Positions 1 through 64,000 of a stretch of DNA of 64,000 bases are shown one piece after another. The notes below the pieces were generated by a model. The model saw nothing but the letters and a program-made list of their open reading frames with translations. It searched no databases and had not been told where the DNA came from. Source of the DNA: Leucosporidium creatinivorum (lineage: Eukaryota > Basidiomycota > Microbotryomycetes > Leucosporidiales > Leucosporidiaceae); NCBI GenBank assembly GCA_001600635.1, contig BCKL01000003.1, positions 1,005,923-1,069,922 of the forward strand, written 5' to 3'. Both the position numbers and the translations under genes were made by a program. How positions within the stretch are numbered: position 1 is the stretch's first letter; every line of letters begins with the position of its first letter.

Positions 1-809
1 ACGGTCCCTGCTCTTCTCCTCGGAAACACTCGAAAGCAAGATGCTCTCGGGCGTCTCACTGGCCTCGAGATCCTCGACCTCAGCGGCTCCGTCCTCGACC
101 TTCTCAGCCTTCTCGGCGGGACCCTCGAGCTCGTCGACCTTGGCGAGCGCCTCGGTCAACTTGTCGCGCGACTGCTCGAGGAACTTTTGGATGACGACCT
201 CGACGGAACCAACCGAGGTGTTCTGCGCGACGTTCTTGTACATGTGCAGACCCTCCTTGGCGGTGCGGCCCTTGCGAAGGTCGACACAGAGGCCGAGGAA
301 CTTGATGAGGATGGGCTCGAGGGTGCTGAGGGGGGTGGTGCGGAAGCGCTTGGACGAGAAGACTTCGGAGATAGACGACAGAGCGGCCAAAGGCTGGTTG
401 ACCGAGAGGAGCTCATCGCAGCGCTGTTGAGGAGGAGAGAGAACAAAGAGGAAGGCAAGAGAGAGAAGGGTCAGCTTGCCGTTCAGCGGTGACGCGCCGA
501 AAGCTGTAGGGAGCTCAGATACAGTCGTCCAAGCGTTTCCTGTACCCCGCTACTCCCCTGCTGACACCCTGCAGCCAACTGGCCGTCACCTCGAGCACGC
601 GCTTGCTGGCCGCATCTTTCCCCTGCTCCGACGCTCTTCTCCCTCGCCTCGCTGCACCTTTTGCTCGTTCCTGTACCCTTCTACACCCTCCCAATAAAGG
701 ACCCTCGATCTGGCGCAGCAGCTGGACGCTGTTGTGCTGCAGGACTTGGCGCGTAGGGAAAAGCTAAACTCACGCGGACGACGAGCTCTGGGCGGGTGAA
801 AGGACTCAT
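1..809 (-). CDS. TIF32: eIF3 subunit a, N-terminal part (cut by window edge)
   Basis: This is the N-terminal part of translation initiation factor eIF3a, the scaffold subunit of the eIF3 complex that binds the 40S ribosome in the cytosol. A 36-nt first exon (774-809) encodes MSPFTRPELVVR. A gtgagt intron of about 350 nt follows, and exon 2 starts at 423. The join reads RRCDELLSVN, which matches the family start (RPE-x-A-x-KR-x-DEL). The next stretch carries the conserved LCVDLRKGRTAKEGLHMYKN segment and ends at the edge in TPESILLSSVS, also typical of eIF3a. The open frame continues past base 1, so most of the protein lies outside the window. The first intron is several times longer than most others here. 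It is head-to-head with the pseudouridine synthase gene, 208 bp apart. Family call is firm; the start rests on the splice model. Confidence 0.93.
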
Positions 810-1017
810 GAGGGGCGAGTCGGGTGGTAGAGTAAGGAGGAGGAAGAAGAGAGAAGTGGCTGCGCGGGTCCTGTAGGTGTGTAGGACTGGCGACGAGCCT
901 TTTGAGAGTGGAGGAGAAAGCAACCGATTCGACCTCTGAACTCGACAAGTCGAAATCTCGCTTACAAAATCTGTTAACTTTGCTTCTTAGCTTCCTTGTT
1001 CTCTGTTCTCTGCTCGA

Positions 1018-2182
1018 ATGCGCGCCTCATTATGTCGCTTGGTCTACAAGGCTAAACCGTCCAAATCTAAAGCACCTACATCAGCTTTTCCCGGTCGACC
1101 GACTCCAATCCCTCCTCCTGCGCCCGAGCCAGCTCCGCCTGCCGCTCCCTTCGTCCCCGACATTGTGTGGGAGAACCGCTCGGCGCTCGTCATCAACAAG
1201 GAGGGCAATACTGCAATCCAAGGACAGCATGGAAGTACTGGCAGGCGGCGTTGGGATCTCTTGCTCGAGGGTGAGCTCTTTCGCTTCTTCTCCGCTGCTT
1301 CTTCCTCCTGTATCTGACCTACTTACCCACCTGCAGAACTGAAGGCACGACCGGAATCACCAGACATTTTTCCTGTGCATCGGCTAGACAAGGTCAGCCC
1401 TCTCCCGCCTTCTCGGCGCTCAGCGTTCGGTGAAGCTCACCTCTCCCCTTTCGCATGCGCAGTCCACGACGGGCACCCTCCTCCTTGCCAAATCGCAGGG
1501 GCAGGCCAAGAAGTTCTCCAAAGCTTTCCAGTCCCATCAAGTGCAGCGCGACTACCTCGCCGTCGTCCATGGGTCGCTCAAACCGGGATTCGAAGGAGAG
1601 GTCGACTCGGCGCTGAGGGTCGACGAGGATCGGGTGCGCTTGGCCTCGGAGGACGACTACTACTTGGGCTTGGAGGCAAAGACCAAGTGGAAGTGTCTGG
1701 CGGCATCGGTACGTCGGCTAGCTTTTCCTCGTCGTCTCACGGCTAACCTTTCGCCCCAGCCGAGCCACAGCTTGCTCTCGCTCTCGCCGTCGACCGGTCG
1801 GAAGCACCAGCTGAGGATCCATTGCGCCGAGGTACTCAAGGGTGAGTCTTGCATCTCTGCTGCCTCTCCAGAGCTGAACTCGCCTCTCCAGCACCCATCG
1901 TCGGCTGCCACAAATACGGCCCCGAGCTGGCCGGTCGCAAGGAGCTGTTCGGCCTCTCCTTCCCTCCCGACACCATTCTACTACATGCCTCTTCCATCAG
2001 CTTTCATGTGAGATATCTCTGATCCTCGACCGAGCTTCTTTAGACTGACCTCTCCCCTACAGACATGGGAAAAGACGGGCAAGCGATCGACCGTGGTGGC
2101 CAAGGCAGCGTTACCAGAGATCTTTCGCAAGTTCTGCAAGGCTGCAGGACTCGATCTCAGTGTACTCAGCGTCCAGGAATGA
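1018..2182 (+). CDS. RluA-family rRNA pseudouridine synthase (RPUSD/Pus5-like)
   Basis: This enzyme converts uridine to pseudouridine in RNA. Six exons (1018-1270, 1337-1392, 1463-1708, 1760-1841, 1892-2007, 2063-2182) join in frame to 290 codons. The RluA signature HRLDKSTTGTLLLAKS spans the exon 2/3 junction and holds the catalytic Asp. RKHQLRIHCAEVLK and PIVGCHKYGP follow, as in the RPUSD3/4 type. No S4 RNA-binding domain is seen. The first 50 residues are basic then proline-rich, compatible with a mitochondrial targeting sequence, so a mitochondrial rRNA target is plausible but inferred. Introns are 51-70 nt. The ATG at 1018 is the first in frame and has no competing upstream methionine. 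Confidence 0.88.
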
Positions 2183-2497
2183 GCTCCTGTTGTTGTAAGT
2201 CGCCTCTTCCGCCCCTCATTCCTCGACGAGAACGGCCTCGTGAGCTCCGAGAAGGATTAAGGAGGTGTTCGACATCGTAGGAAGGTGCACATGTCTTTTC
2301 GCCTTGCTGTAGCGACAAAGAAGTCCCTCGACTACTCTGCAGCATGATACAAGTCGAACCCCCGCCTCTTATCGGCGATTGAGCTCGGTCCACGCTGGGG
2401 GAGGGTCTCGTTCGCCTGGCCCCCCCGCCTCTCTTGCTCCCTCACTCAACTTCCTCTGTGAAGTTGTAAACCATCGCTTCCGACTCTCTCAACAGCA
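2183..2497. other. Intergenic region, pseudouridine synthase to fungalysin
   Basis: No gene is supported here. The last 100 bases are pyrimidine-rich and lead to the fungalysin start, so this probably holds its promoter and leader. Confidence 0.5.
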
Positions 2498-5400
2498 ATG
2501 CCCTACACACACCAACGTATCCCCCGCAAGCGAGCGGCGCTCCTCGCTTCCCTCTCGTTGGCCGCTTCGAGCGCCGCCATCGTCCTCCCCCCCTCCTCGA
2601 ACCGAGTGGCGGGCGATGTCTTTGTCGCCGGCGCCAGCTCGGTGCGCAAGACGATCAACTTTGGTCCCAGCTTGAAGGTGCACACCAGTAGCAACGACCC
2701 GTCGCCCGCGTTCAACCTCTGGAACGCTGCCGCCCCCGCCTTGTCGCTCGCATCAGGCGACTCGCTCGGCAAGGACCTCGCGGCTGCTTTCGGTTCGTCG
2801 TTCGCCGTCTCCTGTGAATCAATCTGTAGCTAATATCGGCATTACCTGCAGTCGAGACGCTCCACCCCGGAGCCGAGTTCCGCCTCGTCGACGGCTACCT
2901 CTCGAAGCACACCAACGTCTTCCACGCCCACTTCCTCCAAACGGTCGGCGGCATCGACGTCGCCAATGCCAACGTCAATGTCAAGTGAGTTTATCGCTAC
3001 TGCGCTGTAGTCTTCGAAGAGTGAGGACGATAGCTCATATCGCTCGCCTTCTTGCGTCATGTTATAGCATCAACCTCGACACCAACGAGATCCTCTCGTA
3101 CGGCGACAGCTCGTTCGCCAAATCCACCTCATCCTCGTTCGGCGCCAAGGCCTCGTCGTGGAAGGATAAGGTCGCCAGTTGGGCATCTGGAGCCGCCAGC
3201 GAGGTCAAGAACGAGGCCGCGCAAGTCGGTCAGGTGGTCTTCGGCGCTCCGGCCGCCGATAGTGGCCCTCAGCACCAAGAGGACATCTACGCCGAGTACT
3301 CGTCCCCTCCCCTCGTCGCCGAGATGACCCACGCCGTCCCCATCGCCAACGACCCCCGCCACGGTCTTCTCACCTTCCTTGCGCTCCAATCGCCCACCTC
3401 GGAGCTCACCAACGTCCTCCTCTCGGTCCCTCGTCAACGTTTGGTTCAGCGCATGGACGTCGCCCCTGTCGCTGGAACTCGCCACGCCCACACCATCGAG
3501 GCCGTCCCCTCGGCCCTCGAGCCCGTCAAGGCTTCGCTCGCCTACATCCACGATGGCGTCAAGCTTCGCCTCGCCTGGAAGTACGAGCTTCTCACTGAGG
3601 ACAACCAGTACGAGGCTTACGTCGAGGCCGATGCCGCCGTCTCGGGCGATGAGCAGACCCTGCTCGTCGTAGATTGGGTTCGCGATTTCCGCCCCACTGG
3701 CGGAGAGCTCGGCATTGAGGCGATGCAGAACGTCGCTACCTACTCTTCCCGTCGCTCGGCCAAGGGCCTTCGCGGTGGCAAGAAGCCCATCTTCGCAGGA
3801 TTGAAGGACGTCGTCGAGGCTTCGGTCGAGGGCATCTCGGCCGCTTCGCACAATGCCACCCCTTCCTACAACGTCTTCCCCTGGGGAGTGTGAGTTGTGA
3901 TGATCGGATTCTGTGCTATTTGAGCTCTCGCTGACTTCTCTTTCGCCCTCAGTAACGCCCCCGACGTCGGCAAGCGCGAGCTTCTCAAGGGCAAGGCCAT
4001 CGAGCTAGACGAGCTCGCCTCGCCCGCCGGGTGGCACACCGTTCCCGCCGAGTACAAGGGTGGCAAGGACACGCTCTACTACGACACGCGCGGCAACAAT
4101 GTCATTGCGCAGGATAATCCCTCGGGCGGCAACTCGATGGACGGCTACCGTCCTTCGGGAGGCGCCAACCTCACTTTTGATTTCCCCCTTGGATGGCCCA
4201 AGGCGGGTACCCCTCTTGAGCCGTCGACCTACATCAACGCTTCCATCACTCAGCTCTTCTACACCAACAACGAGTTCCACGATCTCTTGTACCGCTGTAC
4301 GCCTCGGTTCGCCTGCAAGCGATCCCGACCGCTCGCTGATTCGTTTGAGCACTGCAGACGGCTTCGACGAGGAGTCGGGTAACTTCCAAGAGTACAACTT
4401 TGGCCGTGGAGGTCTCGGTGGCGATGCCGTTCAGGCCAACTCGCAGGACGGCAGTGGAGTGAGTTCTGAGTTCCAGTCTTGAGCCACAGAGCGTCGTATC
4501 TGACCTTGCTTTCGCTCTATAGACCAACAACGTGAGTTTCGAGTCGACTTCGCCCGCTTTCGGAGCTCGGCGCTGACCTTTCGCTCTTTCTCGCCTCGCA
4601 GGCCAACTTCGCCACTCCTCCCGATGGCTCGCGTCCTCGCATGCGCATGTACTACTGGACTGGAACGCAGCCGTACCGAGATGGCGATTTTGAGGCCGGT
4701 ATCGGTGAGTTTTCCTTTCTCGAGCTCGCCGGGGCGAAGGAGGTTTCCGACCTCAGATACTCGCTACAGGAGCTGATCTTGTACATCTACTTTTCTCCTA
4801 CAGTCATTCACGAGTACGCTCACGGGCTTTCGACCCGTTTGACTGGTGGACCCGCCAACTGTGAGCCGTTTCATCGTCGCCGGCTCGGCTCGGCTCGTAC
4901 TGACTCTGATGGCCTTCGTACCGCCCTTTCCGAACGTAAAACAGCTGCATGTCTGTCCTGGGGCGAGGCCGGAGGAATGGGTGAGGGCTGGGGGGATTCC
5001 CTGGCGACAATGATCCGCCGCAAGTTCGAGAACACCACCGACTACAACATGGGCGAGTGGGCGGCGTCTCGCAAGGGTGGCATCCGCAACTACCCCTACT
5101 CGGCCAATATGACCCTCAACCTCGACACTTACACCACTCTTGACAAGCCTGGATATTGGGGTGTACAGTAAATCAGCCTGCCTACCTCTCTTCGAGCACG
5201 GCTGACGGAACCGCCTTCTTACCCTCCTTCCTGCCATCGCCGACTTCGCTCTTTTCTCTCTTCCTCATCTACAGCGCGATCGGAGAGGTCTGGGCTGAGA
5301 TGCTCTTGTATGTACCTCTCGGCATCTCACGACTCGGGATGATTGCTGACGCCGTCGATTTCCAGCGAGGTCACCGAGCTTCTCATCGCCAAGCATGGCT

Positions 5401-5803
5401 TCAGCGCCGACCTCTTCCCTCCCTCGAAGAGCGACATCACCGCTTCGGACAACTGGTACAACTCGGCCTACACGAAGGCCGTTCCCAAGCACGGCAACAC
5501 GCTCGCCTTCCAGCTCATCGTCGACGGCATGAAGCTGCAGCCCTGCCGTCCTTCGTTCCAGGACGCTCGCGACGCCATCCTCGCTGTACGTTCATCTCCT
5601 CTCGATCTCGCGAAGAGCTTCACTGACTCTTCTCTCCCTCACAGGCCGACAAGGCGCTCACGGGCGGCGACAACGTCTGCGAGATCTGGAAGGGCTTCTC
5701 CAAGCGTGGACTCGGTCCCAAGGCCCAGGTCGTCGGCTCGACTCCCTGGGGAGGAGGAGTCCGAACTGCCGACAATTCACTCCCCAAGATCTGCTCCAAG
5801 TAG
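2498..5803 (+). CDS. Fungalysin (M36) secreted metalloprotease
   Basis: This is an extracellular zinc endopeptidase made as a preproprotein. Residues 1-27 look like a signal peptide: a basic [15 protein letters not shown] stretch. A long propeptide follows, with the FTP-like region containing [18 protein letters not shown]. The catalytic domain carries [17 protein letters not shown] (HExxH) and then [12 protein letters not shown], which supplies the third zinc ligand region. The protein ends at ICSK with TAG at 5801-5803. At least ten introns are needed, including a 9-nt exon (4523-4531, TNN) flanked by gtgagt introns. An additional gtgcgt...cgcag intron (about 5809-5864) seems to lie just after the stop. 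Fungalysins are usually secreted virulence- or nutrition-related proteases; the role here is inferred. Some internal splice sites may be off by a few bases. Confidence 0.93.
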
Positions 5804-6809
5804 AATCGGTGCGTTCTCTCGGCGCTTCGGCTTCGGGTTTCGCTGATCTCTCCTTCGCTCGCAGCTTCGCGCGGATGTAGACAGCTCCCCGTCCTCTCTA
5901 TTGCATCCCACCCTCTCATCATGATTCCCTTCGCCTGTTCTATTGTTACCTTACTTCGCCCTCTTGTGTCCTCATTCCGAACCTCGCCTATGAACGATGA
6001 AATTCTACTTACTTGTACAGGGCTCTTAGATGTGGGAGAGAGAGAGAGCGAAGGGAGACAGCGAGGAGAGTACGAGCTCAGCAAAGGGGCCCGCGATACA
6101 CGAGACTCGGCGCAAGGGTCGGCAGGCCATGCTTGAGGGGCTTGCAACTCAGCCAGAGGAGGCAGACGCCTCGGTCAAAGATCTTGCGAGGCGGTGAGTC
6201 CGCAGGAGTAGAACCTGGGCCTGTCAACGAGCTCGACACTGACAGCAACGCCGAGCTCCGCTCAAGCTCTCCCTTCGCGCTTGCATCTCGCCCGCCGCTC
6301 TTTGCAGCACAAGAGCATGCTTCTGAGGCATTCCGTGACATGCAACGACCTCCGGGAGATCCGACAGCCCGAGATGGAGTGAAGCGGAGGAAGCGCCGCT
6401 CGCCACCGCTTGCCCCAACTCGCGCCGATGCGGCAGTGTGAGTGCACTTTCCGGCGCCCCTGAGAGTAACAGGGGCTCGGTTTGGAAAACTACAGGATAC
6501 CTGGACCGCCTGCAGCTTGGTCAAGGTCTGCTGCCAGCTCAATCTTCTCAGAAGCACTTCTCGGCGAACGGAAGATGCTCCGGACGCTAGCGTCATGCCC
6601 TTGCTGCTTATTTTAGGGCATCCTCCTCAGCATCTTCGACGGCTGCGACCGCTTCCCAGCGGAGCTTCTCCTCCACGCTTTCGCAGCCAGAGCGGAAGGT
6701 GCGCCGAAGGGGCCACTTTGGAGCTCCGACCTCCACCTTTCTCTCTCCTTCCTCCCACACTCCCTCGTCGGGCTTCTTCGACTCGACTTACAGTTCCCGA
6801 CTCACCAGC
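5804..6809. other. Gene-free region upstream of the MFS permease
   Basis: About 1 kb with no supported gene. It starts with a likely 3' UTR intron of the fungalysin gene (about 5809-5864). The last 110 bases are open in frame with the permease (GTG-type codon at 6699), so the permease N-terminus could be longer if a start lies upstream. The rest is presumably promoter. Confidence 0.45.
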
Positions 6810-9248
6810 ATGGCCATTGATCCTATGGGTACCACGACAGAGCAGCAGATGGCTTCTGGGAAGAAGGATGCAGGACAGCAGGAGATGATCGAGAAGGCCT
6901 CTTTATCGCCTCTGCTTGCGCCGCTGACAGCCGAGGAGTTTGCCAAGGCTGATAAGAAGGTGAGTGACATCGAGTCATGTAGCTTAGCCGTCGACAGCCG
7001 CTGAGCTTTCGCAGAACGAAGGCCGAAGCTGATCCATGCCTTATCGTCAACTCGCAGGTCACCCGCGTGCTCGATCTTCTCATCATGGGGCCTATGATCA
7101 TCATATACATGTGAGCTTCAGCGCCGTATGCTTTATGTTACAGTACATGAGAGGGACAGCTCGCAAAATCTCGGCAAGTCAACGCCGAAGCTCACCCTTT
7201 TTGTCCGGCGCCTCCTTCCACCCTCGCCCACTACCAGCTTCAACTACCTCGGCACGTCATTTATGTACTCCCTTTCCTTACCTCAAACACCGCCTGACCT
7301 TCCTCACTCTCCCCGCCAGACCGTCAGTCCATCTCGGCGGCCAAGCTTGCCGGCATCGAGCAAGATCTCAACTTGACGGATACAGACTAGTGAGTCGGTA
7401 CTCTGATACTCAGGCTGAATTATTTCGTGATCCGTCACCGGACAGCCACCCAGGGCTGTTGCTCGATCCTGAGGTCGAGGAAAGCACGGGTTCGCGGTTT
7501 GGCGGGCGCTGAACCTGTCTCCCTTCTCCATTTCTTCAGTCAGCTCTGTGTGTCTCTGTTGTTCGTAGGCTACGTCTTGTGCCAAGGTCAGTACTGAGAT
7601 CGTTATACCGCTTTTTGGAGCGAGTGTGCACGTTGGCCGGCGTCTCCAGCTTCGCCGAACAGGTCGGTCGAGCCACAAGCTGACTCCTCCTCCCTGCAGT
7701 ACCCAGCAACCTCATCGTCTCCAAAATCAAGTGGCCTGGAGTGTACATCTGTGGTGCGATGGCCGCCTGGGGCATCGTGAGCGCTTGCACGGCTGCGACT
7801 CGCAATGTCGGCGATCTCGTCGCGACTAGATTCATCCTCGGCATGGTCGAGGCTGCTTTCTGTGAGTCTCTGTGCAGCATAGATGATGATCGAAGAACAA
7901 CTGGACAGCCGAAGAGAGGCCTTCCATCAGTGCATTGACCACTCGTCTCTTCAGTCCCCGGCGCCCTCTACTACCTCTCACTCTTCTACACTCGCAAGGC
8001 TTTCGCTACTCGAGTTGCGCTGCTATACTCCGGCTCTCAGCTGGGCAACGCTTTTGGCGGTAAGCGTAGTCATACGGCGAGACTTGTACGAAGCTCGGCG
8101 GTGATTTGAATCCGACGCCGCTCTCTTGCAGGTCTCCTCGCCATCGGTATCTTGAAGCTTGATGGCGTCCATGGAATCCAAGGCTGGAGGTGGTTGTTCT
8201 TGGTGAGTCAATATATCTCACTCGCGGCTCTCCTTGCCCAAGTCAGGAGCGCCGAAGTCATCGCTGAGCTGACCGCCTTCGACCATCTCCTACAGCTTGA
8301 AGGCGCCGTCACCGTCGCGTTGGCCATCGTATTTGCTTCCATCCTTCCCTCTTCGCCCGCCACCTGCCCCATGCTCTCCGAAACGGAGCGTGAGCTTCTG
8401 CTTTGGCGCATCAAAACCGAGCAGGGTGCAGCCGACAAGAAGGATGAGCTGTCGGCCTTCCAGGCCTTCTCCCTCGCATTGGTGGATCCCAAAACATGGT
8501 GCTTCATCGGCATCCTTTACAGCACTTAGTGGGTCCCGGCGGCGCTTGCCCGAGACGAGTTCCTCCAGTCCCCTCGAGCAGTTCGCTGATCTTGTTTCTT
8601 GTCCCCACCCTTAGCATCGCCGCCGCCGTTACCCAGTTCTTCCCTACCGTCGTCGCATCTCTCAACTACAATCGGACCCTCACTTGTAAGTGTTGCCCCT
8701 CACGATCTCGGTCTACGGAAGAAAGCTCGGCAATCGCCTATGAACTGGCTTCTGAGCCCACAGCTGACTCGTGACAAACAGATTTGGCGATGATGTTGAT
8801 GCCTTCATCATACTACGCCGCGTCGATTGTCATCCTCAGTTGGATGACAGAGTCCATCACGCAGCCTGCGCCGAAGCGAGCGGCAGCGATGGCTTTCATC
8901 AACGCTCTTTGCGCGAGTTTCTCGGCATCTCGCCCAGTCCCACACTTTCTGAGCTAACCGTCCCTCTACAGAACACCCCGAACGTGTGGACTTCCTTCCT
9001 CTACATCGGCGCACCTCGGTAAGTAGCTCGCTCAAATTCATCGCCGAGCTGTGCTGACTCTCCGGCTTGACAGCTTCACCATCGCCTTCTCAGTCAATCT
9101 CGCAGCTTCGGCACTAGCTGTCGTCTTCACCCTGATCACGCGGATGTACCTCATGCGCAAGAACGCCGATATGGACCGAGGAAAGGTCACCGCGAGGGGA
9201 GCGCCGACCGAGGAGCAGGTTGCTGCTGGCTTCCGTTACACGCTTTAG
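6810..9248 (+). CDS. MFS transporter, anion:cation symporter type (Dal5/allantoate permease-like)
   Basis: This is a 12-helix secondary transporter of the plasma membrane. Family members carry allantoate, nicotinate, pantothenate and similar organic anions; the substrate here cannot be read from sequence. Thirteen exons join without frame errors to 442 residues. Family landmarks are IFNYLDRQSISAAKLAG after TM1, GYVLCQVPSNLIVSK, RFILGMVEAAFFPGALYYLS, GWRWLFLLEG and NTPNVWTSFLYIGAPR. Exon 3 is a 14-nt micro-exon (7238-7251). It is followed by a GC-AG intron (7252-7319). A second GC-AG intron lies at 8913-8971. The ATG at 6810 gives a 55-residue cytosolic tail, normal for the family; extension upstream of it is possible. 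Function class is firm, substrate unknown. Confidence 0.92.
7238..7251 (+). other. 14-nt micro-exon of the MFS gene with GC donor
   Basis: The 14 bases supply FNYL plus part of the preceding Ile and following Asp codons, which completes the invariant NYLDR motif. The acceptor is ctaccag; the donor is gcacgt instead of gt. Leaving this exon out destroys both frame and motif. Confidence 0.85.
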
Positions 9249-9757
9249 ACTACGTAGAGTTAGACTCTGCTATGTATTCAACTTGTGTACTCCCTGTGAT
9301 CTCCACTGATCGCTTGCCTGACTGAGGAGAAGAGTAAGATAGGCGCCGAGCTTGCGAGAATCAAGCTTGAGCGGTCTCTCGCGCTCAGTCCTGGCAGCTG
9401 ACTAGGTCGCAATGCAGAGCAGCAGAGCAGGCTCACCATCTCCCGTGTTCTCTGCGTCTTGCAACAGGCTGCTCGAGTGCACCTGCTGCTCTTTCGCTCG
9501 CCGAGCTCGGCGCAGGCCTCTCCTTCCTCCTTGCCAGTCGTCCTCTTCGCAGAAGTCGAGAGAAGGCGGACTTGTTGGCGCTCCGGGAGGTTTTCTTATG
9601 CGGTAAGGGTATCAATACAGCGGCGAGGTATCAACAGGGGAACGAGAGCGATGCGAAGGATGAAGGGAAGGCCGAGGCGAGGGGTCGATCTGAAAGCGCG
9701 AGACGGGGTCAGCGAGGGGTACGAGGGCCGAGAAGACACCGAAGCTAGCTTACAGGT
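9249..9757. other. Convergent intergenic region, MFS permease and Atg43-like gene
   Basis: This lies between two stop codons. On the minus strand a well-formed intron (donor gtaagc at 9753, branch cgctgacc, acceptor ctttcag ending at 9690) starts 4 nt after the stop of the Atg43-like gene. It is either a 3' UTR intron or part of an alternative C-terminus ending near 9612. Nothing else is seen. Confidence 0.45.
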
Positions 9758-10659
9758 CTACCTCACGTTTAACCCCAGCCTGGCGAGCAGTCCTGGACCC
9801 GCAGGAGTTGGCCGACCGCCCGACTTGGCGGCCAGCCGAGCGCGGTTCCAGCTCCACAACGAGCCGAGCCAGAGGGAGCCGACGCCCCATAGTAGCCCTT
9901 GGAGAAGAGGGTAGACGAACTGTGGCGGGAACGGGATCAGCATCAGCGCCGAGAGAGCGAACGAGCGAACGAGCAACGAACCTGGTCCCGCACAATTACA
10001 TACGACAGCTGACCCCATTCAATCCGCAGCGGTCCGAAGAAGATGTCGCTATTCTCCCCAGCTGGTAGTCCGTGCTCTGCTCCCTCGGCGGTGAGCGCCG
10101 TACTGACGATGGCTCCCTTCTCCCCCGCCTGCACCTTCTCGTCGTGCTGTGGGTGCTCGAGATCCTCGGCGGCAGCAGCAGCACTAATGGTAGGTACCTC
10201 GGAAGGCTCGACGCGGTGGATAAAAGGTCGAATGGACATGAGGACGCCTTGCTCGAACCTGCCGATGCGCGTCGCAGCCCAAAGATCAGCGGATGTAGCG
10301 AGATGAGAGGTGGGAGAACGCACCTGAGATCCGGAATAGGCGGTACAGGAATCCTGCCCTCTTTCCTGACTTCCTCCTGCTTCTCCTCCTTGGCCGCCTC
10401 ACGAGCAGCTTGCCGGCGTGCCCAAGCTCCCTTCCAAGCAGGTGCTGGCTCGTCGTGTGCATCTGCTTCCGCTTTGAGTCCCTCCGCATGCTCCGCTTGT
10501 GCATCTGGGTGGATTGCCGTAACCGATTCGTGTACAGCTTGGCCGTGCAGGCGCGAGTCGGAGGAGGAGAAGCCTGGGAAATGGCTCGGGTCGAGGGAGC
10601 TGTAGAGGAGAGGGTGAGCTTACTGAGCTGAAGTGAAGTATGGCTACAGCTCACGTCAT
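9758..10659 (-). CDS. DUF1770 / Atg43-like mitochondrial membrane protein
   Basis: This is a small single-pass protein related to fungal DUF1770, the family of fission-yeast mitophagy receptor Atg43. Four exons (10655-10659, 10324-10599, 9982-10258, 9758-9919) join in frame to 239 residues. The first exon holds only ATGAC. The family hallmark PPIPDLRFEQGVLMSIRPF crosses the exon 2/3 junction. The C-terminal block WGQLSYVIVRDQ then FVYPLLQGLLWGVGSLWLG contains the hydrophobic segment. An Ala/Glu-rich coiled stretch (AWARRQAAREAAKEEKQEEV) precedes the hallmark. A role at the mitochondrial outer membrane is known only for the fission-yeast relative; here it is inference. It is head-to-head with the Stm1-like gene, 193 bp apart. 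Confidence 0.75.
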
Positions 10660-10852
10660 TTGATGTTCAAGTTTCTGTAGCTCAAAAGATGTAGTAGAAG
10701 CTCAAGAGACGTTGGCCCGAACTCGCTCGGCTCGCTCGTCAGACTTGGTTTCGCTCGAGCCTGGCTCAGCGCTCTTGCTCCCGCCTCACTTTCGCCTAAC
10801 TCTTTTATAGAGCTACACCACCCCCTTTTCGGCGTACTCAGCCCTCGCAGAC
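10660..10852. promoter_or_regulatory. Divergent promoter region, Atg43-like and STM1-like genes
   Basis: The 193 bp between two opposing start codons must hold the control elements of both genes. No clear TATA box or operator can be named. Confidence 0.45.
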
Positions 10853-12344
10853 ATGTCTGCTTTCCACTCCAACCCTTTCGCCGCCCTCGGTGGTCAGTCC
10901 TGCTCCCTTACAGCTTTGAACGAAGGAGAGAGCTTCCATAGCGGTCTTAGGCGCTCGGGAGCTCGTCCTAATGGCTCAAAGCTAAGTAGGGCCATCGCAG
11001 TACATTGTAAGCTGACCTATACATATCACACTACAGACGAGGACGACCAGCCCAAGGTCCAGCAGCAGCAGAAGGCCACCCCCGCTGCCGCCGCCGCCCC
11101 CAAGGCCGCTGCTCCTCGCACCATCCCTGGCGCTCGCCCCGCCAAGAAGGCTGCTCAGGACGTCGAGGTGAACGCTGAGGTTCCCGCCGCTGGAGAGGGC
11201 AAGGAGGACCGTGGTGAGTTGCAGTCGCCGAACCAGCCGACCCTTCAAGTTTTTCGCTCGATGGATGGCCAGTGCTGCGTCTGAGGGTTACAGCAAAGCA
11301 GGGGAGGGTGCAGAGGGTGCATGGGGATGGATTGCATCAACCTATGGCGTCGTAATGGTCCTACAGCGCTGACGTTCCCTTCGGCATTTTTTCCCCCTTC
11401 CCCACCCTCCCTCACCTTCCCATCTCGGTCGTGTGCTTTCGCATGTAGCCAAGTCGTTCGGCGGCCGTGGAGGAGCCCGCGGTGGACGCGGTGCCGGACG
11501 CGGTGGACGCGGTGGAGCCAACCCCCGCTCCAACGGAGGTACCTACCTCGGAGGTGACCGCCCCCGTCGCGAGAACGGCGGAGGACGCCCCTTCGACCGC
11601 CAGTCCCAGACTGGCCACAAGTGCGTTACAGCTGGACACGGGACGAGGTCCAATTGCAGGAGTACGGGGTAGCTGACGCGTCGCGTTTCGTAGGGACTCG
11701 GACAAGGCTGAGGCCCAGGGATGGGGAGCCGACGAGGGCAAGAAGGAGCTCGAGGCTGAGGTCGAGGGCGAGAAGGATGCCAAGACCGAGGCTGCCGATG
11801 GCACCGCCACCCCCGCCAAGGGCGCTTCCACCCCCCGCGTCGTCGAGGAGGAGGAGGACAACACCCAGACCTACGAGCAGTACCTCGCCGAGCAGGCCGC
11901 CAAGAAGCTCAACATCTCCCTCCCCGAGGCTCGCGCCGCCAACGATGGCGCCGAGGATGCCAAGTGGGCTGCCGTCCCCGTCGTCAAGAAGGGCGACCAG
12001 GAGGTCGAGTCGTGGCTCGCCACCAAGGTGAGCTCGGCGATAGTAGTTTCGCTTCGCTTCGGTCGCTGACGCAGCCTCTTTCGTTCGAGCAGGAGAAGAA
12101 GGTTGCCGCCAAGAAGGAGAAGGCTGCCAAGCAGGTCCTCGAGACCGACTTCTCGTTCAAGGCTCCCGCTCGCGAGGACAAGCCCCAGCGCACTCAGCGC
12201 GAGGGAGGAGGACGCGGACGTGGAGCCCGTGGAGGAGCTCGTGGTGGAGCCCGTGGTGGAGCTACCCGTGGTGCTCCCCGCGCCCCCAAGGCCGCCGCCC
12301 CCGCCGTCAACTTGGCCGACAACTCGGCCTTCCCCTCCCTTTAA
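10853..12344 (+). CDS. STM1: Stm1/SERBP1-like ribosome-binding, RGG-rich protein
   Basis: This protein belongs to the hyaluronan/mRNA-binding (HABP4_PAI-RBP1) family that clamps idle 80S ribosomes and aids translation recovery. Five exons (10853-10892, 11037-11213, 11449-11620, 11694-12027, 12093-12344) join to 324 residues. The start MSAFHSNPFAALG is followed by an Ala/Pro/Gln-rich part, a first RGG block (GGRGGARGGRGAGRGGRGG), PFDRQSQTGHKDSDKAEAQG, then TYEQYLAEQAAKKL and ETDFSFKAP. A second RGG block sits near the C-terminus. PFDR-x-S-x-T is a family signature. Strong codon bias (C/G third positions) fits high expression. Introns are long near the start (144 and 235 nt), as often seen in ribosome-linked fungal genes. 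Confidence 0.9.
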
Positions 12345-12876
12345 AGCGTTCCCTTCGCTTTGAGGCGTCGACTTTGAACCTTCAAATATCGACAACTCTT
12401 ACACCTCCCCTCCCATCTCCTTTTTCGACGTCGCGGCTACCACCCTCCCATCTCCAAACCGCCGACCTCTCGCCGAACTCCCCTCTCTCTCCGCCGTTCC
12501 ATATTTCCCTCTCGCAGCCCCTCCTCCCTCTCTCAAAAACTCCGACTTACTCCTCCTCCATCCTTACGGTCGATAAAGCCTTCTTTCCATCCCTTTCCCT
12601 CTCTTCTCTCGCTCTCTCCCCAAGCCAACTCAGTGCGAACAAGCTCGGCGGATCTCAAGAGTGATGAACAGGGCGGGAATAGTGATGAGTCGGAAGTGTG
12701 TAGTTCTAGCAAGAGGAAATCTCACGCATGGGGTCAATGTGAAGCCAAAAACACACACATTACACATTCTTCCGTCGTTCGGAGTTCGACTGCGAAAGAG
12801 AGCGAGCGAGCGCCGGCTTTCGCTCCTTGCCTTCTCGCGTCTCGCCTCGTTCTGGCTGCTCCTGGTTCTCAACGAC
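12345..12876. other. Intergenic region with a long pyrimidine-rich tract
   Basis: Bases of roughly 12380-12620 are overwhelmingly C and T on the plus strand, with repeated ccctcccatctcc and ctctctc runs. This may be the 3' UTR of the Stm1-like gene, a core promoter for the next gene, or both. No ORF here is credible. Confidence 0.45.
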
Positions 12877-13476
12877 ATGTCATCAAAGGTTCGACCCCGT
12901 TCTCGATCCACAAGCTGCTGCATCTAGTTCCAGCAACTCAAAAGGAACGTTCGCCTTCGCCGAGCAAAGCGAGGCGCTCTCGCTCGTCGTCAAAGTGGCA
13001 TCAAGCCTCCTGCCGCTCCCTCGGGACCGGCTGCTGTTGGATCCGCTGCCTGGCGTGCGGAGCGTGCTGCTGCTGCCGAGTCTACGCCTTCGCCTACCGG
13101 CGAGCGCCCCCGCTTCGCCCTCCAGCCCCGAACCGCCTCCGCCTCTTCGCCTCCCCCCGCTCCTCCTGCCGCCGAGGCTCGCCCTAGTGGGCCCCCCGTC
13201 ATTGCTGGTGCTGGAGGAGCCAAGCCCACTTGGCGCGAGAGGGAAGCAGCTCGCAAGGCCGCCGAGGAGGCTGGAGAGGTCGCCCCTGCCGCCGCTGCTA
13301 GCACTCCCGCTGCTGCTCCTGCAGGTCCCCCAAGGGTGGGAGGCGGCACCTGGTCGTCGCGTCGTGCTGCTGGTGAGTTGTTGATCCCATCTCAGACCCT
13401 TCGCTCGCATGCTGACTCGTCTTCTCGTCGCGAAGAAGGCCAGCCGAGCGCCGAGCCGAGCGAAGATTGTCCATGA
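12877..13476 (+). CDS. Uncertain short Ala/Pro-rich protein with translation-factor-like tail
   Basis: An open frame from about 12928 to 13373 reads as a basic start (QLKRNVRLRRAKRGALARR) and then low-complexity Ala/Pro sequence. It has RPRFALQPRTASA and KPTWREREAARKAAEEAGE segments. The second resembles C-terminal tails of fungal eIF3a, and the first resembles eIF4B-type linkers, but neither is diagnostic. A gtgagt donor lies at about 13374. No in-frame ATG exists in the main exon. A start MSSK at 12877 would need an intron of only 39-45 nt, shorter than the other introns. The end depends on which acceptor is used (stop near 13476 or 13511). It could be a real small gene or a decayed copy. 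Function unknown. Confidence 0.35.
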
Positions 13477-13569
13477 GCTCAAGTGCAAGGAAGCAACTAC
13501 AACATCTCTGATGACCGAAAAAAAACTACTGAAACTGATGCTACTCCAACTTGACACTCAGATACCTCG

Positions 13570-16500
13570 TCACTGATCCCCGTGCCCTCCCTCTGTCGAG
13601 CGCCGACGACGACCCCCGTCGAGCGATTCGAGCGACCTACGACCAGCGCCCGGCGAGGGAGATGAGGGAGCCGAGTTGTCCTCTGGATGAGGTGAGAGGG
13701 TAGAGCCTCGGCGAGTAGGGCTACCGAAGATCGAGTCGGCAGGAGGAGAGGAGCTGCCGCTGGCGAAGCTGGTGTCCAGCGAGAGGGAAGGCCGGGTACG
13801 GGGGCGGCGTCGTTCCTGCTCGGTCTCTTCGTCTTCCGCTTCGTCGACGACATTAATCTCCGGCACTCCGACTCCAAAGGACGACTGCCGAGCTTCTTGA
13901 TGACGAGTGAGGAATCGGCGCCGAAGGACGAACGTCTTGAGTCGATTGCGAACGCTGTCGCTGTTGACGCGGGCGGCGACTCGCTTCATCCTGTCTCGTC
14001 GTTCGATGAGCTCGTCGATTCTATGCGTGAGAGATGGTCAGCGGGCGCCGAGCAGGAGTGTAGACTCTAGCTCACCGAAGCGCCTTCTCGTCGTCGATGA
14101 GTTTGTAGTGCGCGAGCAGCACCAGCATGCTCGAGAATGAGATCCCTCGAGGGTTCGACTCGGCCTCGATCATGGCCTCATGGTAGAGGTGGTTGTACAG
14201 GCGTTTCCGCTCGCGAACTTCGGCGGGGTCGATAGCGTTGAGGGCGCGCGCGAGCTTGAAGAGGTCCACCGATTCGGCTTGGCGAGCCTTGTACTCTTGC
14301 TGCTGGTCGTCGAAGGGGTATTTGGTGTCGGTGTCGGTGTCCAGCGAGACGGCCGAGTAGAGGGGGATATCCGACCTGGCCGCCTGTTGCAGCGCCGAGA
14401 CGGACCATTCGGCGCGGAAGATCTTGACCTCGAAGATGCCGGAGAGACGCTGTACAGGCGTGCGAATGATCAGCCAGGAGTCGCACGGAGTCGTCGGAGA
14501 GGGGAGACGCACCCCAAAGAACTTGACGACGTCTTTGCGCTGCAAGTAGCCCGTGCGCTGGTGGTCGAACTCGGCCCATGTCTTCTTGAACGACCGCATC
14601 TGCTCCCTGTTGATGTTGATGACCCTCCCGTACGACTGGAAGACGTAAGAGAAGTTCTCGATGACCGCTCCGAGAATCAGGTTGGCCATGAGGTACATGC
14701 TGAGGACGTTCCACGAGATGAAGAGGAAGAACTGCGAGCACCGAGGTCAGCAACCGCTGCTTACGACGAGGGAGAACTGCCTACAGCCCATCCTGCGCTT
14801 CCACAATCCGAGAAGAGGTAGTTGGCCGACTCAGTGCAGTCGGGGAACTCGACCGTGTAGTTGTGCATGTACTGAGGGCGCGAGTGGGAAGGTCAGCGCC
14901 TGTTCGAGCAAGTCGGCGAATCGAACTCACCTCGTTCCAGCCCTCTCTACAAAGGACGAGAAGCGTCAGCATGGGTGCATAGCAAGGCAGTGACGAAAAG
15001 CACTCACCCCGTGCTCTGCAGTGCGAGAAGAACGAGCGCCTTGAAGAAGGATGAGTAGTTCGAGTTGGTAGACGCGGCCGAACCCCATTTCGTAAGCCCG
15101 AAGACCTCCATGTAGAAGATGGCATAGGCAAGGAAGAGGACGAGCCACAAGGCGAAGATGTTCATGATTGCTGCGAAGCGAGAGCGAGTCAGCGATGCGC
15201 CGAGTCAGCGATGCGCCGAGGTCAACGCCGACGCTGCCGCTCAACCCACCTGGAAGACTCGCGCTGGAGGCGGGCACGACGAGATCAGCTGGAATTCTAC
15301 GCTGGCTTACAGACGATCAAACACTCACGCGGCCGTCTTGAAGAGCTGATTGAGCTGGTTGTTCTTCTGCACGAGCTTGAAGGCGATTGAGACGAGAAAG
15401 AGCTTTTGTAGCTGTACGGCGGCCTGGTTCTGGGTGCCGAGAAGGATGGGAATGGTGGTGGCGAAGGTACCCGCGACGACGAAGAGGTCGTAGAGGTTCC
15501 AGCCGTTTTGGCTGTAGCTCGACCAGCCGAGACCGGCCGACCGCACGAGAATGTCGAGGAGGTAGATGAGGGTAAAGAGGAGGAAGATGAAGTCTGTAGC
15601 GGAGTAGGTCAGGAAGGAGAACAATCGAGCGCTAAAGAAACGCAAGACTCACTGCGAACGGTGTCGGCCCAAGCAGGATTGGTCGTCGCTTGGGTCATGA
15701 GGATGACGACGTGAACGCAGTAAAGCCCAGTCATCGCTCGTGACCACCAGCCGTGCTTCTGTACCGCTCGGTCGAAGCACCAAGCTCTTAGAGCTGAGTT
15801 AGGCGAGGCGTCAGCGGTTGAGTCTGAAGGCCGAGATGCATCGCGCTCACTCGAAGTCGGCCGCCGCTTCGGTCGCTTGGCAGGTCGTTGACGAGTGATG
15901 AGACGACGTAGATCGATCCACTGGCGCTGCTCGGTCGTGAGGAGGGACATGCCCGAGCGCCGAGTGAAGTTGGCGATGATGACCGAGATGAAGAGGGTGA
16001 GACTGTGGGAGGGCGGAGATTAGTGAGAGAAAAAAGGTAAGGAGAAGGCCAAACGCACATGAAGACGGCGCCGAGCAAGTTGTAGCCGACGAAGAACAAG
16101 GCGTTCCACTGCGAGGCGTACTCTTGAGGCTGCTGGTTCCGCCCTGTGATCTGCATCACCGACTCCATCACGTCGATCCACCCCTCGAGCGAGATGATCT
16201 CGAACAAGATGAGAAGCGAATCCTTGAACGAATCGAACGACCAAGTTGCGGGGTTGGCCCACACGCGAGGCTGGACGAAGGACCAGTCCGAGACGGCCTC
16301 CGAGACGAACTCGCCCGCGCATTCCGCCATGTTGCTGACCGACGAGTCGTTGCAGAAGTAGAGGAGGCCGGTGAAGATGTTCTGGCCCCATACGGCGAAG
16401 GGGATGATGTAGAGGATGGCGAGGACCGAGGCGTCGAGGATCTGCTCGGCGCCGACGATAAGGACCTGCGACGTAGCGAGTCAATTTGTAGAGTGTCAAT

Positions 16501-19500
16501 TTGTGGCCGGGGAACGCCTCAGAAGCGAAGGGGGACTCACATTATAGAAGGTCGCCTGCATCGTCGGCCACAAGTTGATCAAGCGTAGGGCTCGGAAGGC
16601 CTTGAGCGCTCGAGTGAAGCGGTTGATGCCGGTACCGTCGACGAGAGCGGTCACGACGTTGACGATGAGGGTGAGGAGGATGAAAAAGTCGAGAGCGTTC
16701 CAGATGGATAAGAGGTAGGCGTTGGGCGAGAAGACGAAGCCGTCGGCGATGACCTTGATGGCGAACTCGAGCACGAAGATCAAGCCGAGCGCCGACTCGA
16801 CTATGGTGTACCAGGTGAAGATGACGGCGCCGTGGTCGAGGTAGTAGTTGAGACGGTAGAGTGGAGTGGCGATGGCGGCGATGACGATGGAGCCGATGAT
16901 GGCGAGGAGGACGAGAACCCGGAAGGCGAGCTTGTAACCCTTGACCGCAGGACGGCCCTTGAGGCGCTCCTCGCCGTACGCCGGGTCGACAAACTTCTGA
17001 CAAAGTCGTCTGACGGGGTTGGTCTGCTTGATGAACCACAGCGAGCGGTCGTAGCTCGGGTGAGCGGCGATGAAGTCGGCGAGTTGAGCTCGGCGTTCGT
17101 TGGCCTCGCGCTCCGCTTGCTCGAGCTCTCGACCGGCACTCGGGCTCGCGGGGAAGATGTTACTAGAGGCGGGATGAATAGTAAGCACGAGGGGCCGTCT
17201 GAGAGACCTCGAAGACCCACCCTTGGTACACAGGTTGATCGGTCGGCGAGGCGAGATCGTCCATTGCGAGAGTCTCTTGTCTCGTCCCCAGTCGGAACGT
17301 CTGGCGCACCTTATTGAGGAAGGACGAGGTAGTTGGTGACTCCTCCACCTGAGATACGAGGTCAGCATTCACTCAATCAGGCGCGCCGACTCTGCTCACC
17401 TTCGGCTCGGCCGGGCGATGGGTCATGTAGTCACTGACGACAGCCTTCTTCGTCGGCGTCACCAAGCTCAAAGGGATGACATTGACCTTGCCTTCCTTCG
17501 GTGTCGCCTTGGTGTAATTGTAGGGGTTGATCTTGCCTCGGAACCATGAGATCGCGACGGTCTGCGGCTCGACTCGCTTGCCGAAGGCCTCGATCTGGTG
17601 CTTGCGCTTGAGCTCCTCGGCGACGGCGAAGGACTCGTTGATAACGGCGACGAAGAGGTTGATGAGGATGACTGTGGAAGCGGAAGGTCAGCGAGCCGGT
17701 CGGCGATGCCGGCGAGGGCGTGACCTACAGTAGCCGAACAGCAGCCATCCAGCAAGGAAGCCTGCGGCGATGACGATCTGCACTTGGCCAGTCTCCGACT
17801 CCAAGACATTGTTGACGACGTCTGTCCAGTTCTCGGACGAGAGAATCTGTCGACGGCGAGGAGTCAGCTCCGAGCCGAGCAGACTCTGAGGCAGCGAGCT
17901 GACCTGATACACTGATAGGAACGTGTTGTAGATCTGGAAGAAGTTCATGGAGGTCGTGTCGGAGCTCTCGGCGTCGGGAACGCCACGGAAGAGTTGAACG
18001 GCCTGCGCGAGAGGAAGATCAGCTCGGCTTCGGAAGCGAGGAGAATCAACAGGACGTACGATGAGAGAGGCGAAAAAGGTCATGGCCAGTAGGAATAGAA
18101 TCATGTTGAGGAGACCGGTGATGGTCCCCATGATTTGGACCTGCAGAGTAGAGCGAGGTCAGTTCAGCGCATGTCGTCCAGCACCGAGCGTCGACTCACG
18201 AGCAACCTCTTCATTCGCGGGATGGCAATGACGACGCGGTAGAACCTAGCAATCTGGAAGATAGTGAACCAAGGGTAGGCTGCCGAGTTGTGGATGCCGG
18301 GGATTTGAATGAGGGTGGTCATGATGCAGAGGCCGAGGTCGGCGATGTTGCGGCTCTCTCTGAACATGGAGCGCCAGTCACTGCCGACAGGAGAGCAGGT
18401 GAGCTTACGTCTTCAGCTCGGACTCGAAGCGGACAACTCACGGCAACGCTGCGAAAGCTCGGATGACAATCTCGACATCGAAGGCGATGGTGAAGTACAG
18501 CTCGATGATGTCGAGCGTGTCGATCTTCTGTTGAGGCATGTCGTACTGCTTTGACGCTTGCAGCGCAATGGAGACGAGTGCGAGCGCGACCCAGACGAGT
18601 TGAGTCGCCTCGTATGCTCGGCGGACGAGGGAGGTAGTTCGGGTGAGGCCTCGCGGAGGAGCATAAGAGGCGTCGTTGAGTGCTTCGATCGAGGGGTGGA
18701 CCCTGTGCTCGAGAAAACGTCAGCATCGAGCTATATGGGCGAGTGAAGCAAGGCAACGAACGTCGTGGAGGAGAAAGCCGAGTGCTTCGTCTCGTCCATG
18801 ATATCTCCGAAAGTACTCGTGATGACGGCGACGAACATGTTGATGAGCCACTGCGGAGCGGGAGAGATGTCAGCGGTGAAAAGAGTGCGATGTGCTCGGA
18901 GGGACAGGTTCAACTCACGTAGTTGAGGATGATCAGGCCGACGATGAAGAACAAGCACGAGACGAAGAAGTCGGCGTCCATCATATCGTACATGACTCCC
19001 GTCCACGTGTTGGCTTTGTAGTAGTTGAGATCAGCGAATGCTGGGCTTTCTCGCCTCCTTCACCGCTTCGAAACTCACCAGATGCGACAATGACGACCTG
19101 AAAGAGGGCAGCAAAGACGTTGTCGAAGCTCATGGCTCCGTTGCCCGGATTTTGAGTTTCCTGCGCTCGGATGGGCGAGTCAGCTCTTACTCAAGCTCTC
19201 GGCGAACTCAACTCACGATGCAGATGCTCGGCGCAGGGCAAAGGAAGCCCTTGGCCGCCTCCTCCGTCGATTGACCAGTTCCAGAAAGGATGTAGCCCAT
19301 TTCGGTTCCGTTGGCGAGCGTGTACCCGCCGCACTGCTGCGAGAAGGTGACGTTGTCGAGAGCGCCGGTCGGGTCTGTCGAGGCGTGGGTCAGCAGGCGG
19401 CTCGCGGAGACGGGGAGCTGGATCTGAACGTACCGATCCACATGCAGGTGCGCCGATAGGATCCTTGGAAGGCTTGAACGCCGATGATGCTGCGAGGCGG

Positions 19501-22017
19501 AGGAGCAAGGTCAGCGCCGAGCAGCGCAGGAAGGCCGCGACTAAGCTCACCTGAACATGGCCATGGCGAAAGCGACGAAGAGAGCCACGTTGACGAGCTG
19601 AGGTGAAGCGCGTTTGAGGGATTGGAGGATCGTCTGGAGAGCGAAAGTCAGCTTGCAGCCTGCCGAGCGAGAGAGCGACAGCAACTCACGCTCGTTCCGG
19701 TCGTCACAGCGAGCAGCCTCATACTCCTGATCGTGCTCAATCCCCTGAAGATCCACCAATTCCCGCCTCCGCCTCCCTCACTGCCCTCGACTCCGCAAAC
19801 GGCGAGGACGAACGAGATCCAAAAGCTGAGCACAGCGACGAGGTCGATGCGATTCCACGAGTGCCTCAAAAAGGCCTGTTGGTAGGTCTGACGCTGTTTG
19901 CGAAGCGAATAGACGAAGGGCGTCGAGGACTTGTTGAAGGTCGAAGTAGGGGTTGGGAGAAGAGCGGTAGGTGCTGATCCGCCGGCGATGGCGTTGGCGG
20001 CGACGGTAGCTGGAGCGAGACCGAGACCGAGGCCTACGCGTAGTGCGCCGCTCGAAGGGATGAGGTTGGTGGTCGAGGAGAAGTTGGGAGTGCGAGAGGA
20101 TGGAAAGGAAGGAGGGTAGGTGGGGTAGCTGCTTGTCTTGATGGGAGAGCCGCCAGGTAGCTTGGAGCGGATCTGCTGGGAGATCGAGTCCAGAGAGATG
20201 GAGGAAGGGAGCGAGCCCTGCTGCTGCTGAGATGGAGGAACCGGGCTGAAGCGAGTGCCGATGACTCCGGCGCTGCTCGGTCGTCGATCCTTGGGCGTCG
20301 AGTTGCCGCTGCCATGGGGGCTGGTGGGGACCGGAGGGTTGTAGTAGAAGCCGGTGACGATAATGCGAGCGACGATTTCAACAGTGAAGGCGATGAAGAT
20401 GCCGAAAAGGGTGTAGTCCTCCCACGAGTGGAAGTAGCCCTTTGTCGGTCGGGGGTGAGTGTGGACCGACGGGGCGGATTGGATGGTGAAAACGACGACG
20501 GAAAGGAGGATGAGGACCAGGATGAGAGGTTCGGTGCCGCTGTGAGATCGGGCGAGTCAGCTCGGCGTTCAAGTTGAAGCGGTGTCGCTCGAAGCAAGAT
20601 GCTAAGAAAGCGCGAGTACTTACTACCAGGTCAGTAGCCTGGCGCAGGCTATTCGAAGCTTGTTCTCGGGTCCGAAAATCCCCAGCGTCTTTCCCCTCAG
20701 CGTCCTGTATGCCCGCTCGTACTCGGCCCTCATCGCCTCGTCGTCATCTTCGTCGTCTTGCTCGCCATCCTCGACCACACCTTCCTCTCCGTCATCTTGA
20801 TCTGCGATCCTCTGATGGGAATGCCTCCGTATAGGCTGAACGCCGTCGACCTCTTCTGTCAAAACCTCGGGAGCGACGCCCGTGAGATTGACGACTCGCA
20901 AGCTCACGCGGCGGAGCCCACGTGCTGCTACTCCCAGAGTGGAGCGTCGACCGAGTGCCGCGCCTTTGGGATAGGCGTTGGAGGAAGCTCGGCGCTCACG
21001 CGTCGGGGAGGTCGAGGTTCCGTCGGCGGCAGGAGATGGGCTCAGCCGGGAAGAAGGAGTAGGAGAAGAAAGGAAGGTTGGTCTTCGTGTGATCTGGGGT
21101 GAAGTTGAAGGCTGCAGTGGCGAACGAGCTTCGAACTCCTCCTGATCCTCGTGGAAGGCGGCTGGACGGCGAGTGAACTGGCCATCCTCGTCCGAGTCGG
21201 ACGAGTAGGTCGTATCGCGATTGGTGGTGCCCGAGGCGATGGAGAAGGGAAGCGAGTCGACGCGGGAGAGAGTGAAGGCGGGCGGAGGGTTCGGCCGAGA
21301 GCCGAGCGAGTAGTGAGGGTCGAAGATGCTCTGCTGGGAGTGACGGGACCCGCTTGCTGCTGGTGGATGGGATTGTAGTGGATCCGATGGAGGCCTATCG
21401 AGGGTGACGCCTGCCCTCGTCTCTTCCCGCACCGACCGACGAGGAGGGGTCGCAGGCAGAGGCCGAATGATGGTCTCGGCGCTCAAGGACCTACTCCTAT
21501 CTGCTCCCCACCCTACATCCACCCCTTCTGATCCTCGAGCTGGAGATGCCGGCGAAGCGTGTCCTCCCCAGCCTTGCCTAGCTCGTCGGCGCGCCTCCTG
21601 CTCGCTCGAGCCCAGCGACGCCTGGTCCGCATCTCCTGCTGCTGCCGAACTGCCCGCCTCCCGCTCATTCCCTCCACCTGAGCTCGATCTTGATCTCCTT
21701 CGATGCAACCTCGCAGCTTGGCCGTCTTGCTGCAGAGGGTTCGCTGCGATTGCGGTGTCGAGAAAGGGCGTAGGCGACGAGTTTCGGCGCCGAGCGGTAG
21801 TGATGGCAATGTCGCCACCCGAGTCGTCTCTTAGGTGCCGAGGAAAGGATGTCGTGGTCGGCGAAGGTGAAGCGAGGTACTGGTCGTAAATCGGACTCAA
21901 GGACGAGGCGGACGAGAGGCGTGACTGAGCTTCTGTTGGCGAATGCGGGAAGAGGGAAGTGGCTGTAGTAGGTGTCGGCGGTTCCCCTTCTGTACCGGAC
22001 TCTTGCCGCTCAGCCAT
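13570..22017 (-). CDS. CCH1: Cch1 voltage-gated calcium channel, pore-forming subunit
   Basis: This is the high-affinity calcium channel of the plasma membrane, partner of Mid1, used for store refilling and stress survival. A long first exon (20625-22017) encodes a Ser/Pro-rich cytosolic N-terminus. Four ion-transport repeats follow. Repeat I S1 is [18 protein letters not shown] and its S4 has [13 protein letters not shown]. Repeat III S4 is [15 protein letters not shown]. The selectivity-filter positions read N (19009-19011), E (17832-17834), E (16184-16186) and E (14943-14945), the NEEE pattern known for fungal Cch1. The C-terminus has an EF-hand-like segment ([20 protein letters not shown]) and a Ser/Arg-rich tail ending at 13570. 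More than twenty introns interrupt it. The start is the first methionine of the long exon. It is tail-to-tail with the uncertain gene at 12.9 kb. Confidence 0.93.
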
Positions 22018-22543
22018 CCTTTGGTGAAATCAAGCAGGAAGACGTCGAAGGGAAAGAGACGTTTGGCGCGGGCGCCAGCACCAAGGCGCCCAGCTCGCAG
22101 CTGTAGAGTTCCAAGTCGGAATGTTACAGGGGGTAGACAGAGCTCTCAAGATTCCGAGAGCTACAGCTGCTCGTTTCGGTCTATGCTCGCTCACCTTGAC
22201 TCCTTAAAGCAGCTCGGCTCGACCTCCGAGAAGCGCGCCGCCTCTCTCTTTCCGACGTCGACTTGCTCGTTACTTCGCCTCAGCTCTCAGCTCTCGTACA
22301 GCTTGTCTAGTCAACTCAACAAGCTATCCAGTACCGTACATAGTAAGCAGGACTCTCCAGTCATTCCTAGTCGCCTCCATGCGGTCCGCAACGCGGAGGC
22401 CTCGTCGCTGCCTACTCAACGAGGTGCAAGACTGTGGGCCTGAGGTTGCACCCCTACAGGGCTGTGTACTTTCGTTACTCCTGCTCCACCTACTAACAGC
22501 TATACTCCTTTAGCCTAGCAGCCGGACCCGACCGTCGACCTTC
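22018..22543. promoter_or_regulatory. Divergent region, CCH1 and aspartyl aminopeptidase
   Basis: This is 526 bp between two opposing starts. No ORF or named site is convincing. It presumably contains both promoters and leaders. Confidence 0.4.
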
Positions 22544-24825
22544 ATGATGGTGAGCCGCTCGCTCCGCAGGCTGTTCTCTGCTACAACTTCGCACCTGCAG
22601 AGCGTGGACAACCTTGCACCAGCCAAGGCCTTTATCGAGTTCGTCAATGACTCGCCGACGCCGTTCCACGCCGTTCATCAGGCTGTTTCTCGTGAGTTCG
22701 CCGACACCACTGCTGTAGGGGCGCTCATACCGCTGTAAAGGCGCCCCCGTACACTTTCGCGTTTTCAAGAGTATTATGTCCTGCTTGAGGTGCTCTGCAG
22801 GTCACTAGACGTCGCTAACGAACCCGTCCCGCACAGGACTCGAGGCCGTCGGATTCAAACGATTGACTGAGCGCGACTCGTGGGCCGGCAAGCTCGTCGC
22901 TGGCGGCAAGTACTACATCACCAGGAATCAGAGCTCCATCATCGCCTTCACTGTGCCGCCCAAAGTCGAAAAGGAGGGTCTCGGTTTCAGCATTGTGGGG
23001 TGAGCTCGGCGCTCGAAGCATCCATGAAGCCTTCGAACGGCTGTTGACACTCCTTGACCCTACAGATGCCACACCGACTCGCCTCGATTCATCGTCAAGC
23101 CTGTATCCCGTCGTGAGAAGGGCGGCTTTGCCGAGGTGGGCGTTGAGACCTAGTTCGTCTGGAGCTCTGGCTGTACTCCTCTCCACTCGGTGGATGCTGA
23201 CCTCTCTCCACTACAGCGGCGGAGGTATCTGGGCTACCTGGCTCGACCGTGACCTCGGTATCGCCGGCCGAGTGACCCTCAGCGGTCTCAAATCTGCCTC
23301 GGGCTCGGAGTACTCCTCCCACCTCATGCTCCACCGTCAACCCATCCTCCGCATGCCCACCATCGCCATTCACCTCGACCGTACCCAAAACGAGAAGCTG
23401 GCGTACAACCCCGAGACGCAGCAGGTCCCCATCATCGCCCTCGCCAGCAAGGAGTTGAACAAGGCCTTTGCCGAGGAGAACAAGAGCAACGTCGAAGTCG
23501 ACTTTGCCGATCCTCTTTCCATCACCTCGCACCACCACCGTGAGTAGAGCTGTCTGCTCTTCGTCGCACTAGAGGAGAGGACGCAGCGGGATGGGCTCGG
23601 CGCATCGCTGGCTTGCGATCGCTGCTATGACCTCCGTGACTCGAGACCTCGAAGCTGAATCTCACTCTCTTCTTTCTCCTCCTCCTCAACAGCGATCCTC
23701 ATGCACACCATCTCGCAAGCCCTTACCGAATCCCTCGGCGAGACCATCTCCCCAACCCAAATCCACGACTTTGAGCTCTCCCTCTTCGACGTCCAACCCT
23801 CTACCATCGGCGGCGCTCTCAACGAGTTCATCTTCTCCCCCCGCCTCGACAACCTCTTTTCCTCCTACGCCGCCGTATCCGCTCTCGCCGCTTCGGTCGA
23901 GAAGGAGGATTGGGGGCACGATGGACGAGTCGCCATGATCGCGCTGTGGGATAATGAGGAGGTGGGAAGTGTTAGTGCGTATGGAGCGGAGAGCAACTTT
24001 ATCGAGAGTGTGCTGGAGCGGGTGGCGGTGGCGCTCAAGATGGAGGACGAATCGGCGACCGAGGCGTACCAGCGCACTCTGGCCAAGAGCTTCATGTTGA
24101 GGTGAGTTGTGACGTCCTCGATGATCTCGAGAGCTTTGCTAACCCTTTCCTACGCCTTGCACCTCTCCTTGCCGCGACTACGCCTCCGAACAGCACCGAC
24201 ATGGGCCACTCGATCCACCCCTCCTTCATGGAGAAACATGAAGAGATGCACCGTCCCATACTCAATAGCGGCCCCGCGATCAAGAGTCCGTGAAAGCCGC
24301 TACCTCTAGGTCTACCTCGAGGTCGACCACGAGGCTGACTCCGTACATTGTTTGCATTCGCAGCCAACGCCAAGCAGCGTTACGCCAGTACATCTCAGAC
24401 GACCTTTGCTCTGAGGAGGGTTGCTGCACTGGCTTCTGTACCTATGCAAGAGTACGAGGTCCGCAACGACATGGCCTGTGGCTCGACCAGTAAGGCGCTA
24501 CCGCCGCCGAACCCGAGCTCGGCGCGCTGACCTCTCCTTTTCTCAGTCGGTCCGCTCGTCTCTAAGATCGGCCTTCGCACAGTCGATATCGGCTGCCCTC
24601 AGCTTTCCATGCACAGGTGCGACTTTACTCTCCTTCCGCCCCCGCGGCAGATCGCTGATCTCGCTCCCTCTCTCGCTTCCCTTCATCTCCACCTCCTCGC
24701 GCCCTCCTCTTTACATCAACAGCATCCGCGAGACCGCCGGTACCAAGGACATGGCCTACCTTCAGCAGCTTTTTACCACTTACTTCGGCCGCTTCGGAGA
24801 GGTGGACGACCTGAACGTCGATTGA
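22544..24825 (+). CDS. Aspartyl aminopeptidase (M18, DNPEP/Ape4-like)
   Basis: This is a dinuclear-zinc exopeptidase that removes N-terminal Asp/Glu. Metal-binding and catalytic motifs are present in order: HTDSPRFIVKPVSR, an SGLKSASGSEYSSHL region, SITSHHH, LWDNEEVGSVSAYGAES, and DMGHSIHPSF. The C-terminus CPQLSMHSIRETAGTKD is the usual family ending. The N-terminus MMVSRSLRRLFSATTSHL is basic and hydroxylated like a mitochondrial presequence, although most fungal homologues are cytosolic or vacuolar; localisation is open. The first intron (22692-22836, 145 nt) is longer than those that follow. A start at the next codon (22547) is equally possible. All motifs fall on separate exons and keep one frame across the model. 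Confidence 0.92.
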
Positions 24826-25124
24826 GCTCGACGAGGGCGCTGAGAGCTGGGAGTGACGAGGATTATATGTTGTTGACGAATGGACCGAATTCAACCGCCC
24901 ACGAGGTAGAGCTTCTCAGCCTAGCTGGTTTGCCGAGAGAGACGGCCCGAAAGGCGTGAGATACGAGCGAATGGAGTAGGCCGAATCTCGCCTCGTCTTG
25001 GCTTCTCGAGGTCTCGCTCAACTTAGTCCGCGTCAGATAGGACATGGTATATCACTGCAAGGCACAGAATAGGTATAAAGAGAAAGCTCGAGCGACCCAG
25101 CGCCGAGAATCTAACGCCGCTCCT

Positions 25125-27438
25125 CTACCTCGACAGAACTCCAATCAACCGGAAGACGTTTCTACCCTTCGGCGGCCGAGCTGGTGTGGTGCAGACGAGC
25201 TGATGCTTGCCGGAAGGGAGTCCACTAGCGATGATGGCGGTTCTATGAGGCAAAAGGTCAGCTTAAGTTCGGCGAAGGCACAAGCTCGACTCACTGCGCG
25301 ACCGAGACGCTCCGCTCCCAATGTCCATCGATAGTCGTCTTCTGCGTACCGACTTGACACACCACGCGACCGAGGTCATAGCTCCTCGACCTTAGATACG
25401 AGATGGCGACGATCCCTTCTCCTCCCTTCCGAACCTCAATCTCGAACGTCACCTCCGACGAGGGCGCTTTCGTCTGCCAGTAGTACTTCTCGTCCTTCCA
25501 GTCCCATAGTCGCCAGCCTCGTGACGGTGTGGAAGGCTCGAGGTCTCGGCCGGCGAGGTGACAGATGGGCGGCGAGAAGGGGTAGGAGATGGGCGAGTCC
25601 CAGGGGTCGGTGATCTTGAGCTGTTGAGTCGATGGCGTGATGAGAGATGGGCGATGGGAGATGCAAGATCGGAGACAGCATAGGGGGAGATCGAGGTGAA
25701 CGGTGAAAGGTGGGATCGAGGCGAGCGAGATCGAGTGAGAAGGCAGTGGAGCGAAGTGGAAGAGGAAGGTCAGCAACGCGTTTCGGCGAAGTTCAAGATC
25801 AACAAAGCTCACCCTCGGTACCTTTCCCACCCAGTCCGCTGTCCTTGCCACCCACACGCTCGGTGTGGTCGAGTTTGAAGCGGGCGAGTCGGAGCTGGCG
25901 GAGTCGACGCTGTCTCCGAGTATGGAGGGGATGGCGCAGAGGGTATCCTGCAGGAAAGCGACCACCATATCGCCCAGGTAGCGATGTAAAGGTGCAGCGA
26001 TATGTCGGACATCGCCTGTGGAAGAGACCAGGTTTAGCGGCCTGCTCGGCGGAAGCTCGAAAACTCGAACACCCACCTTTGAAGTAAGGCTCGGCTAGTG
26101 ACTTGTTGCGAAGGAGGCTCGGGATGAGCGGTCCTCGTAGAGAGAGCTGGGGGACGTCGTAGAAGGCCGCGAGAGGCCCATGACCGTCGCCGCCGTTGAG
26201 CATGCCGTCTCGGCCGCTTTGGGTCCGTAAGGCAAAGGCATCGACGTAGACCACCTGTAGCAGTAGATTTAAGTCAGCTTTCGGGCGCTCTTTGCAGCCG
26301 GGAGCTGGAGCAGGCGTAGCTGTCTCCACCGAGATGGCGAGCGAGCACAGCTGTCTCGGCCGAGCGGCGAGCCGATACAGCTGCGCCTGCCGCCTCAAAA
26401 CTCACGGCAGGTTCTGTGGGTAGCTGAAGGATAGAGCGAAGCAGATCCTCGGCATCACTGAGGGACTCGGGCGAGAAGACGTCGTTGACCGCCGACTCGA
26501 GGAAGACGAGGTCGACATCGGTGCCGCTGTCGAGGGGCTGATCAGCGCGCAGCCTTCGGAGGGGGGCTATATTAACTCACATGTGCGCAGTGTAGCACCA
26601 GTAGAAGTAATTCGAGTCTACTGCAGGGCGAGCTCCATCCACGAACTCGACGTTCTGCCCGAGCTCTCCGCCGAGCGTCTCGTTGAGATACGATCGGACG
26701 AAGGTCCACCAGGGATTCGGTACGGCGCCGTACTGTGGTGTCAGTGTTAGTCAGCGTAGCTCTTCTGAACAACCGTCGGTCATCCAGCACCGCTCGGCGA
26801 AGCCGGACAAGGGAGAATGAGGGGGAGCGAGCAGAGTGACAAGCTGCAGACTCACCTGATAGTTCTTGCCATTAGCGTGGCCATGTCCCGTGCTCACAGA
26901 ACCTCCCAACACCGCCACCCTGACCTTCTCCCCTCGTTTCGCCTTGTCCATCACCTTAGCGAGCCTGTAGCGAGACCCTTCGTGCCGTCTAGACAGCCGC
27001 AGGTTCGTCTGACCATACTCTGCTGTTATCCGGTCGTCGATGCTACACTTGAGCGCTTCTGCAACGGACTCAGTGGTTAGTTCGGCGCGTCTTCTGGCGT
27101 AAATGAAGCTAAGGCGCACCTTCTTCAGCGAGGACGGATTGCACTGAACGAGCAAAGGGAGGCGTGAGAGAGCTCCAGCTTAGTGAGGATGAATCTGGGT
27201 CTGCTGAGGCGAAGGAGCTGTGCGAACTAGGCGAGGGGTCAGTGCTGTCCGCGACCCAGAGAAGCGGGAGGGAGGGGTGAGAGCAACCTACAGCAGAGTC
27301 AAAGTGACTGCTAGCAGCAGCAATGAGAGCCCTGCACACTTGACTGGTGCTGAGAGAACCATCGCAAGACGAGGTAGAGACGGGAGCGAAAGAAGGGAGT
27401 CGCGCTTTCGCCGACAAGAGGGTGCGAGAAGGCGCCAT
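25125..27438 (-). CDS. SGNH-hydrolase (GDSL-like) family protein
   Basis: This is an esterase- or acyltransferase-type protein. Block I is VRVAVLGGSVSTGHGHANG, with the catalytic Ser in GGSVS. DLVFLESAVNDVF is block III-like, and GDVRHIAAPLHRYLGD holds the Asp-x-x-His pair. Downstream is a beta-rich region with WDWKDEKYYWQTKAPSSEV, ending FRLIGVLSR* at 25125-25127. The start at 27438 (MAPSRTLLSAKARL) joins over a 148-nt intron (27144-27291) to CNPSSLKK. An alternative reading with a middle exon breaks the frame. A last intron (donor at the codon for Gln near 25293, branch gctgacc) must be removed to reach the conserved end; otherwise the protein would be about 34 residues shorter. Substrate unknown; relatives are common in basidiomycetes. 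Confidence 0.78.
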
Positions 27439-27651
27439 TGTGCTCAGACATGGACACTCCGAAGCAGTGCATGTGTTTCACAGGAGCACTACAAGAGTTG
27501 TGCTTTCATCGAGATATCTCTCTGGGCGAATTGCAGTCGAACTCCATTCGCCGAGCTTTCCCATCTTCGCCGGGCGCCCGACTTCCTAGTTGACGACAAG
27601 GAGGGTATCTTTGCAAAGTGTCCTACATCCCTAAGTACCAGACACCACTTC

Positions 27652-29002
27652 CTAACGAATAAACAAGATGCGAGTAGGCACGTTTTTGCGGTACTCGATG
27701 TAATCGTCGCCAAAGAACTTGACGAGCAGCTTCTCCTCGACTGTGGATGATTGGGAGGAAGGCAGAAGGTCAGCAAGGTACTCTGTAGCTTCGTGTTATA
27801 TTCTCGGAGGCGCTCAGGGGAGCCAACTCACCTCGGATGCGGTTGGAGAAGAAGTAGTAAAGCACCGCCGAGAAGGCGATCGTGCCGACAGGGTTGACGA
27901 GCATGATCTGCGGGTCGAAGAGGGTCAGCGAGGTTCTTATATACGATATGTGACGAAGCTCACCTGAGTTCCGAGGGCCCACCACACGAATCCAGCGTAC
28001 GAAGGGTGCCGAGACCAGGCGTAGATGCCCGTCTTGACGAGCTGGTGACTGGGGAGCTTGCTGAAGGCGACACTGAGGGTGGTGGCGGATCAGCACGAGT
28101 CTCTCAGATAGCCAGGACATCAAGACCGAGCTTACATGTGCGAGAAGTTGCTGCTAGCGGTGATCATGGCGAAGGAGCGGAGGATCTGACCGCCGATGAG
28201 GAGGCCCCAGCCTATTGGAGCGTGCGAGGGTCAGCTGCAGGGGTAGATAACGGTCGCGAGAAAACATACCGAGCATGATGAGTCCACCCATGTGCTTGTA
28301 CTTGCGCCAGTGAGCCGGGAGGTATGCGTCCTCGAGGACGTGCTCCAGGATGCCGACGAGGTGAGCAACGTGGTAGGCGTTGCCGTTGTCGAGGAGGAAG
28401 GCTATCAAAGTACAGCATCAGCCCTCTATTTGCCAGCAAGACGAGCTCGAGAAACTTACAGGAAACGGAGAGCTTGCCCGGATTCCACATGCTCGTAACC
28501 ACAAACTCGAGCAAGTGGAACATGGCCCAGCTAGCGAGGTACACACCCAGTACCGGGCTCTTGAGCGCCTCCCTCAGTCCTTGCGGACCGAGCTCCAATC
28601 CCGTGGCATTTGGGCTCCAGAGCAACCACTTCTCGGAGCGGAAGATGAGGTTCAAGAAGAGCGAGATGCCGAGGAACCACAGTGCGCCGAGGAGGAATGA
28701 GATACAGGCGACGTTGTGGGGCGTTGACTCGAAGGAGCCGAGAGGGTATGAGATGTAGGGGCGCGACGAGGTGGGCTGGGAGACGCTGGGGCTGTAGTGA
28801 AGGTGCGGGAGAGTGTGAGCGAGCAGTGGTAGGTTATTAGAGGCACGAGAAGAGCTCACGTGCTAGTCTTGTCGCCTTCCGCCGGCTTATCGTCGCTCGA
28901 TGAGCTCCTCGAAGCGGAGCCGCTGGCCTCGCTGACGGTGGGAGCTGGTCGGGCCTCAAAAGGGGAAGCAGGCTCTGGTCGTGTGAAGATGTCGATTCCC
29001 AT
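27652..29002 (-). CDS. STE14: Isoprenylcysteine carboxyl methyltransferase (Ste14/ICMT)
   Basis: This ER-membrane enzyme methylates the C-terminal prenyl-cysteine of a-factor-type pheromones, Ras and Rho proteins. The catalytic C-terminal half is unmistakable: YAWSRHPSYAGFVWWALGTQ, MLVNPVGTIAFS, then RIRVEEKLLVKFFGDDYIEY and the end RILFIR*. Upstream are several membrane segments (CISFLLGALWFLGISLFLNL and others). The N-terminal 48 residues, MGIDIFTRPEPASPFEARP onward, are a Ser-rich cytosolic tail. Start at 29002 is the first ATG of the frame. At least six introns are needed. In basidiomycetes this enzyme is central to pheromone maturation, but no pheromone gene is visible here. Confidence 0.93.
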
Positions 29003-29304
29003 AGTGTAGCGAGTTGATGCGCGGCGAAGATGAGGAAGAAGCGAGAGCCAGCCTTCGAAAGTCGTCGGCTCCCTCCTTCGCCGCGAACAAAAGACAAAGG
29101 GAGACGGCGGCGCTCCCTCCCTTTCAGAGCCTCAATCGCTTCCACCTTCGCGCTTCACTGTCAGGAGAAACCAGCACAGACTAATACAGATGCAACAGGG
29201 CCCGGTGAAACGCTGGATTCTCCTCGTTCGCTCTCGGCTCGGCGTTCGCAGGCAGACAAGAGCTCGGCGAAGTTCTCTGTATGACAGCGACCCATCGCTC
29301 CCTT

Positions 29305-31497
29305 CTAAGCCTTCATAGCCGCCTTGAGGGTCTGTAGGTCGATCAAGAGTCAGCGAATCGTCCTCTATCCCAACAGACAGCCGACTCACCGCCTCCATCT
29401 GCTCGAAATCCTCGGTGTCGACCCGGACGATGGGCTTGCCCAGTGCCTTGCGAATCGCCTCCATATCCTGGAACGAAGACCGGTCGTGTACAAAGTTGAT
29501 CGACACTCCCTGGCGACCGAACCGTCCCGTCCGGCCTGCAAGAAGTCGCAAGGTTAGCTCCCGCTTCTCCTTCTCGGCGCCGACCAGAAGTCACTCACCG
29601 ATACGATGCAGATAAGTCTCAGGATCCGGCTTGTTGTTGGCGTCGAGTGGCAGGTCATAGTTGACGACCATGTTGACCTGCATGACGTCGATTCCTCGGG
29701 CGATGACATTGGTGGTAATGAGGACCTTGGTCTTGCCGTCGCGGAAGGACTCCATCACGGCGTCGCGCTCCGAGGTTTCGAGCTTGCCGTGCAGAGCTAC
29801 GACCTTATGGCCCTCGGCTGTCATGCGGCGGGCGATCTCGTCGGAGGTATCGCGGCGCTGTGGAAGCAACAAGGGTCAGTGAGAGAAGCGAGGGGAGGAA
29901 GAAAGGAGATGGACCTTGACGAAGATAATACTCTGACCGATGGTAAGGAGGTTGTACAGCTCCACCAGAACTTCGTACTTGTGCGCCTCGTCTCGGCAGT
30001 CTGCGAATGTAGCGTCAGCCTCAGAAAGCTCGGCGCTCGTCCTCCCCACTCACCCATGAAGAACTGCTTGATAGCATCCAGACTCAGCTCCTCCTGCTTC
30101 AACCTAATTTCGTTGGCTTGTGGTGCGAAGCGAGTAGCAAAGTTGCGAACAGAGTCGGCGAAAGTGGCGGAGAAGAGGACGATCTGGGGGTTCTTGGCGA
30201 TCTTCATGATGAGGCTGCAGGTCGTCCCAGGTCAGCTCGGTACTTGTACGGAGCAGAGACAGAGCTCACTTCTTGACCTGAATCGACTGCTCTCCCATCG
30301 TTCCCGAGTCGAGCATGTTGTCGGCCTCGTCCAGCACGAAGACCTTCACTGCCGTGAGGTCGAGCACGCGCGACTTGACGACCATCTGTAGGGGCTCAGA
30401 TTTAGATATATATATTCACTGTGTCCAATCACCTCAGACTCACGTCAATGATGGTTCCAGGCGTTCCAATCACGATCTGCTGGTGGAGCTTGGGCATTCC
30501 CCTCTTGACCGAATCCCTTCCGGCGTGGAAGCACTCGACAGGGGTGTACTCTCCCATCCGCTGGACGACCGAGATGATTTGAAGGGCGAGCTCGCGAGAG
30601 GGAGCGATGCAGACAGCCTGTAGCAGCGTAGAGGGGTCAGCGAGAGCTTCGGCGCAGAGGCGGAGGGGCGCACCTGGGGCTGCTTGAGGTCCATGTCGAC
30701 GCGCGAGAGCATGGTAAGAGCGAAGGCGGCGGTCTTTCCAGTTCCAGACTGCGACTGTCCGATCATATTCCGTGGGCTGAGAGGAGAGCGAAGGGAGAGG
30801 TGAGCTGGGAGCGCCGACGGCCAGAGGGAGCTGGACGAACGGGTTCTGGAGAAGGAGGGGGAGGGCGCGCTCTTGGATCTTGGAAGGCTTCTGAAATCCC
30901 ATCTTGTACACTCCTTTCAGGAGATTAGGGTGACTGCAGGAGACCAGACGAAGTCAGCTCTCAAGCGGAGGTCTGACAGAGCGAGGAAAGTCTACAGGTT
31001 GAGGTCATCGAAAGACTTGGCAGAGAAAAGCGGCGAGTTAGGATCCTGCTGCTGGTCGGCGAGGGTGACCTGTAACGTAGCAGCGCGAGCATCAGCTACC
31101 TTAGCGCTTCCTGACGCACGCGCCCGTCAAAACTCACCTGTACTTCATGCGACAAGCTCTCCAGCAGAGCAGAAGCTGTACCGAGTCAATGCACGTCCCA
31201 ATTAGCTTCCTGTAGAGCTTTCAGCGGCCTTCACGAGCTCCTTGCGCACCTTTTGGGAAACCAGCAGGGGCTTCGTCCACCTCTCCCACAGCGGCGATGA
31301 CGGGTGTAGGAGTCTCAGTGGGAGCAGGAGCAGCTGCTTCTGTTGGAGTAGCAGCTGCTGGAGCAGAGTCGACGGGGTTGAGCTCCGACAAGCGAGAGCT
31401 GAGCGAAGCGACGGCGTCTGCCGCTTGTTGAGGGAGGCGAAGGATGTAGGTGAGCAGGCTGTAGATAGCAGGATCTGCTCGACTACATACCAGACAT
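29305..31497 (-). CDS. DBP5: DEAD-box RNA helicase Dbp5 (mRNA export)
   Basis: This ATP-dependent RNA helicase remodels mRNPs at the cytoplasmic face of nuclear pores. Motifs in order are Q-motif [14 protein letters not shown], Walker [39 protein letters not shown] (LFSATFAD), then the C-terminal domain with [35 protein letters not shown] and [12 protein letters not shown]. The FVHD stretch and the preceding [14 protein letters not shown] fit Dbp5 rather than other DEAD proteins. The first coding exon is only 7 nt (31491-31497, ATGTCTG). It is followed by a 73-nt intron (31418-31490). The N-terminal 70 residues are Ala/Pro/Thr-rich. The end (LKAAMKA*) lies in a short last exon. It is head-to-head with the Bre4-like gene, 219 bp apart. 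Confidence 0.94.
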
Positions 31498-31716
31498 GTT
31501 GTAAAATCGAAACGCCGAAAGAGTCGAGATCTGGCAGAGGCCAAAAGCGGCAGACGACTTCGGGGGGGAAGGAGAGCGCCGAAGGACCGACCGACCGAGC
31601 TGCCTTTCCCTCCTGCTTTTCTCGTTCGTTTCAACTCGACAATTACTACAGAGCTGGGTTCAACACCTCGGCAGCCTCGGCGCTCTCTCTTCGGCCCTCG
31701 CCTGTTGCCAGGGAGG
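31498..31716. promoter_or_regulatory. Divergent promoter region, DBP5 and Bre4-like gene
   Basis: These 219 bp separate two opposing start codons. No specific element is recognised. Confidence 0.4.
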
Positions 31717-34700
31717 ATGCAGCGCATCTCGAGCCTGTGGCTGGGCACGCTCAAGGCGACCATCGCACTCACGCTCACGCTGAGCTTGATCTTCATCAAA
31801 CCTTGGACGGCGCTCTGTAGCCATCCTACAGCACTCAATGGCGTGAGCTCTCTTTGCTTTAGAACAGCTCGAAAGCGCGGCTAACTCTCTCCCATCGCCA
31901 GACCTTACTCGTCGTCGTTGGGGCTCGTGCAGGCCGTACTGTGGGAGGATGTACCCAAGATGTTCTCCTCGGTGGTGCTGGCTTAGCTTCGGGCGTGGTC
32001 TGCTTCGTGATTCTCGCCGAACTTCGTAAGTCTCGCCCGCGAGATCTCCAGCTCCTTCGCAGCTGACGTCTCTTCGCCAATCTTGCAGGGGATGCGCCGG
32101 TGGCCCAGGGTTTCGTGTTTGCTTTCTACGTCTATCTGGCTGCTCTCGTGCGGGCCGGGGGAGCCAAGTACATCTCCTTCTATCTCGTGAGCCTCCCTTT
32201 CGCGATCCCCGAGCCTCTACACCGACGCTATAATAAGCCGTAGCATTCTGCTGACGTCCTTCGCATCTACAGTACGGTGTCCTCTTCGCCTTCAACGGCA
32301 TCTACATGCCCATCGAGGCGCCCAATGGCTGGGACTACTCATGGCTGCTCGCCTGCTTCCAAGCTTATGCTTGGGGTATGGCAATCGGATGGGGAGTCAA
32401 CATTCTGGTGTACCCTGTCAGCGCGGAGGAGGAGCTCAAGAGGCTGTTGGTCGGATCGCTACACGTGAGTCTCACAGCCTCCCTTCGCGATCGCCGAGCT
32501 GACCTTTTCTCGCCCTCAATCCAGCACGTTTCGACGCTCGCTCACCTCACCTGCAAGACTTACGCGAAGGAGATCGACGAGGATGAAGAGGCAGGTTTAG
32601 TCACTGGTCGCTGCTCTTCCGCTAAGCTAACTCGTCTCCGCCGAATTCGCAGGAGGTTCGCCAGCTGCTCGTCCGAACGATTCGCAGCGACTACCTCTCG
32701 CTCACAGCTCGACTGGACGAAATGAGCTTCGAGATCATGCGGAGTCGCTTCACCTTCGCCGACTGGCATAGCATGATCGCTCGCGTGCAAGGACTGCAAC
32801 AGGTGAGTGCAGCTCGGCGCTTTTGCACGCTCTCGAAACCGGAACTGACTCCTCACCCCTCACAGGCCCTTATCACCTCCTCCTCCGCCCTCGAGCTCAT
32901 CGACACCCTCGACCCCGAAGGCGTCAACGTCAAGCGCCACCTCCTCGCCCGCGCCGAAGCGGCACGCACCTTCGGCTCCTTCCGTCGAGGCATCGACCTC
33001 GTCATCGGCGACATCGTGAACGAGATCCTTGGCGACGCCGTCCTGCACCGAGAAGCCGACCACAGCTCTCCGACTACCCTTCCGCCCAACCCCGAGCAGC
33101 TGGGAGGCAAGACTCAGAAGATGAGGAGTCGGGAGACGTTTCACAAGATTGATGATATTGGGAAGAGGCTGCAGAGGGAGGTGCAGAGATCGGAGGTGCG
33201 CCAGGCCAATAGTCGGAGAGGCAGCTTGACGGACTTGAGGAGGGGGAGCAGTCGGACGGGGGGGCCGAGTGGGGATGCGTTTGGAGCGGAGGCGAGTGCG
33301 CCGGTGGATGAAGATACCCTGGAGAGGGATCTGGAGATGAGGGGGAAGAGTCAGGACGAGATGGATGCGGCGGAGAAGGGCGAGGAGAGGAAGAACGAGC
33401 AGAAGCGGCCGACCTCGGCGAAGGACGATCCCGTCGAAAAGTTTCGCGAGTCATGGACGGCATTCGCCAAGGCGCAGTCGGATGCTCTCATTCGTCTGAT
33501 TCGAGATGGATCGCTGCAGGTGGAGGATACGCTGAGGATCGAGTCGGGTATGCCGAGTTTGCAAGCGATGTGAGTTCTCGCTTCGTCGCTTCTCGCTTTG
33601 TTCGAGCTGACCCATTTGGCTCACAGGTACGCCGAGCGACTACCGAAAGCCTGGACCTCCTCCCTCATCGCCACCACCTCTCTCAACCATCGACCATCTC
33701 CGCCTCGCGCCAATACCTCGGAGAGCCGCCGAACCGCTGTAAACGACGAAAATATGTCCTGCTCCGAGGCGCTCACCAAGTCCTACAGTCTCCTCTTCGG
33801 CTTCGGGTGCGCTCTCTCCACTGTCTTCAATCCCCTTTGCCCCCCTTCCCCAAGCTGAGTCTCCTCTTCCTCGCAGCCAACTCACCGACGAGCTCTGCGG
33901 CCTTCACTCCATCGTCAAGCACCACCGAGCAAAGCGGATACGACCTTACATCATACAAACGGCGCGGAACGTCCTCCGCTCGTGGCGATGGTGGGCGCCG
34001 AAGGACGGTATGCACCTCCAGGAGGCTCTCGCGCTTCTTCGCGGAGAGCAATACTGCCCGCCGAAGATCAGCCTCTTCCATCGGATCTTTCGGCTGGAGA
34101 AGTGGATAAGGAGTGATAGGTCGATGTGTACGTGCTAGTCTGACCTCGCTGGGAGCGCATGCTGACACTCTGGTCCTTTTCGCAGATGCTCTAAAAGTCG
34201 CCCTCGGCGCCACGGTCTACACCGTCTTCCTCCTCACGCCCACCCTTCAGGACACCCTCTTCATCAAGTACGGCATGACCAGCTCGCTGATCACCGTCAT
34301 CGTGGCCATCGCACCGACTATGTATGTCAATCTCGGTTCACTCTGCTCGCGGCCTACGCCGACCTAACCCACTTCCCGATCGCAGGGGAGCTACCTTCTC
34401 GACCTGGGTGCTGCAGCTGACGGGAACGGGACTAGGCGCTACCTATGGCCTCATAGTGCTCGAGATCTTCAAGGGCGTCGGCGGCTACTCGTTCAACCCG
34501 TTCGTTCCTTTCTCGCTTTCTCGGCTCGGCGTCTCAACGACTGACTCCGACTGGCCGCTCCATAGGTACGGATGCGTCGTCTTCTTCTTTCTCTGGTGCG
34601 CCTTCGCTTCGTACTTCTTCTATAAGTACCCCAAGGTGAGCCCTCGTCCTCATCTCCCCTCTCGGCGACGGGGCTAACCCGCTTCTTCCTCGCAGTACTA

Positions 34701-35964
34701 CACCGGCACGCTCCTGCTGGTCACTGGATGCGGATCCATGCTCGTACTCGAATGGCTGTACAACGAGAACGCGCAGGTCCGAGCCAGCCATCCTGAAGCT
34801 TACGACACGCCGCCCATGCGATTCGGTAAGTGCTCGCTCCTCGCGCTTCTGACCTGGTTCCGATCACCGACTGAGCTTCCTCCACATTCAACAGCCTACA
34901 CCCTCGCTTCCATGTGCATCTCCATCGTCATCTCGGCCGTCTTTCAGCTCTTCATCCTCCGCACCCCGGCTCGGCGAAAGCTTCGCCTTCAGATCGCGGC
35001 CGTCACGTTCGCCCTCTCGAGCTACAACACGCTTCTGCAGTCAAATGTGAGCTCTTCATCTGTTCAAACGATAGCAGGAGCTCACGTTCTCATTGCAGAT
35101 CAACCTCGTTGCCCCCGCCGATGCCTCGCCCGCCCCTCCTCAAGAGGCGCTCGCCAAGGTGCAGAGGGAGCTCATCAAGCGTGAATCAAGGATACAGGTG
35201 AGATTGCGCTTGTCTGCAGCGGTACGCTAGCAGTCCACTCACTCCTCCTTCGCCAGGCCTCCATCCTCGCTCTCGGCCCAACTTTCGAATTTGCCAAGGC
35301 CGAGCCTGCGCTCGCTACGCCGTTCAAGGGGGATGGTGAGTCTCACTACAGGTTATTCACACCAATTGCTGAACGCTCGCTGACGCTCCCCTTCACCTCA
35401 GTCCTCCTTCGCATCATTCGCTCGCATCAGATCATCCTCGACAGGCTGCGCGAAGCTCGTACAGCGGTCGGCACGGATGGCTTCAACGAGACGGTGCATC
35501 GAGATTTTGCTAGCGCTCTCTTTCCCTACCGTCTGCACTCGCAGCGGTTGGCGAGAACGCTCTTCTACCTCGGCGCTACTTCCCGTGAGTCGATGGGTCT
35601 TCGCTTCCCCCGCTGAACAACAGCTGACCGTTTCTCGGGCCTACAGTCGTCAGCAAGACTCAACTCGCTCGAGATGTCCCTTCCTCCAAGCCGACTTGGG
35701 CCTCCTTCGAGAACGACGCCCTCGTCCTCTCTCGGCGGCTCTCGTACGCTTCCTCCTCTTCCTCCATCTTCGGCTCGCTGACCCTCTCCACCTCCCTGCA
35801 GTCAACTCCCCCGCGGCGAACGCGAGCTCAAACGACCCGGCTTCCTTCGATATTGGTTTTTCCTCATCTCGCTCGGTGCGGTCAGCTCGGAGCTCGAAAG
35901 CCTGGAGGAGCATTTAGGCGAGCTGTTCGGTAGTCCGGAGCAGAGCAATCCGATGATTGTCTGA
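31717..35964 (+). CDS. Bre4/FUSC-like integral membrane protein (DUF2422/DUF2421, aromatic acid exporter superfamily)
   Basis: This large protein has two membrane halves separated by a long cytosolic loop, as in fungal brefeldin-A-sensitivity proteins related to fusaric-acid resistance exporters. The first half starts LWLGTLKATIALTLTLSLIF and includes TLLVVVGARAGRTVGG and GWDYSWLLACFQAYAWGMAI. The middle is charged (EKFRESWTAFAKAQSDALIR). The second half starts ALKVALGATVYTVFLLTP, with GATFSTWVLQLTGTGLGATY and YYTGTLLLVTGC. The C-terminus is a cytosolic DUF2421-type region ending EQSNPMIV*. About fifteen introns are needed. A role in efflux or in membrane-traffic drug sensitivity is inferred from the family only. 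Confidence 0.82.
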
Positions 35965-36328
35965 AAGGGTGTAGCATTACTGAGATGTATCGGTAGCTTT
36001 ATTAGATTTGCCATCATTAGAAATCTTCCCCCAATTGCAGCCCGCATCAGCCGAGAGAGAGACCGAGCTTGGTGCTCTGCAGCAAACATAGGTCGAGGCG
36101 GAGTCACTTTACAAGTACAGGGGTACCGTGAGTATGTATGTACATCGTCAAAGTCAGGTCTATCCACGCCGAGCGCCGCGAGAAATCGAGGAAAAGCGCC
36201 AGCGCCGAGGTCTAATGGGAGTCACGGCTCGTTGTAAAGGGTACAAGTGGCGTTGTATGGCTATGTACATCTGTAAAGAGGAGACTTGGTCAGCTCTCGT
36301 TCACCACATCTCTGCACTCTACTCACAT
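35965..36328. other. Convergent intergenic region, Bre4-like and F-box-like genes
   Basis: 364 bp between two stop codons. No gene or structured element is seen, apart from two gcgccgag-type motifs near 36170-36210. Confidence 0.45.
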
Positions 36329-37542
36329 CTATCTCCCGAGCACAAGTAGCACTTTTCCCGAGCCCCCCTCACACATCCCCATCCCCTCCTCAGCAGCGAC
36401 CACAAACCTTCCCACATCAACTCTCACTTCTTCGTACGTGTACTCAAACAGCCGTGGAGGAGTGGGTGTGTAGCCTCGAGGGGAAGCGCCGTAATGACCG
36501 CGGAGAGTGGAAGAAGGGGGAGGAGGAGAGGGGGCGACGAGGGTGCAGCGGAGGGTCGCAGAGAGGAGGGAGGAAGGAGAGAGGGGGGAGGGGGGGATGT
36601 GGAGCGTTTGGAGGGAGGTGGAGGTGCGATGCAGTTTATAGGAGTGATCCTGCTCGGGCGAGGAGGCGGGCGAGGGGTAGGAGCTGCACACCGCCGAGGG
36701 CGTGTGGGCGAGGGAGAGATCCTCGAACCAGCTTCGGAAGAGACGGGGGTATGCTGAACCGAGTGAGACTTGGAAGTCCCAGCGTTGAGGAGGAGGGGCG
36801 AAGAAGGTGCTGGCGAAGGAGGGGAGGGGGGGCATTGAGGTGGAAGGGTCAGGCGTGAGAGGTGGTGAAGGAAGAGGAGGGGGAACGGCGCCCAGCTGGA
36901 TACTGATAGAGGTTGGGTCGTCAGAATTGACGGTGGAAAGCAGCCGCGAGGGTGGAAGCCGAGACTCACGCAGCCAAGTGCAGACTGAACGATTCCTCGT
37001 CGTCGAGAGCTAGGATCTGAGGGAGGGGGGGGTCCGCTGCCATGGTGAAGGTGGCTACCTCGCTAGCTCCGGTGATGCAGCTCGGATCGATGTGCGAGAG
37101 ACGAAGGACCTGCCGGTGAGCTCGGCTAGCGTCCATCGGCGAGCAGCAGGAGAACTGGCGGCGCAACGGCGTTAGACGAACGTTCGAAGCAAGCAATGAG
37201 GAGCGCGGGACTCACCAGGACTTCAAAGTCCTTGCTAGTAGTGATGGCGATCATCCTACAGCGTAAGATGTGGTCGACAGTCCCGGCGAGCTGATGTCTG
37301 AGCACCGAGAGTTCGGCCGAGCGAGAGAGGGTCAGCCTGCAGCTGATGCCTAGATGAAGCAGAGCAGAGACGTACGAGATACCCTTCAGCTTCAGTAGCT
37401 GTCTCGAAGACATGGTGTCGAGTGTGGCGCAGAGGAGTTCGGCCGGCATCAAAGGAGATGCCAGCGATGCGAGAGACGAGTCGCCGTTGCGCTGCTGCCG
37501 GCGCCAGATGTCGGCCGAAAGTTGCTCCAGGGTGAGGTTCAT
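36329..37542 (-). CDS. F-box-like protein
   Basis: Exon 1 (37376-37542) starts MNLTLEQLSADIWRRQQRNG. It contains PAELLCATLDTMSSRQLLKL followed, after an intron, by GISHQLAGTVDHILRCRM. The Leu spacing fits a degenerate F-box, which in this family recruits targets to SCF ubiquitin ligases. The later exons hold a beta-type region (QVLRLSHIDPSCITGASEV, ILALDDEESFSLHLAA). A proline-rich part (IQLGAVPPPLPSPPLTPDPS) and QRWDFQVSLGSAYPRLFRSW follow. The C-terminus is YTYEEVRVDVGRFVVAAEEG and ends near 36329. Similar layouts occur in fungal F-box proteins annotated only by domain. The first intron acceptor has two candidates, and the chosen one keeps the F-box-like helix. The stop position may be off by one base. 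Confidence 0.55.
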
Positions 37543-38221
37543 GATGTGATGCTGTGTACGGAGAGGTGAGTTTTGTGATGCAGAAGAACAGCGGCAAGAA
37601 CTGACGAGATAAGGCGAGCGACCTTCGCACTGGTGAGTTCCGCGCGGCGAGCGAATGAGGTGCAGAGGGCTGGAGAGAGCGGGAGCGAAAGAGGCAAAGA
37701 GTCGAGGGTGAGCTATTCCAATGTGATGGATCACAGGATAGTGCGAGGGAAGGTGGGGATTGTGGCAGAGATGCGAAGGCAAGAGGGCTGCCCCTCGGCC
37801 GAGGAGACGTTTAAAGGCGGTGTGCGCCGAAGGATATACGGTCCTTTTGACTCGAACGTGCTTCTGTCTTATCGACCTACAGGAGCACAGCGGTAGAGCG
37901 AGCCGAACAACGAGGAGCGTGTCTGAGAAACGCGGGGCTCTAGAGATCCCAAGTCTCGAATTGGAGAGTGACGAGGGTTAGTTCTGTACCTCTTTACCTC
38001 GTCTCGCTTTACGCCTTGCTCGAAGCTCCACTAGAATCGCCTAAGGCAGCTCGTATCACCAGTAACAACTCGCTCGTCACCGCGAGCTCTCAGACCCTCT
38101 CAGCGACCCCATCGCTTCCCGCTCCGTGAGTCGGCTCTCAAAGCGCTTGAAAGCTACAGGAGAGCAGCATGACTTATACTACCGTCCTACAGCTCCCCGC
38201 CCACCCTTCGACGCCCTCAGA
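37543..38221. promoter_or_regulatory. Divergent region, F-box-like and WHI2-like genes, with a leader intron
   Basis: This 679-bp region holds both promoters. A leader intron for the WHI2-like gene is likely at 38126-38192 (donor gtgagt, acceptor cctacag), because no ATG precedes it in frame and the coding exon opens 29 nt later. No other feature is seen. Confidence 0.5.
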
Positions 38222-39499
38222 ATGAACCCCGACAGCCCAACTGGAAGCAGCAAGGTGGCCCTGGACCTACGAGGCCAGCGCTTGTCGCTCGAACGCGAGG
38301 CGTTGATGGAACTGCCAGAGTCTGTACTCTTGTGCTTGTTCCCCAACGGCGTCGTACTTAGCCCTCAGCGACAGCCGAGAGTTGACGGCGAGGAGGGCGA
38401 CGAGGGAGAGGATGTTTACTACGTCGATGTGAGTACCTAGAACACCCCGGGTACATGCAGCGTATTGGTGGGAGCGTGACAGACTATACAAGTCTGTACG
38501 GCACCACTCGAATCGCCGTCGGAGCTGGATCCCTCGTCGTCCGCTCGTCGATGCGTCAACATCACCTCTCGGAGCCCGCCCTACCTCCCTATAGCTCGCT
38601 GATCATACCCGAAACGCACACAGTTCGACGCCCAATGCCTCGAATTCGTGCTCGACTTCTTCGGCTCGGCCCGCGACGACTTCTACGGCCCCGCCGAAGG
38701 CCCTCGACGTGACCTGAGCGAGTCGACCCCTCCCGCCCAAGCCAACATGCAGAACCCTCTGTTCCTCAAGCAGGCCATCATCGTCCTACGCGAGGAGCTC
38801 GAGTACTTTGCCATCCCTCCCAAGGGCGCCATCAAGGATGGACTGCCCATCGTCGAGGGCTCGGGAGAGAAGGGAGGGGAGGTCGCTGGGACCGATGCGG
38901 AGGGCAAGCCGAATCAGGCGTTGCTCAAGTTGAAGGTGGATTGCGGCAATGCGCTGCTGGGGAGGAAGAGCATCTTTACGGCGCTGCAGAGGAACGTCAA
39001 TCGCGAGAACAACGTCGCCGAGCAGCACTTGATCGACATGCTCTGCATGAGGTGGGCTCTGAAGTTCTCTATCGCTTCTCATGACACTCGCTGACCCTCT
39101 TCTCACCTGTAGTGGCTTCGAGCGCGAGGACATCTGGGGCTACCGCTCGCTCGAGCCGAACCGCTGCTGCATCGCCTCCATCGCCCTCGTCCTCCTCAAG
39201 ACGGGCATCGTTCACCCTCCCATCGCCGTCCCCGAGGGAGCACCCAAGCCAGCGGTCGAGGTCAACGCTCAGCAGCTCGCAACCGCACAGAAGCTGCTCT
39301 TGTTCTGGAGGAAACCGGCGGTGAGTCTGAGCTCGGCTTTGGAAAGGGCGACGAGCACCTGCTGACCTCTTTGATGATGATCCAGCGCAAGTGCTGGTGG
39401 GACGCTACCGAGCTCACTCTGGACGAGGGAACGCCCGCCGCTCGCGACGTCAAGATTTGGGCTCGCCGAGTATGGACTTTGGAGCTCAGTCTGATCTAG
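38222..39499 (+). CDS. WHI2: Whi2-like BTB/POZ-type phosphatase activator
   Basis: In yeast Whi2 binds the phosphatases Psr1/Psr2 and links general stress response, TORC1 and growth arrest. Four exons (38222-38428, 38624-39051, 39113-39320, 39386-39499) join to 318 residues. The BTB-type start has LDLRGQRLSLEREALMELPE and SVLLCLFPNGVVLS, then VDFDAQCLEFVLDFF across the first junction. These are the family's signature lines. Further on are RSLEPNRCCIASIALVLLKT and a Trp-rich end (KCWWDATELTL, KIWARRVWTLELSLI*). A non-coding exon appears to lie upstream. Confidence 0.85.
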
Positions 39500-40024
39500 A
39501 CGGATCGCCTTCGCCTCAAAATACGACCCTGCGCTTCTCTACGCACCCTTATACATGTTCCGCTGGTCCGCACCACGCCCTCCTACCGAGATACCCCTTC
39601 CCTAGCTCCTTCAACATCGCCGACCTCCTCCCTTCTTTGCCCTAGTTCCGCTCCTTTGATACCCCTGCTCGCCGTCACGATATTGTAACAGTAGCTCTCC
39701 TACTCGCACGTCCAGTCTTGTGGAGAGCAGAGAGCAGCATCGCCGAATCCCGACTTTCGACGCGCCGACTACTTGGACGAAGTCGCGCCCTCCTCCTTGC
39801 CTCCCGCCGCTTCTTCGTCTAGCCTTCTTCGTCCGCCCGGTCTCGCCTTTCGGGGTCTATTTCCTAGCCTCGTACTAACTCTTTCTTCTTACCCTGTAAG
39901 TCCTGCTAGCGATGCTCTGCTGAAACGAGAGAGCGCGCTGACCCCTTCTCGCTCTTTTGTAACTCGTCTCGCGCCCTCTGCGACTCGGTTGGAACCACGC
40001 AGCTCTACACTACAGACTCACGCT
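39500..40024. promoter_or_regulatory. Beta-tubulin upstream region with a 5' UTR intron
   Basis: The promoter of the tubulin gene lies here. A leader intron is likely at 39896-40015: donor gtaagt, branch gcgctgacc, acceptor actacag. It ends 9 nt before the ATG at 40025. A pyrimidine-rich stretch precedes it. Confidence 0.5.
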
Positions 40025-42706
40025 ATGAGGGAGATTGTCAACGTCCAAGTCGGTGAGTGTTACGACCTTGAAGCCAGCCCTGCCGAAGCTGACCCCTCCA
40101 CGCATCTCGAACAGGCCAGGCAAGTGACTGGAAGGCTACAGAATTCCACAAGACCGCATCGCTGACCTTCTGCTATCATGTACCACTGCTCGTCAACAGT
40201 GCGGTAACCAGGTGAGCTTGCAACCTCTTGTTGAGCCGAGCGACGAACTCGCAATGTTTGGTCGACGCTGGGAGCTCGTACACCTCACCACAAGGCCAGG
40301 GGAGGCGTCAGGGCTGTAGTACATCATCAGAAGCCCACCCTGTACCTCTTGCAGCAGCCCACGCACCGACACAAGACCAGCAAGCTGATCGTTTTCCTTC
40401 CCCTCCCTCTTTCCCGGCGCTGTCCTCCTACAGATCGGTACCAAATTCGTGCGTCGCGCTCTAGGCCTATCCCACATGCCGTGCAACTGCTGACCCGGAT
40501 CTTGCACCACAGTGGGAGGTCATCGGCGAGGAGCATGGAATCGACGCGACTGGACACTACTCTGGCACCAACGATCTCCAGCTCGAGCGCATTGGCGTCT
40601 ACTACTCGGAGACTGGCAACAACCGCTATGTTCCCCGTGCTGTCCTCGTCGATCTTGAGCCCGGAACTATGGATGTGAGTTGGGATTGGGGAGGGAGGCG
40701 CCGACGCCAGGCTGCGTGTAGGGCGGCGCTGACCAGGTATGCGTACACAGGTCATCAGGTCCGGACCTCTCGGTGGAGTCTTCCGTGAGTCGAAGCGCGA
40801 CGACCGAGCCTCTCTGCACGTTGCGCCGAGCTGAGCCCTTTCTCCCTTCGCAGGCCCCGACAACCTCGTCTTCGGCCAGTCTGGAGCTGGAAACAACTGG
40901 GCTAAGGGTGTAAGTAGCCTCGGAGAGATACTAGGACTCTCACTGATGCTCTGCACCTCCCACAGCACTACACCGAGGGAGCCGAGCTCGTCGATGCCGT
41001 TCTCGACGTCGTGCGCAAGGAGACTGAGGCTACCGACTGCCTCCAGGGTGTAAGTCTTAGCTATCTGACCCTTTGAGGCGTCTTGGAATGCTGACCTGTC
41101 GTCAACAACAGTTCCAACTCACCCACTCGCTCGGAGGAGGAACTGGATCCGGAATGGGCACGCTCCTCATCTCCAAGATTCGCGAGGAGTTTCCCGACCG
41201 CATGATGGCCACCTTCTCGGTCGTTCCTTCTCCCAAGGTCTCCGACACCGTCGTCGAGCCCTACAACGCTACCCTCTCCGTTCACCAGGTTCGTTACTCC
41301 TTCCTCTCCGCCTTGTGGATATCGATGCTGATGCTGATGCTCGTTCGACTACAGCTCGTCGAGAACTCCGACGAGACCTTCTGCATTGACAACGAGGCGC
41401 TCTACGACATCTGCTTCCGCACCCTCAAGCTCACCGCCCCCGTCCACGGTGACCTCAACCAGCTCGTCTCGGTCGTCATGTCGGGTATCACCACCTGCCT
41501 CCGCGTGAGTTGTCGCTCTTGGGCTCTACTCTTCTGCTGCTCTCCGCACCGCTGCTCGCCTCACTGAATGTCGGACTGACTCGCTCGGCTTCAACAGTTC
41601 CCCGGACAGCTCAACTCCGACCTCCGCAAGCTCGCCGTCAACATGGTTCCCTTCCCCCGTCTCCACTTCTTCACCGTTGGATTCGCTCCTCTGACCGCTC
41701 GCGGCGCTCAGCAATACGTGAGTCCTCGGTTCTCGATCTTAAAGAGTCTGCTGACGTTTGGCTTTCATACAGCGCGCCGTCACCGTTCCCGAGCTCACCC
41801 AGCAGATGTTCGATGCTAAGAACATGATGGCCGCTTCGGACCCCCGCAACGGACGTGTGAGTGGATTCAACCTCGGCGCTCTCTCTCGCAAGCCTCGGCG
41901 CTGACCTCGCTTCCTCGTCTTCTCCATACTCCGCATATCCTCCCCTTATCTTCACTCGACTTCGCAACATTCTCCACTCGCGTCTTATGTCGCCTACAGT
42001 ACCTCACCGTCGCCGCCTACTTCCGCGGAAAGGTCTCGATGAGGGAGGTCGAGGACTCGATGATGGCTGTTCAGCAGAAGAACTCGGCATACTTCGTCGG
42101 TGAGTCTTCGAGCTGCTGATCATCGCTCTACGCCGCAGGGGAGCGTCGGTCGTGTGGGGTCGTGTTCTGCTCGCCGAGCGAGAGCTGACTCGCTCGCCTT
42201 CTCTACCTCGCAGAGTGGATCCCCAACAACGTCCAGACCGCTTCTTGCGAGATCCCTCCTCGAGGACTCAAGCTCGCGGTCACTTTTATCGGAAACTCGA
42301 CTTCGGCAAGTTTCATCTCACCGCCTGACCTCCGCTCTCGGTGCTCTGCGCCCGGCGTTACGAGGTTTAGCACCTCTATAGAGGCGACGCTGACCTCCTG
42401 CACCTCGCCCATAGATTCAGGAGCTGTTCCAGCGTGTCGGCAACCAGTTCTCGGCCATGTTCAGGAGGAAGGCCTTCCTCCACTGGTACACGGGCGAGGG
42501 AATGGACGAAATGGAGTTCACCGAGGCAGAGTCCAACATGCAGGACTTGGTCGCAGAGTACCAGCAGTGTACGTCTCTTCTCTTCTTCTTTCTTCCGCGA
42601 GAGACGGAAGCTGACCTCGACTTGTTGATCGCCGAACACAGACCAGGAGGCCGGCGTCGACGACGAGGAGTTCGAGGAGGAGGGCGTCTACGAGGAGGAG
42701 GCTTAG
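40025..42706 (+). CDS. TUB2: Beta-tubulin
   Basis: Beta-tubulin pairs with alpha-tubulin to form microtubules. The frame opens [20 protein letters not shown] and includes the GTP-binding loop [20 protein letters not shown]. It ends [21 protein letters not shown]-style with the usual acidic tail. Its first coding exons are tiny: 40025-40052 (28 nt), 40115-40119 (5 nt), 40200-40211 (12 nt) and 40434-40448 (15 nt). Together they encode the invariant first 20 residues. The 5-nt exon is followed by a GC-AG intron (gcaagt). More introns break up the rest, which is typical of basidiomycete tubulin genes. Residues equivalent to Glu198 (41373-41375) and Phe200 (41379-41381) are the benzimidazole-sensitive types. 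Confidence 0.97.
40115..40119 (+). other. 5-nt micro-exon of beta-tubulin
   Basis: The bases gccag, after acceptor gaacag and before a gcaagt donor, complete the Gly codon and give Gln of the invariant VGQCGNQ. No other split restores this motif from the sequence between 40053 and 40199. Confidence 0.8.
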
Positions 42707-43035
42707 AAACAACATCCACTCCGCCTTCGCTGTTTTATTTGCCCCTCACTCCCCGCTGTCTCGCTGTCTCGTCGTTCAAGATCTGTTCGTTTCCCCCCAC
42801 CACCCCAATTCGTCGTACAATGCCCCCTTCTGCGCTACTCCTCCAGAGCTGCATTTCCTATGGAATTGTGCACCGTCTTCACGAGCCGACGTGTTGAGAT
42901 GCGATGAGCGGCGAGCTTTCGCCGAGCGCGAGAAGGGAAAGTGGGCGAGCGATATCAAAATTACAACTGGGTGTGAATAGGTACTGCTATATGTAAGTAC
43001 TGCTATGGACAAAACTATTTCGATACAACACGGCT
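42707..43035. other. Convergent intergenic region, beta-tubulin and CPL1-like gene
   Basis: 329 bp between stop codons. An AT-richer stretch around 42950-43020 is probably the polyadenylation area of one or both genes. Confidence 0.45.
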
Positions 43036-44951
43036 TCAATGCCTGCTCATCCCCCTCGAATGGCGCGGGCCCGCTCGTTTTGAGTGGCTTCGGCGGAAGC
43101 GAGAGGCGGTCGGCGCTCGGGTGCAGCCTGCTCCGTTCCACGTTGGCTTGTACCCCGCCACACAGGAGAAGACCATGCACTTTCCTGAGCTGCACCCTGT
43201 TGAGTGGGCGTGAGGGATTGTGGCGCAATTGAGGCCTTGGCGAGAGGAACCAGGTTAGCGCCGAGAATTTGGAAACCGCAAGCAAGCGAAAGCTCACCCT
43301 CTCCCATTGATGCACAGCCGCCACATGACTCCAGGGTATAGTCGGTATCGAGGCTGCGGGAGACGGAACGTAAGCTTAGTTGGTTGGCGAGGAGGTGATG
43401 AGCCAACTCACCACTCGTAGCCTCCCGCCGCCTGCATCTTCTCCGGATCCTGCGACCGGAAGGCCTCGAATCCCGACGCTTGCGCGATGACGAAGCTAGT
43501 AGATCCAACGATCGGACAAGCACTTTCCTTCCTGCTCGGGGAGAGAGAAGAAATGGGGTTAGCGCTGCTTCCACCGAGCTTCGGCGACAGGAGAGAATCG
43601 CAAAAGCTCACCCTGGACAGAGCTTGACAATCTTGGTAGATGCTCGCTTCTTGAGCTTTTGCCGAGCTCGAGCTGAGGCACTCGGTGATCCTACGCAGTG
43701 GCCGTTAAAGAGTCGGAGTGGCGCCGTGCAGGAGACGGTGGTGCACTGGCCGTTCTCGCAGCCTGCGACGCCGTTCAGGGTAGTGCAGACGTTTCCAATG
43801 GATCCGCTATAGTCAAAGATGGTCAGGACTTGACCGTAAAGAAGAAGAGGTCGAGCTCACCAGTTGTTGGGGTCGGTCGAGGTCTGTCGGCAGGCGGAAA
43901 TGGAGGTGTCGAAGTCGTAGCCAGTGTCGCAGGAGGATGGTCGGCAGACACCCAAGACACACTTGGATCCTTCTCCGTTGGCGTAGGAACTGGGGCACCG
44001 GTTTCCCGCTGCGCCGCTGCGAGAAGGAAGAAGCAAGGTCAGCGCCGAGCGCCGAGAGGAAAGCACGACAGACATACCAGTTGTCGGGATCCGATGAGGG
44101 ATCAGGGCTCGAGGGGCTCGAAGTACTTGTACTCTGAGTACACGAGCCCGTAACGAGGTTGTAGCCCGCACTGCACTCGGTCGACTGGCACTCGCCGGCC
44201 GAGCAAGTCACGGCCAAAGATCCCGTCCCCACCAAACACCTCCTCCCTCTCCTCCCACAGTTTTCTACATCCGTCTGATAGTCATCCTGCACGCATAGTG
44301 TCCCCGTCGAATCCTCCTTGAACCCCGAATCGCAAAAGGCGAGCGAGCACATCCCTGCTCGACAGCTCGCCGTTCCGTCGGCGACAAAGCAGGCGTTGTC
44401 GAGTGCACCACAGTTGCGAACATCGGTACTGAGGTTTACGCATTGGCCGAGCGGGCGACTGAAGGCGTGGCCGGTGATGCAGGTCGACTGCAGAGGGATA
44501 ATGCCGAGCGAGAAAGGGGAAGGTTAGCTCTCCCGAGTGGAAATGGGATGCAGGACCGGGATGAGGTGCAGGAGAGCTTACCACACACAGACTATCGATA
44601 CATGATACTGATCCAGCGCCGTTGAAGTATGCTGTAGGACACTTGTGGCCGACCGAACCGCCTGAGAACCAGCGCCGAGGGTCAGCTTCCTCGCTCTTGG
44701 TCGGCATCACCAGGCACCCACTCACAGTTGTTGATATCACTACTGTTCTCGAGATTGATCTTGAGGCATGCACTCTTAGCCCCAACAACACACGCCACGT
44801 CCTTGAAGAAGTCCCGCTTGGCCAGAGGAGCGAGATGAGGGAAATGAGAGCGCGAAGAGAGGTGGTGGTGGTGCGGCTCTGCGCTCGCGGGAGTGACGAG
44901 AGAGGTTGCGGCCGAGAGGAAGACTATTGCTCGCGCCGCGATGGCGAGCAT
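43036..44951 (-). CDS. Secreted cysteine-rich protein with CPL1/PriA-type C-terminal domain
   Basis: A signal peptide (AARAIVFLSAATSLVTPASA) is followed by a His-rich stretch and a KR dibasic site. Five cysteine-rich repeats come next, each with the pattern C-x(n)-C-x2-G-x-C-x4-C and ending in a D-x-x-NC. Examples are CRAGMCSLAFCDSGF and CVLGVCRPSSCDTGYDF. The last domain has GGYECLDTDYTLESCGGCAS and GKCMVFSCVAGYKP, the signature of CPL1/PriA-like domains. The tail is basic (RFRRSHSKRAGPRHSRGM). Cpl1 in Cryptococcus affects capsule and iron-related growth, and PriA is a fruiting-stage protein. The function here is open. About eight introns separate the repeats, one near each repeat boundary. 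Confidence 0.82.
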
Positions 44952-45914
44952 GGTCTTGTGGTGTAGGGAGAGAGCAGGGCGAGGTCGGCGGAGGTGTAGG
45001 GGTGGGTAGAGGGAGGGAGGAGGAGGGTTTGTTGTGCGGCGAGGTGTGGAGATTCCGAGAGAAAGAGAGCGTGATTCCTAGGGGCAGGAGAGTGGGGGTG
45101 CGGCGTGCGAGATGCACGGCCGAGCAGAGAAGAAGCAGCGAAAGCCGAGTGCTGAGAGACGAGCGACGAGGTGATGAGGGAGGGAGAAGAGTGGAGCGGG
45201 AGCACTTCGTGTGGAAGACTCCCTCACCCTTGCCGTGAGTGTGACCGCGAAACCCCACCAACTTGGCTACAGGGGGATCGAGTCCTGCTCGGGCACGGCG
45301 CTCCTTCAATCATGAGGCGCACTCCAGGAGGCGTGACTCGCTAAAGGATCAAGAAATCCGAACCTCTGGCTTAATATCTGCAAGACAACGGCAAGCAAGG
45401 GAAGCAAAGGCCCGTAACGGGAGCGCCACATCTCCTTCCCGAACGGGGCTGGTCCCTGGAGTGACGACTCCCCTTGCTTCCTGTGGGTGATTTGAGGCCT
45501 CCATGCTGCTTGAACAATCAAGACCCCTGCTTCGCTGCAAGACATCCCTAGCCTGCTCGGGAGGAGTAAGTTGGTCGCGAAGTCTCGCAAAGGGGCTCTC
45601 TTCCCTTCGGACTTGCTTCTGCAGCGAGACAGACCTCGGAAGCTGCAGAACAGGGTCATAGATGTTCGCCCATGTAGCTGGGTAGGTCTAGAAGCGGCGT
45701 TGCATCAATCGCAGGCCCGGCCGACCGCTTCAAGGCTCGGATCCGCGCTTCGGCGCTCAAGTTGAGCTCCGAGTAGAGCGCTGGCTGGCTAGAACGCCGT
45801 GTAGACAGATGCAGTGAAGTGCAGTATAGTAGTACAGCAACATGTGACTCCCCTCCCTCCGCCACTACTTCCCTTCCGCCTCCGGAATCTGCCCTCAGCA
45901 GCGCCGAGCTTGCC
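44952..45914. other. Gene-free kilobase between CPL1-like and lipase genes
   Basis: About 960 bp lie upstream of the secreted protein gene and downstream of the lipase gene, both on the minus strand. Minus-strand frames exist (for example 45306-45659) but lack introns, family motifs or consistent starts. I see no tRNA-like or hairpin terminator structure. It may simply be an extended promoter, or contain an untranslated RNA gene. Confidence 0.4.
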
Positions 45915-47545
45915 TCACTCCGGCCTCAGATGAATCCTCATATCCCCCACCGTCTCCATCGGATGCCCTCCATTCTTCTCATACCCCTCCCCTGGCCTCA
46001 ACCCCTCCTCATCACCCGACACGACCTCCTGCCCGAGCAGCTTGCCCTGCGTCCCTTCGCCGAGCAGGAACTCCCTACTCGCCTCGACGAAGGAAGCGAG
46101 CGCGATCTTGGGGTCAATTCGAGCGCCAGATTTGCGGGCGATGTATGGTTGGATCAGGGGGAAGTCGGAGAAGGAGAGGTGGATGGAGCCGACTGAGAGC
46201 GAAAAAGGGTGAGCGGGCGATGAGGGGAGGGGGGCAAGAGCAAGACGTACCGAGGGTGAAGAACCACGAAGGAGCGCCCTCGACGCCCTTGACAATGTTG
46301 CGTACCAGCTTCCAATGACTCTGCCAGAGGGTGAAGGCTTCCGAGTTGATGGCGAGGAGGGGGACCTTGATGTCGAGCTGCTCGGTCGGCGTCGAGGAGG
46401 GCTTGGCGGAAGGGGATGACTCGTGCGGCTTGTAAGGTGGGATGGCGTCGAGCCATGGGTCCAAAGCGATACCAGAGGTGAAGGGGAAGCGACTGCCGGC
46501 CCTCAGAGCCTGGAGGGTTGTAGCGCCGCCGAAGGAATGGCCGGTCATGACGGCGTTCTTGACGTCGATGCGTCCCTTCCAGAACGAGAGGTAGCGTCCT
46601 TGCTCGCGAAGGTTGGCGGCGGCGATTGCTGCTCCATCGCCATCGTTGATGCGCGAGACGAGGGCGAGCACCTCCTCGACCTCGGCTAGCCTCATCTCGA
46701 TCTGCTCCTTTCGGTGTTCGAGTTGCGAGAGCTTGCGGTTTGGTGGGTCGAAGCGGAGGTCCTCGGGCTTGATGTAGTTGACGACGCGCTCCTTGCCATC
46801 TCCGAGGCGCACCACGCTGATGGGACCGGAGCCGTCGCGGTGCTCGATGGCTGCGACGACGAAACCGAGGGAGGCGAGTTCGCCGCAGTATTGGCTGTGA
46901 GATCAGGCAAGGGTGAGCGGGATATAGTAAGTGATATGATGATCTGCAAGCTCACCTGTAGGTCGTCCTTCCTCCTCCCAAACCATGCGAGAAGACGATG
47001 AGAGGGAAGCGGTTGCCTTCTTCGTCTACGAGCGTACTCATCGAGCCCATTCCGACTTGAGGATCATCTCCTTCAATCCTCTCCCTCATCTCCTGCTGTC
47101 CAGCATCCTTCTTCAGTCCATCACCCTTGACGTCGGCCATTCGGTCGGCGAGGGGTACGTCGATCTCGGCCGGCAGCTTGGTCCGAGCGGCGAAGAGGAG
47201 GAAAGCGATGCGGAGCATCCATTGTGGCTTGTTGACGAAGCGAGCGAAGCCTGCCGAGGTCTGGCCCAGTGGTCGCTGCAGCCACTGCTGCTGCCCGTTG
47301 CCCTTCTTGTGCTCTGCGGCGGGTGCGAAGATGGTGCAGAGGACGGTGTCGAGTTGTAGAGCTGGTTCTCCGGTGCTAGCGAGTACTGCTGTACCGAAAG
47401 AGCGAGATTTGACGGGGATTTCGATGTCGGTCGTGGTGACTGCTCGCGCGAATCGGTCAGCTTGCCACCAGCAGCTGGCAGCGGTAGACTACACACCTTT
47501 GTAAGGGCCCGAGTACGGCTGTAGCGCTTTAGAGAGTAATCCCAT
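45915..47545 (-). CDS. Platelet-activating-factor acetylhydrolase-like lipase
   Basis: This serine esterase of the alpha/beta-hydrolase fold hydrolyses short or oxidised acyl chains of phospholipids in characterised relatives. It starts MGLLSKALQPYSGPYK, joined over an intron to VVTTTDIEIPVKS, the family's N-terminal strand. Then come PLIVFSHGLGGGRTTYSQYC (oxyanion region), ELASLGFVVAAIEHRDGSG, the nucleophile elbow MTGHSFGGATTLQALR, and GIALDPWLDAIPP with the catalytic Asp. A probable catalytic His is in VGSIHLSFSDF. The C-terminus is polar. It is head-to-head with PRE4, with only 142 bp between the lipase ATG and the first base of the PRE4 start codon. Confidence 0.88.
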
Positions 47546-47687
47546 CGTGTATCGAGTTGAAAGTAGCAGCGAGGTGAGCGTAAGAAGTCAAGCCCTAGTC
47601 CGCCAACTTGGCGGACTCGAGCTGACGACGAGCAGCCAGTCTGAGGGTTGCGCTCTTACTTTCCCGCTTGCTCTCGTCTCTAGCACA
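47546..47687. promoter_or_regulatory. Compact divergent promoter, lipase and PRE4
   Basis: These 142 bp include the non-coding part of PRE4 exon 1. A pyrimidine-rich patch (cttactttcccgcttgctctcgtctc) directly precedes the split start codon. It may act as the PRE4 core promoter. Confidence 0.4.
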
Positions 47688-49134
47688 AGTGAGCTCGCTT
47701 GACGACCTACAGCAAGCTCGTAGCTGACCCTCTGTACCACAGTGAACCACTTCCCATCAACCTCCTGGTGCGCTTCTCCTCCGCTCTCGTCGCTGGAAGC
47801 TCTGAGCTGACGAGCTCTCGTCTGTACTGCAGGGGAAAGCCCCGAAACGACTCGGTCGACCCTTACGCTTCTTTCCCTATCCACCAAGGTCGCCCTCAGA
47901 ACGCCGACGTCTTTGCTGATGGTGTACAGCGCACTCAGTGAGTAGTTACGCGTCCCTCTCGAGCGGAGCTTCGGCTCCGGCTTAAAGAGCTACAGGAAGC
48001 TGACCGCCGCTCTTCTGTACTATCACAGACAACCCATCGTAACGGGAACCAGTGTGTTGGGCATCAAGTTCAAGGGCGGCGTCATGATGGCTGCCGACAA
48101 CCTGGGTGAGCTCGAGCTGGCGCGTTCGGCTGTCGCGTTACAGCGGGCGCAGAGCGAGCCGTACGCATGCAGGAGCAATGCTAACCTTCCTTCACCACCC
48201 CACAGCTTCGTACGGCTCGCTCGCTCGCTTCAAGGACATTGTCAGGCTCCACCCCGTCGGCGAGCAAACCCTCCTCGGCGCTTCGGGCGACATGGCCGAC
48301 TTCCAGCAGGTCAAGCGACTGTTGGAGAACCTGATGTGAGCTGTCGCCCGCTCTCACTGCCCTGTCGCACCCTCCAGAGCTGACCTCCGCCCCGCCCATT
48401 ACGCGTGTCGAACAGCACGAGCGAAGCGCTGCAGGACGACGGCCACGCTCTCAACCCAAGTCAGATTTACGAGTACTTGAGCAACGTCATGTACCAGAAG
48501 CGCAGCAAGTTTGACCCCTTCTGGAACGCCTTCCTCGTCGGTGGACTCGACCACGACGGAGAGCCGTGCGTAACTTCTCATCTCGCTCTCTCTGCCATCG
48601 CTCACCTCCTCCAATCACAGATTCCTTTCTTACGTCGACCTCCTCGGCACCACCTACTCCTCCCCTTCCCTCGCAACCGGCTACGGCAACCACCTCGCTC
48701 AACCCCTCCTCCGCCGCGCGCTCGAGCGTCTCGGCCCAGAGGGCTACAAGAACCTCGAGGAGGACGAGGCGAGGAAGATCATCCAGGCGGCGATGAAGGT
48801 GTTGTTTTACCGTGATGCCAGGGCGTTGAACAAGGTGAGGGCGAGGGACGGAGGCGAGGCAAAGCGCCGAGAGCTGATCTTGACTCTTCTCAAACGCAGT
48901 TCCAAATCGCGACGGTAACGAAGAGGGGTGTGGAGGTTTCTGAGCCCATGGCGGCACCGACCGATGTGCGTAACCCTTTGCTATCGCTGCTTGCCCTTGC
49001 TGACCTCTGCTCGCTTTCGCAGTGGGCCTTCGCCGAGGGACTTCGTGGCTGTGAGGTCTTCCCTCTACGCCCTCCTCTCATGTTGCTGACCTTGTTCTCT
49101 CAAAGATGGCAATTCCGACGAACAGGTTGAATGA
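47688..49134 (+). CDS. PRE4: 20S proteasome subunit beta type-7 (Pre4/PSMB4)
   Basis: This is a non-catalytic beta ring subunit of the 20S core. The mature part starts QQPIVTGTSVLGIKF and continues GGVMMAADNLASYGSLARF, diagnostic for this subunit. Then come YEYLSNVMYQKRSKFDPFWN and SYVDLLGTTYSSPSLATGYG, and the end RGYGNSDEQVE*. Fungal homologues start MNHFP-x-WG-x-PRND. Here MNHFPSTSWGKPRND is obtained only if the A of the start codon (47688) is the last base of exon 1 and TG (47743-47744) opens exon 2. Exon 2 (47743-47767) is 25 nt. Several further short introns follow. It lies tail-to-tail with SUS1, 222 bp apart. Confidence 0.93.
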
Positions 49135-49356
49135 ACAGGCAGAGAAAGGCATCGCAGCTGTACTTGATCCCATTTGCCCCGACCCTCCTCGCCGGCGAAC
49201 TGGCGCTCTCTGCTCTCTGCTCTCTGTACGCTGCTTGAGTTGTCGGCGTAACATGATGTTACTCTCTCTATGTTCGCTGCTCAAAGCTTCGGCGAATGGT
49301 GGTGTACAACATGGCTTTCAGCGACCTTCGCTTCTCCTCCCTCGGCTCAAGCCTCT

Positions 49357-49976
49357 TCACTCGACGTTCTTCTCCACAAACTTCTGCAGCATGTCCTCAA
49401 TCTCGGATCGGACCGAGGCGGGGACGGATTCTGGTTGAGGTGGTGAGGAGAGAGTCAGCTTGGTGTTGAGGAGAGGAGAGCGAAGCGAGAAAGACGGACC
49501 GAGAGCGCTCGGCTCAATCTCGTTGACGAGACCCTGGAGGTTTGGCGGCTCCTGCACGCGAGCCTTCTCTGCAGTGTCATATTCGAGAAGAGCAGGGTCA
49601 GCTCGACGTTCATCTGCTGTAGAATTTCCGCCCGCAAGCAGCACTTGCTCCTCGCCATCTCAGCTACACTCGGAACCGAGCTACTCACCTCGCGCAACAC
49701 CACGCACACCATCCTCCCATCCAGCCTCGTCCAGCCTAGTCTTGAGCACGCCCAGGAGCCTGCAGGATCGCGCCAAAGCGGAGGAGAGAAGGTTAGAGAT
49801 GCCTCGTCTTCGACCCTGCGAGCCGCCAACGAGCTAGGGCAGCTCGAGCAGCTGTAGTATAGCTCTAGAAGAGTGTGAGCTCACTTTTCGTACTCGCCCG
49901 ACTCGATCAGACGCGAGCGAAGGGCCGCTTGGATGCTGTTGGCGTCCTGAGGGGTCTGAGTTGGTGCAGAGGACAT
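49357..49976 (-). CDS. SUS1: Sus1/ENY2 transcription-export factor
   Basis: This small helical protein is shared by the SAGA deubiquitinase module and the TREX-2 mRNA export complex. It starts MSSAPTQTPQDANSIQAALR and reads SRLIESGEYEKLLGVLKTRL then DEAGWED. It later reads NLQGLVNEIEPSALG, then VPASVRSEIEDMLQKFVEKN. The order and spacing match ENY2. At least three introns split about 100 codons. The donor after GWED is ambiguous: gtatgt just after it or gtgagt some 27 nt further on can both be used. They give different middle segments. In budding yeast SUS1 is also a rare multi-intron gene with regulated splicing. The middle of the model is therefore less certain than its ends. Confidence 0.88.
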
Positions 49977-50380
49977 TGTGGTGGTGGCGTAGAGTGTTCT
50001 GGTGGCGTGCTAATGTGCTCGGCTGGTGTCGAAGGTGAGAGACGAGATGCAAGCAGAAGAAGCGGAGGGAAAGAAGGAGCGCGAGCTCCGCTGTGAGTCG
50101 TGTCGAGCTCGAGTGAGCGATAGAGATGCAGCACCAAGCAGACCACTACGAGCAGATCTCAGCTGCGAGAGCCGTGGCAGCCTTCCCACTGCGATACAGC
50201 TACATTTCGGCGCTCGCTCCTTCGCTGCTTCGGCGCCCCCGTTTTGACGCTCGCGCCTGGCGAGGCGAAGGATAGTGTTCCAGCACGGAGGGGAATAGAA
50301 ACGAGAGGAACGACTGCAATACTGAAAGCTAACTCTGCGGATGGGAAAATAACGAAACGAGAAATGGCCCTGCTCGGCGC
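49977..50380. promoter_or_regulatory. SUS1 upstream region / MSB1-like 3' region
   Basis: 404 bp with no credible gene. It should hold the SUS1 promoter and the MSB1-like polyadenylation area. Confidence 0.4.
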
Positions 50381-53300
50381 TCAACCCCTTCCACCCTCGA
50401 CGCCGGAGCCTTGCCCGAATCCGAACTGCGTTAGCCTGACCTGTCCTCCTGGACTAGTGGGAGCTGGCTCGTCGGCTCTGTTCTCGTAGAGTCCCACGAT
50501 CTTGGACACGCGCGAAGTGTAGTCCGAAGCCCCCGAGAGGTAGCGGTCGTTGCGAGCGGAGTACTCTTCGTCGACCTGGGGAGTAGCAAGGAGGTTCAGC
50601 TGCGCGCTGAAAAGTCAACGGAGCAAGGCCAGTACTTACTGGTACCTCGGCGTCCGGCTTCGGCGAAGGAGGAAGCGAGTCGTGCCGGCTCGGCCTCGAC
50701 ATGGGAGGAACGACGTTGAGCTGAGGCCGAGGCTGAGTGAGGCCGTTGGGCTGGGGCGCCAACACTCCCACCGACTCCCTCCTCGCTGGGTAAACTTGAC
50801 TGCCTCGGAAGGCGATCGTATCGTTAACCTCCTCGGCGTCCTCGTCGATGCCGCCGTAAGGATCGTCCTCGGCTTCACTGTCGCGGGAAACAGAGTGACG
50901 GGAGGGATCGACGGGAGTAGCGTACTGCGGGTCGTGTGCGTGAGGAGGAGGCGGAGGAGGGGCGAATCGGGGCGAGTGGTCGAACTGAGGGGAGTGGTGA
51001 GGGGAAGGAGAGCCGGCGACGGGGCCGAGGTTGGGCTGCAGCAGGAGATGGAAAGGATCAGCTTCACGCACACACTGGAGAGCAAAGAAAAGCGACTCAC
51101 AGCTCCAGTGGCGTAGTCGTGGGCAAAAGCCGGTTCCCTCGAATCCTGCTCGTAGTTGAACGACTCGGTCGACGTGCCCTGCGACGAAGCCGACGCAGGC
51201 GCGAGCTGCTCATTTCCCGACTGCTTGGTCCTCCTCGAGCTGATCCTCGCAAGGAAGCTAGCTCCCTTGCTCGGCGCAGGAGGCTTCGTGTAGCCCAGCG
51301 GAGGGGCAAGGCCGTTCGTGCCGTTCGTCCTGCTTGGATATGAGTCTCGTCCTTGCGAGGAGAGCGTGCCGCCAACGCCGTTGCCCATGAAGCCCGGCTC
51401 GGGAGATGCTCCTCGGCGGGAGGCGTCGTCCATGTCGTGCCCGTGACCGGCGCCGGTGGTGGAGACAGACGGAGCGTAGGTGCTAGTACGGCCGTACTCG
51501 TTGGTCCTGGCGGTGGTGAGGTTGAGATGCGAGAGCGAGACGAGCTTGGTGTCTTGGCCACTTGGCGAGAAGACTGATTCGTCGATGGCTCGGAGGGGGG
51601 TTCCGAGGCGAGAGGAAGTGGAGGCGTAGGGGACGGAGACGATGGAGGCCCCGCTGCCGGAGTGGTGAGGGTGAGAGACGGAGAGCGAACGAGCGATGGG
51701 GATGGGAGGAGCTTTGCTAGCTGAGCGACGGCGAACAGCGCGCATGAACGAGATGCGCTTGCTGGGCTTCTTGGTCTGCGAGGGAGGAGAAGATCAGCAG
51801 CTTCGAGACGTAGAGTAACGTCGAGACTCACCTTGCCCTCGAGCAACTCCTCGCGGTACTCCTTCGGCACAAACTCCTCGACGAGCACCCAGCGATCCTC
51901 GGTCCTGTCGTCCGATCCCACTGCCCTGCCCTTCGCTGCCTCGCCCGCCCTCGGCCTGCTCTTCCACTGAATCAACGCAAAGCTGCTCTCCTTGAGCTCA
52001 TCGCGGGCCCATCCTCCCGAAACGAGGACGTCCGCCCACGCCTCGAAGAAGAGGCTGTCGACCAGGACTCGGCCTTCCTCGTGAGGCGTCGTGTCGTAGG
52101 GAAACGCTGGGAGCGCCCTCTCGGCCTCGCGCAGCTTGGCGTTCATGGCTTGCTGCGAAGCCGGCCAGGTCTTGACCGTGGTGTTGATGTTCTGGTGAAA
52201 GATGAGGGAGGCCGAGGTGAAGGTGTCGCGACCCGAGAAGCCAGAATCGGCGAAGGTGCTCTGTGGGCCAAGAACGCGATCAACTGCAGCTCAGCAAAAG
52301 ATCGATAACACCACTCACCCAGTCCATCGTCTCCCGCTTGACTTTGGGTGCGTTACGCTCTCCCTCCGACAGATCAAACTCGAGCTTGCTCGGCTCGACG
52401 TCCTTGAACCCCAACTCGCCAAACTTCGACCACGACTTATCCACCACCGACTTGTAGCGCTGCATCTCTCCATCGTCGATCTCATCTCCGTCGTCGACAA
52501 ACGAGTTGGAGCGAATGTTCAAGAGATGGCGGTAATGAGGGGAGTAAATGGAGGCAGGAGGAGCGCCAGAGGAGGCGAGGGCGTGGGAGTGCGAGTGAGG
52601 GAAGAAGAGAGCCCAGTCCTGGCTGTGAGGAACGTCCCAGGTGCCGGCCGAAGCGATGAGGTTGCGCGAATGGAACCGAGTGGTGCGCCGAACTCGAGTG
52701 ACCTCGTCGACGCGGGCACCCTTGGGCACTTTTGGTGCGCCGGCGTGGTTGATGTTGAGAATTTGAGGGTAGCCAACGATGTAGTTTTCGAGGTGGGTAG
52801 GGAGGGGTCCATCGGCTCGTTGGTCGCGGATGAAGGCGAGGAGGAGGTGCTCGGTCGCATCGGTCGCTCGCTGCCACTCCGCATAGGTCGCGTCGAAGGT
52901 CTCGTCGTCAGAGAGGCCGAAAATGTAGGGGCTGAAGAGGGAAGCGAGCTTGCGCGGAGGCATTCCGTTGGCTTTGGCGTGCGCCGAGACTGAGGAGAAG
53001 AGGGACAGCAGGCTCGTACTGTAGACCGAGGGTCAGCCTTGAAAGGTAAGACGGTCAAGTGAGATCGCACTCACAGGAGACGGGCGCTGGGCGATGTGAG
53101 CCGCGCGATGAGGCTCGACGAAACGTGCTTCGGCGGGTAGGCGGCGCCTGCGAAAGAACGGCAATCGCGAGTGAGCGTGAAGATTTTAAGGAGCGAGGCT
53201 CGGTCCACTCACTCCTCTCGGATGCCCTGAAGTCGTTGTAGAGCTCCCAGCTGACGAAACCTCTTCCTCCACGATCGTTGACCAGGCGAGCGAGGCCCCA

Positions 53301-54001
53301 CTTCAAGAACGAGCCGAGCGCGAGCGGTTCGGCGAGCTTGAGGTCTGTGGAGCGGCTCAGTCAGCTTGTGGAATAGATGTGATGTACTGTGAGCCTTACC
53401 TTGAGCCCAGGCCTGGGGGTCGGCGAGGTAGGAGCGGATCAGAGAGGACGAGCCCTCTACAAAGATGTCGAGCGAGAGACTGGAGAGTACGAGAGGAGTA
53501 TCGAGACCTGTAGTATAGCGACAGACGTCAGCTACTGCTCCGCCTGCTACTGTACTCCGTTAAAGCTCCCGCTGCACCCCGGCCGCGCTTTCCAAACAAC
53601 CAGGAGAGCTCACCTCGCGTCCTGATTTCTGTAGCCACCTTGTTCACCAGCTCTTCGACCCTCTGCACTGGCAGCTCAACCGTCGTCTCCAATGGCGTGT
53701 ACCCGAACAGAAGCTGCATCTCTGCGCCAGACGCTGCTGCCTCGTCGTCGCCGACTCCATACCCCGTGCCGAATGCTCTTGTCGGTCCTGTACCGTTTAA
53801 CTCCCTGCCGAAAGCGGGCCGGTCCTCTCCTACAGGACGGCCAAAGTCGTCGACGTAGAGCCGTTGTGGCTCGGCCCCAAACTGGCCGCCTGAGGCGCGC
53901 CGGTCTTTGGGAGGAAGGGGAGGGGAGTCGCCGTGCTGAGTCGGACTGGTGGGAGCGCTGTTGAGCTTTGCGAGCGACTTCTTGCGCCGGAAGATGGACA
54001 T
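50381..54001 (-). CDS. MSB1: Msb1/Mug8-domain morphogenesis protein
   Basis: In yeast Msb1 acts with Cdc42, Rho1 and Boi proteins at sites of polarised growth. It starts MSIFRRKKSLAKLNSAPTSP. The Msb1/Mug8 (DUF1708) domain opens PVQRVEELVNKVATEIRTRG, then LDTPLVLSSLSLDIFVEGSS, LGSFLKWGLARLVNDRGGRG, PRKLASLFSPYIFGLSDDET and AYAEWQRATDATEHLL-type helices. A second folded part (LVDSLFFEAWADVLVSGGW) is followed by a long Ser/Pro-rich tail ending SGVEGGRG*. Upstream codons are open but lack ATG, so 54001 is the natural start. It has about nine introns, several in the domain. Assignment rests on the domain; the tail is not conserved. Confidence 0.8.
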
Positions 54002-54423
54002 GAGCTGCTGTGCTGGCTGCTGGCGAGATGAAGAGGAAGGAAGGAGAAAGGGGAAAGCGGCTCGACCCTCTGGTGCAGGCGGAGGGGGGGGCGTGCGAGC
54101 GAAAGTCGAGTGTGCTGCACTACTAAAAGCGTTGTAGCTTGCTTGCCAAGCTTGCTGATGCTGCTGAGTGTTAGAAGCTGACGAGAAGAGATGTGAGAAG
54201 GAGGAAGAGAAGGGGAGCGCGAGCGCCGACTCCAAGCACCAGCAGCGATTCCGACCTAAGCCTACAGAGGACGCTGCAGGAGAGCACGAAGGCTTTTCTC
54301 GCTCAACGCAAGGCGTACTGAGCTCGCTGGCAGACTCTTACGGGCATCTCACTTCGCCTGGCCACTCTCGGCGACCTCGCAAGCCCTCGAATCGCTGCAT
54401 GAGCTCTATTGCGACCACGGATT
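54002..54423. promoter_or_regulatory. Upstream region of MSB1-like gene
   Basis: 422 bp between the MSB1-like start and the ARA2 stop. Some of it is open in the Msb1 frame (Gln/Ser/Ala-rich) but without ATG, so it is best read as leader and promoter. Confidence 0.4.
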
Positions 54424-55942
54424 CTACAGCCCGCCAGTCGCCCAGGTCCAGTTGTATGCGCCCGACTGCTTGAAGAGGTCCACCACGAGCTTTTCGCACT
54501 CCAGCTGCTCCTGGTTGGCTTCGCCGAGCCCCTCCCCTGGCGTCCTGCCCTTGCGAACAGTCTCGTCCTGCGCGAGGTAGATCTTCGAATAGACCTCCAT
54601 TGTCTTGACGACCTCGGAGGGGGTTCTGCGATGGTAAGCAGACGTTAGCGGTGTGCAGAGGAGCAGCAAGACCACGGCGAGTCGAGCTCACGAGAGGCCG
54701 ACGACGGTGGGGGTAGGCTTCGCATCCTGACCCAAGGCGGCGGAAGAGAATCCGTAACCGAGAGCTACATCCTCCAACTTGACTCCCCGAGCAGCGAGCG
54801 TGCCTATAGCTTGGATGTTGGCCTGCTGCAGCTCGGGCGAAGCGGGATGCCAGGCCTGACCACCAGCAGTGCGGAGGAGGCCCATCGACAAGGGCGAGGC
54901 AGAGATGATCTGCTTGACGCCGGCGGCCTTGAAGAGAGGGGCGAAGGTGGAGAGCGTGGTGTTTTGAAGCTGCGGAGGAGAGCCGAGGTGAGCGACATCC
55001 GGAGAGAAGGACAAGGAGGCTCGTACGGTGTGGTGGCAGTAGCTCTGCATGATGTCGAGAGGCGCAAGCTTGGCAGCAATTAGTCGCGCAAGACGGAGCA
55101 TGGTGGGAAGAGGGTAGCCTGCGAGGGCAAGAAGTCAGTCGAGCAAGCGAGCTCCGAGCTTGGCATCACAACTCACCACTGAATCCAACAGCCCTGATCT
55201 TGCCCTCCTTCTTCAGCTCAAATAATGCTGCCATCGCCTCGAGCACCTTCTCATCTCCAGGACCATGCACCTTGGCCTCATCTCCTTCGGCGCAACCCCA
55301 TCGGCGAAGGTCCTCCTCGCTGATCTTGCCGTCGGCATCGACGGTAAGTCCTCCCTGACTGGCTTCTCCTACAGACTCGGAGACAAACTCGACGTCGTGC
55401 ATGTAGCAGCCATCGAGGTAGTCCGTGCCGAAGAGCGCCAGGCTGTTCTCGACACTGCTCCGCACCCGCTCCCTGCTGTAGTCGAAGCCCGTCTCCCTGG
55501 TTCGGCCGTAGCGGCCGGCTTTGGTGATGATCTGGTAAGACGAGCGAGGGAACTCGTCGCCGAGCTCCTTGAGTGCACGACCGACAACCGCCTCCGAGGT
55601 CGTGTAATAGGGCGAAGTGTCGAGTGCCGTCATGCCGTAGCGGAAGCAGAGGCTGTAGTGTATTGAGTCAGGATCAACGCTGCCGTGCGAGGGGCCGAGA
55701 GAGGTACATACCGGAGGGTGTCGACGGGGACGGATGAGGAGAGGTGCTCTGCCGTGTTGTAGTCGGTTCCGAACGTTCCAGCGCCGAGCACAAGAGCAGG
55801 GAGCGGGAGTACGTCGGTGGGCGTGGCCTGCAGTGCTAGCGTCAGTTAAAGCAGCAGTGCGAGCACGAGGAGAAGAGCTCACGTTGGGATCAGCCGCTGG
55901 GAAGATGCGAGTAGGGTGCATGATGTCTGGTGATGTCGACAT
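54424..55942 (-). CDS. ARA2: D-arabinose 1-dehydrogenase, aldo-keto reductase (Ara2)
   Basis: This is a cytosolic NAD(P)-dependent dehydrogenase in the fungal D-erythroascorbate route. It starts MSTSPDIMHPTRIFPAADPN. The AKR tetrad is visible: Asp and Tyr in ALDTSPYYTTSEAVVGRAL, Lys in QIITKAGRYGR, His in GCYMHDVEFV. GKIRAVGFSGYPLPTMLRLA and PLDIMQSYCHHT follow, and the C-terminal loop is near VALGYGFSSAALGQDAKPTP. This AKR subgroup (galactose/arabinose dehydrogenase) is distinguished by TKAGRYG and by the YCHHT segment. It has five introns of usual size. Substrate is inferred from family. Confidence 0.88.
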
Positions 55943-56201
55943 GGTGATTAGATCGTGCTGTAGCTTTGCTGCTATGCGAAGTCGAGAGAAGACGAGATGG
56001 GTGAAGGAGGAAGAAATGCGGAGCCGATTCTCGCAACTCGTGGGGGTCATCGGTAAGATCGAATCAAATGCATGAAAGCCGCCGGCCGACAGGCTAGTAG
56101 GGACATCTCTCGAGCTGTAGGTGATCAGCCGCGGTCTATGTTCGTAGCAAACTGCTTGCAAAAGCTACCTTTAATCACTACAAGCCAACTCCGAACCTGG
56201 C

Positions 56202-59200
56202 CTAATCCTTCGTCTTCTGCCTCTTCCTCGCCTCGGTCTGCTTCTTGTTCTCGGCCGCCCTGAAGAACTCCTTCTTGTCCTCCTTCTCCCTCTCGGCTTT
56301 GCCCTCGGCGCCCTTGGCCAGCTTCTTCTGCCTCTTCTCCTTGGTCTCGGCCTTCTTCTCCTTGCGCTTCGACTCCTTGAGCTTGTTGATGGCCTGCACT
56401 TGCTGCAACAGCGAGAGCGCCTTCTTGTCGTCCGGCTCGAGTACGACCGCACGCTTTTGCATGTCTGTTGAAGCAGGGAGAGAGCATAAGCGCCGAGTAC
56501 GAAGGAAGGGTTCGAGAGCGGCGAGGAGAGCACGTACAGGTCTTCTCGGTCTGCGGCCTCTGCATCTTGGGCTTGCTGGCGTAGGGGAGGGACGCCTGGA
56601 GCTTCCTCGGTACCTTGAGGGTGTTGAAGCGACGAGTTTGGCGGACGATGGGCTGTTCGGCGGCGAGGGAAGAGGGTCAGCGTCGACTCGAAAGTGAGGA
56701 GAAACGGGCAGCCAGCTCACCTTGTACAACGAGTTGACATCCTGGGGCGTCTTGATCGCCTGGTCCCTCCTGACCTCTCCCGTCAACCTCATACCCTGCC
56801 ACTTGGACTTGTCCTTGAGGAGCAAGCTGCCGACGGGGTTGTAGTACTGCCTCGGCTTGATCTGGTACCACGCGCGGAGGAAGACGATATCGCTCATGAG
56901 GATCTTGTCCTCGAAGGCGGCCCTGTAGCATCCCTCGGGCTTGGCGAGCGCCTTCTTGACCTGGCCTCGAATGCCCGAGACGGTACGAATATGCGCTCCC
57001 TCGAACTTGGCCACCTCGAGCTGCGAGGTGAACATGTCCTTGATGAAGGCCGTGTTCTTGAAGATCTTGTACGGCACTCCCGTGAGCTTGAGCTTCTTGA
57101 CGATCGAGGTGGCGCCGTTGATGTCGAGGACGACTCCCGAAGCCGAGACGCGGAAGGAGGGGGACTCCGAGTTGAGGCGGTTGAAGGCGCAGAAGCCGGT
57201 GTTGGGGGCGGAGATGGGTCCGTAAAAGGTGGCGAGGCAATGCATGTGCTCGGGGGTGTACTTGAGCATGCGGTTCCGAGTGCCGTCGTCAAGCGAGTAG
57301 ATGGGGACGGTCTGGAAGCGGCGCCATCCGAGCGAGAAGATGAGGGGGTCGTTGGTCTTGAGGATCTTGGGGTGCCAGCGATGCTTCTTGATGCGCACTT
57401 GGACGTAGCCGAAGCTCTCCTCGTGGGCGTTGAGGCCGCCGACGATGATGGGCGTCCGAGGGTTGAAGTTGTCGACCATGTTGTGGTCGACTCCCGAGAT
57501 CTCCATCCGCACGTAGGTGCCCGGTCGATGTCCTTCCACCAGCGCGCGCGTCTCGGCGTCGTCCTCGGCAAACTCGGCCCTCGTCGCCGCCAACTTGCGC
57601 TCCATCTCGTCCTTCTGCTCGGTGTAGAAGTCCTTCTTGTCCTCGTCTGAATCGTCGTCGTACTCGTTGTTGAACTTGCGCTTGAGCATCTCCTTCTTCT
57701 GCGCCAGCTGCTCGGCACGCTCCGCCTCGTCGACCACTGGCTCGGCAGCGAACGCTGACTCGCCTCCGCCCTCGAGGTCCTCGAAGTCGCCTCCTTCCTC
57801 CTCGTGGGCGTTGGCGCCGGTAGGTCCTCCGCCGGTGATGAAGAGGTGGCGAATCGAGTCGAGGAACTCCTCGTCCTCCCAGCAATCGAGTCGCGAGCCG
57901 ACGATGGGGGCGCGGAACTGCTCCTCGACGAGTCCAGCGGCGAGCGTAGGATCCTTCGACAGCTTGAAGAGGTCGTCCTCGTCGTCCTCCACGGCCATCG
58001 AATCGAGGTCGTTGCCTCCCTTGGTAGGTTCGGTCACGCCAGCGGCGATCTCGGCGGCCGAGAGGGTCGAGTCGTAGATGAGGCGCATGAGGTTTTGCTT
58101 CCTCCGGGTCCCAAAGTTGTCGGCAGCCCTCGCGGCGAGGTTCTTCTTCCACTCGGGGCCCTCCTCCTCCTCCTCGCTCTCCTCCTCATCGTCTCCCTCT
58201 TCCTCCGAATCCGTCTCGGCGCCTTGATCCTCCTCGTCGTCCATTCCGAGGTCCAGATCCGAATCCGACTCAGCATAAGCGATGCTCTCGGTCCTAGCTC
58301 CACCAGCAGCAACGGAAGATTCTGGCGCTCCCGCCCGTCGCCTCGACTTGGACGAGCCAACGTTGACGTTGTCCTCCGCCTCGAACGGCAGCTCCTCGCC
58401 CTCCTCTCCCTCAGCCTCAGAATCGGAATCAAAGTCCTCCTCCCTCAGGTTGAGGTCGTCCTCCTCGTCCTCATCATCATCCTCCTCCTCCTCGGCGCCC
58501 GAGTGCTCTCCCACGGCGTCGTTGAACGCTCCACGGCGTTTGCGAGGTGCGGCGGATGAGTCGGTGGAAGTGGAAGTGGAAGGTTCGGGAGCGAGGAGAG
58601 GTGCTTTGGACGAGCCGAAGAGGCGGATCTCGGAGCGAGCGACGCCTTCGCCGAGGGTGTTGTGGGCGTCTTGCAGGTCCATGACCATCTTGATGCCCTC
58701 GCCGGCGTCTTCCTCTGTTGTGGTGGTAGCGGAAGAGGGTCAGCTCGACGACCAACCGACCGACCAACCAAGAGACGAAACTCACCCTCCTCCTGATCAT
58801 ACTCCTCATCGCCCTCCCTCCTCTTACTGAACGTTCCACTCGTGTTAATCCACACCCTCTCACCATCCCACATCACACCCTGCCCACTCCCTCCACTCAT
58901 AGGCGCATAAGCGACCTTATTCCTATCTCCCAACTTCCTCCTCTTCTCACTATCCTTCGTAGGCAGCGGGCAAGGATCCATGAGCTCCAACATCCGATGC
59001 ACCTCGAACGCATCGGCTCCAGACCCGGGGATGTGCACTCGGACCGAGTTAGTAGGGCCGGGAGGACGGAGGGGCACGCCGCGCAGGTAGCCGAAGATGG
59101 CGATGGTGCGCTCGGCTTTGGGGTCCTTGCGGATCGCTTCGCACGAGGTGATGTCTTCGAAACGGTCGGCGAGGAAGTAGGAGTGGGTGTTGCGGAAGAC

Positions 59201-60242
59201 GAGGGGGCGGAATTTGGCGACCGAGATGAAGCTGGGCGAGGTCGAGGCGAGTCAGCGAGAGGGAGGGAGAGCGCTGAATGGAGTGAGAGACCTACCGACT
59301 CAGGTTGAGGATCTCGCGATCGGGGTAACGACCGTTCATCACGCCCGAGAGGTAGAACATCTTGGCTCCGTCGTAGACCTCGGTCCAGAATCGGTTCTTC
59401 AAGCGCTTCTTCTGCGCCTTGAGGGCGGCGGGAGTTTTTACGAGGTCGAGATGGGTGAGGACGGCGATGAGCTTGGGAAGTCCGTGGGAGGAGAGGGCCG
59501 AGAGGGCTTCGAAGGTTTCCTGTGGGGGCGCCGAGAGTCGGTTAGCAAGCTTTAAGAAGGGTCGTAGGTAGCGCAAACGCACCATCTCGAAGCCGAACGA
59601 TCCATCAATCATGAGCAAGACGAGATCGGCGACTTTGGCGACATCAATCATCGAGCCGAGGTCGTTCGGGCATTCAATGATGGTCAGACGGCGATTCTTG
59701 CCTATAGAGTTCGAGTCAGCAGGAACAGTGAGATGGAGTGACAAGCTACATACCGGTAACGACGGTGACGGGTCCCTTGACGTCGGCCATGGTGTTCTTG
59801 GTGTAGCGCCTGACGAGGCTTCGCACGAGCGTCGACTTGCCGACCTGTAGCCGTGCAAGCTCGGGTCAGCCTTCCCAGTCTTAGCTGTAGCCTTCGAAAG
59901 TAGAAACGTACACCTGCAGGGCCCATAACGGCTACGATAACGGGCGGGACGTCGCCCTCAAACTCCTTGCCACCCTGCCCGGACGAACCGCCAAAAGTTC
60001 GGTCGACGGCGGGTACATGAAGGCGAGTCTGATCGCGCTCTACGTTCCTTCGAGCATCCTTCTCTGCACGACGGAATGAAGCGGGTGCGAAGGCCTACAG
60101 AAGTCGAGGTTAGCCAGCTGTTTTGCTCTGCGTTCGAGCTGGAGAGAAGAGAACGCACCTTTGGGTTTTGGCCTTTGGCGGGGCCGGCCTTGGCCACCTT
60201 AGCAGGGCGATGAGCTCGGTTGGACTGCTTCTCCCCGTCCAT
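56202..60242 (-). CDS. BMS1: Bms1 ribosome-biogenesis GTPase
   Basis: This nucleolar GTPase of the SSU processome is needed for 18S rRNA maturation with Rcl1. The N-terminal region [18 protein letters not shown] leads to [20 protein letters not shown]. The P-loop is [19 protein letters not shown], followed by [20 protein letters not shown] and LIDG-type switch sequence. [12 protein letters not shown] is the base-recognition motif (THLD). The middle is highly acidic (around 57950-58550, long Glu/Asp runs). The C-terminal AARP2CN/DUF663-type region reads [35 protein letters not shown] and [20 protein letters not shown], and ends with a Lys/Glu-rich coil at QKTKD*. About eight introns, mostly in the 5' half; the large last-but-one exon is over 1.8 kb. 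Confidence 0.95.
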
Positions 60243-61269
60243 TTCTAAGTCCGAGAGCTGAGCGCCGAGTCGAGGGAGCCGAGCAAAGATGAGGAAGAGC
60301 GAAAGCGGCGACGGCTCTCTCTCTTCGCCTTCGTTCTCGTCCAGAGCCAGCTCAGCGGGGTAAGTCAGTTCTGCACCTCTCTACATCCCATTATCACACG
60401 GAAATGATTCCTTAGTAAAAGGTCCGACTCGCTCCTCGCTGTTCCCCTACAACCGGCTCTCCTCCTCCCCCTTGCTCCACCACCCGTCGTCACGTCTCTC
60501 AGCTGGGCTTCTCCCGTTTCGGCGCAGCTACAGGCGTCCAGTCAGGAGACACGACATCACATCACTACAAATCCTTCCTCCTTCCGCTCTCCCCTTCATA
60601 CTCGGCCTCAGCATCCTCACAGCTCGAGAACCGCGCCTCTGCGCGCCGCGTCGTCGTGTTCAAGGCTCTGCAGGGGATTCCAATCCAGCAGTCGGAGCAG
60701 GTGCAGAAGGAGACAGGATCGACTCTATGCAAGACTCTCGCTTTTCCCAAGCCTGACGAACGAGACGTAAAGGCAGAGTCGACATCCCCCCCTTTGAGGG
60801 AGCCTGAGCAAAGCGCTCGACCCCTTCTCGCTACTTTTCTGTAGTGGAAGCGGAAGAGCGTGCTGCTCGGCTTCTTCAGACCCCTCGTCGCCGAGCCCGT
60901 TTAGGATCAGTCTCATCCCTAATCGCGGGTGGACCATCAGAAAGACTTACCGATTTACTCGAGGGGACAGTCAAGCGCGAGCCTTAATCAGCGGACTTGG
61001 CCTCGAGTCTCATGGCTTGCAGATCCGTGGAGGGCATAGCGTACAACTCTTGGGTGGGCGCCTGCTTTCGAGTAGGCGGCAGAGGAAGGGGTTCTCGGAA
61101 GAGGTTCGGCGATGGGGACCACATCGAGAGGAGCGTAGACAAGAGCGACCAGCTCGCTATAGCTAGACAGCATCTGATCCACACATCGCACTACATCCGC
61201 ACTCACCAGGTACACGATCAGAACAGCACGCTGACCCTTTTCTTCTCCCCCCCTCGGCGACCAGATCCG
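60243..61269. other. BMS1-J-protein interval, containing an unresolved small gene
   Basis: About 1 kb. The left half carries splice-like signals and coding-like sequence described separately (60289-60904). The right 360 bp shows no gene and is probably the J-protein promoter. A frame open with the J-protein from 61012 lacks family similarity and is read as leader. Confidence 0.4.
60289..60904 (+). CDS. Possible small gene, structure unresolved
   Basis: An ATG at 60289 opens MRKSESGDGSLSSPSFSS and ends at a gtaagt donor (60360). Acceptor ctacag at 60533 keeps frame into a hydrophobic stretch, LQILPPSALPFILGLSIL. The overlapping frame gives RRVVVFKALQGIPIQQSEQV and KTLAFPKPDERD. That frame runs into a gtaaag donor, and after an acceptor tctgtag at 60844 it reads WKRKSVLLGFFRPLVAEPV*. 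The last junction looks real, but I could not connect ATG, hydrophobic part and last exon in one frame. A small mitochondrial-type membrane protein is one guess. No family is recognised. The ATG is 46 bp from the BMS1 start. Confidence 0.3.
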
Positions 61270-63027
61270 ATGGCCATTCTCTCGGCCTCTTCGCATCTCA
61301 CATCGATCCTCCTTTGGTCCTTGCTTCCGTCGCTCTTGAGCTCGGCCCTGCTACGCGCCTTCTACACCCTCTCCCCCGCCTCACAACCTCGCGTCCCCCC
61401 AAACCCCTCGCCTCAACAACTCGCGCACGAGAACCACCGCGCCCGAGAGCACAGCCGGCGAGCTCGGATCATCCTCGTCACAGGCTATCTCGTTTGGACG
61501 CTCTTGAGCTGCTATTGGGAGCAAGGCGGGGTCAACGCCAACTACTACACGCTCCTCGGGCTCGAGAGGGACTTGGTCGAGCAGGAGGGAGCTTCGGCTG
61601 TCAAGTCCAGATGGAGGAGGCTGGCAAGGGTGTATCATCCTGATAAGGTGGGGAAGGAGGGGGAAGCGTTCTTCGTGCTGTTGAGGAGGGGTGTCGATGT
61701 GCTGGAGAATGAGGGAAAGCGGTGGGGGTATGAGAGGTTCGGTCCGGATGTCGTCGAGTGGGGCAAGTTGGTGACGAATAGGGAGTTCCTCGTGAGGGGT
61801 GTGCAAGGGTGCGCGGCATTCTATGTCTTCGCCCTCGGGAGTATCATGGCCGTCTCGTTCTTTCGCAAGGACGAGCGGGCTTACAATTTCGTGAGTCTGC
61901 GGTTCTCGCTTCCCAAGCTCTCCCTTCTCTGCTGACCGACCCTCGTCGAGCAGTGGCGCTACCTCGCCCTCGCCCTCACCCTCTTCACCGAGCTCCACCT
62001 CATCCTCCGCCCTTCCCCTTCACCTCTCTTCTCCCTTCTCCTCCCCGCTCGCCTCCCCTACCAGCACATCACCTTCCTCCGCCAACTCTTCATCTCCTGC
62101 TCCATGGCCCTCTCGCAACTCGCGCCCCTCCTTTTCCCTTCCTCCGCCCCCGACGCTGCGATCGACCCGAACGCTACACCGGAGGAGCAAGCCGCCGCTC
62201 GAGCTCTCGCCGACGCAGAGGCGCTCCGACCTCTCCTCCAACGACTCGCCCTTCTCACTGCTCAGGCAGACGCGGAGACAGTGGCGCTCCAGCAGCAGGA
62301 GATGCGACCTCTTTTCGTCGTTGGCGTTCCGCACGGGGAGACGAAGATGGAGAGGAAGGAGAGGGAGGAGAGGACGGTCGAGGAGTTGAAGGAGGGGATG
62401 AGGAGGACGTTTGAGGATTTGCAGGTCAAGGGGAATCCGGAGACGATGGAGGTTTGGGCGAGGGCGGTCAGGAAAGGCAGAAGCGAGAAGGAGAAGGGAG
62501 CGAGGAGGGGCAAGGAGAAGGCGACGAAGGTTAACGGCTCGGCGCGCCCATCTACCTCGACCTCGACTTCGACGTCGCCATCCACTTCGAACAGCAACAG
62601 CAACAGCGGCGCCTCGACTCCCTCCTCCCTCCTTCTCCCCACCGACCGACCGACTCTCCGCTCGCCCTCCCCCTCCCCCTCCTTCACCGCCGCCTCCACC
62701 TCCCTCGCCTCGCCTGCCTCTTCCCCTCCATCATCGCCCAAACTCAGCTTCACTGTCGTCGATCCCGCCGCTTCTACCTCGACTACCACCGACGATGGCG
62801 AGGTCTCGCCGCTCGTCGCCGTTGCTCCTCTGCCCGAGACGCCCGTCAAGATGAGGGAGGCGAGGGAAGTACCGCTACCGCCGTCGCCGGCTGATTCGGT
62901 AGATGTTGGTGACGAGGAGAAGATGGTGGGGAAGGGGGCGGTCAAGGGGAATGGGTCGGCGAAGGTGGAGGAGGAGAAGTCGGCTGAACCCGATGCGAGG
63001 AGGCTACAGAGTCCGCCGCCGGAGTAG
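61270..63027 (+). CDS. Membrane-anchored J-domain (DnaJ) protein
   Basis: This is an Hsp70 co-chaperone set in a membrane, probably the ER. Two exons (61270-61890, 61954-63027) give 564 residues. TM1 is around residues 13-33 (ILLWSLLPSLLSSALLRAFY). A second hydrophobic segment (IILVTGYLVWTLLSCYW) precedes the J-domain, which reads NANYYTLLGLERDLVEQEG and VYHPDKVGKEGEAFF, with HPD intact. Further hydrophobic segments lie at GCAAFYVFALGSIMAVSFF and WRYLALALTLF. The last 200 residues are cytosolic, with repeats of Ser-Thr and Ser-Asn and a Pro-rich tail. The J-domain lies between TM segments rather than at an end. It may be the fungal counterpart of an ER J-protein, but no named orthologue is certain. 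Its intron is single, unlike most neighbours. Confidence 0.75.
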
Positions 63028-63349
63028 GAAGGCAGTAGATACACGATGATGTAGTATAGACGCGGTAGCTTATCACTGGTTATAGTTCCCTCGTCGATTC
63101 CTCGCGGCGAGAAGTCGGTCGGCGCTTGGGCCGAGGGTTGCTTTGACCTTGCGACAGGCGGACGGTCGGTGCACTGTTTTCTGGGTTCGACCTCGACCTC
63201 ATCATTCAACACCACGACCCACTCTACTAACGTCTTACAGCACGACCTCGCACATCAGGATCAACACCAACTCGACGACCATTCGCCCCCTCTGCGCCGA
63301 ACCCTCGAACGACTTCTCTGCCTTCGACCAAACGACTTCACAACACGAG
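63028..63349. other. Intergenic region between J-protein and last gene
   Basis: 322 bp with no gene supported. The final part is probably the promoter and leader of the gene beginning at 63350. Confidence 0.4.
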
Positions 63350-64000
63350 ATGCCCTCGATAGGCGCAACTCGGCTCTTCTCAGCCTCCGGAGCACCAGCA
63401 TCAGACGGCAACATCCTTCTGTACACCACTCTCGCCTTTGCTCTGACCTCGTTCGTCCTCTCTCTCTCTCTCTCCGCTCTCTGCGCTCGGTAATGTTGAC
63501 TGACCAAGCACTTCGCTCTTCCTTCCCGACATCTGTACACTATCACACAGCTTCCTCTGCTCGACTTACACTACACTTCGTACCCTTCTTCCCCTCCTCG
63601 CGCCTCACGCACTCGCCCGCCGACGAGAGGGAATTGCAGCTGGAGCGTCAGCAAACAAGCGGATCAGGTTGAAGAGCGCCCAGCGATTCACTACTTACCT
63701 CGCCATCTGTGACATCCGTGAGCTTTGGTCTATGGACGACTGTAGCTGAGCAGCAGGAGCAGACAGCTGACCCAAGTCCTCTCCTCCGAGCAGTCTCGGC
63801 CTGCATCCTCGTTTGGGAGGTACGCTGCTGGCTGTGACGTCTACTCAGATAGCTCGGAGCTCACTGACTCTTCGCCACGATAGGCAGCAGCAGCAGCCAC
63901 GCTCACCACTGGCCTCGGCGGAACGAAAGCCGGAGCTTCCCGCCTCTACCTCGCATGCACGGCTCGCCCAACCCTACTCCTCGTCGTCGCGGTCCTCTCC
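63350..64000 (+). CDS. Multi-pass membrane protein, N-terminal part (cut by window edge)
   Basis: Four exons are visible: 63350-63489, 63551-63717, 63794-63819 and 63884 to the edge. The protein starts MPSIGATRLFSASGAPASDG. The first hydrophobic segment is ILLYTTLAFALTSFVLSLSL. The second exon has CSTYTTLRTLLPLLAPHALA and a basic loop (RRREGIAAGASANKRIRLKS), then FTTYLAICDI. Exon 3 (26 nt) gives SACILVWE, and exon 4 has SRLYLACTARPTLLLVVAVL. The pattern suggests an integral membrane protein with several helices. I do not recognise the family. The small third exon keeps frame on both sides. Confidence 0.6.

Follow-up and report, generated by a model that had tools for sequence, protein, structure and literature searches.

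An intron within the start codon of the proteasome beta7 gene (PRE4) of Leucosporidium creatinivorum

Can the start codon of a core proteasome gene be absent from the DNA as a contiguous triplet, and, if so, would the gene be regulated through the splicing that assembles it? These questions are raised by PRE4, located in a 64,000-nt stretch of the L. creatinivorum genome (contig BCKL01000003.1; the window). The original prediction placed a 54-nt intron between the A (position 47688) and the TG (from position 47743) of the PRE4 start codon, and this arrangement was confirmed in the sequence. Exon 1 ends ...TCTCTAGCACAA, intron 1 reads GTGAGC...CTGACCCTCTGTACCACAG and terminates in ACCACAG, and exon 2 opens TGAACCACTTCCC, its 25 nt in full being TGAACCACTTCCCATCAACCTCCTG. 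Across the junction the joined exons read ATG AAC CAC TTC CCA TCA ACC TCC TG/G, encoding MNHFPSTSW. The locus is very probably explained by an ordinary, likely constitutively spliced, spliceosomal intron that happens to fall inside the beta7 start codon (phase 1, A/TG). The sequence, the gene model, a conserved N-terminus and start-proximal introns in sister genes form the basis from which we infer that intron 1 is spliced, that its splicing is constitutive, and that it is not regulated.

The PRE4 exon model (20S proteasome beta7; 47688 to 49134, + strand) was built by reading conserved exon junctions. It comprises 10 exons and 9 introns and encodes 274 amino acids, with a joined CDS of 825 nt including the stop codon that is open throughout (Table 1). 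The sole match to this stretch in the 27.7-Mb genome was the stretch itself, on contig C3. The assignment to proteasome beta7, also proposed originally, held: the product carries the proteasome subunit domain PF00227 (9e-32; residues 48 to 240), and among the best 60 of 177 matches to solved sequences it lay nearer to beta7 than to the other beta subunits, the top rows being yeast PRE4 and animal beta type-4, which we take to be animal beta7. Among the matches listed, the best protein match was a 20S proteasome subunit of L. creatinivorum (96% identity over 99% of the query). The mature chain begins TQQPIVTGTS, several solved beta7 chains starting at query residue 43 (T43), while two yeast chains (10mt_N and 8t08_Q) align to the product from residue 1.

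Table 1. Coordinates of PRE4 features in the window
Feature	Position	Strand	Basis
Exon 1, last base (A of the start codon)	47688..47688	+	Sequence; exon 1 continues upstream as 5′ UTR
Intron 1, 54 nt, phase 1 within the start codon	47689..47742	+	GTGAGC donor, CTGAC branch site, CAG acceptor
Exon 2, 25 nt: TG of the start codon, then NHFPSTS and two bases of W9	47743..47767	+	Encoded residues in 23/30 aligned relatives
Intron 2, 65 nt	47768..47832	+	
Exons 3 to 10 with introns 3 to 9	47833..49134	+	Open CDS, PF00227, 96% identity match
Exons 3 to 6	47833-47937, 48029-48105, 48206-48335, 48416-48565	+	
Exons 7 to 10	48621-48834, 48900-48965, 49023-49050, 49106-49134	+	
GTG in frame at the place of the ATG if intron 1 is retained	47742..47744	+	Context CACA-GTG-A; putative start

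Intron 1 carries a canonical donor and acceptor, and the good branch site previously ascribed to it was found as a CTGAC with the branch A 15 nt from the 3′ end of the intron; CTRAY was present 16 to 32 nt from the end in seven of the eight remaining PRE4 introns. Using a leave-one-out matrix (intron 1 being excluded when the matrix was built), its donor scored 9.06 bits, tied best among the nine PRE4 donors. Thirteen GT dinucleotides lie within 47548 to 47735, and those at 47689 (9.06 bits) and 47574 (11.14 bits) were the only two to exceed 2.4 bits. The stronger donor at 47574 (GAG/GTGAGC) counts against the preferred model and could indicate another upstream exon, spliced from 47574 either to 47683, leaving CACAA as a 5-nt exon ahead of intron 1, or straight to 47742; by eye, the TCTCTAG before position 47684 resembles an acceptor. 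Yet joining 47574 to 47742/47743 yields G/TG and no ATG, and the route through 47683 requires both the 5-nt exon and a transcript start no more than about 28 nt from the probable start codon (by eye) of a divergent gene, while leaving the split ATG the same. Additional upstream splicing of this kind is therefore highly improbable.

The two ends of intron 1 resemble each other (47684 to 47694, CACAAGTGAGC; 47738 to 47748, CACAGTGAACC). This likeness might be a trace of the origin of the intron or might merely reflect splice-site constraint.

For comparison of the N-terminus, 31 proteins were fetched from 120 listed (2968 matches in total), and 30 were aligned with the window protein; the Rhizoctonia model P0011, which contains internal repeats, was left out. 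The same protein occurs in other Microbotryomycetes and in rust fungi, and the start M[NDQE]HFP[SG]TSWGKP was found in 23 of the 30 aligned relatives (one of these, P0017, carries 15 additional residues ahead of the motif), in agreement with the claim that the product begins with the known fungal start MNHFPSTSWGKPRND; the comparison is of protein sequences. A chance match to an N-terminus common to so many relatives is implausible, which supports the rebuilt start. The seven exceptions were P0013, P0020, P0022, P0023, P0026, P0029 and P0040. Four of them (P0013, P0020, P0022 and P0026) diverge or begin precisely at GKPR, with which exon 3 opens. The residue before GKPR is R in two of the four models, as would be given by reading through the last bases of intron 2, and the read-through frame of the window likewise shows RGKPRND. 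Judging from these sequences, the four are probably annotation errors in which predictors missed tiny first exons, and they fit a split ATG without proving it, since predictors can equally overlook a short first exon that is contiguous. The 276-aa protein P0012, which begins MDHFPGTSWGKP, is encoded on a 921-base contig; it is probably derived from cDNA, since 276 amino acids in 921 bases leaves no room for introns. A search with P0001 for related genomic PRE4 DNA found no relative among the 5 viral-contig or 20 genome-contig stretches matched.

On the + strand, not a single ATG occurs between positions 47540 and 47918. That at 47919, the first to follow, starts an out-of-frame ORF of 10 amino acids, and the next two (48084 and 48087) are M62 and M63, so that apart from the rebuilt start no in-frame ATG lies upstream of M62, itself within the mature subunit. 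Splicing of intron 1 would join CACA-A to TG-AAC and thereby produce the sole ATG giving the full propeptide, in the context CACA-ATG-A. The canonical donor, branch site and acceptor, the N-terminus shared with relatives and the lack of an earlier in-frame ATG together support an intron inside the start codon.

The consequences of failed splicing were modelled for retention of intron 1, skipping of exon 2 and use of the AG at 47712 or 47723 (two of the three other AGs in 47700 to 47742, that at 47716 being left out). In every case the first ATG is that of the 10-aa ORF, followed by M62/M63, and a start at M62 would lose the mature N-terminus, given that several solved beta7 chains begin at T43. 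With intron 1 retained, a GTG stands in the same frame and is open for 274 codons, and an in-frame CTG (47724 to 47726) lies six codons upstream of it. Initiation at GTG would use methionine and would, on general grounds of non-AUG initiation, give the same protein, but weakly. Thus, the claim that translation can begin only after splicing stands for the ATG, which exists only in spliced RNA, and is slightly too strong given the remaining GTG. It could be proposed that 47689 to 47742 is not an intron at all but part of an unspliced leader translated from this GTG, which has an A at −3, or from the CTG. An in-frame GTG is, however, expected with any A/TG intron, since introns end in G; the donor, branch site and acceptor would all have to be coincidental; and, from general knowledge, a weak start is unlikely for a core proteasome subunit. 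Translation of an unspliced leader is accordingly extremely improbable.

Single retention of introns 2 to 7 gives products of 22 to 261 amino acids, and that of introns 8 and 9 gives 293 and 291 amino acids, respectively. Whichever single intron of the nine is retained, the product changes, and PRE4 therefore needs splicing whether or not its ATG is split. The original interpretation is thus partly supported: the consequence it suggested, that the arrangement could make proteasome synthesis depend on splicing efficiency, is weak, since dependence on splicing is common to all nine introns and not special to the first. The split start alters how a splicing failure looks, not whether the failure matters.

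A stronger form of this idea treats the split start as a regulatory switch: under some conditions intron 1 would be retained, silencing PRE4 and limiting proteasome assembly. It draws on the lack of a usable ATG, and on the short ORF opened by the first ATG, when intron 1 is retained. Against it, the strong splice signals of intron 1 do not suggest poor splicing, and retaining any other PRE4 intron changes the product too. The leader also offers no conserved element and no marked RNA structure: positions 47590 to 47770 fold only slightly better than shuffled sequences (z, −1.89; 12 of the 200 shuffles equalled or bettered the native fold), and no Rfam match was identified in the window at gathering scores.

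Upstream of PRE4, a perfect palindrome (AGTCCGCCAA-C-TTGGCGGACT) was identified at 47597 to 47617, about 70 to 90 nt from the split A. With up to 1 mismatch allowed, its 17-base core recurs nowhere else in the genome, and its half-sites were absent from the upstream regions (283 to 500 bases) of 12 other core genes, all but beta2. A shared proteasome promoter motif was therefore rejected, and the palindrome is possibly a transcription factor binding site. Approximately 142 nt (47546 to 47687) separate the A of PRE4 from the probable start codon (by eye) of the divergent minus-strand gene, so that a promoter would be shared. The divergent gene likely encodes a PAF acetylhydrolase, a fragment of it matching PF03403 at 2.2e-07.

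The 5′ ends of the 14 core-particle genes were modelled, largely by eye, from the loci found in a PF00227 search; a second alpha7 copy and two weak PF00227 matches on contig C16 fall outside this set. The subunit names (alpha1 to alpha7 and beta1 to beta7) are our presumptive assignments from motifs. The number of coding bases before intron 1 was 1 in beta7, 3 in alpha7 and beta5, 7 in beta4, 11 in alpha5, 15 in beta3, 27 in alpha3, 29 in alpha2, 43 in alpha4, 63 in alpha6, 67 in alpha1, 72 in beta6, 78 in beta1 and 81 in beta2. Acceptors were joined computationally for alpha2, alpha3, alpha5, alpha7, beta3, beta4, beta5 and beta7, and the values for the others rest on donor placement. In three of the 14 genes an intron interrupts or immediately follows the ATG (0.46 expected; post hoc Poisson P, 0.0115), and in six one lies within 15 nt of the start (2.29 expected; post hoc P, 0.0296), the expected counts assuming introns spread evenly at the intron density of PRE4. 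No CTRAY match was present in intron 1 of alpha7 or alpha2, and in intron 1 of alpha3 and alpha5 the motif lay 60 and 42 nt, respectively, from the intron end; these four introns are less certain than that of PRE4, owing to the absent or distant CTRAY. The post hoc nature of the enrichment, the placement of sister starts by eye and the alpha7 intron without CTRAY weigh against the preferred explanation, in addition to the donor at 47574.

Two alpha7 loci with equal match scores lie on opposite strands of contig C13 (near 5683 to 6548 and 109625 to 110490). The pair may represent a gene duplication or an inverted repeat in the assembly.

Ras-family genes served as a control. From 61 matches, 30 loci were fetched, and a scan for the P-loop motif gave eight places, of which the start was judged readable by eye in five (L033, L034, L041, L048 and, least surely, L055) and not in L036, L039 and L059. 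One of the five, in what is a small control read by eye, has an intron directly after the ATG. This gene, L041, is Rab-like and lies on contig C7 near 340986, where the sequence reads ATG/GTGCGC...GATGCAG/GCCGACGCG. Start-codon introns are thus not confined to proteasome genes in this genome.

These genes bear on both forms of the regulatory proposal. The introns directly after the ATG of alpha7 and beta5 would be in keeping with a switch acting on the proteasome; their occurrence in a Ras-family gene as well suggests that intron placement is biased generally and is no switch specific to PRE4, and such a switch is very unlikely. The start-codon introns of beta7 (A/TG), alpha7 and beta5 (both ATG/intron) could instead jointly make proteasome synthesis depend on splicing capacity. 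Of these genes beta7 would be the strictest gate, since its RNA, when unspliced, would lack the propeptide ATG and retain only the weak GTG, giving whole protein at a low level. Coupling of this kind is very unlikely. Under the preferred explanation, an ordinary intron within the start codon, PRE4 would exemplify a broader tendency of first introns in this genome to lie at the start codon or immediately downstream of it, and the start-proximal introns of the core genes and L041 fit the known tendency towards start-codon introns.

The split start of PRE4 is a correct observation and represents an uncommon gene structure of known layout; a regulatory role for it is conceivable but very unlikely. 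By sequence and protein conservation, PRE4 is a clear case of a conserved core proteasome gene whose start codon exists only in spliced RNA, and the 14 core genes provide a small set for testing any effect of start-codon introns on expression.

Introns that disrupt the start codon are described as relatively rare (Nielsen and Wernersson 2006, PMC1626468), which agrees with the rarity originally proposed. Like PRE4, the class in that survey with a phase 1 or 2 intron at codon 1 has a spliceosomal intron inside the ATG of a nuclear protein-coding gene; unlike the present single-gene case, the relevant passages of the survey make a general statement without gene names and include no PRE4 case. 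The phase-0 start codon introns of the same survey (ATG/intron) resemble that of PRE4: the gene encodes a short conserved protein, and the intron sits at its start codon. We read alpha7, beta5 and the Rab-like gene as members of this class. The PRE4 intron lies two bases further upstream, and its unspliced RNA is consequently without an ATG. An engineered ribozyme reporter (PMC12363958) likewise has its expression gated by a start codon rebuilt through splicing; as described there, it differs from PRE4 in being artificial, in using a trans-acting ribozyme, in splitting the codon into AU and G, and in sharing no common descent. PRE4 thus belongs to the rarer phase-1 form of start-codon intron, and the same genome also shows the commoner phase-0 form.
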